50,515 nucleotides of DNA from Rhodoferax sp. (lineage in GTDB: Bacteria > Pseudomonadota > Gammaproteobacteria > Burkholderiales > Burkholderiaceae_C), in the NCBI GenBank assembly GCA_031291305.1, contig JARLJH010000008.1, forward strand, positions 1 through 50,515, given 5' to 3'. The notes below the pieces were generated by a model. The model was given only the letters and a program-made list of their open reading frames with translations, did not search any database and was not told the origin of the DNA. Shown here in pieces: positions 1-50,515 of the stretch. The position numbers were made by a program, and so were the translations under genes. The first letter of the stretch is position 1. Every line of letters starts with the position of its first letter.

Positions 1-127
1 CCTGATAGAAAAAGAAGCCAAGAGAAACCAAGCCCAAAAACCGGGCACCGTAAACTTCCAGCTTTAACCCGGTCAAGCCACCAGTCAGAAGTTCTCAACT
101 TCCTCCGCCTTCAGGCTCATACCTGGA

Positions 128-493
128 TTGGAAAATACTGAACGCATTACCCAACTATTAGCCGGCAACCTCATTACCGATGCGGCTCGCGCGTACATCA
201 CAGGTTTAGTGGAGGCTCATGGACTTGAAGGCTGTGCGACGTTGACCCACAACGACCAAATCGGAATGAGTGTGTTCGAGGACGAGAATGGTGACCAGAC
301 CCTCTACTACGACGGCTACGGTAACGGGCGCGAATACGTCGAAGCGTGCTACTGCGACATCAAAGACATTCTTGACGTGGCCGAGGCTCAGGACAAGATA
401 CCCGAATGGTGGCCCGAAGAAGGCACGGTGATTGATGTCGATTGCAATTACAACGGTTATGGCTCTAGATTGACGACCAAGGGGTGCCTTTGA
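128..493 (+). CDS. Hypothetical acidic protein, 121 aa
   Basis: Unrecognised small protein. The frame opens with TTG at 128; no ATG or strong ribosome-binding site precedes it, so the start is uncertain. The product is acidic, with many Asp, Glu, Tyr and Gly residues and a Trp-Trp-Pro motif near residue 93. There is no signal peptide or membrane segment. Residue composition looks like a folded cytosolic protein rather than a random frame. The overlapping minus-strand frame has arginine- and valine-rich low-quality sequence and is rejected. It shares orientation with the next gene and may be cotranscribed. Function unknown. Confidence 0.5.
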   Translation: MENTERITQLLAGNLITDAARAYITGLVEAHGLEGCATLTHNDQIGMSVFEDENGDQTLYYDGYGNGREYVEACYCDIKDILDVAEAQDKIPEWWPEEGTVIDVDCNYNGYGSRLTTKGCL

Positions 494-622
494 AAGTGAC
501 AAGCCATGGTTGCGAGCTGGGTGCCCGACGCTCAGCGCAGGCAAAGTTTTCCGAAGGCGTCTCCAGAGCGATAAACCACGTCGCTGTATTGGATGTCATC
601 AACCAACAAATCAGGACTTCCC

Positions 623-1027
623 ATGAGTACCCAAAACATCATCTTTACTGAAATTGATTCACCTGACTGCGAAATAGCAGTCGAGGACTTGAGAGATTTG
701 CAGGAACGCGGCATCCAATCTGAAATTCGTGTCGTATTGACTGAACATGGTCACCTCACTATTTCGGCGGTCCGTTGTAACGCGGGGACCCCTCAGCGCC
801 AGTGGAACGGTGTGGACCAAGCTTTCCGGTTACACGCAAAATGTGCGGAGCATCTCGAGCGCTTTCTGTCTTCCAACGGGGTGCAAACATTGTTGCAAGA
901 TGCTTACTCTGGTCACACGGTGAAGTGGGATGGCCACAACCATGTTGGCGTGCTTGACGACGACGCCCAAGAGGCATCCCACAAACTACATCAGTTATTT
1001 GAGGTGTATGGAATGAGGGGCAAGTGA
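623..1027 (+). CDS. Hypothetical protein, 134 aa
   Basis: Unrecognised protein. I chose the ATG at 623 because an AGGAC sequence lies just upstream; an in-frame ATG at 593 would add ten residues without a ribosome-binding site. The N-terminal half contains a segment resembling a beta-rich domain (EIRVVLTEHGHLTIS); the C-terminal half is His-rich with no clear motif. There is no transmembrane segment. A Rho-independent terminator follows at 1099-1123, so this gene and the one at 128 may form a short transcription unit. Function unknown. Confidence 0.5.
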   Translation: MSTQNIIFTEIDSPDCEIAVEDLRDLQERGIQSEIRVVLTEHGHLTISAVRCNAGTPQRQWNGVDQAFRLHAKCAEHLERFLSSNGVQTLLQDAYSGHTVKWDGHNHVGVLDDDAQEASHKLHQLFEVYGMRGK

Positions 1028-1098
1028 TTCAGGGAATTTGAATACGAAGTAGCCGGTAACAGCGAAGACTGAACCTGCAAGTTCAAGCGCCTTATTTC

Positions 1099-1123
1099 AA
1101 GCCCGCCTCGTGCGGGCTTTTTT
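1099..1123 (+). terminator. Rho-independent terminator after the 623 gene
   Basis: AAGCCCGC pairs with GCGGGCTT over a 5-base loop and is followed by a run of T residues. It lies 72 bases after the stop codon at 1027 and is oriented for plus-strand transcription. Confidence 0.8.
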
Positions 1124-1429
1124 GTGGACGGACAGGGTGGCGCTGCCAACGGTGGCTGCGTCGTCCACAGTACGACCTCGGCATCTTGGGACGTGCCAAG
1201 TTTTCTGTGCTGTCACTGTTTGGCAATGTCGCCATGCCTGCTCGATGGCAAGACAGACAAGAAGAGCGTCCCTTGGCAGGGACGCTCAATCAAAGCCAAT
1301 TGGCTGGCCACTGACGGCACCAGCACTCGGGTTAGGCAAACTCCCGTCTTCAATGTTGCCGTGGATGAAACCAGTCATTTCTACGGGAACTGGCGTCCAA
1401 CTATCGTTATGTTGGAAGTCAACGGATGA
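1124..1429. other. Gene-free stretch with hairpins
   Basis: No convincing coding frame. The overlapping plus-strand frames (1110 and 1124 onward) have the low-complexity look of chance frames. The main structure is the 9-bp hairpin at 1264-1287. Weaker inverted repeats occur around 1192-1207 (CTTGG/CCAAG). TGCCAA and TTGGCA each recur, echoing the loops of the giant RNA, but most of these are not in clear hairpin loops. Confidence 0.4.
1264..1287 (-). terminator. 9-bp hairpin with TTGGCA/TGCCAA loop, possible terminator
   Basis: GAGCGTCCC pairs perfectly with GGGACGCTC around a 6-base loop that reads TTGGCA on the plus strand and TGCCAA on the minus strand. On the minus strand it is followed by TTCTTGTCT, a weak U tract, and it lies about 140 bases beyond the stop of the 1430-1912 gene, so it may terminate that gene. 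The loop equals one of the predicted kissing loops of the giant RNA at 3474-4818. Confidence 0.5.
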
Positions 1430-1912
1430 TTAGGTGGGCTCAACCAACGGTGCCGTATTGGGTGCATCGGCGGGTTGCCCCTTTTTCGGGCGGTTGACCT
1501 TTCGTTTCAAGCCCAGGGCTTGGGCGGCTATAAAAAATGCATACCACTTTGCCTCAATTTCTTTGACCTGGGCCACCAATGCCTTGCGCGTCTCTGTCGT
1601 GGTCGCAAGCTCAGCACAGGGTACCAGTTCGTTGACTGCATATTCGAGATACCTCGGCAGGGTGTTGAGCCAGGCATTGGGCCTGGGCTCATTTCCCTTG
1701 AGCGCCTCCTTCAGTTCTGCCTTCTCGGCTTCGTCAAGTTTTGCAAGTAGAGCATTCGGCACCTGACCATATCGGGTGTAGGCGTTGATGCTGCCGAGGT
1801 ACTCGGTCGTGCGCACCGGGTGGACAACAATTTTCCCCTCCGAATCCTTTACTGCCGGCTTGTAAACAGCGCGCTCCAAGCTCAGGTTCGACTTCCGTCT
1901 TCGTAAAAACAT
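1430..1912 (-). CDS. Hypothetical basic protein, 160 aa
   Basis: Unrecognised protein. The start at 1912 is supported by AAAAGGACC upstream of the ATG. The sequence is helical and charged: a basic N-terminus (FLRRRKS), a central Lys/Glu-rich stretch likely to form amphipathic or coiled-coil helix (LDEAEKAELKEAL), and a Lys/Pro-rich tail. No signal peptide or membrane segment. Such small helical proteins in mobile elements are often DNA-binding or regulatory, but nothing here proves that. The gene is separated from the 2391-3275 gene by the repeat cluster at 1972-2339. Confidence 0.6.
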   Translation of the reverse strand: MFLRRRKSNLSLERAVYKPAVKDSEGKIVVHPVRTTEYLGSINAYTRYGQVPNALLAKLDEAEKAELKEALKGNEPRPNAWLNTLPRYLEYAVNELVPCAELATTTETRKALVAQVKEIEAKWYAFFIAAQALGLKRKVNRPKKGQPADAPNTAPLVEPT

Positions 1913-1971
1913 GTTGATGTGGTCCTTTTTAGTAATTGAACGCAGACCATTCCGGCGTTCAACTTTGTATT

Positions 1972-2339
1972 GGCACGGCTTTTATTGCCGTGCCCAGGAC
2001 GTGTAAAGCTTGACTGCAGGGAACGTCATGCCCAGCACACAGCATCGCGTGCCGTTGCTTTCCCTGCGGGGCGTGTAAGTGCCGTGAAGCGGGACAGCGT
2101 CAACCGTGTTCGGTGCGCCGCTCTGCCCCGCAGAAACGGCATTTCTTGCCGTGATGACAACTGCACGCGGGGCATGCTTTTGCCGGGAGTCGGGGCAGTG
2201 CTTGCCGTGTCACGGGCATCACGTGCCCCGACCACGGCAGACCGCGCCGTGACGGTTTTTGATGCGGGGCAGTGCCATGCCGTGTTCGGGGAAAAAAATG
2301 CCCCGAATCAGCAAAACATCGGGGCACCCGGTTGCCGTG
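1972..2339. repeat. Cluster of TGCCGTG and GGGGCA repeats forming nested hairpins
   Basis: A 370-bp noncoding segment built from two short motifs. TGCCGTG occurs as direct copies at about 1986, 2080, 2147, 2203, 2278 and 2333, and as CACGGCA/CACGGC at 2233 and 1974; GGGGCA/TGCCCC recurs about six times. They combine into inverted repeats: 1972-1994 (8 bp), 2050-2141 (TGCCGTT/AACGGCA enclosing CTGCGGGGC/GCCCCGCAG), 2147-2239 (TGCCGTG/CACGGCA enclosing a 9-bp stem at 2189-2232), and 2285-2326. It could be an iteron-type replication origin, regulator sites or a structured RNA; the sequence alone does not decide. Confidence 0.65.
2292..2326 (-). terminator. Intrinsic terminator for the 2391-3275 gene
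   Basis: On the minus strand TGCCCCGA pairs with TCGGGGCA (2326-2319 with 2306-2299) over a 12-base loop and is followed directly by seven T residues (2298-2292). It lies 65 bases after the stop at 2391. A competing hairpin (2285-2307, TTCGGGG/CCCCGAA) shares the CCCCGA arm. Confidence 0.75.
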
Positions 2340-2390
2340 TTTAGGGCATTTGGTGACCCGCATCCCGCTGCAAGTCGATAAACGTGGCTT

Positions 2391-3275
2391 TTATTGCTGC
2401 GCCAAACCCGTTTCTGTGTGGCCACCGCCAAGTTCACCCCGTGCCAGTTGCCCAATGGTGTCGTCCCCAAACACCTTGAATCGTCCCATTTTTGGGAGGT
2501 GTTGGCTCGTGATTTCCGTTAGCGACCGCAATCGTCCAGCTTTATCGCCGTACTTCGCAGCCAGCACGGTGTACCGCCCCAGCCATGCCTTACGTACCAG
2601 CCCCCATTTACTATCCGCCTCGCGGTGCAGTTGCAATACCTGGGTCCGGACCCCTGAGAACAATGGCCGCCGGCGCTGGTAAGCCAATGTGCCACGCAGG
2701 CCTTCCAAGTGACCGGCATCATCACGACCGAAATTCAGCTCCTTGACATCGCGCTCAATGGCAGCCAGGACGTGACCGTAGGCGATGGTCGTCATCTTCC
2801 AGGTCCAGGTCGAGCAGTCTTTGATGACCTGTTTTTCCTTCCCGGTCTTGGCATCCATCAGGGTTCGGGCGTCTTTTTTGTGCGCGTACAGCAGCACATA
2901 GTCATCAAATTCGATGTGCCCATTGGCCCGTGGCGCGTGTTTGGCAACATGGGCATCCGGCGACTTTTTGTCCGCCAAGCCCCCATGGCCATCACTGGTC
3001 AGGACCCACCACGCGACATTGCCACTCGTGGTGGCATACGCCACGAAATGAGCCAAGGCCAGACCTTTAGACCGGTCATACGTCCGACCCCGCTCGTCAC
3101 GCAAGACCGGGTACCGGCCAGCCATCTTGGCAGCGAGTGCTGGGAGCTTGGCCGGTGCAATGACACCGCCAATCCAGTGCGGATTGCCGCGCAAGACGAG
3201 GGTTTGTAGGTGCTGCATCAGGACGGTTTTGCCGGTGGGGATGCGCAGGTCGAGGACGGATTGGGTGGTTGTCAT
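2391..3275 (-). CDS. Hypothetical protein, 294 aa
   Basis: A long, well-composed frame I do not recognise. It begins with ATG at 3275 without an obvious Shine-Dalgarno sequence. The protein has a basic middle segment rich in Lys and His (about residues 100-150), aromatic clusters (WWVLTSDGHGGL near residue 90; WTWKMTTIAYGHVL near 160), and a C-terminal region rich in Arg, Leu and Gly. No signal peptide, no membrane helix, no nucleotide-binding loop. Its neighbours are the repeat cluster and the promoter region of the giant RNA, which is transcribed divergently from it. A role in the element's own biology (replication, regulation or RNA binding) is possible but unproven. Confidence 0.65.
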   Translation of the reverse strand: MTTTQSVLDLRIPTGKTVLMQHLQTLVLRGNPHWIGGVIAPAKLPALAAKMAGRYPVLRDERGRTYDRSKGLALAHFVAYATTSGNVAWWVLTSDGHGGLADKKSPDAHVAKHAPRANGHIEFDDYVLLYAHKKDARTLMDAKTGKEKQVIKDCSTWTWKMTTIAYGHVLAAIERDVKELNFGRDDAGHLEGLRGTLAYQRRRPLFSGVRTQVLQLHREADSKWGLVRKAWLGRYTVLAAKYGDKAGRLRSLTEITSQHLPKMGRFKVFGDDTIGQLARGELGGGHTETGLAQQ

Positions 3276-3431
3276 GGTGATATCGCCATTTGTAGGTAGA
3301 GGGTCATACCTGTAGCGACCAAGGTCACGAATGGGGTGTCCGCCACCACCAGTGGGTCGTCTGCATCAGCTGAAAGTCAGAATGGGCCGTCCATAGACGC
3401 TCGATTGAGGGGTGACTATGAAGCCATTAAA

Positions 3432-3467
3432 AATTTTTCGACCCGGTCGAAAAATTGTGCCTATACG
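3432..3467 (+). promoter_or_regulatory. 25-bp palindrome overlapping a candidate promoter of the giant RNA
   Basis: AATTTTTCGAC and GTCGAAAAATT form perfect 11-bp arms around CCG (3432-3456), a typical dimeric operator shape. TCGACC (3438-3443, 4 of 6 to TTGACA) and TATACG (3462-3467, 4 of 6 to TATAAT) are spaced by 18 bases, placing a start near 3474. The -35 lies inside the palindrome, so a bound protein would block it. The hexamers are weak, so the promoter is tentative; the palindrome itself is certain. Confidence 0.45.
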
Positions 3468-3485
3468 CTGGATAGGACCTGTGAT

Positions 3486-3575
3486 GTGCGTGCCAACGCA
3501 TTGAACGGGGCCAGGTGCGCCAACACCCTCAACACTTCTCGAAGTTCACAGGGGCGCGCCAACGCCCCGAACTTC
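3486..3575 (+). other. 5' hairpin triplet with (T/C)GCCAA loops
   Basis: Three successive hairpins expose nearly the same loop: TGCG-TGCCAA-CGCA (3487-3500), GGTG-CGCCAA-CACC (3514-3527), and GGGGCG-CGCCAA-CGCCCC (3551-3568), the last extended by GAAGTTC/GAACTTC (3541-3547 with 3569-3575). Stems differ in sequence while loops are conserved, which points to loop function. Each loop is complementary to a loop in the triplet at 4517-4616. Confidence 0.8.
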
Positions 3576-4516
3576 ATCATCATCTTTTCTTCCGGCGTGA
3601 ACCCAGGTAGTTCCTGGGTGCCACAGCGCGTAGTGCGTCCTCAAACGGGCGCCCGCTACGTGTCGGAAGGGGGGCGGGGAGTAATCCCGACAGCGTAAGC
3701 TGTCGGAGTAATCCCCCGCCTCTACTTCATACGCCCGGGTTGCCGCCCGGGGTGTCAGGCACTGTTGCGCTGAATGCGCTGCTGTGCCGAGACCGTGCGA
3801 TTGGGGAAGGGCTGGCCAGGGGTAATAACCTGTCCAAGGGCTTTGCAGCCTGTGACCCCCGGATTTGTCATCCGGGATGAGCGCCTGATATGCGAGATGA
3901 TTTTTTAAGTCTGTCGGCCCGCTACCCTGCCTCCTGAACAAGGGCAGAGGCGAGACGATTACCGACATGCAGTCCAGCTGGGCGAGGCGAGGCACCGATT
4001 CGGTGTCGAAGTCCGCGACCGTACATGAACCAGGGTCTGAACCTGATGATGGGTACGGGTGGTAGCAGGGGGTGAGATGGGTCGCACCATCACAGCCGTC
4101 GGCATCACTGGGAGCAAAAGCATGTAAAAGCCCGCGAGGGCAATCGGTTGAGTGTGAGCAAGCTAGGGCCTTCAGTGCCTGGAAATTGTGGAAATGAACA
4201 GAGAACAGTGCGATGAGTACCCACCCGCTTAATGGTTTCGGGGTGAGGGAAATCTGGAGACGCGCCAGAAAGCACTGCTGTTCGTGAGCAACTTGCGTTC
4301 TACTTGTTAAGACTTGCATATCGAACCAACACAAAATGGCCCGAGGGGCGTGGAAGTAACTACCACGCTGAACCGGGGGCTATAAGCCAACTGCTGGGGT
4401 TAAGGGCAGGGAGCAATCCCTGGACAACATCCCAAGATTCGCAAGAGTCTGCCTATGCGGTTGAGTGGCCGGCGAGAGCCGAGTCGGTTGGAAAGATGAT
4501 GATTGAAGTGAACTTA

Positions 4517-4616
4517 CCCCTCCTTGGCAGGAGGGGCTTTGGGAGAAGATGCCTTGGCGGGCATCTTTCGAGCCGTGTGAGCGCTTTTATTCGGTGAGCC
4601 AGACTTGGCGGTCTGG
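4517..4616 (+). other. 3' hairpin triplet with TTGGC(A/G) loops
   Basis: CCCCTCC-TTGGCA-GGAGGGG (4517-4536), AGATGCC-TTGGCG-GGCATCT (4547-4566, plus one A-T pair), and CCAGAC-TTGGCG-GTCTGG (4599-4616). The loop set (one TTGGCA, two TTGGCG) is the exact reverse complement of the 5' set (one TGCCAA, two CGCCAA). Confidence 0.8.
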
Positions 4617-4790
4617 TGAGCCCGAGCGTTTGCAGGGTGCGCGGAAATTTGAGGCTTCGCCTCAGGTGAACCGCGGCGATTGGCAAGGAATGGGAGCTAT
4701 CCCTGATTGCGTGATTGCTTGATTCAAACCCCGGAGCTATGGCTTCGGGGTCTATTCAGCGACGCAATTGAACTACTGGCGCAAATGAGG

Positions 4791-4818
4791 AGGCCCCCTG
4801 CAAAGGGGGCTTTTTCTT
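4791..4818 (+). terminator. Intrinsic terminator of the giant RNA
   Basis: GCCCCC (4793-4798) pairs with GGGGGC (4805-4810) around TGCAAA, followed by TTTTTCTTT. It is oriented for plus-strand transcription, although no plus-strand protein gene lies upstream; this is independent evidence for a plus-strand noncoding transcript. It sits 7 bases from the stop codon of the converging reverse transcriptase gene. Confidence 0.85.
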
Positions 4819-4824
4819 TGGCAC

Positions 4825-6591
4825 TCAAGGCGAAACGTGCGATGCACTATAGTTTGCAATCGCCAACGAAATACGTTCAAGTAGCGGATTAAATCCACTG
4901 AAATTAATCTTGTTCGCATGAGCACGAACTATTTGCTCAGCAAATACATGCTTACCGTAGTGCAGACCGACGTCTTTGGTGTTGTTCGATTTATCGAAAG
5001 ACTTCACACCGATTTTCATACTCAGAACCGTTGGTGAATAGAGGTCTTCAATGCACCCCTCGCTCGCCCCAGTCGGGGGAGGGATGCACACGACATAAAG
5101 GTTACTGCCAACCCTGTAAAAGTTTGCCGAGCCGTCTGGTTTAAGGTGTCCTTTATTGGAAATAATGAATTGAATCTTCTTCCATCCAGAGTCCAAATCA
5201 ACCACAATAATCACGGGCTGGCGAGTTGCGGGTATATGAAATTTCTTTGTCTCGCCTTCATATGCCGCGATAAAGGATGCCAAGTTTGGCGCCCCGGCCG
5301 TTAGGCCCATAAGTGCATTGGTACGTCTTTCCACGCACGGGAAAACTCGGACGATTGGGTTGGCGGGAACAGCCGTTGCATCGGCCAATAGTGGGAACAG
5401 GAACGCCTGCTTCTTTATCGCTGCATATAAGTGGACCTTGTCAGTTTTACCCTCAGTCAAGATGACTGGTCGTTCCATCAAGAAGAACTCACGATAGAAC
5501 AAATATTTCCGATACTGCTTTTCTTGACTAGTCAGGTCACATTCTTTGAATGCGGTTTTGTACTTATGGTCATGTGATATCACACCAGCTTTCGGCACCC
5601 CGCCTCGAGCACGGATGTCTACCCAATCAATGAAACCAAGCATTCCTTGAAGTTGCTTCAGGGGGTCAACACTCTTCGTACATTTATTTTCTACCCTGGC
5701 TTGCGCAGCGTTGTCAAGCTTGAATTCTCCCGTGGATACGAGGCTATGCACCATGGCTCGTACTTGCTTTCTATATTCCCTCGTGACGTTGACACGCTTG
5801 TTTACGACCAAACCGGTGACTTCCTGCCTCGACTCCAGGTATTGAAGGCGTGTCTTGTTGGGATTTTCAGCAAATCCAGAGCGAATTAATACCTTCTTAA
5901 GTTTTTCCCCAAGTACCCAGTCATGACTGCCCCCAGGTACTGAATTCCTTGCAACGGCTTCCGGAAATTCATGCTTACGTGTTGAAAAAGTGATGTCATC
6001 CGCATACCTGGAGTATCTCAAACCATATTGATTGGCAACATCAATCAGCTTTAGGTCCATGGAACGCGCCACCATGTTTGCGATAATTGGGCTGCATGGG
6101 GACCCTTGAGGAAGCCCATTGTTGCGACATGCGATTTGTGCTATCAGGGTTGCGACATCCGGGTGTAGTTGGAAGCACCGGTCCTTGATTAGCGTGCCTC
6201 TGACACGTCCGAAATTGATGACTCCAAAGAAGTCCTGAAGGTCAAGATTTAAAACCCACCGCTTATTTCTATGCACTTTTGCATTGGTGATAATGGACCT
6301 GCCCTTGACAAACCCATGCACAAAGGGGGTTTTTCGAATCCCAGTATCATCAAGTTCCTTCAAACAATTGGACAACAAGTTCGTTAAATTTGATTGAAGT
6401 CGTTTGAGTTTTTCAGTTGGGGCGGAAATTGTGCGAGTTCCGCCTGAACGTTTTGAAATTTCAAATTCAAAATACCGTTGACTATCAGTCAGCTTGAACA
6501 GTAGATAAGTTATTCCCTGCGCCTTAAAGTTGAGCAGTTCTGCCAACTCAGCAAGGGTTGTCGCTTCGCGCAGCTTTTGCAACTGAGACAT
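4825..6591 (-). CDS. Retron reverse transcriptase fused to a TOPRIM domain, 588 aa
   Basis: Makes multicopy single-stranded DNA from the adjacent msr-msd RNA; the fused TOPRIM is the probable toxic effector in phage defence. I start at ATG 6591 because the sequence from there (MSQLQKL) begins like retron RTs and 6620-6627 upstream is the a2 repeat; a longer frame to 6687 would overlap the RNA. Visible: retron motif NAKVH (103-107), LDLQDFF (116-121), QGSP (162-165), catalytic YADD (196-199), VTG triplet of the thumb (258-260), then TOPRIM with TEGKTD (E380) and DLDS (D465, D467). All catalytic acids are present. Length matches the RT-TOPRIM fusion of retron Ec67 (about 586 aa). Base composition is visibly more AT-rich than neighbours, a sign of transfer. 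Lies downstream of hsdRMS on the same strand. Confidence 0.93.
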   Translation of the reverse strand: MSQLQKLREATTLAELAELLNFKAQGITYLLFKLTDSQRYFEFEISKRSGGTRTISAPTEKLKRLQSNLTNLLSNCLKELDDTGIRKTPFVHGFVKGRSIITNAKVHRNKRWVLNLDLQDFFGVINFGRVRGTLIKDRCFQLHPDVATLIAQIACRNNGLPQGSPCSPIIANMVARSMDLKLIDVANQYGLRYSRYADDITFSTRKHEFPEAVARNSVPGGSHDWVLGEKLKKVLIRSGFAENPNKTRLQYLESRQEVTGLVVNKRVNVTREYRKQVRAMVHSLVSTGEFKLDNAAQARVENKCTKSVDPLKQLQGMLGFIDWVDIRARGGVPKAGVISHDHKYKTAFKECDLTSQEKQYRKYLFYREFFLMERPVILTEGKTDKVHLYAAIKKQAFLFPLLADATAVPANPIVRVFPCVERRTNALMGLTAGAPNLASFIAAYEGETKKFHIPATRQPVIIVVDLDSGWKKIQFIISNKGHLKPDGSANFYRVGSNLYVVCIPPPTGASEGCIEDLYSPTVLSMKIGVKSFDKSNNTKDVGLHYGKHVFAEQIVRAHANKINFSGFNPLLERISLAIANYSASHVSP

Positions 6592-6616
6592 AGTGCAACA
6601 GTGAATCAAATAAGGA

Positions 6617-6746
6617 TGGCCCCCAGAAACTCTTATGCGATGCAAGACACAGCGCGTAACGTGAGTAACCAGGCGGATAAAGAGCAATCTCTCTACCCGT
6701 TCTTTCCATGCCGCCGAAACAACGGCAAAAATCTATCTGGGGGTCA
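6617..6746 (-). ncRNA. Retron msr-msd RNA
   Basis: Read on the minus strand. CCCCCAGA (6743-6736, a1) pairs with TCTGGGGG (6627-6620, a2); two more pairs outside a mismatch extend this to 6746/6617. Just after a1, UAGAU offers candidate branching guanosines. Next comes the msr hairpin TGCCG-TTGTTTCGG-CGGCA (6727-6709), whose loop TTGTTTCGG is the same as that of the second msr hairpin of retron Ec86 as I recall it. The msd hairpin follows: an 11-bp stem with two G-T wobbles and an ATTG loop (6699-6674). a2 ends 28 bases before the RT start, the expected order a1-msr-msd-a2-ret. The exact branch base and msDNA ends are not fixed by inspection. Confidence 0.85.
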
Positions 6747-6772
6747 GCCGTGATGTTATCCCAAATTGAGTG

Positions 6773-6843
6773 CGTCTCGAGACGGACTTCGGGTGATTGA
6801 CGATTACCCATCACAATGTTTGAGACGGCCCCTAAGAGGGGCC
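6773..6843 (-). other. Hairpins between hsdS and the retron RNA
   Basis: The gap 6747-6878 holds GGCCCC-TCTTA-GGGGCC (6843-6827 on the minus strand), an imperfect 7-bp stem near 6809-6791 and the palindrome CGTCTCGAGACG (6773-6784). None is followed by a U tract, so they are not clear terminators. They could be processing signals or a 5' extension of the retron transcript. Confidence 0.45.
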
Positions 6844-6878
6844 TCTTGGCAATGTCTGGAGTATTCATGTTGGCAGGC

Positions 6879-8507
6879 TTATATGGTCGCAACAGATTGC
6901 TGCTCCACTAATGCTTGGGCGAGTTGGGATTGCCTTTGACGCGCCGAGGCAAGCTGCTGGCGCAGGTCGGTACACCTGCGGCGTAGAAAGGCTACTTGGA
7001 GAAGTATGCGGGACTGTTCGGCGAGTGGAGGGAGTGAGAATGCCAACCGTGAAACTTCAGTGCTGTTAATGTTCTTAACGCCCGATGTTGTTCTTATAGG
7101 AGTTTCAATTTGCGACCTTATTTCCAATGTTTGCATCACCAGAATAAGGTAGCTGGGCTCAATGAATTCACGTTTAAGGCGCAATCTCATCAAATAGCCT
7201 GCAAATGCGAAGCCTTCCGACTCCGCATCAACAATCGCTACACTGCCCACAAGGGAAGCACTTCCATTTGAACGAATGACAAGGATGTCCCCCTTTTCGA
7301 GACATAACTTCACCATTTCACGTTCATCCAGAACACCGAATTTAAGGTCTGCTGTATCAACAGCTCCGCCTTTGATATTGGGTATACGAAGCACCGGTTT
7401 GCCATTCACCTCGTATCCGCATTTGACCGAAGTTCCATAGCGAAGCTCCAGTAAAACGTCCTCCAAGGCAATTCGCGACCAAGTTGCTGGAATCGCGCTT
7501 ATAGATTTCTCTCGGTCACCAATACTCACCGGCACATCTCCAGGTGATTGGGTCGAGAGTAAGCCACGCACCGCGAGTTGGATGATTGTTTGCTCCAGGG
7601 CGTCGATGGCTTCGGGCCGGTCCAGCAGAAGGTCAAAGTGTGCGGCAATTCGTTGCCAGTTCTCTGCAAGTTCCTCTGGCATTGAACTATCAGTAAGCGT
7701 GCCCAGCAGAGCTCTAACGAGCTTGGCGTGCTGCGTGGCTTCAAGCCGGTCTTTGACTTCGAGGGCGTCACACAAACGCATAAGTTCTTCGACGCGGGCG
7801 ACAATGCGGGATTGCTCGACGAGCGGCGGAAGTGGGATTGGGGCTGCGCGTGCGTCTTCCGTACCTAGCCTTGGCATTTTCATGCCATAGCTGCGTACAT
7901 TGACATAGTCCAAAAAACATGGGCTGCTTAATACGATTTTGAAATATTGAGGCACGTAGGGGCCATAGCATCGGAACGGAATGATTTCTGTTGTACAAAC
8001 ACCATCCTCGTCGGCGACCATAACCTTGTTCAGGTATGGCCTCAACTTGCCATACAAGACATCACCTTTAGTAAAGCGATTTTTATCGCTAATCGCCGGG
8101 CGCTCCGCGAAGCGAAATCGTTGAATTAGACGTCCCGATGATTTCTCAATATCTTCCATATCCAAAACCCATGTCTCGGGTTGGATTGCGCTGGCCTTTG
8201 AAGTTGCACCGTAATTGGTGATTTCGCCGAGCTGAGCCCAAAGCCAAGCGCTAGGCAATTCAAACGGCTCTTTAGCATCTGCAAGCCCCGCCACCGGCTT
8301 GACGCGTGCAATCTTGCCCTCTGCATCCAGTCGGCTTTTCTCTGCCTGAATCTTCTTAAGCAACTCGCTCGCAGGCTCGTCATTCGGGTCTTGGGGCACC
8401 AGCTTGCCTTGTACAGCCAGTGTCAAAATCAGTTCGCGTAGTCGCACCACGCCACCGGGTGCCGTGGCAAGCAGGTCCAAATTGGAAAGCAACATACGCG
8501 GACTCAA
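6879..8507 (-). CDS. hsdS: Type I restriction-modification specificity subunit HsdS, 542 aa
   Basis: Directs the type I complex to its bipartite DNA target. Two target-recognition domains are recognisable, each starting with a W-x-x-x-x-L-x-E/D type segment (about residues 95 and 330) and each ending in a proline-rich PLPPLVEQ or SLPPLAEQ motif followed by a coiled-coil conserved region (about 225-270 and 500-530). Two TRDs plus two conserved helices is the full HsdS layout and the length is normal. The start ATG overlaps the end of hsdM by four bases, so the genes are translationally coupled. The retron follows 130 bases after its stop. Confidence 0.92.
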   Translation of the reverse strand: MSPRMLLSNLDLLATAPGGVVRLRELILTLAVQGKLVPQDPNDEPASELLKKIQAEKSRLDAEGKIARVKPVAGLADAKEPFELPSAWLWAQLGEITNYGATSKASAIQPETWVLDMEDIEKSSGRLIQRFRFAERPAISDKNRFTKGDVLYGKLRPYLNKVMVADEDGVCTTEIIPFRCYGPYVPQYFKIVLSSPCFLDYVNVRSYGMKMPRLGTEDARAAPIPLPPLVEQSRIVARVEELMRLCDALEVKDRLEATQHAKLVRALLGTLTDSSMPEELAENWQRIAAHFDLLLDRPEAIDALEQTIIQLAVRGLLSTQSPGDVPVSIGDREKSISAIPATWSRIALEDVLLELRYGTSVKCGYEVNGKPVLRIPNIKGGAVDTADLKFGVLDEREMVKLCLEKGDILVIRSNGSASLVGSVAIVDAESEGFAFAGYLMRLRLKREFIEPSYLILVMQTLEIRSQIETPIRTTSGVKNINSTEVSRLAFSLPPLAEQSRILLQVAFLRRRCTDLRQQLASARQRQSQLAQALVEQQSVATI

Positions 8508-9974
8508 ACGGTGCGTGTGAGCGACTGGGCCAGGATGCCCTTGAGCTGGTTGCGCAATGCCTGGGCCTCACCTTGCAGTCTGGCGTAGTCGGCGAGCAGC
8601 TGTTCCGGGTCATGGCCTTGGACATCGAACACGTGTGGGTTCTTCTGGTCCAGGTTGAAGTTGGCTGCGCGTACTTGGTCGATGCTGACCTTCCAGGCGA
8701 ACTCGCTCTCCACGCGGTCGGCGAAGCCATCGGCCTCCGAGCCCCACCAAGCTTTTTCAACATCGAATTCTTCAATCCGTATGGGCTTGGTCTTGTTGTA
8801 GTTCTTGACGCCGGCAGGGTACTGGTGCTCGTAATACCAGATGTCCCTGGTGGGCTCTCCCTTGGTGAAGAACAGCAGGTTGGTCTTGATGCCGGTGTAG
8901 GGGCTGAACACGCCATTGGGCAGGCGAATGATGGTGTGCAGACTGCACTCCTGCAACAATTGCTCTTTGATACGCGTCTTGACGCCTTCGCCAAACAGCG
9001 TGCCATCCGGCAGGACCAAGGCGGCGCGGCCATGGTTCTTGAGCAAATGCTTGATGAGCACCAAAAACAGGTCCGCGGTTTCTTTGGTCCGAACGTCCGC
9101 CGGAAAGTTGTTTTCCGTACCAGGCTCCTCCACGCCCCCAAAGGGCGGGTTGGTAATGATGACATCCACCCGGTCGGCAGCGCCGTAGTCGCGCAATGGG
9201 CGGGTCAGGGTGTTGTCATGGGCAATCTGGCTGGGAACTTCCACACCATGCAGCATCATGTTCGTGGTGCAAAGCATGTGAGGGAGCTGCTTTTTTTCAA
9301 CACCCCGGACGCTGCGCTGCAAGGTGCCCTGGTCGGCCTCGTTCTTGACCTGTTTGCGGATGTGCTCCAGGGTGCAGACTAAGAAACCTCCGGTACCGCA
9401 GGCGGGGGTCGAGCACCACCTCACCCAATTTGGGATTGACCATGTCCACCATGAACTGGGTGACAGCGCGCGGTGTGTAAAACTCACCTGCGTTGCCGGC
9501 AGACTGCAGGTCTTTGAGTATTTTCTCGTACAGGTCATTGAACTGGTGGCGTTCCGCCTGTCGGTTGAAGTCGATGGCGTTGAGCTTGTTGATGACCTGG
9601 CGCAGCAGCTGGCCGCTCTTCATGTAATTGAAGGCATCTTCAAACACGCTGCGAACCACATAACCGCGCGGGTTGCGTTCGGCGTCCCCAGCGATGGTCT
9701 TGAGCCTGGGAAAGAGTTGAGCATTGACAAAGTCAAGCAGGGCATCTCCCGTGATGCCTTCAGCATCGGCGGCCCAATTACGCCAGCGCAGGTGTTCGGG
9801 GATAGGGCTCCTATAGTTGTCCCGGGTGATTTCCAGCTCTTCTTCCTGGGCGTCGAACACTTTGAGGAACAGCAGCCAAGTGAGCTGGGAGATGCGCTGT
9901 GCATCGCCGTCCACGCCACTGTCCTGGCGCATGATGTCTTGAATGGATTTGATAACGGAGGAAATATTTGACAT
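8504..9974 (-). pseudogene. hsdM: Type I methyltransferase HsdM, frameshifted
   Basis: N6-adenine methyltransferase subunit of the type I system. The N-terminal part (9974 to about 9410) matches HsdM through FYTPRAVTQFMVDMVNPKLGEV and VLDP. The rest, from ACGTGGF to the end at 8504, continues in another frame, including the catalytic NPPF in ITNPPFGG. The break lies in a run of five G residues at 9404-9408 (C on the coding strand), exactly inside SAM-binding motif I, DPACGTGG. Removing one base restores a protein of about 489 aa, normal for HsdM. Either a real inactivating indel, a sequencing error, or slippage. Loss of methylation with an intact hsdR would normally be harmful, which makes the point worth checking. 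Confidence 0.88.
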
Positions 9975-9999
9975 GCAGACGGTCTAACGAAGAAAGAAA

Positions 10000-12474
10000 T
10001 TATGCGGAGCGAGCTGAATAAAGCTCTGTCTCCAGTAGTTGTAAGGCTTGAAGGTATTGTGGGCGACCACCGAAACTGCGAACCAGTTCGACCGGGGTGC
10101 CCAAGTCGTTGAGTGGTGGCACGCTGAGCACATCCATGCTTTCGATGGTCTGCACGCCCTGGTCTGCATACTTGTCAATCAAGGCATCCAGCACTCTGCG
10201 AGCTACAGGGCCATATTGGGCAAATACGTTGCGCCTCTTGACCCGATTGGCCCGCTCACGCCGGGTCAGCGGTGGCATGTTCCACGCCACATGCAGCAGC
10301 AAATCAAAGGGGTCCAGGTCTTTGCCAACTTCCTGTGCCAAGGCATCCAGCAGCACCCCCTGCGCTTCCAACTCCTGCAGCAGGGCCGCCTTGCGACCGG
10401 TGTCGTTCCAGGCCTGCAGGAACTGGTCCAGTGAGCTGTATTTGGCCATGATGTTGATGCGGGTGTAGTCGCGCAGGCTCTCGGTAATGAGTTTGCCTTG
10501 GGCGTTGAGGTACTGCACTCGCTCCCGTGCCACGGACACGTTGACGTTGCCGCCAACGATATAACGCTTGATTTCGAAGCTGCCCCCTTCACCGGGGCCA
10601 GCGGTTGTCGGTTCATTGGGGATGCCTTCGCCCGGGCCATCAACAATCCCTGCGCCGGCGTCACCGAAGGTGCCCACCTCCGGCGGCGGCTCCGGGGGGG
10701 CCACCGGCTCATCCCCCTTGGGCTCGTAGACCTGTACCGGCTCGCCGTCGAAGTTCTTGTCGGCGAAGATGTCTGTGGCGCGTTTAAAGTCGATGATGGT
10801 GAACCAGGTTTTGCCCAAATCCTCACGCAACCGGGTGCCGCGGCCGATGATTTGCTTGAACAGCGTCATGGACTTGATGTTCTGGTCCAGCACGATGAGC
10901 TTGCAGGTCTGGGCGTCCACACCGGTGCTCATAAGCTTGGACGTGGTCGCGATGACCGGGTAATCCTTGGCTGGGTCAATGAAGTTGTCCAGCTCCATCT
11001 TTCCTTCCAGGTTGTCACCGGTGATTTGCACCACGTATTTGGGATGGTCCTTGCAGATATCAGCATTGGCGTTGGACAGGGCCTGGCGCATGCGGCAGGC
11101 ATGGTCAATGTCTTCACAGAAGACGATGGTTTTGTCGAAGCGGTTGGTGGCCTTGAGGTACTCGGTGATTTTGGCCGCCACCACCTCATCGCGCCGCTCC
11201 AACACCAGCTTGCGGTTCATGTCGGTGGCGTTGTAAATGCGGTCTTCAATGACATTGCCCCGTTTGTCGGTCATGCCCTCGGTGGGGCGCCATCCGAAGG
11301 TGTCCTTGTCCAGGTCTACCCGGATGACCTTGTAGGGGGCCAGATAGCCGTCTTCAATGCCCTGGCGTAGGGTGTACTGGTACACCGGCTCGCCAAAGTA
11401 TTCGGTGTTGGAAATTTCTTTGGTTTCCTTGGGCGTGGCGGTGAGACCAATGTGGGTGGCGGACTTGAAATAGGTCAGGATTTCGCGCCACGCGGAGTCT
11501 TCGTCTGCGCTGCCCCGGTGGCACTCGTCGACCACGATGAGGTCGAAGAAGTCTGGCGAGAACTGTTTGTAGATGTTCTGCTCTTCCTCCGTACCGGACA
11601 CGGCTTGGTACAGGGAGAGGTAAATCTCATATGACTTGTCGACCAGCTTGGTGGTTTTGTTGACGGCGACATCGAGCTCTTCGACAAACTGCTGGCCCGT
11701 GGCGGCATCCACGCGCTCCACGCCCTCGGCGTTGGGGCTGAGCTTGGCCATGGCGCCCTTAAATGGACGGAAGTCATTGACCATGGTCTGGTCAATCAGA
11801 ATATTGCGGTCGGCCAGGAACAGAATGCGCTTTTTGGCACCGCTTTTCCAGAGCCGCCAGATGATTTGGAACGCGGTATAGGTTTTACCAGTGCCGGTGG
11901 CCATGACCAGCAGGATGCGCTGCTGCCCCTTGGCAATCGCCTGCACCGTGCCATTGATGGCGTTCATCTGGTAGTAACGGGGCGTCTTGCTCGGGGCATA
12001 GGGGTACTCGGTGACCTTGCGTACGTCGAGGCTCCAGCCCTTCCAGGTGCAGTAGCGGTCCCAGAGGTCATCGGGCGTGGGAAATTGTTCCAGCGAGAGG
12101 TTGGTTTCCAGCGCGCCGCCGGCCATTGTGGCGTCGCGGAACACAAAACCATCGCCATTGCTGGAAATCGAGAATGGGATGTCGAGCATCTCGGCGTAGT
12201 TGATGGCCTGGGCCATGCCGGCGCCCACCGCGTGGTTGTTGTCCTTGGCCTCGATGACCACGAGCGGGATGCTGGTCTTGAAGAACAGGACGTAGTCGGC
12301 GCGCAGGATGGATTTCTTGTCGCGCGATGCGTGATTGCCACGAACGACGACCCGCCCGGGGCGCAGCGTGTACTCCCGGTATATCTGTTCAATGGTGTCC
12401 CAGCCCGCCTGCTGAATCGCCGGCGTGATGAACTTTTCGCAAATGTCGGCTTCTGAGAGCTGCTTTTTATCCAC
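10000..12474 (-). CDS. hsdR: Type I restriction endonuclease subunit HsdR, EcoEI-like, 824 aa
   Basis: Motor and nuclease subunit that translocates and cuts unmethylated DNA. N-terminal nuclease motif: D60 and E75-x-K77 (VVIEAK). Then a superfamily 2 helicase: Walker A GTGKT (194-198), DECH box (316-319), LTATP, and IGRGTRLRED in the second RecA domain. A Pro/Gly-rich linker (around PPEPPPEVG) leads to a helical C-terminal domain for HsdM contact. Length and order fit the EcoEI R family. Start MDKKQLSEADICEKF is typical. All catalytic motifs are intact although hsdM is not. It is first of the hsdR-hsdM-hsdS set, 292 bases after the primase-like gene. Confidence 0.93.
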   Translation of the reverse strand: MDKKQLSEADICEKFITPAIQQAGWDTIEQIYREYTLRPGRVVVRGNHASRDKKSILRADYVLFFKTSIPLVVIEAKDNNHAVGAGMAQAINYAEMLDIPFSISSNGDGFVFRDATMAGGALETNLSLEQFPTPDDLWDRYCTWKGWSLDVRKVTEYPYAPSKTPRYYQMNAINGTVQAIAKGQQRILLVMATGTGKTYTAFQIIWRLWKSGAKKRILFLADRNILIDQTMVNDFRPFKGAMAKLSPNAEGVERVDAATGQQFVEELDVAVNKTTKLVDKSYEIYLSLYQAVSGTEEEQNIYKQFSPDFFDLIVVDECHRGSADEDSAWREILTYFKSATHIGLTATPKETKEISNTEYFGEPVYQYTLRQGIEDGYLAPYKVIRVDLDKDTFGWRPTEGMTDKRGNVIEDRIYNATDMNRKLVLERRDEVVAAKITEYLKATNRFDKTIVFCEDIDHACRMRQALSNANADICKDHPKYVVQITGDNLEGKMELDNFIDPAKDYPVIATTSKLMSTGVDAQTCKLIVLDQNIKSMTLFKQIIGRGTRLREDLGKTWFTIIDFKRATDIFADKNFDGEPVQVYEPKGDEPVAPPEPPPEVGTFGDAGAGIVDGPGEGIPNEPTTAGPGEGGSFEIKRYIVGGNVNVSVARERVQYLNAQGKLITESLRDYTRINIMAKYSSLDQFLQAWNDTGRKAALLQELEAQGVLLDALAQEVGKDLDPFDLLLHVAWNMPPLTRRERANRVKRRNVFAQYGPVARRVLDALIDKYADQGVQTIESMDVLSVPPLNDLGTPVELVRSFGGRPQYLQALQLLETELYSARSA

Positions 12475-12766
12475 TCCGCTTCCTGACTGGGCCGGCTACC
12501 CATTGGGCATGCCGTGGTTGTGCTTTTTTCTTGTGCCCGATTATTGACGAAGACCGCGCCGACCCCGTAATCGCTGAGTAATTTATCGTCCAGTAGCCGC
12601 CGCCCCAACGCCAACACCTGCGCCAACAGGCACCTACCAGGCACGCCAACAGACTCCCTTTTTACGGGGACGTTCTGGTGCAATCGTTGCCGCACGGCTT
12701 TTGCCACCTCCGTTGAGCCGGCTACGCCACCCCCACATATATACGACCGGACCTTGAACGCTGCCG
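12475..12766 (-). other. Gap between primase-like gene and hsdR
   Basis: About 290 bases. A minus-strand frame starts at 12779, overlapping the primase stop (ATGCGAGCAATAA), and reads about 95 codons of fairly protein-like sequence before running into hsdR out of frame. It may be a decayed small gene or chance. No terminator is evident, so read-through into hsdR is possible. Confidence 0.35.
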
Positions 12767-14194
12767 TTATTGCTCGCAATAGGTGTGGGCAGCGCCAACA
12801 GAGATGCCCAATTCCGCAGCGATACGCCGATAGCTGACACCCTGGGCCCGCAAAAGGCGGGCGCCGGCGCGACGCTGCTCAACCGACTCAAGCCATTCTG
12901 CTCGAGGCGCGCAGCCGGCGTCTAAGCGGGCTTTGGCTTTGCGCTCCACATCGCGTTGCCGCTTTTCTGGTTTGCTGATGATGGTTGCCATCTCGCGCTC
13001 TTCAGCCGGGGTGATACGCAGGCGCTCAATTAGCGTTGCATTGCGCCACCGGTAGCGTGGGTCAACCTCGAGGTCACCAAACACCACCTTCTCCCCGCGG
13101 GCCGCAGCCTGTGCGCGGGCGTAAACCGCACTTGCACAAGATTTCACATCGCCGGCTGACCAGGTCGGGGCGAACTCGCCGGCCAATTCGACCAGCTCAG
13201 ACTCAATGTCTTGTGCAAGCTGCGCGTCGGCCAGGAAGCAGGCACATAAAAAAAGCGGTAGGTTGCGCTCGCCTGAGGGGAAACCGCTGCTGCATCCGCG
13301 CAATTCGGCCAGCTTGCGAATATCTACAATCCGGTCCCAGGCCAACTGACTGCGCAGAAACGGTCGCAGGTTGTCATTGTTTTTTTTGTTGGGGTCACGG
13401 CCGCCGGAAACGACGGTCAATTCCGCTATTCGTGTCGCCCGCGCCGCCTTTTCTTGCCGCCAAGTCCCCCGCTGCTCGTCCCGCAACTTCTCCCGCGCTT
13501 GCAGGTCGGTGCGCAGCATCGGCGGCACGGATGCGGCCAGCACTTCAAAGTCGTATTGGACCGCACCGTTTTCATGGCGGCTTGTGCCCGGACCATCTAT
13601 CTTGGACCAGAACACGACATGCGCTCGGGTCTGGCTTTTGGTGTTCACTGTTTCAACCACTCGCAGCACGCGGGAGGCATCCCGTGCATTGAGGTCGGCA
13701 CCCAGCGGCAATAGCAGCCGGCACAGCTCGTCCTGAACCGCTTTCCAGCGGGGCAGTGCGCGACTAGGAATCGGATGGCTTAACACCCATTTCACCTGCA
13801 GACCGCGCCCGGAGTGAACGACCAACGTCGGCTGCGGTATACCTGCGGCATCGCAAAGACGCAGAAGTCGGTCCACTTGCCACTGCGTCGGCAGATTCGC
13901 GATGTCGGGCGCGTTGTAAGTGTCGAGGTCCACAAACAAAACGGTCAGCCGCCAGAGATTGACCACCCGCCGGTTCGGTTTGAAAAATTCGTTTTGCGAA
14001 ATCCAGGTGTTTTGAGAACGGTCCACTCTGGCAAGCACCACTTCGAGGTCCTTGAGACGGTGCGCGGTCTGTTTAATCCGCCCCTCGGTGGGTTTGGTCA
14101 GCAGGGCAAAGAAGCCCTTGCGAGCAGGGTCGTGATAGGAATAGATTTCGTCGTTTTCAAATGAAAACGCTTGCTGCCGGGCAGGATTTACCAT
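12767..14194 (-). CDS. Primase-like (AEP superfamily) replication protein, 475 aa
   Basis: Probable replication initiator or primase of the mobile element. Motifs of archaeo-eukaryotic primases are visible in order: FVDLD (D89, D91, metal binding), HSGRGLQVKW (about 127-136), and D172-x-x-R-x-x-R followed by N184-x-K186, as in plasmid RepB'-type and PrimPol proteins. The usual His of the second motif is Gln here (SGRGLQ). The C-terminus (about 444-475) is a helix-turn-helix of the kind YRRIAAELGIS, suggesting DNA binding. Sits between the regulator region and the restriction genes. Family is recognised by motif only; no helicase domain is fused. Its target could be the TGCCGTG repeats or the hairpin at 14250, but that is speculation. 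Confidence 0.7.
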   Translation of the reverse strand: MVNPARQQAFSFENDEIYSYHDPARKGFFALLTKPTEGRIKQTAHRLKDLEVVLARVDRSQNTWISQNEFFKPNRRVVNLWRLTVLFVDLDTYNAPDIANLPTQWQVDRLLRLCDAAGIPQPTLVVHSGRGLQVKWVLSHPIPSRALPRWKAVQDELCRLLLPLGADLNARDASRVLRVVETVNTKSQTRAHVVFWSKIDGPGTSRHENGAVQYDFEVLAASVPPMLRTDLQAREKLRDEQRGTWRQEKAARATRIAELTVVSGGRDPNKKNNDNLRPFLRSQLAWDRIVDIRKLAELRGCSSGFPSGERNLPLFLCACFLADAQLAQDIESELVELAGEFAPTWSAGDVKSCASAVYARAQAAARGEKVVFGDLEVDPRYRWRNATLIERLRITPAEEREMATIISKPEKRQRDVERKAKARLDAGCAPRAEWLESVEQRRAGARLLRAQGVSYRRIAAELGISVGAAHTYCEQ

Positions 14195-14249
14195 GAGGTC
14201 TCCAAAAGCGGAGACCGGTTGCTATACGTGTCATACGGTTACCGCGCTG

Positions 14250-14294
14250 TGCCCCGTCTCTCCTTGCCGACCAAAGCTATTGAGAGACGGGGCA
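14250..14294. repeat. 13-bp perfect inverted repeat upstream of the primase-like gene
   Basis: TGCCCCGTCTCTC (14250-14262) and GAGAGACGGGGCA (14282-14294) flank a 19-base loop. It lies 56 to 100 bases upstream of the primase-like start in its probable leader. The TGCCCC/GGGGCA ends recall the repeat cluster at 1972-2339. A TCGTTTTTG sequence follows on the plus strand, so it could also terminate plus-strand transcription. No gene is visible in 14195-14589. Confidence 0.6.
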
Positions 14295-14447
14295 TCGTTT
14301 TTGCAGACCACGAATGCGGCCCACTTGCGGCGTGTAGCGATGTGGATGGCAGTTTTGTCTTCGAGGTGACCGGCGACTGGTCGTTACCGCAGTCTTAGGG
14401 TTAGCGCGGTGCCCGAGCCCTGGGAGAAGGACTGACTTGGTATTCAG

Positions 14448-14499
14448 ACTTCTCACGTTTTTTGAGAAGTATCATTTTGCGGGATACTTTTTGAGAAGT
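14448..14499. promoter_or_regulatory. Three ACTTCTCA/TGAGAAGT sites
   Basis: ACTTCTCA at 14448-14455 faces TGAGAAGT at 14463-14470, and TGAGAAGT recurs at 14492-14499 (29-base spacing). Between the last two lie AAGTATC and GATACTT. The cluster is in the 395-base gap between the 14590-15111 gene and the primase-like gene, a fitting place for regulator sites of the latter. Confidence 0.5.
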
Positions 14500-14589
14500 G
14501 GCGATTGGTAAAGGTGCCCCGTCATCCTGGTGTATGGCACGAACCCGTTGCTTGCCAGGCGGTGCCAGGTGAGGTGCTTGGTTGTGCAA

Positions 14590-15111
14590 TCACGGCACGA
14601 CGAATTCTTGCGTTTGCCAGGTATGCCCCAGCAATATGCGAGATGTCATTTCGACCAATGCCAGCCCCACGGCTGCAGTTTGGAGACAGGGTGGAATGTG
14701 CATCACGTTGTTCAAACCTGGCGCTGCGTCCACTTCCAGCGTGGTCAGATTGTCCTGACGGGACATGGATACCCGCACCAGTTCGCCGGGTGCACCGAGG
14801 AGATTTTGGAGGAAAAGTGTGGCAGTTGTCCATTGGCCTTCACACAAAAACTCTTCTGCCGGCGCTGAGTTTTTATCCGTTGCAGCATAAACAAGCATCA
14901 GGCGTTGGCCCCAGGGCGTCAGTCTTTTGCCCCGTGCTTTGATGAGAGAAAACTGAGGAGGGTTGCCGTCCCATTCCACCGTACCAGTCACACCACCGGC
15001 CGACAGCAACATTGGCCAGATGATGGCGCAGTAGGTAGCGCCGTCGATTCCTTGCACCTCCAGCGAAATTTCCTCCAGTGCCACCGGGAAATTTATTTGT
15101 TCATTGTTCAT
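14590..15111 (-). CDS. Hypothetical protein, 173 aa
   Basis: Unrecognised. Frame from ATG 15111 (MNNEQINFPVALEEISLEV) to 14590. The sequence looks like a beta-rich soluble domain with a hydrophobic core (TYCAIIWPMLLSAGG near residue 26; VGLALVEMTSRILLG near 148). No signal peptide. It is divergent from the HTH gene at 15268, and the strong inverted repeat at 15154-15197 lies between them, so the pair is probably co-regulated. Function unknown. Confidence 0.6.
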   Translation of the reverse strand: MNNEQINFPVALEEISLEVQGIDGATYCAIIWPMLLSAGGVTGTVEWDGNPPQFSLIKARGKRLTPWGQRLMLVYAATDKNSAPAEEFLCEGQWTTATLFLQNLLGAPGELVRVSMSRQDNLTTLEVDAAPGLNNVMHIPPCLQTAAVGLALVEMTSRILLGHTWQTQEFVVP

Positions 15112-15153
15112 GGTGATGCGGCTCGATTAAAACTTCCCACTTTGCAGTCGGTT

Positions 15154-15197
15154 GCCATGAAGTGACAAGGGGCTCGAACCAGGCAGCACTTCATGGC
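15154..15197. promoter_or_regulatory. Operator-like 11-bp inverted repeat in a divergent promoter region
   Basis: GCCATGAAGTG (15154-15164) and CACTTCATGGC (15187-15197) are perfect inverted arms separated by 22 bases; their centres are 33 bases apart, about three helical turns, so two dimers or a tetramer could bind one face of the DNA. Located between two divergent genes, one of them an HTH regulator. Confidence 0.65.
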
Positions 15198-15267
15198 CAG
15201 AACGTGTTTTTCATATGGTTGCTAAACAGATGGACAGCATCTGCTGCCGCTGAAAAGGACACAACTG

Positions 15268-15846
15268 ATGAACGAAAGTGAGAAAACAAGAAAGAGCCGT
15301 AACCCGCCAATGACAACCAGCGATGAACAGCCTTTATTGCGGGTGTTGGTCTGGGAAGCGACGCGGCGCGGTGAGACCTTGGCAACTTTGGCAAAGCAGC
15401 TGGGGGTGACCTATGAGCGCCTGGCTCAGTGGCGCCGCAATGAGGGTCTCATCTGCAATGCCCATCGCGACGTTCACGAACGTGCCGCGAGGTACCTAGG
15501 GTGGCCCACGGTGCTTGTGCTGACAATGGCTGGCACGGTCGGACTGCAGGATTTTGTCTGGCCAGGGCAGGGCTCACTCGACGCCCGGGTGGCAAGAGAA
15601 CTGGGGCGTTTGAGGCAGGACCCATTTCTGGGGGGCTTTGTGCCGGCCGAACTGGCCGTGGCAGCCCCTGCAGTGAAGCTATTTGTCATCTTTTTGACTC
15701 ACGAACTTGCCGGCGCCGCTGGTCGCGAAAACCAAAGTTACCACTGGCTGCGAGCCATGCAGCTAGCGGCAGCGGGTCATGCCGAAGCACAAGCAGAGAT
15801 GGACACGCTTCGGGCTATGGACAACAACGCTCCCGGGATTTTTTAG
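15268..15846 (+). CDS. Helix-turn-helix regulator, 192 aa
   Basis: Probable transcription regulator of the element. ATG 15268 is preceded by AAAGGAC at good spacing. After a short charged N-terminus, residues about 22-60 (LLRVLVWEATRRGETLATLAKQ and LGVTYERLAQWRRN) form a classic HTH with the second helix reading VTYERLAQWRR. The C-terminal part (about 85-190) is helical and alanine-rich, likely for dimerisation. The inverted repeat at 15154-15197 just upstream is the obvious candidate for autoregulation. A bidirectional terminator separates it from the converging integrase gene. Confidence 0.7.
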   Translation: MNESEKTRKSRNPPMTTSDEQPLLRVLVWEATRRGETLATLAKQLGVTYERLAQWRRNEGLICNAHRDVHERAARYLGWPTVLVLTMAGTVGLQDFVWPGQGSLDARVARELGRLRQDPFLGGFVPAELAVAAPAVKLFVIFLTHELAGAAGRENQSYHWLRAMQLAAAGHAEAQAEMDTLRAMDNNAPGIF

Positions 15847-15860
15847 GCAATCATTCATTC

Positions 15861-15894
15861 AAAAGCGCGCCCCTGTTTCCAGGCGCGCGCTTTT
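15861..15894. terminator. Bidirectional terminator between HTH gene and integrase
   Basis: AAAAGCGCGC (15861-15870) and GCGCGCTTTT (15885-15894) are perfect 10-bp arms with T runs on both strands, placed between two converging genes. Confidence 0.8.
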
Positions 15895-15948
15895 CATTGC
15901 TCAAACGGAACGAACCGGCCCCGAGGGGGCCTGCATTTCACTACCTGA

Positions 15949-17550
15949 TTAAGCGGCAAGGCGGGGGCGAAAGGCGATGACGTTGTTGGCTGTCGCTTGG
16001 GGTGCCGGCAAAGGACCGGCCGCTACTGTATCCAACGGGGCTTGAGTATTGATGACTTCCTTCATGGTCAATGAGCTGCCATTCTTCAAGCGACGTTGAC
16101 CACGATGAATTACCGTCTGACTCTGGTCGGCAAAGGCCGCGTCCAGCCGCTTGGCCAGGCTAGGCGTGCAAAGGTGGGTGTAGCGAAGCAGCATGCGGGT
16201 GTCGCGGTGCCCGCTGAACGCCTGCAGGTCAACCAACGAAAACCCGCCCGGCAGTTTGCCTCCTGCATCGGCCACCCGAGAAATCGCCTCATGCCTGAGG
16301 TCATGCACGTGCAGCTCGTCAACGTCCACCAGGCCAGCTTGCTTGCAGATGCGGTCCCAGGCGTTGCGCAGGGTGTCCAAGGTGATGGAAAACACCCTTT
16401 CAGCGTTGCGGGGAAGCTGCTGGAGCAGGGCGATGATGTCTTTGCGCAAGGGCAATTTGCGGGGCCGGCCATTCTTGGTTTCGGGAATGAACGCGGTCTG
16501 ATTGTCGAAGTCGATGTTGTCCCAGGTGAGAGACAGCGTTTCGCTGCGACGCGCACCGGTCATCAACTGGAACTGAATGAAGGTCTCCATCCAGGGAACA
16601 TGGGTGTAACTGGCTTGAGCCTCTTCACGGTGCTTGATGCGAGCTGCCTTGACGATGTTTTTGCGCTGGTAAGTGGTGGGAGACTGGCAGGAAGCAGCGC
16701 GTTCTTCGCCCGTGAGTTCTTCCAGCCGCAGTTCGATGGACTGCTGCGCATCCTCGTCGTAAGCGGCGCTGAGCAGTCGCTGCTCTTCATCAGCCTTAAG
16801 GCGGCGGTCGCGCTCGTTGAAGTACTTGGGGCGCCGTACACCGTCCATCGGGCTCTTGGCGACCGGGATGCGCCAGGTATCGATGGCCAGGCGGCACACT
16901 GCTGAAAAAATGTCAACCTCCCGGTCCACCGATGAAGCCGCAACGGCCTGGCAGCGGTCATCGATGTACTCATTGAAGTCTTCGGGCATCAGGGCGCCAA
17001 AGGACTTGCGAACAAAGCACGAGGTCACGCTCGGCGTGCGAATGCCTTTGCCAGAGGGTTTGGCAAATTTCTTGCTGGCATGGCTTGGGTGGGGGTTTTT
17101 GTGGTCGGCATAGGCTTTCGCGATGTCGACGCGCGCCAGGCCGGCATCTTCCAGGATGGCGTTGATGAGGTAGCCTTCGATTTCGAAGCCCTTGTGACGC
17201 GGTGAGATTTCGCGCAAGTAACGCGCCAGCAGGTCGGCGAAGGTTACCCGGAAACCTTGGGCATAGTCGATGAACAGGCTACGGTTTCGTTCTTCTTCAA
17301 TTTTCTGTTTGATGCCAACCGCTTCGCCCTCGGTCGACGCGTACAGGCATTGTTTCGGGTGGGCCCCCTCGCGGATGCGGATAGCAAAACTGTCGTCGGT
17401 GCGCGACAGCTTGGGCTTGTAGCCGCGGGAGTCCAAGTCAGCGAGATAGGCTTTGAGCGCGGGTTCGCGGTTGTAAGCGAAGGTTTGGGTGAGTTCGGGG
17501 GCCTTGTGTACCTCGACGACAAAACGGGACCGATTTTCGATAGATGCCAT
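15949..17550 (-). CDS. int: Tyrosine recombinase (integrase), 533 aa
   Basis: Catalyses site-specific integration and excision of the element. The start at 17550 has GGAG upstream. The N-terminal 230 residues contain arm-binding and core-binding segments. Catalytic residues: R334 (TGARRSE), H416-x-x-R419 (HDLRH), H448 (SGHRDT) and nucleophile Y457 (LLRYTHL). The catalytic domain has an insertion of about 40 residues rich in charged amino acids (about 265-315) between its first helices, making the protein longer than the usual 400 residues. A C-terminal tail of about 60 residues follows the active site. It is the gene closest to tRNA-Pro, which supports that tRNA as the integration site. Confidence 0.93.
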   Translation of the reverse strand: MASIENRSRFVVEVHKAPELTQTFAYNREPALKAYLADLDSRGYKPKLSRTDDSFAIRIREGAHPKQCLYASTEGEAVGIKQKIEEERNRSLFIDYAQGFRVTFADLLARYLREISPRHKGFEIEGYLINAILEDAGLARVDIAKAYADHKNPHPSHASKKFAKPSGKGIRTPSVTSCFVRKSFGALMPEDFNEYIDDRCQAVAASSVDREVDIFSAVCRLAIDTWRIPVAKSPMDGVRRPKYFNERDRRLKADEEQRLLSAAYDEDAQQSIELRLEELTGEERAASCQSPTTYQRKNIVKAARIKHREEAQASYTHVPWMETFIQFQLMTGARRSETLSLTWDNIDFDNQTAFIPETKNGRPRKLPLRKDIIALLQQLPRNAERVFSITLDTLRNAWDRICKQAGLVDVDELHVHDLRHEAISRVADAGGKLPGGFSLVDLQAFSGHRDTRMLLRYTHLCTPSLAKRLDAAFADQSQTVIHRGQRRLKNGSSLTMKEVINTQAPLDTVAAGPLPAPQATANNVIAFRPRLAA

Positions 17551-17633
17551 GACAAAACTCCATAAGTTTGGGAGTTATGTCTATGAACAGCGTTTAGCCT
17601 CGGTTGCGCAAAAGTGGCCCGAAACTACCGGTC

Positions 17634-17653
17634 TGCCACTAATTTGCCACTAA
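17634..17653. promoter_or_regulatory. Direct repeats TGCCACTAA, possible integrase arm sites
   Basis: TGCCACTAA occurs at 17634-17642 and 17645-17653, 11 bases apart, between the integrase start and tRNA-Pro. Short direct repeats at this place are typical of integrase arm-type binding sites. Function is inferred from position only. Confidence 0.4.
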
Positions 17654-17660
17654 CGGGCTC

Positions 17661-17693
17661 AAAAAACAACAAAGCCCCAACGAGTGGGGCTTT
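17661..17693 (-). terminator. Terminator downstream of tRNA-Pro
   Basis: On the minus strand AAAGCCCCA (17693-17685) pairs with TGGGGCTTT (17679-17671) around a 5-base loop and is followed by GTTGTTTTTT. It ends tRNA-Pro transcription and shields the integrase region. Confidence 0.85.
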
Positions 17694-17721
17694 GTAAGTC
17701 CTTGATTTACAAGGGGATTTT

Positions 17722-17798
<77 letters not shown>

Positions 17799-17819
17799 AA
17801 TTGTCTGACCGATGAATCG

Positions 17820-18827
17820 CTACGATTGCCGGTTCAAAAGCTGAGCCGCTAATTGTATCAAACAGCTTTTGTGCTCGCCATCTGGCAGTTGTTCGGCCGC
17901 AGCCATGGCGCGTGCAGCCTCGTCGCTGGCAGCCTTGCGGGCTACTTCTAGTGCGCCAGTGGCCTTGACGATGGCTACCACTTGATCGATGGCACTGACA
18001 TCGCCGTTTTCAATGGCATTCTTGACAATTTCGCGCTGCTCGTTGTTACCCCGTTGCATGGCTGCGATCAGAGGCAGGGTGGCTTTGCCTTCGCGCAGAT
18101 CGTCGCCCAAATTTTTGCCCATCACGGAGGCATCACCGGTGTAGTCCAGCACGTCGTCGATGACCTGGAAGGCTGTGCCCAATGCCTGCCCGTAGTGCGC
18201 GCAGGTAGCTTCAAGTTCAGGCGTGGCTCCGGCCAGAATCGCGCCAACGCGGGCGCTGGCTTCAAACAGTTTGGCAGTCTTAGAGCGAATCACCTGCAGG
18301 TAGCCAGCCTCGTCGAGCGCCGCGTTGTGCATGTTCATCAGCTGCATTACCTCACCCTCGGAGATGACGTTGGTGGCGTCTGACATCACCGCCATGATGG
18401 CCATGCTGCGCACGTCCACCATCATCTGGAAGGCTCGGGAATATAAAAAATCACCAACCAAAACACTGGCCGGGTTGCCAAAGGTGACATTGGCGGTGGC
18501 GTTGCCGCGGCGCAGGGATGATTCGTCAACCACATCGTCGTGCAACAATGTGGCGGTGTGGATAAATTCCACCACAGCGGCCAAGTTGAAGCGCTCGGCA
18601 CCCTTGAAGCCAAGCGCGCCACAAATCAGCAGCAGCAGAGCAGGGCGCAGCCGTTTGCCGCCCGCAGAAATGATGTAGTGTGACACTTGGCCCACCAGCG
18701 GCACACCCGAGTCCAGGCGTTGCTCGATAACCAGATCGACTTCACGCATGTCTGGCGCAATGACTGATAACAAAGATGAGGAGGGAGTGTTGGTAGCTTG
18801 CAAGGCGGATGACTCGGTAATGTGCAC
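17820..18827 (-). CDS. ispB: Octaprenyl diphosphate synthase, 335 aa
   Basis: Builds the octaprenyl side chain of ubiquinone by adding isopentenyl units. It is a trans-prenyltransferase with GGKRLRP (about 56-62), the first Asp-rich motif HDDVVD (96-101) and the second motif IDDVLDYTGD (about 219-228). Length fits the family. The N-terminal 25 residues look non-conserved and the true start may be downstream near the MREVDLVIEQRL segment. It is divergent from rplU, the common arrangement in proteobacteria. Confidence 0.93.
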   Translation of the reverse strand: MHITESSALQATNTPSSSLLSVIAPDMREVDLVIEQRLDSGVPLVGQVSHYIISAGGKRLRPALLLLICGALGFKGAERFNLAAVVEFIHTATLLHDDVVDESSLRRGNATANVTFGNPASVLVGDFLYSRAFQMMVDVRSMAIMAVMSDATNVISEGEVMQLMNMHNAALDEAGYLQVIRSKTAKLFEASARVGAILAGATPELEATCAHYGQALGTAFQVIDDVLDYTGDASVMGKNLGDDLREGKATLPLIAAMQRGNNEQREIVKNAIENGDVSAIDQVVAIVKATGALEVARKAASDEAARAMAAAEQLPDGEHKSCLIQLAAQLLNRQS

Positions 18828-18991
18828 AGATTATAGAAAGCTGCCTAACCCGACTCGACGCATTGGGTTAGGGAGTTGGTGATGTGTGCTGAGTGTGGTA
18901 TGAAAATTCCAGGTGCGAAAAACGCGTGACTGTGTCATAATAATCGGCTTCGCGAAAATCCGTTCGTGAAGATCTATACAAAGAGGTTCAT

Positions 18992-19303
18992 ATGTACGCG
19001 GTCATAAAAACCGGTGGCAAACAATATAGAGTTGCTGCTGGCGAAAAAATTAAAGTAGAACAGATTGCTGCGGACGTTGGCCAAGAGATTGTGTTTGACC
19101 AAGTTCTGGCAGTCGGTAGCGGCGCAGAGTTGAAGGTTGGCACGCCCTTGGTGTCCGGCGCAACGGTCAGTGTCACGGTGTTGGCACATGGTAAACACGA
19201 CAAGGTCAGCATTTTCAAAATGCGCCGTCGCAAGCACTATCAAAAGCGTCAAGGGCATCGCCAACAGTTCACCGAACTGTTGATCGGCGCGATTTCTGCA
19301 TAA
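18992..19303 (+). CDS. rplU: 50S ribosomal protein L21, 103 aa
   Basis: Large-subunit protein binding 23S r[17 protein letters not shown] at the N-terminus and [16 protein letters not shown] near the C-terminus are diagnostic for L21, and the length is standard. An AGAGG sequence precedes the start. It is followed after 12 bases by rpmA, its usual operon partner. Confidence 0.98.
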
Positions 19304-19315
19304 GGAGCAAGAGTC

Positions 19316-19576
19316 ATGGCACACAAAAAAGGCGGCGGCTCAACGCGAAACGGGCGCGATTCCAAGCCCAAGATGCTCGGTGTGAAGTCCTACGGTGGTG
19401 AATTGGTCAGCGCTGGCTCGATCATTGTGCGCCAACGGGGCACCGAGTTTCACCCTGGCACCAATGTTGGCATCGGCAAAGATCACACGTTGTTTGCATT
19501 GGTTGACGGCAACGTTTCTTTTGCTGTCAAAGGCGCGCTGAATCGGCGTACCGTGAGCGTGACTGCAGTCGCTTAA
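19316..19576 (+). CDS. rpmA: 50S ribosomal protein L27, 86 aa
   Basis: Large-subunit protein whose N-terminus reaches the peptidyl-transferase centre. [16 protein letters not shown] is diagnostic, so the unprocessed, non-Firmicutes form is present. AAGGAG precedes the start. It is cotranscribed with rplU and followed by a strong terminator. Confidence 0.98.
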
Positions 19577-19600
19577 CCGGCTGGCAATCCCCCCAAAAAA

Positions 19601-19626
19601 CCCTGCGCGCAGCGCGGGGTTTTTTG
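19601..19626 (+). terminator. Terminator of rplU-rpmA
   Basis: CCCTGCGC pairs with GCGCGGGG (one T-G wobble) around GCA, followed by TTTTTTGTTTG. It lies 25 bases past the rpmA stop. Confidence 0.85.
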
Positions 19627-19693
19627 TTTGTGAAGCATTGCGTGACGCACCTTGGGCTGAGCTTAGCCAGACTAGCGCCTTGTCCACAACTAA

Positions 19694-20833
<1,140 letters not shown>

Positions 20834-20836
<3 letters not shown>

Positions 20837-20892
20837 AAACTATTTATTTGATAGTTGTTAACCCAGTATTTATGGGGGCTGGAGCCTGAAAA
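20834..20892 (+). repeat. Dispersed repeat copy 1 (obgE-proB gap)
   Basis: A copy of a short family repeat whose core reads AGCTRTTTRYNC....AAGGGCTAGAGGC with variations: here AAACTATTTATTTGATAG then TATGGGGGCTGGAGCC. It fills the obgE-proB gap and contains the GGAG that serves as the proB ribosome-binding site. Related copies are at 25712, 27436, 39527, 42595 and 50103. Confidence 0.6.
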
Positions 20893-22028
20893 TGCTTAAA
20901 GATTTTGACGCTTCCATCCTGCGGGATGCACGGCGCGTGGTGGTCAAGGTGGGCTCCAGCCTGGTCACCAACGAAGGCCGTGGTCTGGACGAGGCGGCCA
21001 TTGGCGAGTGGTGTCGTCAGATGTCGCTGCTGGTGGGGCAGGGTCGTGAAGTCATCATGGTCTCCAGCGGTGCGATTGCCGAAGGCATGAAACGCCTGCG
21101 CTGGACCACCCGCCCGCATGAAATTCATGAACTGCAAGCCGCCGCTGCCGTTGGGCAAATGGGTCTGGCGCAGATGTATGAGACCAAGCTGCGTGAAAAC
21201 GGGCTTGGTAGCGCCCAAGTGCTGCTGACCCACGCCGATTTGGCCGACCGTGAACGCTATTTGAATGCGCGCTCCACGTTGCTGACTCTGCTCAAGCTCG
21301 GTGTGCTGCCGGTCATCAACGAAAACGATACAGTCGTCAACGACGAAATCAAGTTTGGCGACAACGACACCTTGGGTGCCTTGGTGGCGAACCTGGTGGA
21401 AGCCGATGCGCTGGTGATCCTGACGGACCAAAAAGGGCTCTACACCGCCGACCCGCGCAAAGACCCTGCTGCGCAATTTGTGCATGTTGCGCAGGCGGGT
21501 GATGCCAAGCTGGAAGCCATGGCCGGTGGCGCGGGCTCCAGTCTGGGTCGCGGCGGCATGATCACCAAGATACTGGCGGCCAAGCGGGCCGCCGGCTCAG
21601 GCGCCTCTACAGTGATCGCCTGGGGGCGGGAGTCCGATGCGCTGTTGCGTCTGTGCCAGGGGGAATCCATTGGTACCTTGTTGATTGCGCCGACGCAGAA
21701 AACCCAGGCCCGCAAGCAATGGATCGCTGACCATCTTCAGATGAAGGGTTCCGTGACCGTGGATGCTGGTGCGGTGCAAAAACTGCGTAGCGATGGCTCC
21801 AGCCTGCTGCCCATCGGTATGACCGCTGTGGAAGGTGATTTTTCCCGGGGTGACGTGATTGCCATTCGCTCGGACGCCGGCACTGAGGTCGCACGTGGTT
21901 TGGCCAACTACGCCAGCGCCGAGGCACGGCTAATCTGTCGCAAACCATCCAATCAGTTTGAAAAATTGCTGGGATATTCAGCCGAGCCTGAAATGGTGCA
22001 CCGCGACAACATGGTGCTAAGTCGCTGA
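20892..22028 (+). CDS. proB: Glutamate 5-kinase, 378 aa
   Basis: First step of proline synthesis: phosphorylates glutamate at the gamma-carboxyl. The amino acid kinase domain has [11 protein letters not shown] (about 16-26), SSGAIAEGM and [17 protein letters not shown]; a C-terminal PUA domain (about 280-360, ending [16 protein letters not shown]) is present, as in E. coli ProB. Length is normal. The start follows a GGAG embedded in a dispersed repeat. proA is not in the window. Confidence 0.96.
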
Positions 22029-22033
22029 AGCGG

Positions 22034-22549
22034 CTACTTTTTCAGCGCTTTGATGATGTCGGCGGTGGAACTGGCTGCAGTGGCCCGGCCATCGCACGCA
22101 GCCTGCCGGGCAAACACCCAGGCGTGTTTGGAAGGTAGGTTGTCGGTGAAGTCACGCCACGTTGGCTCTGCGACCATCGACCAAACACCCGTCCCACTGG
22201 CACGGGCATAGGTTTTGACCTCCCCTGTGGCGCAGCGGATGCCCTCATACATGGCGTTGACAGAGCCACTGGTGTTGCGCGTCACCACCACATATCGCAC
22301 GATGCCATCAGGCGTGATGGCCAGCGTGGCTGGGTCGATCCCCACCTTCAGCGTGACATAGGGGGGCATATCCAGTGGCAGCAGTTTGTCTGCGTTGAAA
22401 GCGGGCGGGGTGGGGGCGTTGGACTCCTTCCAGTCCGGATCGTCCGGTCCGACCTGTGCCTGAATTGGCATTGTCAATACCAGGGCTAGCGTCCCCAACA
22501 GCGTGTGCGCGCACCAGCGCGCGATGCGTCTCTTGTCAAGCATGTTCAT
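22034..22549 (-). CDS. CNP1-like family secreted protein, 171 aa
   Basis: Member of the betaproteobacterial CNP1-like family of unknown function. A signal peptide is clear: basic RRIARW, then the hydrophobic [16 protein letters not shown] with cleavage near residue 32. The mature part begins DDPDWKES, typical of the family, and carries VRYVVVTRN and two cysteines (about 104 and 150). The start overlaps the rppH end by 14 bases, so the two are cotranscribed and probably coupled. Confidence 0.85.
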
Positions 22550-23153
22550 TTCCAGTCTGTGGGTCGGGTTCCCAGCTTACCTCGGGCGTTGCATTCGTGT
22601 GGCCTTCGGTTGCATCATCGCCACCTGATTCGGAGCCGGTCGGGCGTACGCCCTGGCGCAAGAAACGGTTGCGATGGTCGTTGCGTGGCAGGAAGCGTGA
22701 CAACTCTGTCAGTGCCGTCACATACACCTCGCGCTTGAATTCAACCACAGCGTCCAGCGGCACCCAGTAATCATTCCAGCGCCAAGCGTCGAACTCCGGA
22801 TGGTCAGTGGCACGCAGATTCAAATCCCAGTCGTGCCCCACCAGTTGCAGCAGAAACCAGATCTGTTTCTGGCCCTTGTAAAAACCGCGCGAATCGCGGC
22901 GAATAAAACGGTCTGGCACCTCATAGCGCAACCAGTCACGGGTGCGGGCCACAATGCGCACATGCTCGCGCTGTAGCCCGACTTCTTCGTGCAGCTCCCG
23001 AATCATGGCCTGCTCCGGGGTTTCGCCCCGATCAATACCACCCTGCGGAAACTGCCAGGAGTGCGTACGGATACGTTTACCCCAAAACACCTGATTTTTC
23101 TGGTTGAGCAGGACGATGCCGACGTTCGGCCTAAAGCCGTCTCGGTCAAGCAT
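22536..23153 (-). CDS. rppH: RNA pyrophosphohydrolase, 205 aa
   Basis: Nudix hydrolase that removes pyrophosphate from 5' triphosphate mRNA and starts RNase E-dependent decay. The start is ATG 23153 ([15 protein letters not shown]), the conserved N-terminus. The Nudix box [20 protein letters not shown] is complete (about 40-60). SWQFPQGG and WRWNDYW are further family motifs. The C-terminal 50 residues are low-complexity and variable. Divergent from proS across 90 bases. Confidence 0.95.
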
Positions 23154-23243
23154 AATCAAACCCCAATTTTTAAATTGAGGCCATTATGCACAGCCTTTGC
23201 CGTGCATCAAGAGTGCCAACCCTGACTACCGACGAATCGCCCC

Positions 23244-24986
23244 ATGAAAGCCTCCCAATTCTTTATTTCCACTCTCAAAGAAGCCCCCGCCGACGCCGAG
23301 GTTGTCAGCCACAAGCTGATGATGCGCGCCGGCATGATCAAAAAACTGGGCGCCGGTATTTACACACTGATGCCCATGGGATTGCGCGTGGTGCACAAGG
23401 TGGAAGCCATCGTGCGCGAGGAAATGAACCGCGCCGGGGCTGTGGAACTGTCGATGCCCGTCGTACAACCGGCTGAACTCTGGCAGGAAACCGGGCGGTT
23501 CGAGAAGATGGGCCCGGAACTACTTCGCATCTCTGACCGCCACGGCAACGATTTTGTCGTGCAGCCGACCAGTGAGGAGGTCATCACCGACATCGCGCGC
23601 CAGGAAATCCGCAGCTACAAACAGTTGCCGAAAAATTTCTACCAGATCCAGACCAAATTCCGTGACGAGCGCCGTCCGCGCTTTGGCCTGATGCGTGGGC
23701 GCGAGTTCATCATGAAAGACGCCTACAGCTTTGACCGCGACCAAGACAGCGCCAAAGCCAGCTATCAGGTCATGGCCAAGGCCTATCGGCGCATTTTTGA
23801 CCGTTTTGGCCTGACCTACCGCGCCGTAGCGGCCGATAGTGGTGCCATCGGTGGTGATTTGAGCGAAGAATTCCAGGTGATTGCGGCGACGGGTGAAGAC
23901 GCGATCGTTTACTGCCCCAACAGTGATTACGCGGCCAATATGGAAAAAGCCGAGGCACTGGCACCGGCAGGCCCGCGTACCGCGGCCAGCCAGGTGATGA
24001 CGAAAACGCCGACACCCGGCAAAAGCACCTGTGCCGATGTGGCTGAACTGCTGGGCGTGCCTCTGCAGACCACGGTCAAATCGCTGGTGCTGGCCACCGA
24101 CACGGTCAATGAGAAGGGTGAAGTCGTTAAAACCCAGGTCTGGTTGTTGCTGCTCCGCGGTGACCATGACATGAACGAGGTCAAAGTGGGCAAATTGCCT
24201 AGCCTAGCCGCCTTCCGCTTTGCCTCCGTGCCCGAGATTGAAGAGCATTTTGGCTGCAAGCCGGGTTACCTGGGGCCGATGAACTTGCTCAAACCTGTGA
24301 AATTGGTTGTAGACCGCGAAGTGGCGGTCATGGCCGATTGGATTTGCGGTGCCAACGAGCCTGATTTCCACATCACAGGCGTCAACTGGGGCCGTGACCT
24401 GCCAGAGCCCGACATGGTGGCTGATCTGCGCAATGTCGTGGCGGGAGACGCGTCACCCGACGGCCAGGGCGTTCTGGCCATTGAGCGCGGTATCGAAGTG
24501 GGCCACGTGTTTTACCTGGGCACCAAATACAGCCAGGCCATGAAAGCCACGTTCCTGGATCAGAACGGTAAACCGCAGCTCATGGAAATGGGCTGCTACG
24601 GCATCGGCATCACGCGCTTGCCAGCGGCCGCCATCGAACAAAACCATGACGAACGCGGCATCATCTGGCCCGATGCGTTGGCACCGTTCACGGTGGTGAT
24701 TTGCCCGATCAATGCCGAGCGTTCACCCGAAGTCAAGGCCGCCTCTGAAGCGCTGTATGCCGAGCTGCTGGCAGCCGGTGTAGATGTGCTGCTGGATGAT
24801 CGTGGCGAGCGGCCGGGCGCGATGTTTGCCGACTGGGAGCTCATTGGTGTGCCGCACCGCGTCAACATTGGCGACCGCGCGCTCAAAGAAGGCAACGTGG
24901 AGTACCAGCACCGGCGCGATGCCGCCGCGACGGCAGTGCCATTGGCTGAGATCGCGGGTGTTTTGTTGGCGAAGTTGAAGGTTTGA
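23244..24986 (+). CDS. proS: Prolyl-tRNA synthetase, 580 aa
   Basis: Charges tRNA-Pro. Bacterial-type class II enzyme: motif 1 near residues 55-80 ([21 protein letters not shown]-like region), motif 2 [21 protein letters not shown] (about 137-157), the editing (INS) domain about 230-400, motif 3 near GIGITRL, and an anticodon-binding C-terminal domain. Length is normal for the INS-containing type. Its stop overlaps the possible TTG of the next frame. Confidence 0.97.
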
Positions 24987-25060
24987 CCACCTTCAGTGCG
25001 AACAACTCGGGCACGTTACGGCAAGTCAGTGGTGACACCGCTGATCTTGTCCAGCCAGTG

Positions 25061-25702
25061 ATGCTTGACAAGCGGCGCAGTTTTTTGAAGAGTGTTTTAG
25101 GCCAGTGGCCCTTATTCACTGGTCTTAGTCTGCTATTGAATTCAAAGCCATCATGGGCCGGTGCGCAGATTGAGGAGCCGATGATTGACGCGGTGCGTAC
25201 CGCGCTGAGTTCGGCCATCGCGAATGCGGCGCCACCGATCCCGGAGTTTCCCGATACCGAGTCCCGCATCGCCTATTTGCGCTGGCTCGGTGCCATGAGT
25301 ACCCGGCTACGACGCAAAAAAGCGGACTTCACCACCCGCAAGGAGTTCCTGCAAACCGTTTGGTACGAGGCGCGCCGAGCTGGGCTGGAGGTGTCTCTGG
25401 TCCTGGGTTTGATTCAAGTGGAAAGCAACTTTCGCAAATTTGCCGTCAGCAATGTGGGCGCGCGTGGGTACATGCAGGTGATGCCGTTTTGGGTGCGTAC
25501 GCTGGGCGACGGCGACGCGGGCAAATTGTTTCACATGCAGACCAATCTGCGTTTTGGTTGCGTCATCCTGCGTCATTATCTGGACCGGGAAAATGGCAAC
25601 CTGTTTCTGGCGCTGGGTCGCTACAACGGCTCACGCGGCCAAGCAGCCTACCCGAATGCGGTTCTGGGGGCGCAAAAAGCCTGGGAATACAAGCTGCAGT
25701 GA
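25061..25702 (+). CDS. Lytic transglycosylase, SLT family, 213 aa
   Basis: Periplasmic enzyme cutting the glycan strands of peptidoglycan. I use ATG 25061; the frame can be extended to a TTG at 24983 overlapping proS. The N-terminus DKRRSFLKSVLG followed by a hydrophobic stretch and SWAGA matches a Tat signal (RRxFLK). The catalytic Glu is in GLIQVESNF, with GARGYMQVMPFW and ALGRYNGSRG further SLT motifs. Most relatives use Sec export, so the twin-arginine pattern is notable. Confidence 0.85.
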   Translation: MLDKRRSFLKSVLGQWPLFTGLSLLLNSKPSWAGAQIEEPMIDAVRTALSSAIANAAPPIPEFPDTESRIAYLRWLGAMSTRLRRKKADFTTRKEFLQTVWYEARRAGLEVSLVLGLIQVESNFRKFAVSNVGARGYMQVMPFWVRTLGDGDAGKLFHMQTNLRFGCVILRHYLDRENGNLFLALGRYNGSRGQAAYPNAVLGAQKAWEYKLQ

Positions 25703-25711
25703 CTTGCTTGA

Positions 25712-25770
25712 CGGAAAAAATGGCATCTAGCCCTTATTCTTAAAGGGCCCATAGCTCACAAAAATGTAGT
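25712..25770 (-). repeat. Dispersed repeat copy 2
   Basis: Minus-strand copy containing AAGGGCTAGATGCCATTTTTT and, upstream of it, GAGCTATGGG. It lies in the gap between the converging transglycosylase and grxD genes. Confidence 0.6.
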
Positions 25771-25830
25771 TGAAACAACGTGGATCGTGCAGCATGGCCT
25801 TAAGCCAAAGGCGCATCCCGTGGCGCGAGG

Positions 25831-26154
25831 TCAGCCTTGTTTGGCGAGCATGCCCTGCAGTTCACCGCTTTCATACATCTCCATCATGATGTCGGAGCCG
25901 CCAATGAACTCGCCTTTGATGTAGAGCTGGGGGATGGTTGGCCAGTTGCTGTAGTCCTTGATGCCAGCACGGATTTCAGCGTCTTCAAGCACGTTCACCG
26001 TGGCAATCGCCTTGGGTTCCACACCGCAGGCCTTGAGGATTTGTACGGCGCGCCCCGAAAAACCGCATTGCGGAAAACTGGCTGTGCCTTTCATGAACAG
26101 CACAATGTCATTGTGTTTGACCAGATCGTCGATGCGTTGTTGGGTGTCGCTCAT
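25831..26154 (-). CDS. grxD: Monothiol glutaredoxin, 107 aa
   Basis: Carries or inserts Fe-S clusters with glutathione. The start is ATG 26154 (MSDTQQRIDDLV), which gives the family length; an upstream extension is not conserved. The active site CGFS is in FPQCGFSGRA (about 30-34), with WPTIPQLYIKGEFIGGSDI the conserved cis-Pro and glutathione-binding region. Confidence 0.95.
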   Translation of the reverse strand: MSDTQQRIDDLVKHNDIVLFMKGTASFPQCGFSGRAVQILKACGVEPKAIATVNVLEDAEIRAGIKDYSNWPTIPQLYIKGEFIGGSDIMMEMYESGELQGMLAKQG

Positions 26155-26264
26155 GAGGTGATGTCCTTGGAAAAGATTGGCGGCGATTATTTCACTTTCA
26201 GCCGCGCCGCCGGATTGGATGGCCCTGATGTTAGCGAGGTTGTCAAATTCACGCAGGCCGCGAC

Positions 26265-26498
26265 TCAATAGTGCGGCGGCAACTCGTCGCGCAGACTGCG
26301 TGACGCGGTAGCACCTTCAGCGGGTGCTTGCTGGCGCAGCCACCGCACTTCCTGTGTCAGGTGGTCGATCTGATCTTGCTGGCGGATGATGATCTGGTCC
26401 AGCTTGTCCAGCAGGTCTTCGGTGAAACTGGCCTTGATCTCCAGGTTGGTCAGGCGTTCGGTCAGATCAATGTCTGTGGGCAGGGCATCGTGGCTCAT
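26265..26498 (-). CDS. slyX: SlyX family protein, 77 aa
   Basis: Small coiled-coil protein of unknown function. The heptad-like region LTERLTNLEIKASFTEDLLD followed by LDQIIIRQQDQIDHLTQEVR and the end SLRDELPPHY match SlyX. Located between prmC and grxD on the same strand. Confidence 0.9.
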   Translation of the reverse strand: MSHDALPTDIDLTERLTNLEIKASFTEDLLDKLDQIIIRQQDQIDHLTQEVRWLRQQAPAEGATASRSLRDELPPHY

Positions 26499-26573
26499 GG
26501 ACGGTTGGCTTTCGGAATAATCGTTGACATAGGGACGGTGTTAGCGCACGTGGTGGAATTGGCACCAGTCGGG

Positions 26574-27434
26574 TCAGGCTGACGGCTTCTGTCCGCCACT
26601 GCAGCGTTCGATACCAGCCAGATCACGGCGGGACTGCACGTGGGTGAAGCCGTTTTGCTCCAGGAGATCACGCACCGCCTCGGCCTGGTCGTAACCATGT
26701 TCCAGCAGCAGCCACCCACCCGGCTTGAGGTGCACAGGGGCTGTCGTGATGATTCGGCGAATGTCATCCAGGCCGTCGCTGCCGCTGGTCAGCGCTTGGT
26801 CGGGCTCATAACGTAGCGCAGCCAGATGAGGGTCGTGATCGGCAATGTAGGGCGGGTTGGAGACGATGCCGTCAAACGGTGATGTGCCAGCGGGAAGCGC
26901 GTCCAGCCACGGGCCCTGGTTGAAGCACACCTCAAGCTGCAGTCGCTGCGCATTGGCTTGCGCCACGGCGAGTGCCGCCGGGCTCAAGTCAGTGGCCCAG
27001 ACGTCCAACGTCGGGCGGCTGGCCTTGAGTGCCAGGGCAATCGCGCCGCTGCCGGTGCCCAGGTCCAGCACACGTGCGGTGGCGATGGCTGTGGTGGGTA
27101 GCACCTCCAGCGCCCAGTCCACCAGCGTCTCGGTGTCTGGCCTGGGCACCAGGACATCGGGCGTGACGCGCAAATCTAGGCCGTAAAACGCCTTGCTGCC
27201 CGTCAGGTAAGCCAGCGGCTCACCGGCCAGGCGGCGTTGGGCCAGGGCCTGCAAACGGTCGGCGCTGGCTGCGGGCAGTAGGTCGGTGTCGTGCGCCAGC
27301 AGCCAACCGCGTTGCGTGATCGGGATGCTCAGCACATGCAGCAGCAGCAACTGCGCGTCCAGCCGATCCAGACCGCGTTTCTGCAGATTCGCCAGCGTTT
27401 GCGCCAAGGTCGGTGAGTCAGGGGCTAGCATCAT
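26574..27434 (-). CDS. prmC: Peptide chain release factor glutamine methyltransferase, 286 aa
   Basis: Methylates the GGQ glutamine of release factors RF1 and RF2 using SAM. The N-terminal helical domain spans about 1-85; SAM motif VLDLGTGSGAIALALK lies near 117-132 and the catalytic NPPY in GIVSNPPYIADHD near 190. Located 70 bases after its substrate gene prfA, on the same strand. Two adjacent ATG codons (27434, 27431) leave the exact start open. Confidence 0.95.
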   Translation of the reverse strand: MMLAPDSPTLAQTLANLQKRGLDRLDAQLLLLHVLSIPITQRGWLLAHDTDLLPAASADRLQALAQRRLAGEPLAYLTGSKAFYGLDLRVTPDVLVPRPDTETLVDWALEVLPTTAIATARVLDLGTGSGAIALALKASRPTLDVWATDLSPAALAVAQANAQRLQLEVCFNQGPWLDALPAGTSPFDGIVSNPPYIADHDPHLAALRYEPDQALTSGSDGLDDIRRIITTAPVHLKPGGWLLLEHGYDQAEAVRDLLEQNGFTHVQSRRDLAGIERCSGGQKPSA

Positions 27435-27435
27435 G

Positions 27436-27505
27436 AATACTATATTTAGTAGAGCTGTATACCCAGATGAATCAAGGGCTAGAGCATGATTTGATATATA
27501 AGTTT
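27436..27505 (+). repeat. Dispersed repeat copy 3 (prfA-prmC gap)
   Basis: Contains ACTATATTTAGTAGAGCTG and AAGGGCTAGAGC. It occupies the complete gap between prfA and prmC and so lies within their probable common transcript. Confidence 0.6.
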
Positions 27506-28599
27506 CAGGCGTTGAGTTCTAACGCAGCCAACTGCTCTGCGGCCTCGTGTGCCTGCAATGCGTTGATCACATCGTCCAGATCACCTTCCATGATGCTCAG
27601 CAGTTTGTACAGCGTCAGGTTGATGCGGTGGTCAGTCAGGCGGCCTTGCGGAAAGTTGTAGGTGCGGATGCGATCACTGCGGTCGCCGCTACCGACCAGG
27701 CTTTTGCGTTCGGCAGATTCCTTGGCGGCGCGCTCGCTGCGGTCTTTTTCTTGGATGCGGGCGGTCAGCACGCGCAGCGCTTGCGCCTTGTTGCTGTGTT
27801 GGCTGCGCCCGTCCTGGCACTCGGCCACGATGCCGGTGGGCAGGTGCGTGATACGCACGGCCGAGTCGGTCTTGTTGATGTGCTGGCCACCGGCACCGCT
27901 GGCGCGGTAAGTGTCGATGCGCAGGTCAGACGGATTGATTTTGATGGCCTCGGCTTCGTCGGGCTCAGCCATGACCGCCACGGTGGCAGCGCTGGTGTGG
28001 ATGCGGCCTTGTGTTTCTGTCACGGGTACGCGCTGCACGCGGTGGCCACCGGACTCGAACTTGAGCGCGCCATAGACGTTGTCACCTTCGATGCGCAAGA
28101 CCACTTCCTTGTAGCCGCCGAGTTCACTGGCCGATTCACTCATGACCTCGTGCTTCCAGCCCTTGCGGTCGCAGTAGCGCAGGTACATGCGGGCCAGATC
28201 GGCCGCAAACAGGGCCGATTCGTCGCCGCCCGTGCCAGCACGGATTTCGACAAAGGCCGGGCGCGCGTCATCCGGGTCCTTAGGGAGCAACATGCGTTGC
28301 AGTTCGGCTTCCAGCTGTGCCAGTTCGGCACCGGCAGCATCGACCTCTTCCTGTGCCATTTGTTGCATGTCTGCATCGTCCGCAGCATCTTTGAGCATTT
28401 CTTGTGCACCTGCCAGATCAGACTCGCGTTGCTGGTAACGCAGCCAGCGGCCAGCCACGGCGGCCACGTCGGTGTGTTCTCGGGACAGTTTCAGGAACTG
28501 TTCCATGTCGCTCATGATGTCCTGGCGCGAGAGCAAAAACTCAAGCTCTCCCAGTCGGTCGGCGTAGCGGGCAAGTTGTTGTCGAAGAAAAGGTTTCAT
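27505..28599 (-). CDS. prfA: Peptide chain release factor 1, 364 aa
   Basis: Terminates translation at UAA and UAG. The stop-codon-reading PxT motif is P192-V-T194, specific for RF1. The catalytic GGQ is at 237-239 in [14 protein letters not shown]. Length is normal. Followed by prmC, which modifies the GGQ. A run of nine G (28642-28650) lies shortly upstream in the hemA-prfA gap. Confidence 0.97.
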
Positions 28600-28776
28600 G
28601 GGCGTCGGTTCGTGGCGTCAGCGGGTTGGCTGGTAAACGGTGGGGGGGGGCATGCTGATTCTGATTCGGCGGGTGATCCATGGATGGCAGGTTTGGCCCA
28701 CCAAGAGCAATTTGGAGTCTGCAGGCCGCGCCAAGACAAGCGCTTGCGCTGCTTGCAACTGCTGTGTGCAGCGCAG

Positions 28777-30036
28777 CTAACGCTCTTTGCGCAGGAAAAA
28801 GTGTTGTACCGCTGCGCTGGCGCGTTCGCGCGCGATGGAGTCACCGGCACGCAATTCAGCCATGGCACCGTGCAGCATTTTTTGCGTGATGCCTTTGGAC
28901 AGTGCCTCCAGCACGGTGTCGATGTCTTCGCCTTTGAGCAACAGTTTGCGCGCACGGGCGATCTCGGCGGCGCGCCACTCATCGGCCTGCGCATTCAGTG
29001 CCTGGATCAGTGGCACAGTGCTGCGTTGCTCCAGCCAATGCAAAAAGTTCTGTACACCGGCATCCACAATCGCTTCGGCCTGCGCCACAGCCGCCTGGCG
29101 GCTGGCCTGCGCGGTCTGTACCACACCAGCAAGATCATCGACGGTGTAAAGGTAAACGTCTTCGAGTTCTTTGACTTCGATTTCGATGTCACGCGGCACC
29201 GCCAGATCAACCATGAACATCGGGCGGCGACGGCGTTTTTTCAAGGCACGTTCCACCGCACCCAAGCCGATCAGTGGCAGCGTACTCGCAGTGCAACTTA
29301 TCACCGCATCAAACTCATGCAGGCGGTCCGGCATGTCAGACAGGCGCATCACCTCGGCGCCAAATTTGCAGGCCAATTCTTCGCCGCGCGCTAGCGTGCG
29401 GTTGGCAATGACCATGGCCTTCGGGTTCTTGGCGGCAAAGTGCGTGGCGCACAGGTCGATCATCTCGCCCGCGCCGACAAACAGCACTTTGACTTCATTC
29501 AGGTTCTCAAACAATTGACTGGCCAGGCGCACGGCGGCCGCAGCCATACTGATGGAGTGCGCGCCAATTTCGGTGGAGGTACGCACCTCTTTGGCCACGG
29601 CAAAAGATCGCTGAAACAACTGGCTGAGCGTGGTGCCCAGGGAGCCAGCGGCTTCTGCCGCGCGCACGGCATCCTTGATCTGGCCCAGTATCTGAGGTTC
29701 ACCCAGTACCATGGAATCCAGCCCGCTGGCCACGCGGAAGGCGTGGCGCGCGGCCAAACCATCGGTCAGGGTGTAAGCGTGTGCTTGAAGCAGGTCGCTG
29801 GAGACGCCGCCGCTTTTGGCCAGCCAGTCCATCGTGTGCTGAAGCTGGGGTTGCTCACAGGCGCAATAAATTTCGGTGCGGTTACAGGTGGAGATCAGCG
29901 CCACCTCAGGATGACGCGTCAACGCTCCACGCAAAGCGTGCAGGGTAGGGGCGATTTGATCGACCGCGAACGCAAACCGACCGCGCAGATCGAGCGGTGC
30001 GGTCGTGTGATTGATACCTAAAGCCCAGACTGCCAT
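28777..30036 (-). CDS. hemA: Glutamyl-tRNA reductase, 419 aa
   Basis: First step of C5 haem synthesis: reduces Glu-tRNA to glutamate-1-semialdehyde with NADPH. Catalytic Cys51 in [24 protein letters not shown] is the diagnostic GluTR motif; NADPH-binding FVGAGEM follows; the C-terminal dimerisation helices end at 28777. The haem-regulatory role of the N-terminal region cannot be judged. Same strand as prfA and prmC, the common hemA-prfA-prmC order. Confidence 0.96.
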
Positions 30037-30107
30037 GATGGAATTATAAAATTAACGCCATGCCGATGTCGTCACAATTGTTTCTTACTGTTTTATAGGC
30101 TTCACGG

Positions 30108-30377
30108 ATGGGTCTTTTTGCTTTCATCAACCATGCCACCAACTTTCTGGCCCCGGCACTCTGGATGGCATTGCTGATGCCTTTGAGTGCCAGGATCATC
30201 CTCAAAAAATGGTCATCATCCCTTTCTTTGAAAGGGGAGGTTGCTCTTCATTTCATAGTTGGCTGTGTGGTGCTTGTTGGCGGCTTGGTAGTCTTTGGAC
30301 ACGATGGAAAAATGCTGACCTACCTAGCGCTGGTGTTGGCTGTGGCCAGCAGCCAGTGGTTTTTGTCACGCCGGTGA
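30108..30377 (+). CDS. Small inner membrane protein, 89 aa
   Basis: Unrecognised protein with three likely membrane helices: about 8-28 (LAPALWMALLMPLSARII), 46-64 (ALHFIVGCVVLVGGLVVFG), and 69-85. Likely translated despite its size because the composition is strongly membrane-like. It is divergent from hemA and its end overlaps the end of the converging ugpQ by 12 bases. Function unknown. Confidence 0.7.
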   Translation: MGLFAFINHATNFLAPALWMALLMPLSARIILKKWSSSLSLKGEVALHFIVGCVVLVGGLVVFGHDGKMLTYLALVLAVASSQWFLSRR

Positions 30378-31145
30378 AAACACATCCACCCGGTCAGTGA
30401 TGATGCCATCTGTACCCAGGTCAATGAGTTTTTGCGCAGCCGTATCCAAATTGACGGTGTAGCTTAGGGTTCGCAGTCCGGCACTTTTGGCCTGCGCCAC
30501 GGTCATAGCATCCCACAGCGTGTAATCGCACACCACCGCCTGGCAGCCCAGCCGCTCAGCAGTCTCCAGCCAGCCGTCCCAGAGGTTTTCTAGCAGCAGA
30601 CCGCGTGGCAGTTCGGGCTGCGCTTGCAGCGCACCTTCCAGTGCGGGCACTTCAAAGGACGTCAATAAGGGCGGCACAGACGCACCGTGCCATAGGCGTG
30701 CGGCGTGTCGGGCCACCACCTGACCAGTGTGGTAATCGGTGCCGGGGCTAGGTTTGATCTCGATGTTCAGGTCAAAGCCGTTGCGTCGGCAGTAGCGGGC
30801 AATGGCTTCGAACGTGGGCAACGATTCACCCGCAAACGCATTGGAATGCCAACTACCGGCATCCAGCAAGGACAATGTGCCCCATGGGTGTTCACCTGCC
30901 ACAGCGCTCAAGCCGACACCCAGCGCTTCGTCGGCGTTGGTGGTGCGGTTGAGGGTGTCGTCATGCAACAAAAACGGCACACCATCGGCACTGAGCTTCA
31001 CATCGCATTCAAACATGCGGTAGCCGTGCGCGGCGCCAACACGAAAGGCAGCCAGCGTGTTTTCCGGCGCCAGCTTGCCTGCACCGCGATGGGCGATCCA
31101 GCGGGGGTAGGGCCAGGGCGCAAGGGTTTGGTCGACGGATTTCAT
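30366..31145 (-). CDS. ugpQ: Glycerophosphodiester phosphodiesterase, 259 aa
   Basis: Splits glycerophosphodiesters to glycerol-3-phosphate and an alcohol in the cytoplasm. GDPD family motifs: [18 protein letters not shown] (His and Arg-Gly metal and catalytic region, about 18-35), [19 protein letters not shown] (about 45-65), and NIEIKPSPG. The start overlaps the ugpC stop (ATGA). It is the last gene of the ugp operon. Confidence 0.94.
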
Positions 31146-32170
31146 GGTGTGTACTCCTTGCGTTTGCCAGTGGCAGCATCAAAGTGGTGGATTTTGTCAG
31201 GTCGTGGGGTGACGCAGAGAGTGTCGCCCAAGCTGGGTGCCGCGCGGGATTCTTCGGTGCGGATGATCACCAGCTCATCGGCGCTACCATGTAACCAACG
31301 GCCATAGGTCAGGCGCTCTGCCCCCAGCATTTCGACAGCCTCCACCACCAGTGCCCAACCCGATGGGGCGATATCCAGATGCTCGGGGCGCACGCCGACG
31401 ATGGTGTTCGGTGGCGCATCCGGTGCGCTCTTCAGCAGATTCATTGGTGGCGAACCGATGAAGCTGGCCACAAAGGTACTGGCCGGACGGTTGTAGACCT
31501 CTTCGGGCGTGCCAAACTGCTCCATCACGCCGCCGTTCATGACGATCATGCGTTGCGCAAGCGTCATGGCTTCGACCTGGTCGTGGGTGACAAACAGACT
31601 GGTGATGCCGAGTTCACGGTGGAGCTTCTGGATTTCCAACCGAGTCTGGGCGCGTAGCTTGGCATCCAGATTGGACAGTGGCTCGTCAAACAAAAACACC
31701 TGTGGCTGGCGCACGATGGCACGGCCCATGGCCACGCGCTGGCGCTGGCCGCCGGAGAGTTCGCGTGGTTTGCGCTGCAGGAAAGGGCCGATCTCCAAAA
31801 TCTTGGCGGCCTTGTCCACGCGAGTCTTGATCTCGTTCATGGGCACTTTGGCGATCTTCAGGCCGTAGGCCATGTTCTCGAACACGCTCATGTGCGGGTA
31901 CAGCGCATAGTTCTGGAACACCATGGCGATGTCGCGTTCGGCGGGTTCGAGGTTGTTGACCACGCGCGGGCCAATCAGGATTTGTCCTTCGCTGATTTCT
32001 TCCAGTCCGGCGACCATGCGCAAGAGTGTGGATTTGCCGCAGCCCGAGGGGCCGACGATGACGACAAATTCGCCGTCATGAATTTCGGCATTCACGCCGT
32101 GGATGACCTGGTTGGCCGTTTTACCGGAACCGTAGCGTTTGACGATGTTTTGGAGTGTGATGGAAGCCAT
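31142..32170 (-). CDS. ugpC: sn-glycerol-3-phosphate ABC transporter ATPase, 342 aa
   Basis: ATPase of the UgpABCE importer. Walker [10 protein letters not shown] (about 39-47), ABC signature [14 protein letters not shown], Walker [14 protein letters not shown] and switch His in [12 protein letters not shown]-terminal TOBE/regulatory domain (about 240-342) is present as in MalK-type ATPases. A 166-base gap separates it from ugpE. Confidence 0.95.
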
Positions 32171-32336
32171 GAATTCGGAGTTGGGTGTTGTCAGGTTCTA
32201 GAGCTGATGAGTAGCGGGTGTTGACTGGCTGATGGTCGATTTCTGCGCGTTTGGCAGTATGAGGCTCCCGGCTTTTTGCCAGCCACTGCGGTGGTGTGAT
32301 GGGTTGTTCGGACCATTAGAAAACCGATATCCGAAG

Positions 32337-33185
32337 TCATTTTTCGGTATCCACCAAGCCTTTGATGAACCACTTTTGCATGAGCACCACGACAACCGCC
32401 GGTGGCAGCATGGCCAGCACGGCGGTGGCCATGATCACATTGAATTCCGGCGCCGCATCACCGGTGCCGATGAGCTGTTTGATGCCCACGCCAATGGGGT
32501 ACATGTCCTGGCTGGTGGCGGAAATCAATGGCCACAGATACTGATTCCAGCCGTAAATGAACTGGATGACAAACAGCGCGGCAATGCTGGTGCTTGAGAG
32601 CGGCACCAGAATGTCTTTGAAGAAACGCATAGGGCCCGCACCATCTACCCGGGCGGCTTCCACCAGCTCATCGGGCACCGTCAGAAAAAATTGCCGGAAC
32701 AAAAAGGTGGCCGTGGCTGACGCAATGAGCGGCACCGACAACCCGGCATAGGTGTTGATCATGCCAAGGTCAGCCACCACCTGGTAGGTCGGGCCGATGC
32801 GCACTTCGACCGGCAGCATCAGGGTGATGAAGATCGCCCAGAAGCACAGTTTTCGCAAGGGAAAGCGGAAATACACCACGGCGAAGGCAGACAGCAGGGA
32901 AATACTGATCTTGCCAACCGTGATGATCGTGGTGGTAACAAAGCTCACCCACATCATGCGTGCGACCGGCATGGATGCATTGTCCTGACCGCTACCCGTC
33001 AGCGCTGCGCTGTAGCTGGCCCACAGATGACTGCCTGGCAACAAAGGCATGGGGGTTTGCATGATCTCTTGAGAGGTGTGGGTGGACGCCACAAAAGCCA
33101 GATAAATCGGGAAGGCCACCACCAACGCGCCCAGGATCATGATGGCGTGGGCGAGGATGCTGGTGCCCGTGTTGCGCTCAACCAT
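32337..33185 (-). CDS. ugpE: sn-glycerol-3-phosphate permease subunit, 282 aa
   Basis: Inner-membrane permease with six predicted helices. The EAA loop EAARVDGAGPMRFFKDILVPLS (about 195-216) is the contact site for UgpC. The N-terminal helix reads ILGALVVAFPIYLAFVAST. Order in the operon (after ugpA) and length match E. coli UgpE. Confidence 0.94.
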   Translation of the reverse strand: MVERNTGTSILAHAIMILGALVVAFPIYLAFVASTHTSQEIMQTPMPLLPGSHLWASYSAALTGSGQDNASMPVARMMWVSFVTTTIITVGKISISLLSAFAVVYFRFPLRKLCFWAIFITLMLPVEVRIGPTYQVVADLGMINTYAGLSVPLIASATATFLFRQFFLTVPDELVEAARVDGAGPMRFFKDILVPLSSTSIAALFVIQFIYGWNQYLWPLISATSQDMYPIGVGIKQLIGTGDAAPEFNVIMATAVLAMLPPAVVVVLMQKWFIKGLVDTEK

Positions 33186-33215
33186 GGCGTACTCCAGACA
33201 GGGGATGGGAAGTCA

Positions 33216-34097
33216 TCAGTAATGCACCTTTTTTTCTATGTAACGGAATTGGACGATGGTCAGCGCGATGACGATGACCATCAGCACGATGGATTGGGCC
33301 GCCGATCCGCCGTAATCCATGGCCCGAAAGCCATCAAAATACACGCGGTACACCAGGGTGGAGGTGGCTTTGCCAGGGCCACCCTGCGTGGTCGCATCGA
33401 TGATGGCAAAGGTGTCGAAGAAGGCGTACACCATGTTGATCACAAACAGGAAAAACGTGGTGGGGGCCAGCAAAGGAAGCTGAATGGTCCAGAATCGTCG
33501 CCACGGGTGGGCGCCGTCCATGGCAGCGGCTTCAATCAGCGCTTTGGGGATGGAATTGAGTCCCGCCAGAAAAAACAGGAAGTTGTAAGAAATTTGTTTC
33601 CACACCGCCGCCATCACGATCAAAGCCATGGCATGGTTGCTGTTGAGCAGGTGGTTCCAGTCGAAGCCCATGCGGTGCAGCGCCCAGGTGACCACGCCAA
33701 TAGAGGTGGAAAACATGAACGCCCAGAGCAAGCCCGAGACCACCGGTGCCACGGCATAAGGCAGGATCAGAATGGTCTTGTAGATCGTTGCCCCCTTGAT
33801 GATGCGGTCGGCAAAAATGGCCAGCATGAGCGCACAGCTCAGGCCCAGCACTGTCACCAGTGTGGAGAAAACCACCGTGGTCTGAAAAGAGGCTAGGTAG
33901 CTGCTGTCGTTCCAAAGCGCCTTAAAGTTGTCCAGCCCGACCCAGGTGACTGACGTGCCGAACGCATCCTGCTGCTGGACGCTTTGGATCAGTGCCTGAC
34001 CCGCAGGCCAAAAGAAGAACATCGCGACGATCAGCAACTGGGGTGCCAGCAATACCCAGGGTAACCAGGCGGAGCGAAAGAAAACACGTTTTTCCAT
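33216..34097 (-). CDS. ugpA: sn-glycerol-3-phosphate permease subunit, 293 aa
   Basis: Partner permease of UgpE. I use ATG 34097 (MEKRVFFRSAWLPWVLLAPQ); an upstream TTG adds two residues only. Six membrane helices; the EAA loop EAAAMDGAHPWRRFWTIQLPL (about 195-215) is clear. It lies 30 bases upstream of ugpE and 88 bases downstream of ugpB, with a strong hairpin in the latter gap. Confidence 0.94.
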   Translation of the reverse strand: MEKRVFFRSAWLPWVLLAPQLLIVAMFFFWPAGQALIQSVQQQDAFGTSVTWVGLDNFKALWNDSSYLASFQTTVVFSTLVTVLGLSCALMLAIFADRIIKGATIYKTILILPYAVAPVVSGLLWAFMFSTSIGVVTWALHRMGFDWNHLLNSNHAMALIVMAAVWKQISYNFLFFLAGLNSIPKALIEAAAMDGAHPWRRFWTIQLPLLAPTTFFLFVINMVYAFFDTFAIIDATTQGGPGKATSTLVYRVYFDGFRAMDYGGSAAQSIVLMVIVIALTIVQFRYIEKKVHY

Positions 34098-34119
34098 ACA
34101 CAACCGTTTGAATGAAACA

Positions 34120-34147
34120 ACCCGCCCATAGTGCTACGGGCGGGTTG
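34120..34147 (-). terminator. Intercistronic hairpin between ugpB and ugpA
   Basis: AACCCGCCC (34120-34128) and GGGCGGGTT (34139-34147) form a 9-bp stem. On the minus strand it is followed by GTTTCATTC, a poor U tract, so it would act as a partial terminator or as a 3' stabiliser for ugpB mRNA, giving more binding protein than permease. A second possible stem (GGTTGTT/AACAACC, 34144-34163) competes with it. Confidence 0.6.
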
Positions 34148-34185
34148 TTGGGGCAAACAACCCTTGCGGGTGCTATATCAAGGAT

Positions 34186-35487
34186 TTACTTGTTGGCTGC
34201 CTGAAACTTGACCAGCAGTTCATTGCCACGGGCAACGGCTGTGTCCAGGGCTTGCTTGGCGGTTTTCTTGCCGGTCCAGATTTGCTCAGTTTCCTCATCG
34301 ACGATCTGGCGGATCTGCACGAAGTTGCCCAGGCGCACGCCGCGTGACTTGTCGGTGGTCTTGCGGATCATCTGGTTGACCGCCACGTCGGTTCCTGGGT
34401 TCTTTTTGTAGAAGCCGGATTTTTCGGTCAGCTCAAACGCCGCCATGGTGATCGGCAGATAACCGGTGCGCTGGTGGCTGGCGGCCTGCACTTGCGGGCT
34501 GGACAGGTACTCAAAGAACTTGGCAACCCCTTTGTAGTGCTCAGCCGGTTTGCCCGACATCACCCACAGACTGGCACCGCCAATGATGGTGTTTTGGGGC
34601 GCACCAGGTACATCGGGGTAATAGGGCAGGGTGGATTCGGCAAACGGGAACTTGGCATCGCGTTTGAAGCCGGCGTAGCTGCCCGATGAGCCGACAAACA
34701 TCGCGCATTCACCAGAGGTGAAGGACGAGTTGGCTTTGCTGGCGCGACCTTTGTAAACGAACAGTCCCTGCTTGGCCATGTTGGACAGGTTCTCAAAGTG
34801 GCGCACATGCAGCGGTGAGTTGAATTCCAAACGCGCATCCAGACCGCCGAAACCGTTGGACTTGCTGGCGTAGCTGGTGTTGTGCCAGGTGGAGAAACTT
34901 TCCAGCTGGGCCCAAGTCATCCAGGAGGTGGTGAAGGGGCAGGTGCTGCCGCTGATTTTTAGCTTGGCGGCGTCGGCCACCACTTCAGGCCAGGTGGTCG
35001 GTGCTTTTTCGGGGTCCAGGCCGGCGGCTTTGAAGGCGTCTTTGTTGTAGTAAAAAACAGTGGTGGAACTGTTGAACGGCATGGACATCATCTGACCATT
35101 GGGCGCGGTGTAGTAACCGGTTACGGCTGGGATGTAGGCTTTGGGGTCGAACTTGACACCACCTTCTTTCATCACGTCGGCGACCGGCTTGACCGCACCC
35201 TTGGCATACATCATGGTGGCGGTGCCGACTTCAAACACTTGCAGAATGTCGGGTGCATTGTGGGCGCGGTAGGCGGCAATGCCTGCGGCCATGGACTCGT
35301 CGTATTGCCCTTTATAGGTGGGCACCACCTTGTACTCGCTCTGGCTGGCATTGAAATCCTTGGCCAGGTCGTTGACCCAGTCGTTCAAGGCACCGTCCAT
35401 CGAGTGCCACCACTGTATTTCGGTTGTTGCTTGAGCAGACAGCGCCAAAGTAGCAGCCATGGCTGCTACTACAAATTTCAATTTCAT
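34186..35487 (-). CDS. ugpB: sn-glycerol-3-phosphate-binding periplasmic protein, 433 aa
   Basis: Solute-binding protein delivering glycerol-3-phosphate and glycerophosphodiesters to UgpAE. AAGGAG precedes the ATG. Signal peptide MKLKFVVAAMAATLALSAQA. The mature start TEIQWWHSMDGALNDWVNDL is diagnostic of UgpB, as is YNKDAFKAAGLDPEKAPTTW. First gene of ugpBAECQ, with a Pho-box-like site about 50 bases upstream. Confidence 0.95.
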   Translation of the reverse strand: MKLKFVVAAMAATLALSAQATTEIQWWHSMDGALNDWVNDLAKDFNASQSEYKVVPTYKGQYDESMAAGIAAYRAHNAPDILQVFEVGTATMMYAKGAVKPVADVMKEGGVKFDPKAYIPAVTGYYTAPNGQMMSMPFNSSTTVFYYNKDAFKAAGLDPEKAPTTWPEVVADAAKLKISGSTCPFTTSWMTWAQLESFSTWHNTSYASKSNGFGGLDARLEFNSPLHVRHFENLSNMAKQGLFVYKGRASKANSSFTSGECAMFVGSSGSYAGFKRDAKFPFAESTLPYYPDVPGAPQNTIIGGASLWVMSGKPAEHYKGVAKFFEYLSSPQVQAASHQRTGYLPITMAAFELTEKSGFYKKNPGTDVAVNQMIRKTTDKSRGVRLGNFVQIRQIVDEETEQIWTGKKTAKQALDTAVARGNELLVKFQAANK

Positions 35488-35537
35488 AGAGACTCCTTAC
35501 GATAAAAAAGGCTGAGCGTAGCTGCATCAGATGAATA

Positions 35538-35559
35538 CTTTGTGACAAATAAGTGTCAC
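35538..35559 (-). promoter_or_regulatory. Pho-box-like site upstream of ugpB
   Basis: On the minus strand GTGACAC-TTAT-TTGTCAC-AAAG shows the Pho box layout of two 7-mers (consensus CTGTCAT/C), each followed by an AT-rich 4-mer. The second 7-mer fits well, the first less so. PhoB control of ugp is established in E. coli, which makes the reading plausible. The site is also an inverted repeat (GTGACA/TGTCAC). Confidence 0.5.
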
Positions 35560-35784
35560 TTTATTCCACCTTGGATTTAACACAGATTTTGGCGGGAGCC
35601 TCATCAGGGTTTTCATCAGGGACGGCCTTTGGATGACTCGGCATGACAAATGTGGAACGCATAGCAGCCCGCAAGCAGGCATGGATTTTTAGCGTATGAC
35701 GAATTGGTGACGCATAATTTGCCGTGATGTGAGTGGCATATATTTTTCGTGTCGCGCATTTATTGTTTATTCAGGGGTTCAAGT

Positions 35785-36159
35785 ATGCATTCCTTCAAGC
35801 AGGTTTTTTTGTTCGGCTCACTAGCATGGGTGGCGGCCACAGGTGCGCTGGCTCAGGATACCTCTCAGGCCGGGCAAGCTGTCACCAACGCCTTGCAAGC
35901 CAGTGGTCACGCCAGTGCCAGCGCGGCGCACAGCATCGCGGCTTCCGGGCAACTGACTTCGGCGGCCATCGCCATTCCCCTGATGTCTGCGGGAGCCGTG
36001 GCGGGCTCCGTGGGGGCGGCAAGCACGGGTGCTGCTGGCGAATCGATGCGCGCTGCAACGGCACCTATCGGGACGCCGCTTGAGATTACCGACGAATCCA
36101 TCACGGTGATGTCTCCCAAGGAAGCGCTCAAACCTAAAAGCCAGTCTCCAAGTCTTTAA
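35785..36159 (+). CDS. Secreted hypothetical protein, 124 aa
   Basis: Unrecognised. I use ATG 35785 because it gives a clean signal peptide, MHSFKQVFLFGSLAWVAATG ending ALAQ; a frame start at 35749 would place it internally. The mature part is rich in Ala, Ser and Gly (residues about 25-80), with a possible hydrophobic segment AIAIPLMSAGAVAGSVGAA, and ends in a charged tail. Adjacent to the DUF2145 gene on the same strand (54 bases apart), so they are likely one operon. Function unknown. Confidence 0.65.
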   Translation: MHSFKQVFLFGSLAWVAATGALAQDTSQAGQAVTNALQASGHASASAAHSIAASGQLTSAAIAIPLMSAGAVAGSVGAASTGAAGESMRAATAPIGTPLEITDESITVMSPKEALKPKSQSPSL

Positions 36160-36213
36160 AGTGATCGCAGGGCGGTTGGGCGGTATGGACGTATTTATCT
36201 GGAGAGTCAAGTC

Positions 36214-37020
36214 ATGTTGAATTTTGTTCGGGCGTCGACGGTTTTGCTGGCAGTCTGTTTTTGCGCGAATTCATGGGCTGCCGGGTTCAGTTCGGGTAGC
36301 AGTCAGGCGGGCGAGGAATTGCACTTCAAGCCAGAGCAGGTGATTGCCTTCGCCAAGAAGGTGGAACGCACCTTGGCTGCCAAGGGCGCGCGCGTTGCCA
36401 TCGTGGCTCGCATGGGGCGTCCGCTGTCTGAGTTGCCCGATGGCATGCACTTCACGCACGTGGCTTTTGCGGTGTATTCGGAAATCACCACCAGCGACGG
36501 GCGCAAAGTGCCCGGTTATGCCATGTACAACCTGTATCAGGAGGACGGGCATCCCGACATCAGCGATCTGGTGCAGGACTTCCCGGTAGATTTCTTTGCC
36601 GGAGTGGCCTTGTTGGAAGCTGGCATCATCGTGCCCTCGCCAGAGCTGCAGGCGCGGCTGTTGCAAACCATTGCCTCGCCAACCTACCAGGCGTTGCACG
36701 ACCCGCATTATTCCGTGATTGCCAACCCCTTCACCCTAGGTCGCCAGAATTGCACCGAATTTGTGCTGGATGTGACCAATGCCGCGATTTATCAGACCAG
36801 CGACATCAAGGTCATCAAGGCCAATGAGAAGGCATTTTTTACACCTCAGCCGGTGAACGTGAATCCGTTCAAGCTGATGCTGGGGTCGATGTTCAGCAAG
36901 GAGGTATCCACCTCGGATCAGCCTGCTGGCGTTCCGGTGACCGCCACCTTTGAGAAGGTGGCCGAGTATCTGACTAAGTACGATACAGGGTCAACCGTGT
37001 TGTCCGTCCTGCCGGACTGA
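36214..37020 (+). CDS. DUF2145 family periplasmic protein, 268 aa
   Basis: Conserved proteobacterial family of unknown function. A signal peptide ends near SWAA (residue 23). Conserved features include RMGRPLSELPDGMHFTHVAF and NPFTLGRQNCTEFVLDVTNA with a Cys and nearby Asn/Asp; together with the early His the pattern is reminiscent of NlpC/P60-like or papain-fold enzymes, but that is only inference. Preceded by the small secreted protein gene. Confidence 0.8.
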   Translation: MLNFVRASTVLLAVCFCANSWAAGFSSGSSQAGEELHFKPEQVIAFAKKVERTLAAKGARVAIVARMGRPLSELPDGMHFTHVAFAVYSEITTSDGRKVPGYAMYNLYQEDGHPDISDLVQDFPVDFFAGVALLEAGIIVPSPELQARLLQTIASPTYQALHDPHYSVIANPFTLGRQNCTEFVLDVTNAAIYQTSDIKVIKANEKAFFTPQPVNVNPFKLMLGSMFSKEVSTSDQPAGVPVTATFEKVAEYLTKYDTGSTVLSVLPD

Positions 37021-37172
37021 CGTTTGTAGTGGGTGTGGTATTGCAAACTGACGCAGGAACCTCCCCACGCCCCCAGTAGGGCAATGCTGCGCTGCGGTAA
37101 CATCGCCTGCCCAGCCGGAGCGCGTATTTGACAGGGTGTTGAGTCGGCGTTTTGGCTGTCATCACACCTTCC

Positions 37173-40100
37173 ATGAACGCTCCCATTCAAGTCCAATCTT
37201 TGTTGCCCGCAGGTGTGGTTACACCGCACGAGCCAGAACGCATCCGCGAAATTCCGTACAACTACACGTCGTTTTCTGACCGTGAAATTGTCATTCGCCT
37301 GCTGGGAACACCCGCCTGGGGTTGGCTGAACCAGCTGCGCGAAGAGCGCCGCACCGGCCGTTCGGCGCGCATGTTGTACGAAGTGCTGGGCGATATCTGG
37401 GTGGTGCAGCGCAACCCCTATTTGCAGGACGACCTGCTGGACAACCCGAAACGCCGGGTGCTGCTGGTGCAGGCCTTGCAGCACCGTCTAAGCGAGATTC
37501 AAAAACGCCGCAACCCGGAATCCGACCCCGAGAGGGATGCGCTGGTTGGTCAATTGCTGGCTGCAGCGGGCAAAGCCGTGCAAGCCTTTGACGAAAACTT
37601 TGTCGAAACCGCCATGCTGCGGCGCAAGACGCAGCGCCTGCTGGTCAAGCTTACGGCCAAAGACAACATCAAGTTTGACGGTTTGTCCCGTGTCAGTCAT
37701 GTGACGGATGCTACAGATTGGCGAGTGGAATACCCGTTTGTGGTGCTCACACCCGACACCGAGGCCGAGATGGCGCATCTGGTGCAGGGGTGTATCGAGC
37801 TGGGTCTGACCATCATCCCGCGAGGCGGTGGCACCGGCTACACCGGCGGGGCGATTCCGCTGACCTGGAAGAGCGTGGTTATCAACACCGAAAAGCTCGA
37901 AGCCATGACCGAGGTGGAAATGGTGCGTCTGCCGGGCCTGGACCATGAGGTAGGCACTGTTTGGTCGGAGGCTGGTGTCGTCACTGACCGAGTGGCGAAG
38001 GCGGCTGAGCGCGCCGGTTTTGTCTTTGCCGTGGACCCGACATCGTCTGAAGCCTCGTGCATTGGCGGCAATATCGCCATGAATGCCGGGGGCAAGAAGG
38101 CCGTGCTTTGGGGCACAGCGCTGGACAACCTGGCCAGCTGGCGCATGGTGACGCCGCAAGCCGAGTGGCTGGAAGTCACCCGCATCAACCACAACATGGG
38201 CAAGATCCATGATGTGGACGTCGCCAGTTTTGAGTTGCAGTATTTCAAGGCCGATGGCAAAACCAAGTTGCGCAGCGAGCGGCTTGATATTCCCGGCAAG
38301 ACTTTCCGCAAGGAAGGCCTGGGCAAGGACGTGACCGACAAGTTTTTGAGCGGTTTGCCGGGCATCCAGAAAGAAGGCTGCGACGGCCTGATCACCAGCG
38401 CACGCTGGGTGGTGCACAAAATGCCCAAGCACACACGCACCGTGTGTCTGGAGTTTTTTGGCAATGCCAAAGACGCGGTGCCGAGCATCGTCGAGATCAA
38501 AGACTTCATGTTTGCTGAAGCCAAGCGCTCTGGTGTGCTGCTGGCCGGGCTGGAGCATCTGGACGACCGTTACCTGAAGGCGGTGGGCTACGCCACCAAG
38601 TCTAAAAAGGGCGCCCAAGCGTCGGCTGGCTCCAGCAGCACCGTGCCCAAGATGGTGTTGTTCGGCGACATTGCCGGGGACAACGCCGACGATGTCGCCC
38701 GTGTCACCAGCGAGGTGGTGCGAATCGCCAACTCCCGCAGTGGTGAGGGATTTATTGCTATCAGTCCTGAAGCGCGCAAAAAATTCTGGCTGGATCGCAA
38801 GCGTACGGCAGCGATTTCCAAACACACCAACGCCTTCAAGATCAACGAGGACGTGGTGATTCCACTGCCGCGCATGGCCGAGTACACCGACGGCATCGAA
38901 CGCATCAACATTGAACTGAGCCTGCACAACAAGCTGGCGCTGTGCGACGCGCTGGCCGACTATTTCACCCACGGCAAGTTGCAACTGGGTCAGTTGGACG
39001 CCACCAGCGAGATTTCAGCTGCCGAGATGCTGGAAGACCGCGTGGCCGAGGCGCTGGCGCTGTTGGTCGAGGTGCGCACCCTGTGGTCGGGCTGGCTGCG
39101 AGATGTTGAACCGCTGTTTGCCCAGCTGCAAGACCATTCACTTCGCGCCAGCTGGAAGACACAGATTCGTCAACCCTTGCAGCAGATCTTCAGCGGCCAG
39201 GCGTTTGAGCCCATCCTGAAAGAATGCAACACCATCCACCAGCGAGTGCTCAAAGGCCGCGTATGGGTTGCGCTGCACATGCATGCCGGTGACGGCAACG
39301 TGCACACCAACATTCCGGTCAACAGTGACGACTACGCCATGCTGCAAGCCGCCCACGGCGCGGTCAAACGCATCATGGCGTTGGCGCGCAGTCTGGACGG
39401 CGTGATTTCCGGCGAGCACGGCATCGGCATCACCAAGCTGGAGTTTTTGAGTGATGCCGAAATACAGCCGTTCGTTGATTACAAAGCCCAGGTCGATCCT
39501 GAAGGGCGCTTCAACAAAGGCAAGTTGCTACGAAATACAAAGCTATCAGCCCAGGTGAAACAAGGGCTAGAGGCTGATTTCTTATATGCCGATCTGACAA
39601 ATGCCTACACGCCCAGCTTTGGGCTGATGGGGCATGAGTCGCTGATCATGCAGCAGAGCGACATTGGCGCCATTGCTGATAGCGTGAAGGACTGCTTGCG
39701 CTGCGGCAAGTGCAAGCCGGTATGTGCCACCCATGTGCCGCGCGCCAATTTGCTGTACAGCCCGCGTAACAAGATTCTGGCCACCTCGCTGCTGGTGGAG
39801 GCTTTCTTGTACGAAGAGCAAACCCGTCGCGGGGTCTCCATCAAGCACTGGCAGGAGTTTGAAGACGTGGCCGACCACTGCACCGTGTGCCACAAGTGCC
39901 TGTCGCCGTGCCCGGTAAAGATCGACTTTGGCGATGTGTCCATGAACATGCGCAACCTGCTGCGCAAGATGGGTAAAAAGAGCTTTCGCCCGGCCGGTGC
40001 AGCCGCCATGTTCCTGCTCAACGCGACCAACCCTGAGACGATCAAGCTGGCGCGCTCGGTGATGGTCAATATCGCCATCAAGGCGCAGCGCGCCACGGCC

Positions 40101-41105
40101 GACCTGCTGAAGCTGGTATCGCGTAGGCAAACCAAAGCGCCACCTGCGACTCTGGGCACCGCACCTCTCAAAGAGCAGGTCATTCACTTTGTCAACAAAA
40201 AACTGCCTGGCGGCCTGCCCAAAAAGACCGCGCGTGCCTTGCTGGACATTGAAGACAAAGACTACGTGCCGATCATCCGCAACCCGGCCACCACCACGGC
40301 CGAGACGGAGGCGGTGTTTTACTTCCCAGGTTGCGGCTCGGAGCGCCTGTTCAGCCAAGTGGGCCTGGCTACCCAGGCCATGTTGTGGCACGCCGGGGTG
40401 CAGACCGTGTTGCCGCCCGGTTACCTGTGTTGCGGTTACCCGCAGCGCGGCAGTGGGCAGTTTGACAAGGCCGAGAAGATGATCACCGATAACCGGGTGC
40501 TGTTCCATCGGGTCGCCAATACGCTGAACTACCTCGACATCAAAACCGTGGTGGTGAGCTGCGGCACCTGTTATGACCAGTTGCAGGGTTACGAGTTTGA
40601 CAAGATATTCCCAGGCTGCCGCATCATCGACATCCATGAGTACCTGCTGGAAAAAGGCATCACCTTGGCCAACGCCGGTGCCTTCTTGTTCCACGACCCG
40701 TGCCACAGCCCGATGAAGTTGCAAGAGCCGCTGAAAACCGTCAAGGCGCTGTTGGGTGATCAGGTGATCTTGTCGGACCGTTGCTGTGGCGAGTCTGGCA
40801 CGCTGGCCTTGAACCGCCCCGACATCTCCACCCAGGTGCGTTTCCGCAAAGAGGAGCAAATCCTTAAAGGCGAGGCGGAGTTGCGCCAGCTGCCCGGTGT
40901 GGCTGCCAAAGACAATATCAAGATATTGACCAGCTGCCCGGCTTGCCTGCAGGGCCTGAGCCGCTTTGGCGAGGACCTGCAAAACGGTTTGCTGGAAGCC
41001 GATTACGTCGTCGTCGAGATGGCGAATCAGATTCTGGGCGAGCAGTGGATGCCCGACTATGTGAAACTCGCCAACAGCGGCGGTATTGAGCGCGTGCTGG
41101 TCTAA
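37173..41105 (+). CDS. FAD-linked oxidase fused to Fe-S and CCG domains (DUF3683 type), about 1310 aa
   Basis: A single-chain D-2-hydroxyacid-type oxidoreductase. I use ATG 37173; a TTG at 37152 extends it by seven residues. Order: DUF3683-type N-terminus (about 20-165), FAD-binding domain with [11 protein letters not shown] (216-226), FAD-oxidase C-terminal domain ending near 785, two 4Fe-4S motifs [11 protein letters not shown] (841-851) and [11 protein letters not shown] (903-913), then two CCG domains (FPGCG near 1054, [10 protein letters not shown] near 1086, HDPCH and CCGESGT, SCPAC). This unites in one protein what GlcD-GlcF or Dld-type enzymes split. Substrate is unknown (lactate or glycolate-like is a guess). 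A dispersed repeat forms residues about 785-806. Confidence 0.88.
39527..39590 (+). repeat. Dispersed repeat copy 4, inside the oxidoreductase gene
   Basis: ACAAAGCTATCAG followed by ACAAGGGCTAGAGGC matches the dispersed repeat family. It is in frame and encodes the linker between the FAD-oxidase C-terminal domain and the Fe-S region, a place that tolerates insertion. Confidence 0.6.
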
Positions 41106-41145
41106 GCGCCAGGCCACGCCACCACACCCACAAGGAGATCACATC

Positions 41146-41559
41146 ATGGCAGGTTTGCAAGCCGGTACGCCCAACCCGGAAAACATCACGGTGCACGGCG
41201 CATCGAAAGTGCTGGAAGTCAGCTTCTCAGACGGCGCCTCGTTTCGTATTCCCTTTGAGTTGCTGCGCGTGTGCTCACCCTCGGCCGAGGTGCAAGGCCA
41301 TGGCCCGGGACAGGAAACACTGCAGAGCGGCCACCGCCATGTCGATGTGGTAGCGATAGAGCAGGTTGGCAATTACGCCGTTCGGCCGACTTTCTCGGAC
41401 GGTCACAACACGGGTATCTATTCCTGGGAATACCTGTATTTTCTGGGCTCGCAGCAGGACAAGCTGTGGGAGGACTACTTTGCCCAGCTCAAAGCGGCAG
41501 GCGTGGATCGCGACACGCCGATGCCTGGCAAGAAGGCCAGTAGCTGCGCGAGTCATTGA
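41146..41559 (+). CDS. DUF971 domain protein, 137 aa
   Basis: Small protein of the gamma-butyrobetaine hydroxylase N-terminal-like (DUF971) family. ATG 41146 has AAGGAG at good spacing. Typical motifs: LEVSFSDGASFRIPFELLRVCSPSAEVQGHG and YAVRPTFSDGHNTGIYSWEYL. In related bacteria it often precedes ubiE; here it follows the giant oxidoreductase by 40 bases and no ubiE is present nearby. Proposed Fe-S or metal roles for the family are not visible in the sequence. Confidence 0.88.
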   Translation: MAGLQAGTPNPENITVHGASKVLEVSFSDGASFRIPFELLRVCSPSAEVQGHGPGQETLQSGHRHVDVVAIEQVGNYAVRPTFSDGHNTGIYSWEYLYFLGSQQDKLWEDYFAQLKAAGVDRDTPMPGKKASSCASH

Positions 41560-41910
41560 GGTTTTGTTTGCCGGAGTGGCTGCGTTGGCATGACTTGAAA
41601 GATTGAGTTGGTGGACGGCAAGCTATGGCGAAGCGTTATGCATGATGGCTCACGCTCACTGGCAGTTGATCTATTTGAGTACGGTTTTCAGGGTAAAGGC
41701 GAGGTCTGTTATACCCGCCGCAAGGGGCTGTGGTAAGGTAATAAGCTATGCAAAACGCAGAGCGAATGGCTTCTTTCCTCTCGCCGCGGACAATGATCTT
41801 CAGGAACACCGCACGACCCCATTTATGGGCTGGGAGCGTTGCAGCTCCTGGATTCTTCGGTGTTGTCTGAACAAATCCATAAATCCGATTTTTAATGCCT
41901 AAAGGAGTGC
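41560..41910. other. Gene-free stretch upstream of the DUF2242 gene
   Basis: No frame here looks coding. A short hairpin (GGAGC/AGCTCC near 41832-41846) and the sequence AAAGGAG at 41900, the ribosome-binding site of the next gene, are the only features noted. Confidence 0.4.
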
Positions 41911-42483
41911 ATGGCTTTGAAATTAGCATGGATACGATGCCGTGCCACCCTCTGGGTGGTGGGCCTTGTGAGTCTGTCAAGTGTGTTGACGGGTTGCGAT
42001 ACTCCCCTCAAGAAGTTTCCATTGCAGGAAAAATTTGGCTCCACCAACACGTATTCGCGACTGTTTGACACCACGCCCGCACAAACCTGCGAGGCCGCCA
42101 GAAGGGCGTTGCTGAGCCAGGGCTACATCATCAACACCGCCCGCGACGACCTGGTGGCGGGGCAAAAAAGTTTTCAACCGGATGGTGAGTCACACTTGCA
42201 GCTAGAGATTCGGGTGGTGTGTGTACCCGACACGAAAGATGGAAAAGTGAGCCTGGGTTTCGTCACCGCTTTGCAAGACCGTTATGCGCTCAAGAAAAGC
42301 AACAATTCGGCCAGTCTGGGGGTGGGCGCGATTGGCTCCGTCTCGCTGCCTTTTACCTCGAGCAGTGATGCGATGGTCAAAGTCGGCAGTGAGACCATCG
42401 TGTCAGATACTTTTTATGACCGCTTTTTTGACCTGATGAAGCAGTATCTCGTGGATGCTGTTGAGCAGAATGATGCTCAATGA
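41911..42483 (+). CDS. DUF2242 family lipoprotein, 190 aa
   Basis: Lipoprotein of unknown function. AAAGGAG precedes the ATG. The lipobox is LTGC (Cys about 30), following VVGLVSLSSV. The +2 residue is Asp, which in E. coli keeps lipoproteins in the inner membrane. Domain features: TYSRLFDTTPAQTCEAARRALLSQGY and VGSETIVSDTFYDRFFDLM, typical of DUF2242. Convergent with opgH. Confidence 0.82.
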   Translation: MALKLAWIRCRATLWVVGLVSLSSVLTGCDTPLKKFPLQEKFGSTNTYSRLFDTTPAQTCEAARRALLSQGYIINTARDDLVAGQKSFQPDGESHLQLEIRVVCVPDTKDGKVSLGFVTALQDRYALKKSNNSASLGVGAIGSVSLPFTSSSDAMVKVGSETIVSDTFYDRFFDLMKQYLVDAVEQNDAQ

Positions 42484-42594
42484 ACATCGCTGCAGCGTGC
42501 TGCGATGTATCGGGCTGACGCCTCAGCGGCCTGACTGTCAGGCGCTGGGCCACTGACGCAAGTCAAACGCGCCGCCTCCCTGAGGTCTCCTGGC

Positions 42595-42660
42595 TTATAT
42601 GCCTTTTTGCCTTCTAGCCCTTGATTCATAAGGGCTAGAAGCTACAAGTTTTAAAGTAAC
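42595..42660. repeat. Dispersed repeat copy 5, paired copies forming a hairpin
   Basis: CTTCTAGCCCTT (42611-42622) and AAGGGCTAGAAG (42630-42641) are perfect 12-bp arms around GATTCAT: two repeat cores in opposite orientation. Located between converging genes, so it may also function as a transcription barrier. Confidence 0.65.
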
Positions 42661-42749
42661 CAACCAAGCGCAAGACCAGGCAATTGCGCAGCAGCGAGGC
42701 CGGGTAGGCTGGCCGCGTGAGCCAAAGATCACCACGGCTGAGCAGCTGA

Positions 42750-44753
42750 TCAAGCCAGTCGCAGACGCGGTGTGGCCAGCCGACTGGCGTGTAACCGGGC
42801 GCGGCGCAACACAGTGGGTGATTGGGTTTCTTCGGGGATCAGCAGGTAGTTGTGCGACCGCATGGCCTTTCCCAGCCCGACGCGGCTGGTCACCACTGCC
42901 ATCGGGATGGCCAGCAACAGCGGCAGGCCCACCGGCAGCAGCCAGACCAAGGCACGTGGGTCGATGATGGCCACGCCAATGGCAAGCGCAACCACCATCA
43001 GGCTCATCGGCGCGAGTTGTGCTAGCGCATGGCGCCATGGCACTGCCGCTGCTTCACGCGGGGGCGATTTCCATTCGAGCTTGATGCCGGTGATGGCCAC
43101 CGCCACAAACAGCGAGTGCGCCAGCATGCGCACCGGAGCTTGTAGCAGGGCAATCACGGTTTCCAGCAAGGCGCTGCGCAGCAGGCTGAAAGTGCCGCCA
43201 AAGCTGTGCTGCTGACCCTTGAGCAGGACAGCGGCAATGCCCAGAACACGTGGCAAAAACAGCATGCACAGCGTCCAGGCCCACAGCCACATCAGCTCGC
43301 CGGGCAGCCGCAGCCAGTCAGCCACCATGGGGGAACCCGACAGCCACAAGGCGGTACCCAGCGTCATGAAACTCAGCCACAAGGGTGCCGACAAATACGC
43401 CATGGCACCGGTGGCGAACATCGAGCGGTGCACAGCGTGAATGCCTGGCTCGGCGATCAACCGCGAGTTTTGCAGGTTGCCCTGGCACCAGCGGCGGTCG
43501 CGCTGCAGTTCGGCCAGCAGGTCCGGCGGTTGCTGCTCATAGCTGCCCACCAGGTCACCCACCAGCCAGACGTGGTAACCGGCGCGGCGCATCAACGCGG
43601 CTTCCACAAAGTCATGCGACATGATGCTGCCCGACATGCCGCCGGTGCCGGCAATGCGCGCCAGCGCGCAATGTTCCATGAAGGGCGCGATGCGGATGAT
43701 GGCGTTGTGGCCCCAGTAGTGGGACTCGCCCATTTGCCAGAACTGCATGCCCAGCGTGAACAGGCGCCCCGTCACGCGCGAGGCAAACTGTTGCGCCCGG
43801 GCGTGCAAGGTCACGTGGCCAATGGCCTGGGTGGCGGTCTGGATGATGCCTGCCGTGGGGTTGGCTTCCATCAGCTTGACCATGGAAACCAGGCAGTCGC
43901 CGCTCATCACGCTGTCGGCGTCCAGCACCACCATGTAGCGGTAGTCTTTGCCCCAGCGGCGGCAGAAATCGGCCACATTGCCAGCCTTGCGGTCGCTGCG
44001 GCGTTTGCGCAGGCGGTAATAGACCTCGATCTGGGGTTGGTCGGGATGGCGGGCCAACTGGGTGCGCAAGTCTGCCCAAGCTGCACGTTCAGCCTTCTGA
44101 ATGTCTGGGTTGTTGCTGTCGGACAGCACAAACACGTCAAAGGCTTTGACATGCGCCGTTTGGGCGACCGATTCACAGGTGGCGCGCAGGCCGGCAAACA
44201 CGGTTGACACATCTTCGTTGCAGATCGGCATGATGATGGCGGTGCGTGTGGACACATCCAGCGTGTGGTGCTGAACTGTCTTGGCTGACAGGCTATGGCG
44301 GTCACCACGCAGCATCACGTAAAACCCCATCATCGCGGTCATGAAGCCGGTCACCACCCACATCGACAGCAGGGCAAACAGAGTGGCCTGGCCGTACTCC
44401 AAGAAAGCGTTGTCGTAGTCAGGTTGCATGTCGGTAAACAGGCGTGTAGCCCATGCCGCACTGGTGATCGACAGCAGCACAAACACCATGCGTCGGCGTT
44501 TGGCGGCGTGTTGCCAGGGCTGCAGCGGTTTCTCTGCCAAAGGTATTGGCGCTGCCTCCGCTGGCGCTCGCCCCATCAACGTCTGGACGGGGTGTAGGGC
44601 GACACTGGCGACGCTGTTCCAGAAACCACGCCATTGGCGCGGCACCATGGAGCCGCGATTGATCGGCGGCGCGGTGACAGCATTGGGGTGACGTACTTCG
44701 CGCAGGAGGCTGCGTGTGCGGGTGGTGCTCACGGTGTGATCAGGTTGGTCCAT
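42750..44753 (-). CDS. opgH: Glucan biosynthesis glucosyltransferase H, 667 aa
   Basis: Inner-membrane family 2 glycosyltransferase that polymerises glucose from UDP-glucose into periplasmic glucans and exports them. Two N-terminal membrane helices (about 90-150) precede the catalytic domain: IIMPICNEDVSTV, VLDADSVMSGD (DxD), and QRDRRWCQGNL (the Q-x-x-R-W motif). Several C-terminal helices follow (about 440-600). Shorter at the N-terminus than the 847-residue E. coli protein, as is usual for betaproteobacteria. The start overlaps opgG by 25 bases. Confidence 0.94.
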   Translation of the reverse strand: MDQPDHTVSTTRTRSLLREVRHPNAVTAPPINRGSMVPRQWRGFWNSVASVALHPVQTLMGRAPAEAAPIPLAEKPLQPWQHAAKRRRMVFVLLSITSAAWATRLFTDMQPDYDNAFLEYGQATLFALLSMWVVTGFMTAMMGFYVMLRGDRHSLSAKTVQHHTLDVSTRTAIIMPICNEDVSTVFAGLRATCESVAQTAHVKAFDVFVLSDSNNPDIQKAERAAWADLRTQLARHPDQPQIEVYYRLRKRRSDRKAGNVADFCRRWGKDYRYMVVLDADSVMSGDCLVSMVKLMEANPTAGIIQTATQAIGHVTLHARAQQFASRVTGRLFTLGMQFWQMGESHYWGHNAIIRIAPFMEHCALARIAGTGGMSGSIMSHDFVEAALMRRAGYHVWLVGDLVGSYEQQPPDLLAELQRDRRWCQGNLQNSRLIAEPGIHAVHRSMFATGAMAYLSAPLWLSFMTLGTALWLSGSPMVADWLRLPGELMWLWAWTLCMLFLPRVLGIAAVLLKGQQHSFGGTFSLLRSALLETVIALLQAPVRMLAHSLFVAVAITGIKLEWKSPPREAAAVPWRHALAQLAPMSLMVVALAIGVAIIDPRALVWLLPVGLPLLLAIPMAVVTSRVGLGKAMRSHNYLLIPEETQSPTVLRRARLHASRLATPRLRLA

Positions 44754-46297
44754 GTTTCGCTCAGTGTTTGGTTGTTGTATTGGAGGAAGGCGCGCAGCTC
44801 TACCGGCAGCGCCGGATTCAGTCGCTGCACACGCAAAGTCATGCGCCAGGCGCCCGTGGCGGAGTTTTTGTAGGCCAGGCTTTCGGTCACGCGGCCATTG
44901 GCGTTGGCGGTGGCAATGGCCTGAACGGGCGTGTCGTCGGGCAAAACGTCCAGTGCCGGGCCAGCAAAATCAACGACAAACTGGATTTGCTGATCCACGG
45001 CTTCGGTGCCGGGCCTGATGAAGCCCGTGCCGCGGCGCGTTTGCGTCACCCAGCCGTTGGGCGGCAACTGCTGGTTTTGGCCTTGCCAGGCAATCGTGTA
45101 GGCAAAGTCCATTGATTGACCGGGCTGCGGCATGCTGGCAGGCACCCAGTAGGCGGCTACGTTGTCGTGGGTTTCGTCGGGGATGCCAAATTGCAGCAAC
45201 TCAACCCGGCCTGCGCCCCAGTCACCCAGCGGCGTGATCCAGGCGCTGGGCCGCAGCTCATAACGCGCTTCGGTGTCCTCATAACTGTGGAAAGCGCGGT
45301 CACGCTGCATCAGGCCAAAGCCTTTCAGACTTGTCATGCTGAACGAGGTGGTGATCGCAGCAGCCGGGTTTTGCAAGGGCCGCCACAGCCATTCGCCGTC
45401 GCCGGTGGCGATCATCAAGCCGTCGGAGTCGTGCACCTCAGGCCTGAAGTCGCCCGCACGGGTCTGGTTTTCGCCAAAGAAGAACATGCTGGTGAGCGGC
45501 GCCAGGCCCAGGGTGGTGACGGGCTTGTCGGTGGCTCGCATGAAGATGCGGGCGTGGACCGCGCTGATGGTCTGCTCGCCTGGGGTGACGTCGAAACGGT
45601 ATGCGCCGGTCATGCGCGGCGAATCCATCAGCGCATAGATGGTGAGTTGCTTGGCGTCGGCGCTTGGTTTTTCAAGCCAGAACTCGGTAAAGCGCGGAAA
45701 CTCTTCTTGGCTGGCGCCGGAGGTGTCGACCGCCAACCCGCGCGCAGACAAACCGTAACGTTGACCAGCGCCCAAGGCCCGGAAATAGCTGGCACCAGAA
45801 AAAACGACCAGTTCATCCTTATGGTCGGCACTGTTCAGATTGCTGAAAGTGCGCAGGCCGCCGTAGCCGAGATCGCCCCATGTCTGGGGTGATAGCTTGT
45901 TTTTACCGAAGTTGAAATCCGCCGGGTTGTAGGGAATCGGCTTGATGCCTTGCGGCGTGATTTCGTGGATGCGAACGGCATCGCTGAGCCTGCCGACGTG
46001 GAAAAAATTGGCTTCAAAGGGCAGCTTGTCGGCCCGCCACAAGGTGTGGTCCGGGTTAAAGCGGATGTCACGGTAACCGTCGTAATCCAGATTGGTCAGT
46101 TCAGCCGGAATGGCGTGACTGGCCGGTTGGAACGGGGCTTGGGCTTGCGCGCGGGCCAGCCCTGCCACATCGTCCAGGCTCCAGGCCTGCGCCTGGCCAG
46201 TCGCAAAGATCAGCAGACTGGCCAATGCCAAGGCAAAAAAACGGGCCGAAAAGGCGGGTTGGCGAAGGTGAAAAGAACGGCGCAGAAAGGTCGACAT
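44729..46297 (-). CDS. opgG: Periplasmic glucan biosynthesis protein G, 522 aa
   Basis: Periplasmic protein needed to form and branch osmoregulated periplasmic glucans. Signal peptide with SFHLRQPAFSARFFALALAS and cleavage near AQAW (residue 38). Family motifs: YDGYRDIRFNPDHTLW, MFFFGENQTR, HDSDGLMI, WRPLQNP. Upstream lie a sigma-54-like promoter and GlrR-type sites. The ATG at 46297 lies almost at the predicted transcription start, so either the message is leaderless or one of the two readings is wrong. Confidence 0.93.
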   Translation of the reverse strand: MSTFLRRSFHLRQPAFSARFFALALASLLIFATGQAQAWSLDDVAGLARAQAQAPFQPASHAIPAELTNLDYDGYRDIRFNPDHTLWRADKLPFEANFFHVGRLSDAVRIHEITPQGIKPIPYNPADFNFGKNKLSPQTWGDLGYGGLRTFSNLNSADHKDELVVFSGASYFRALGAGQRYGLSARGLAVDTSGASQEEFPRFTEFWLEKPSADAKQLTIYALMDSPRMTGAYRFDVTPGEQTISAVHARIFMRATDKPVTTLGLAPLTSMFFFGENQTRAGDFRPEVHDSDGLMIATGDGEWLWRPLQNPAAAITTSFSMTSLKGFGLMQRDRAFHSYEDTEARYELRPSAWITPLGDWGAGRVELLQFGIPDETHDNVAAYWVPASMPQPGQSMDFAYTIAWQGQNQQLPPNGWVTQTRRGTGFIRPGTEAVDQQIQFVVDFAGPALDVLPDDTPVQAIATANANGRVTESLAYKNSATGAWRMTLRVQRLNPALPVELRAFLQYNNQTLSETWTNLITP

Positions 46298-46308
46298 GCC
46301 AACCCTAG

Positions 46309-46324
46309 TGCAAACCCTATGCCA
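46309..46324 (-). promoter_or_regulatory. Sigma-54-like promoter upstream of opgG
   Basis: On the minus strand TGGCATAGGGTTTGCA matches the -24/-12 consensus TGGCAC-N5-TTGCA with the exact GG-N10-GC spacing. It would start transcription at about 46298, next to the opgG start codon. The match is good but the missing leader is a warning. Confidence 0.5.
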
Positions 46325-46417
46325 CTCTGTAAAAGCCTTTATAAATCAATGGTTTGGATGTATTTTTGATTTGCCAGGCGAGAAAACGGCGAAAAACCGG
46401 ACACAAACCCCGGTTTT

Positions 46418-46502
46418 TGTCGCCAAAGAGCGACAACATCCCGTCATGAAATCAGAAAACTGTTTTGAATCAACAGTTTGAGCTTGTCGCCTGACAGCGA
46501 CG
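46418..46502. promoter_or_regulatory. GlrR-type enhancer sites TGTC-N10-GACA
   Basis: TGTC-N10-GACA is perfect at 46418-46435, within the longer inverted repeat TTGTCGC/GCGACAA. A second site at 46485-46502 reads TGTC-N10-GACG within TTGTCGC/GCGACGT. This is the motif bound by GlrR (QseF) in front of glmY in enteric bacteria. The sites lie about 110-205 bases upstream of the sigma-54-like promoter, a normal enhancer distance, and next to glrR itself. Confidence 0.65.
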
Positions 46503-46507
46503 TTATC

Positions 46508-47913
<1,406 letters not shown>

Positions 47914-47917
<4 letters not shown>

Positions 47918-48567
47918 GGTGATGGTGTGCGGCTGCTGCGGGAAGCTGGCGCTGGCGAGAGTCGGTTCGTGAGGCTACGCTCAATGGCCTTGAGGGCCTC
48001 CAGGCGCTCGTTAGTCTGGTCCAACCGGCGTTGCACGTCGCGCATTTGTTGGGTTTGCTTGTCCAGCATATCTTCCAGACGGCGTTGCTCAGCAAAGCGT
48101 GCGGCAAGCAGGCCCGCCAACGGATGCAGCGCCTGCGCCTCGGCGTTGGGGTTGGCCAGCACCCGGCCCAGTAATTCCTGGGCGCTGGTGAGTTCAGGCA
48201 GTTGATGGAACTGGCTCAGTACCAGGGCTAGTTGCATTTGCTCGGTCGGGCCCGCGACGTCGCCTAGTCGCACTACCTCCTGGTTCAGTTCTGCTGCTTG
48301 CATGTGGCGTGTTCGTTCTGCATAAGCCAGCATTTGCAGGACGTTGTCAGTGGCCGGTGCGGCCGGACTTATTGGAGATTCGGCAACGCAAGGCTGGGAG
48401 CAGGTGGCGACCGTTGTTGGCTCGGTCCCGTTTGCCGCATGGTTCTCGCGCAGGTCAACATGACTGGCGCAGCCAGCCGCCAGCATCGTCACCGCGAGAA
48501 AGGCCAGCAACCCGGCACGGATCAGGCGGCGCGGGGGGTGCTTAAAAAATTCAGGACTTGAAAACAT
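47914..48567 (-). CDS. qseG: QseG-like outer membrane lipoprotein, 217 aa
   Basis: Lipoprotein that in enteric bacteria binds and tunes the kinase GlrK (QseE). The lipobox is LAAGC (Cys about 33), after LLAFLAVTM. The C-terminal half is a long coiled coil (EQRRLEDMLDKQTQQMRDVQ and following). The overlap with glrR (ATGA) and with the glrK end shows tight coupling. Sequence similarity to QseG is weak, so identity is based largely on position and architecture. Confidence 0.75.
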
Positions 48568-49972
48568 GGGGTAGCTCTATTCTGAAATGGGCACCAACGG
48601 GGTCTGGCAGCAGCTCGATGTGCCCGCCGTGTGCGGCAATGTATTCAAACACGATGGACAGACCAATACCACTGCCTCGTGCCGCGTCGGCCGGTTGGCG
48701 CTCACCGCGGTAAAACGGCTCAAAAATCCGTTCCCGATCAGCCCGCGCCACACCGACACCCTGGTCGTGAATGTCGATGTGTACCAATCTTTGCAGCGTG
48801 GTGAGTTCGATGCGGATCACCCCTTTGGGAGGCGAATAACGGATGGCATTGGACAACAGGTTGGCCACCACCGTGCCGATTTTTTCCGGGTCCAGCTCGA
48901 CCAGGGTTGCCTTGCCGATGACGGTGATTGTCAGGTCGCGGGCGCGAGATTGCAGACGCTGAGCATCAACCTGCGCTTCAAGCAGTTGCAACAGATCGGT
49001 GGTTTGCCGGTGCAATTGGCGGGCCTCAAACGCCGCGGTGTTGAAGCGCAACAGGGCTTCAATCTGGCCTTGCAAAACATCGGTGTTGTTGCGCAGGATC
49101 TGTGCGATTTCGCGCTGATCATGGTTGAGTTCACCAGCCACACCGTCTTCCAGCAGGGAGACGCCTTCCCGCAGCGAGGCCAGGGGTGTCTTGAGTTCAT
49201 GCGAAATGTGGCGCAAAAAACGTGATTTGTCGGCGTCAAGCTCGACCAGTCGCAGGCGCAGCCAGTTCAGCCGTTGCCCCACCATCGCCAGGTCGGCCGG
49301 CCCGCGAATGGTGATGACGTCGTCCAAGCGGTTTTCACCAAGGCCGACGATGGCGTTTTCCAGACGCTTGAGCGGCACGGTGAACCAGACGCCGAAGGCC
49401 AGCGCCATGGCGACCGCCAACGCGATGGCCCAGCCCACTTGCTGCGCCAGGTGGCTTCGGCTGTCTTCAAGCTTGACCTCCAACGCTGAATTGCGCTGCT
49501 GAATGATCTTTTGCACCTGCACCGCGATGGCCGAATTGATGCCGTCCAGATCGCGAAACATTTGTGCCAACTGGCGTTCCCGATCCAGCGCGGTCTCGGG
49601 AGGGCCGGTCAGCAGGTCATCGACCGCTTGCAAATGCGAGCGCCACTGTTGTTCGCGCACGCTGGGCAGGCCTTCTTTCGTCAGGTTGCTCAACAATGTG
49701 CTGGTCTCTCTTGCCTGGTCGGCAAAGCGGGCGCGAAGAACGCGGTCATCCAGCACCACCGACTGGCGCGAGGTGCGCTCCATGGAAACACTCAGCTCGC
49801 TCAATGACTGGGCGAGACGGCTGAGTTCAAGCGACCGGGCCGCGCTGTCGCGGCTTTGTAATGTGAGCTCTTCCAGGGTAAACAGGGCGCGCAGCGAGGC
49901 GGCACCCAGCAAAGCGGCAATCAGCAAAAACGCGATCACCAGAAGTTGCCGGAACGAGAATTTCTGCAGCAT
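48551..49972 (-). CDS. glrK: Sensor histidine kinase GlrK (QseE), 473 aa
   Basis: Membrane sensor kinase of the GlrKR system. Two membrane helices (about 10-30 and 180-200) bound a periplasmic helical sensor; a HAMP domain follows (about 200-250). Phospho-acceptor His is in FLRHISHELKTPLASL; the ATPase domain has NAIRYSP (N box), DQGVGV (G1) and GSGIGLSIV (G2). Cognate with glrR downstream and qseG between. Confidence 0.92.
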   Translation of the reverse strand: MLQKFSFRQLLVIAFLLIAALLGAASLRALFTLEELTLQSRDSAARSLELSRLAQSLSELSVSMERTSRQSVVLDDRVLRARFADQARETSTLLSNLTKEGLPSVREQQWRSHLQAVDDLLTGPPETALDRERQLAQMFRDLDGINSAIAVQVQKIIQQRNSALEVKLEDSRSHLAQQVGWAIALAVAMALAFGVWFTVPLKRLENAIVGLGENRLDDVITIRGPADLAMVGQRLNWLRLRLVELDADKSRFLRHISHELKTPLASLREGVSLLEDGVAGELNHDQREIAQILRNNTDVLQGQIEALLRFNTAAFEARQLHRQTTDLLQLLEAQVDAQRLQSRARDLTITVIGKATLVELDPEKIGTVVANLLSNAIRYSPPKGVIRIELTTLQRLVHIDIHDQGVGVARADRERIFEPFYRGERQPADAARGSGIGLSIVFEYIAAHGGHIELLPDPVGAHFRIELPHVFKS

Positions 49973-49989
49973 GGGGGATCGGCTGAAGA

Positions 49990-50085
49990 CTAGCCTTGCA
50001 CGCCATTGCGCCAGCCGACCAGCTTGCCCGAATCGGGCTTGCTCATCTGGCAGGCGAAGGCTTTGAGAAAGTCTTTCTTGGGCAT
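49990..50085 (-). CDS. Possible 31-aa small ORF upstream of glrK
   Basis: Frame MPKKDFLKAFACQMSKPDSG to VGWRNGVQG, ending 17 bases before glrK. The composition is protein-like but no convincing ribosome-binding site precedes it. It could be a leader peptide, a small protein of the glr operon, or a gene remnant. Confidence 0.25.
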   Translation of the reverse strand: MPKKDFLKAFACQMSKPDSGKLVGWRNGVQG

Positions 50086-50102
50086 GACGTGAGAATTGAA
50101 AT

Positions 50103-50168
50103 GATTGCTTCTGTTTATATAGCTGTTTGCCGTTTATGGACGAGGGCTAGCGGCCATTTTTCTGTATA
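50103..50168 (+). repeat. Dispersed repeat copy 6
   Basis: TTTATATAGCTGTTTGCCG followed by CGAGGGCTAGCGGCC matches the dispersed family. Located upstream of glrK. From 50169 to 50437 I see no gene. Confidence 0.6.
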
Positions 50169-50437
50169 AAACGGTGCTGGCAGTCAGATCATCGCGGGGC
50201 CACATTCCACGCCCCAGCGTCTGACATACGCCGAAATGCTGGGCTTTCTGGCCATCGGTGTGGGGACTTGTCAGCGATAGCTATGAACGTGAACTTGAAC
50301 AATGGACAGGAAACTCAAGCGGACGAGTCGAAGTATGGCATGCCTTGAAAAGGCGGGCGGTAGATGGCAGGTTCGCAGCGCTTGCTGTCGGTCGCGACCG
50401 GCAGCTTGCTGGAGTCTCAGCGCCGCTACCAGCGGAC

Positions 50438-50515
50438 CTACCAGTCTTTCAAGGCTTCTAGAAGTTGCGTTTTGACATCTTCGCTCGCAAAGCTCGCGTC
50501 AATGGACGTTTGCGC
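50438..50515 (-). CDS. Possible C-terminal end of a gene running off the window
   Basis: A minus-strand frame open from the window edge ends with ALKDW and a TAG stop at 50438. Only 25 codons are visible (SIDASFASEDVKTQLLEALK region). The composition is plausible for a real C-terminus but there is not enough sequence to judge. Confidence 0.3.
   Translation of the reverse strand, partial: AQTSIDASFASEDVKTQLLEALKDW

Follow-up and report, generated by a model that had tools for sequence, protein, structure and literature searches.

Our analysis indicates that positions 3474-4818 on the plus strand of the window (the whole 50,515-nucleotide stretch of Rhodoferax sp. DNA analysed here) very probably encode a circularly permuted (CP) group II ribozyme, with P1-type and 3' hairpins and a P2-D2 contact as intramolecular staples, a placement that follows the text description of the class in PMC8637638 and our own covariance model, R1. 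The class, earlier named T-large RNA, was described by Roth, Weinberg, Vanderschuren, Murdock and Breaker in 2021 (PMC8637638). According to that text, its domains run in the order D5-D6-D1-D2-D3-D4 with GUGYG and AY inside and reversed, its RNAs yield branched and circular products in vitro, and the P1 loop pairs with the 3' end. The preliminary description of the region had considered a new class of RNA; the region is assigned instead to these published ribozymes. The features of the RNA and of its partner gene are as follows.

2391..3275, minus strand: acpG, 294 aa, divergent from the RNA and homologous to Thermus AcpG
3474..4818, plus strand: RNA placed as a CP group II ribozyme, supported by homologues (3474 is the limit of the region, not a mapped transcription start)
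3482..3503, plus strand: 5' hairpin 1, P1-type, loop UGCCAA at 3491-3496
3514..3527, plus strand: 5' hairpin 2, P1-type, loop CGCCAA at 3518-3523
3551..3568, plus strand: 5' hairpin 3, P1-type, loop CGCCAA at 3557-3562
3601..3619, plus strand: P2 hairpin, loop UAGUU, complementary to AACUA at 4358-4362
3626..3663, plus strand: domain 5, with CGC triad at 3627-3629 including a G.U, five pairs and a 2-nt bulge at 3653-3654 (own alignment)
3666..3728, plus strand: domain 6, with presumed branch point A3724, bulged
3729..3730, plus strand: presumed 3' splice site AU (motif only)
3731..3794, plus strand: presumed excised circle of 64 nt, between the presumed splice sites
3795..3799, plus strand: presumed 5' splice site GUGCG (motif only)
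4165..4193, plus strand: strongly conserved block AGGGCC...AGUGCCUG...UGGAA, from the alignment, used as search pattern
4347..4369, plus strand: D2-like hairpin, loop AAGUAACUA, which holds AACUA at 4358-4362
4517..4536, plus strand: 3' hairpin 1, loop UUGGCA at 4524-4529
4545..4568, plus strand: 3' hairpin 2, loop UUGGCG at 4554-4559
4598..4617, plus strand: 3' hairpin 3, loop UUGGCG at 4605-4610
about 4790..4819, plus strand: intrinsic terminator, read from the sequence, which ends the region

The plus-strand region is a structured non-coding RNA, packed with stems and with a terminator at its 3' end. The predicted fold energy was -625 kcal/mol on the plus strand versus -525 on the minus strand. 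No long ORF was present among the plus-strand ORFs inside 3474-4818. The longest ORF, of 262 aa on the minus strand (3546-4334), corresponded to pieces of 90-159 aa in G054, a whole-length homologue from another species of the genus with 91% identity over 1343 nt, and this break-up agrees with the earlier view that the region holds no credible protein.

Domains 5 and 6 were aligned over window positions 3621-3729 in 17 of 24 RNAs; two of the others were truncated and five were omitted, either because their limits were not found by rule (G054, PolarRGN and L233) or because they were too divergent (Gallio1 and Methylotenera). In this alignment 95.1% of the cells were paired and 21 of the 36 pairs showed changes on both sides. 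Only 0 or 1 of 500 shuffles equalled the real alignment on each of five measures, and slid versions were far worse, a comparison in which the real version has an advantage, since the structure was drawn from the same 17 sequences. The triad with its G.U was identical in all 17, followed by five pairs, a 2-nt bulge in the 3' strand and an upper stem capped by a small loop, and the column of A3724 was likewise invariant (17/17). The layout of the first helix matches group II domain 5, and that of the second matches domain 6. In our own reading the triad aligns as CGC in the betaproteobacterial RNAs, and AGC can be recognised in G512 and Azotobacter.

The covariance model R1, built from this alignment, found matches in 9 of 399 genomes of the order. 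Three of these (L280, L282 and L283) were D5-D6 lying directly after an ORF with reverse transcriptase motifs, as judged from our own reading of the translations. At a fourth, L281, the script found no reverse transcriptase ORF; its upstream DNA resembles that of L280 by eye, and it is likely an intron. AcpG and the loops were both absent from L280-L283. As R1 matches D5-D6 behind reverse transcriptase ORFs, a model made from the present RNAs recognises group II D5-D6. The remaining five matches were the window, G063, L277, L278 and L279, the latter three of which carry AcpG and the loops. In the window, D5-D6 (3626-3728) precede the body of the RNA, which is marked by the D2-like hairpin at 4347-4369; this leading position of D5-D6 makes the RNA circularly permuted. 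A canonical group II intron was rejected, as D5-D6 come first and no long plus-strand ORF lies inside 3474-4818.

R1 also reached the published carriers of the class. The strongest R1 match to either strand of Thermus pTT8 (17.1 bits, E 0.01, weak) lay in the gap from which the published acpG is divergently encoded, and on pPNAP05, a plasmid named as a CP group II carrier in PMC8637638, there was one match (24.5 bits, E 0.0015, weak). No Rfam 15 family matched the window RNA or two other RNAs that were tried. The suggested kinship with GOLLD, ROOL and OLE thus found no Rfam model match, and the HEARO and group II models gave none either; GOLLD, ROOL, OLE and other Rfam families were rejected, the sub-threshold matches being to the terminator and to single hairpins. 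R1 also finds CP group II members missed by Rfam.

Our analysis also identified the partner protein. When neighbouring ORFs were compared all against all, one protein family recurred no more than 9.5 kb from the RNA, at 21 of 24 loci: directly divergent in 15, upstream behind other genes in five (one of them on the strand of the RNA) and downstream in one. The three loci without it were L235, where the contig ends on that side, L240, with about 6 kb of upstream sequence, and L233, with full flanks. The protein divergent from the CP group II gap of pTT8 matched the family profile (hmmsearch E 4e-18, one-sequence search) and was aligned to the family by hhalign with a probability of 97.9%. This protein, AcpG (TTHC007), shares WTW and PMFSGV motifs with the window family, but only 22% identity in the aligned part. 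Since it matches the profile, the window protein is, by sequence comparison, AcpG. Searches of Pfam and NCBIfam with all 21 members gave no credible match, only two single Pfam matches at E 0.08. The predicted structure reached a pLDDT of 90.9 and a pTM of 0.84. In fold searches the best E was 0.17 against the PDB and 0.005 against a viral library, with a TM (query length) of at most 0.21 among the 50 best rows of each. A confidently predicted AcpG model that lacks a fold match in these libraries is new.

In PMC8637638 acpG is described as a frequent, non-universal neighbour of the CP group II RNA, and among the literature matches listed AcpG is used in this sense in that paper only. Nine AcpG copies were found in 369 genomes of the class. 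Seven of them, the window included, had an R1 match (E <=0.02) in divergent position. A further copy, G364 C56, had a weak R1 match (E 0.75) at the right place with matching loops, and copy C21 of the same genome had no RNA found by R1 or by loops. The idea that the AcpG copies of G364 and G512 lack an RNA was overturned by R1 and by ACCA/UGGU loops, which a search for GCCA/UGGC had missed. Two Azotobacter plasmids, reached through AcpG, hold the RNA in a 1.23-kb gap (R1 E 0.008 and 0.01). No RNA was seen at the AcpG copies of Gluconobacter (19 of 44 kb read) and of a Novacetimonas plasmid. RNAs with no AcpG nearby include those of L233 and of pPNAP05 (within 50 of 59 kb read).

Putative splice sites follow domain 6. 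AU was found at +5/+6 from the branch A in 17 of the 20 RNAs with a readable motif (32 RNAs in all), and 25 of 32 RNAs had a GUGYG motif no more than 220 nt past D6, with none found in the other seven; more distant GUGYG motifs in G556, G559 and G588 may be due to chance. By analogy with five relatives tested in PMC8637638, the bulged A3724 would attack the RNA's own 5' splice site, and the attack should leave a branched RNA of T shape and set free a circle of some 64 nt. The predicted circle (3731-3794) falls within the range of 32-86 nt given for the published circles in PMC8637638.

Of 100 genomes searched, three had the RNA: the window's own, G054 and G063, the last with a distant homologue and from another family. 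A search around G063 matched 14 of 150 genomes at E <=0.1, 12 of these short and weak, and brought in G134 at 77% identity. A pattern scan of a collection of species genomes gave 36 stretches, comprising 20 homologues and 16 chance matches. The 20 homologous loci were all from Betaproteobacteria, including the genera Paraburkholderia, Cupriavidus, Polaromonas, Hydrogenophaga, Janthinobacterium, Herminiimonas, Castellaniella, Rhodocyclus, Zoogloea, Vogesella, Chromobacterium, Gallionella and Methylotenera. A DNA search of the whole class matched 47 of 274 genomes at E <=0.1, and among the loci fetched only the window's own had the loops. A blastn search of the region against phages, plasmids and E. 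coli gave no match. Two pattern scans of viral contigs, one with at least 120 matches listed, gave no homologue by blastn at E 0.05, and a third gave six matches, none with the loops. The consensus of ten full-length relatives of the window's subgroup contained 378 pairs, 154 with compensatory change, 46 altered on one side and 40 with at least three misfits. The core pattern was present as a single copy in 22 of 23 genomes searched and as two copies in one.

All six hairpins of the preliminary description are present in the window, and each 5' loop is complementary to a 3' loop. In 2000 dinucleotide shuffles the named loops occurred on average 0.003 (5') and 0.004 (3') times, no shuffle contained three of them on one side, and none combined a 5' with a 3' loop. 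When any 6-nt loop on a stem of at least four pairs was admitted, with an exact 6-nt complement required among the 3' loops, the window had three such pairs and 1000 dinucleotide shuffles had a mean of 0.009 and a maximum of one, so that none reached three.

We then surveyed 32 RNAs for hairpins with RCCA loops upstream of D5 and with UGGY loops 560-1000 nt downstream of D6. In the 31 RNAs with both sides, 51 of 61 5' loops were matched by an exact 5-nt complement within the same RNA, against a mean of 37.3 when RNAs were permuted (0 of 10000 permutations reached 51). With wobble allowed the count was 53 versus 44.9 (0/10000), and with identical sets collapsed to 20 it was 31 of 39 versus 21.7, with 2 of 10000 permutations as good; one Azotobacter copy was dropped from these tests and the kinship of the RNAs is ignored in them. 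Selecting loops by RCCA and UGGY presets three of the five pairs (CC/GG and A/U), so the evidence from this test concerns the outer and the R/Y positions. Covariation among homologues supports the loop-loop pairing of 5' and 3' hairpins. ACCA with UGGU loops replace GCCA/UGGC in G364, G512 and G591, and the clearest two-sided core changes are those of G364 (CACCA with UGGUG, AACCA with UGGUU) and G512 (AACCA with UGGUU, UACCA with UGGUA). One 5' loop each was unmatched in G054, PolarRGN, Cupriavidus, Parab_silv and G848, and Parab_lyc, G591 and the second Azotobacter copy (Azoto2) had no exact match under the loop rule. In pTT8 the sides are exchanged, a 5' loop GUGGCG standing opposite a 3' loop CGCCAC.

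The preliminary description had also noted that the varying T/A position changes in step between the two sides. This holds within the window, and keyed changes occur in more distant relatives, but it does not hold in the nearest relative, G054, which has UGCCAA with three UUGGCG loops and so a U.G wobble. At L241 of Methylotenera versatilis (about 9770-9860, minus strand), TTGGCGCTCCCC upstream of D5 is complementary to GGGGAGCGCCAA, so that a longer duplex could hide the 5' loop. Two or three staple hairpins per side were present in most of the betaproteobacterial RNAs read. In PMC8637638 one P1-3' pseudoknot of this kind is proposed, which in the present RNAs is multiplied.

A second long-range contact, the P2-D2 loop pseudoknot, is also described for CP group II RNAs in PMC8637638. 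It varies in step, being UAGUU/AACUA in the window and UACCA/UGGUA in Hydrogenophaga. With strict pairs, the summed complementary run over the 20 of 32 RNAs that were readable was 69 versus 54.2 expected (4 of 5000 permutations as good); the other 12 were unreadable by rule, and the automatic picks in G054, Cupriavidus, UBA7395 and G642 look wrong. With wobble the signal was weak (74 versus 68.3, 204/5000). In PMC8637638, processing of a Thermus RNA without P2 was abolished at 20 mM Mg2+ and restored at 100 mM, which its authors read as stabilisation of the fold by P2-D2.

These contacts suggest how the permuted RNA might assemble. D5-D6 lead, followed by the two presumed splice sites, in inverted order, and by the presumed D1-D4 body, an arrangement expected to sever the usual covalent connection of D4 with D5. 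Of the two free ends, one would carry the P1-type hairpins, which lie 5' of P2 and D5, and the other the 3' hairpins, which lie downstream of a D1-D3-like body. With hairpins on both ends, kissing would restore the D4-D5 neighbourhood, alongside P2-D2, and the staples would return the catalytic D5-D6 to the D1-D4 body. Because the loops lie on either side of the D4/D5 breakpoint, contacts within one molecule are favoured. The kissing loops are real, flank the permutation breakpoint and are read as intramolecular staples. Such sharply defined loop keys offer a handle on folding and on assembly in cis or in trans.

Many of the RNAs carry one and the same hexamer in two or three loops on each side, which leaves the choice of partner ambiguous and could allow contacts between separate RNAs. 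That the loop pairs of a CP group II ribozyme link two copies into a dimer, besides or instead of folding within one molecule, is nevertheless an unlikely reading in our judgement, as the effect of removing P2 from the Thermus RNA (PMC8637638) would, by analogy, point to stabilisation of a fold. A degenerate, inactive remnant of a group II intron might be suspected from the departure of the triad from AGC, from the lack of a maturase inside and from the relatives without GUGYG. We consider this highly improbable: the compensatory changes in 154 of 378 pairs and the D5-D6 statistics show a fold under selection across many genera, and the core pattern, found once in 22 of 23 genomes and twice in one, is unlike that of a spreading intron. 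Even less credible is that the region represents a new giant ornate RNA class, multimeric through kissing loops in the manner of GOLLD or ROOL. Its size, loop-loop contacts, location on an island and lack of an Rfam match would suit such an RNA, and GOLLD and ROOL do use interchain kissing loops according to the text of PMC12286853; D5-D6, the splice-site motifs and AcpG, however, belong to a known ribozyme class, and the loops flank a breakpoint where contacts within the molecule suffice.

The RNA is large (about 1340 nt) and lies within an island. Its neighbours in the window are:

4825..6687, minus strand: retron type I-C (Ec67-like) RT-Toprim, neighbouring cargo, convergent with the RNA and not part of the ribozyme
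6879..12474, minus strand: type I restriction-modification genes hsdS, hsdM and hsdR, neighbouring cargo
15949..17550, minus strand: tyrosine integrase, beside tRNA-Pro
17722..17798, minus strand: tRNA-Pro, adjoining the integrase

The retron RT-Toprim gene ends just past the terminator of the ribozyme. The hsdM gene (8504-9974, minus strand) is split over two frames, with matches at 8639-9406 and 9405-9554, and therefore looks broken. The tRNA-Pro beside the integrase may be one edge of the island; no second copy of any 14-mer of this tRNA was found in the window.

At 14 other loci, 20 neighbour proteins, hand-picked from 245 ORFs, were searched against Pfam, and 10 of them also with PADLOC. 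Defence-like matches comprised GmrSD/HEC-06, type I and type IIG restriction proteins with an Eco57I-type methylase, a second retron-like reverse transcriptase, Gabija-like GajA/GajB and PDC-S68, an OLD/AriA-like ATPase and perhaps a NERD nuclease. Non-defence matches were MauJ, a PAPS reductase, a replicase of family PF03090, AAA_25, a metallo-hydrolase and an integrase-like protein, and four proteins matched no family at all. In Cupriavidus, Paraburkholderia silviterrae and UBA5582, acpG and the RNA are separated by defence-type genes, and pPNAP05 carries type I restriction-modification genes too. In 9 of 31 genomes (one by a weak match) a gene with an N6-methylase domain was no more than 10 kb from the RNA, versus 0.48 expected at random positions (Poisson P 3e-9), where the baseline is random positions and not islands, in which such genes cluster, and positions were compared by eye. 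This occurrence of N6-methylase genes near the RNA is new and shows location near defence genes, not function. None of the literature titles and abstract beginnings listed tied the CP group II RNA to defence islands.

Three further observations concern single loci. Right after the RNA of Rhodocyclus tenuis lies a second reverse transcriptase (L243:10293-11471, minus strand), whose best PADLOC match is RT_V. A 1418-aa protein follows the RNA in a Herminiimonas MAG (L234:10117-14370, plus strand) and has no Pfam or PADLOC match at E 0.001. Just after the RNA of G364 (L260, minus strand), a 36-nt direct repeat occurs three times with spacers of about 40 nt and looks CRISPR-like.

The RNA and acpG occur in islands and plasmids, frequently near anti-phage defence genes, and most likely serve the element and not the host. 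A more specific proposal, which we regard as possible but rather doubtful, is that the CP group II RNA and AcpG form a core module of defence-carrying islands and plasmids that targets competitors or serves the cargo. The branched, D5-bearing product, guided by exon-binding sites and AcpG, might attack competing RNA or DNA; alternatively, the module might serve the acquisition or upkeep of adjacent cargo, which at some loci lies between acpG and the RNA. The recurrent setting near defence genes gives a handle on this role through the biology of islands and plasmids. That the RNA instead belongs to a neighbouring retron or restriction-modification system, as the convergent retron RT gene ending just beyond the terminator might suggest, deserves almost no credence, and the link to the retron was rejected, since only one of the 20 scanned neighbour proteins (14 other loci, Pfam) was a reverse transcriptase and the cargo differs between loci.

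Compared with known systems, the window RNA resembles GOLLD and ROOL, as described in the text of PMC12286853, in being large and structured, with loop-loop contacts and a location on mobile elements. Those, however, are phage or prophage RNAs, often near tRNAs, that form cages, and their Rfam models do not match the window. With ordinary group II introns it shares the D5-D6 that R1 matched in three introns with reverse transcriptase ORFs and in a fourth likely one; here, in contrast, the domain order is permuted, no maturase lies inside, and the splice sites are internal and reversed. The published CP group II RNAs average near 900 nt, versus about 1340 nt in the window, and their triad is given as AGC, versus CGC. 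The text of PMC8637638 makes no mention of a multiplied P1-type staple, of which the window has three hairpins per side and most of the betaproteobacterial RNAs read two or three, or of neighbouring defence genes such as those found here. In common with that class, the window has D5-D6 at the 5' end, a bulged A, GUGYG and AY inside and the P2-D2 contact, and the present loci share with it the P1-3' pairing, acpG nearby and an occurrence on both plasmids and chromosomes.
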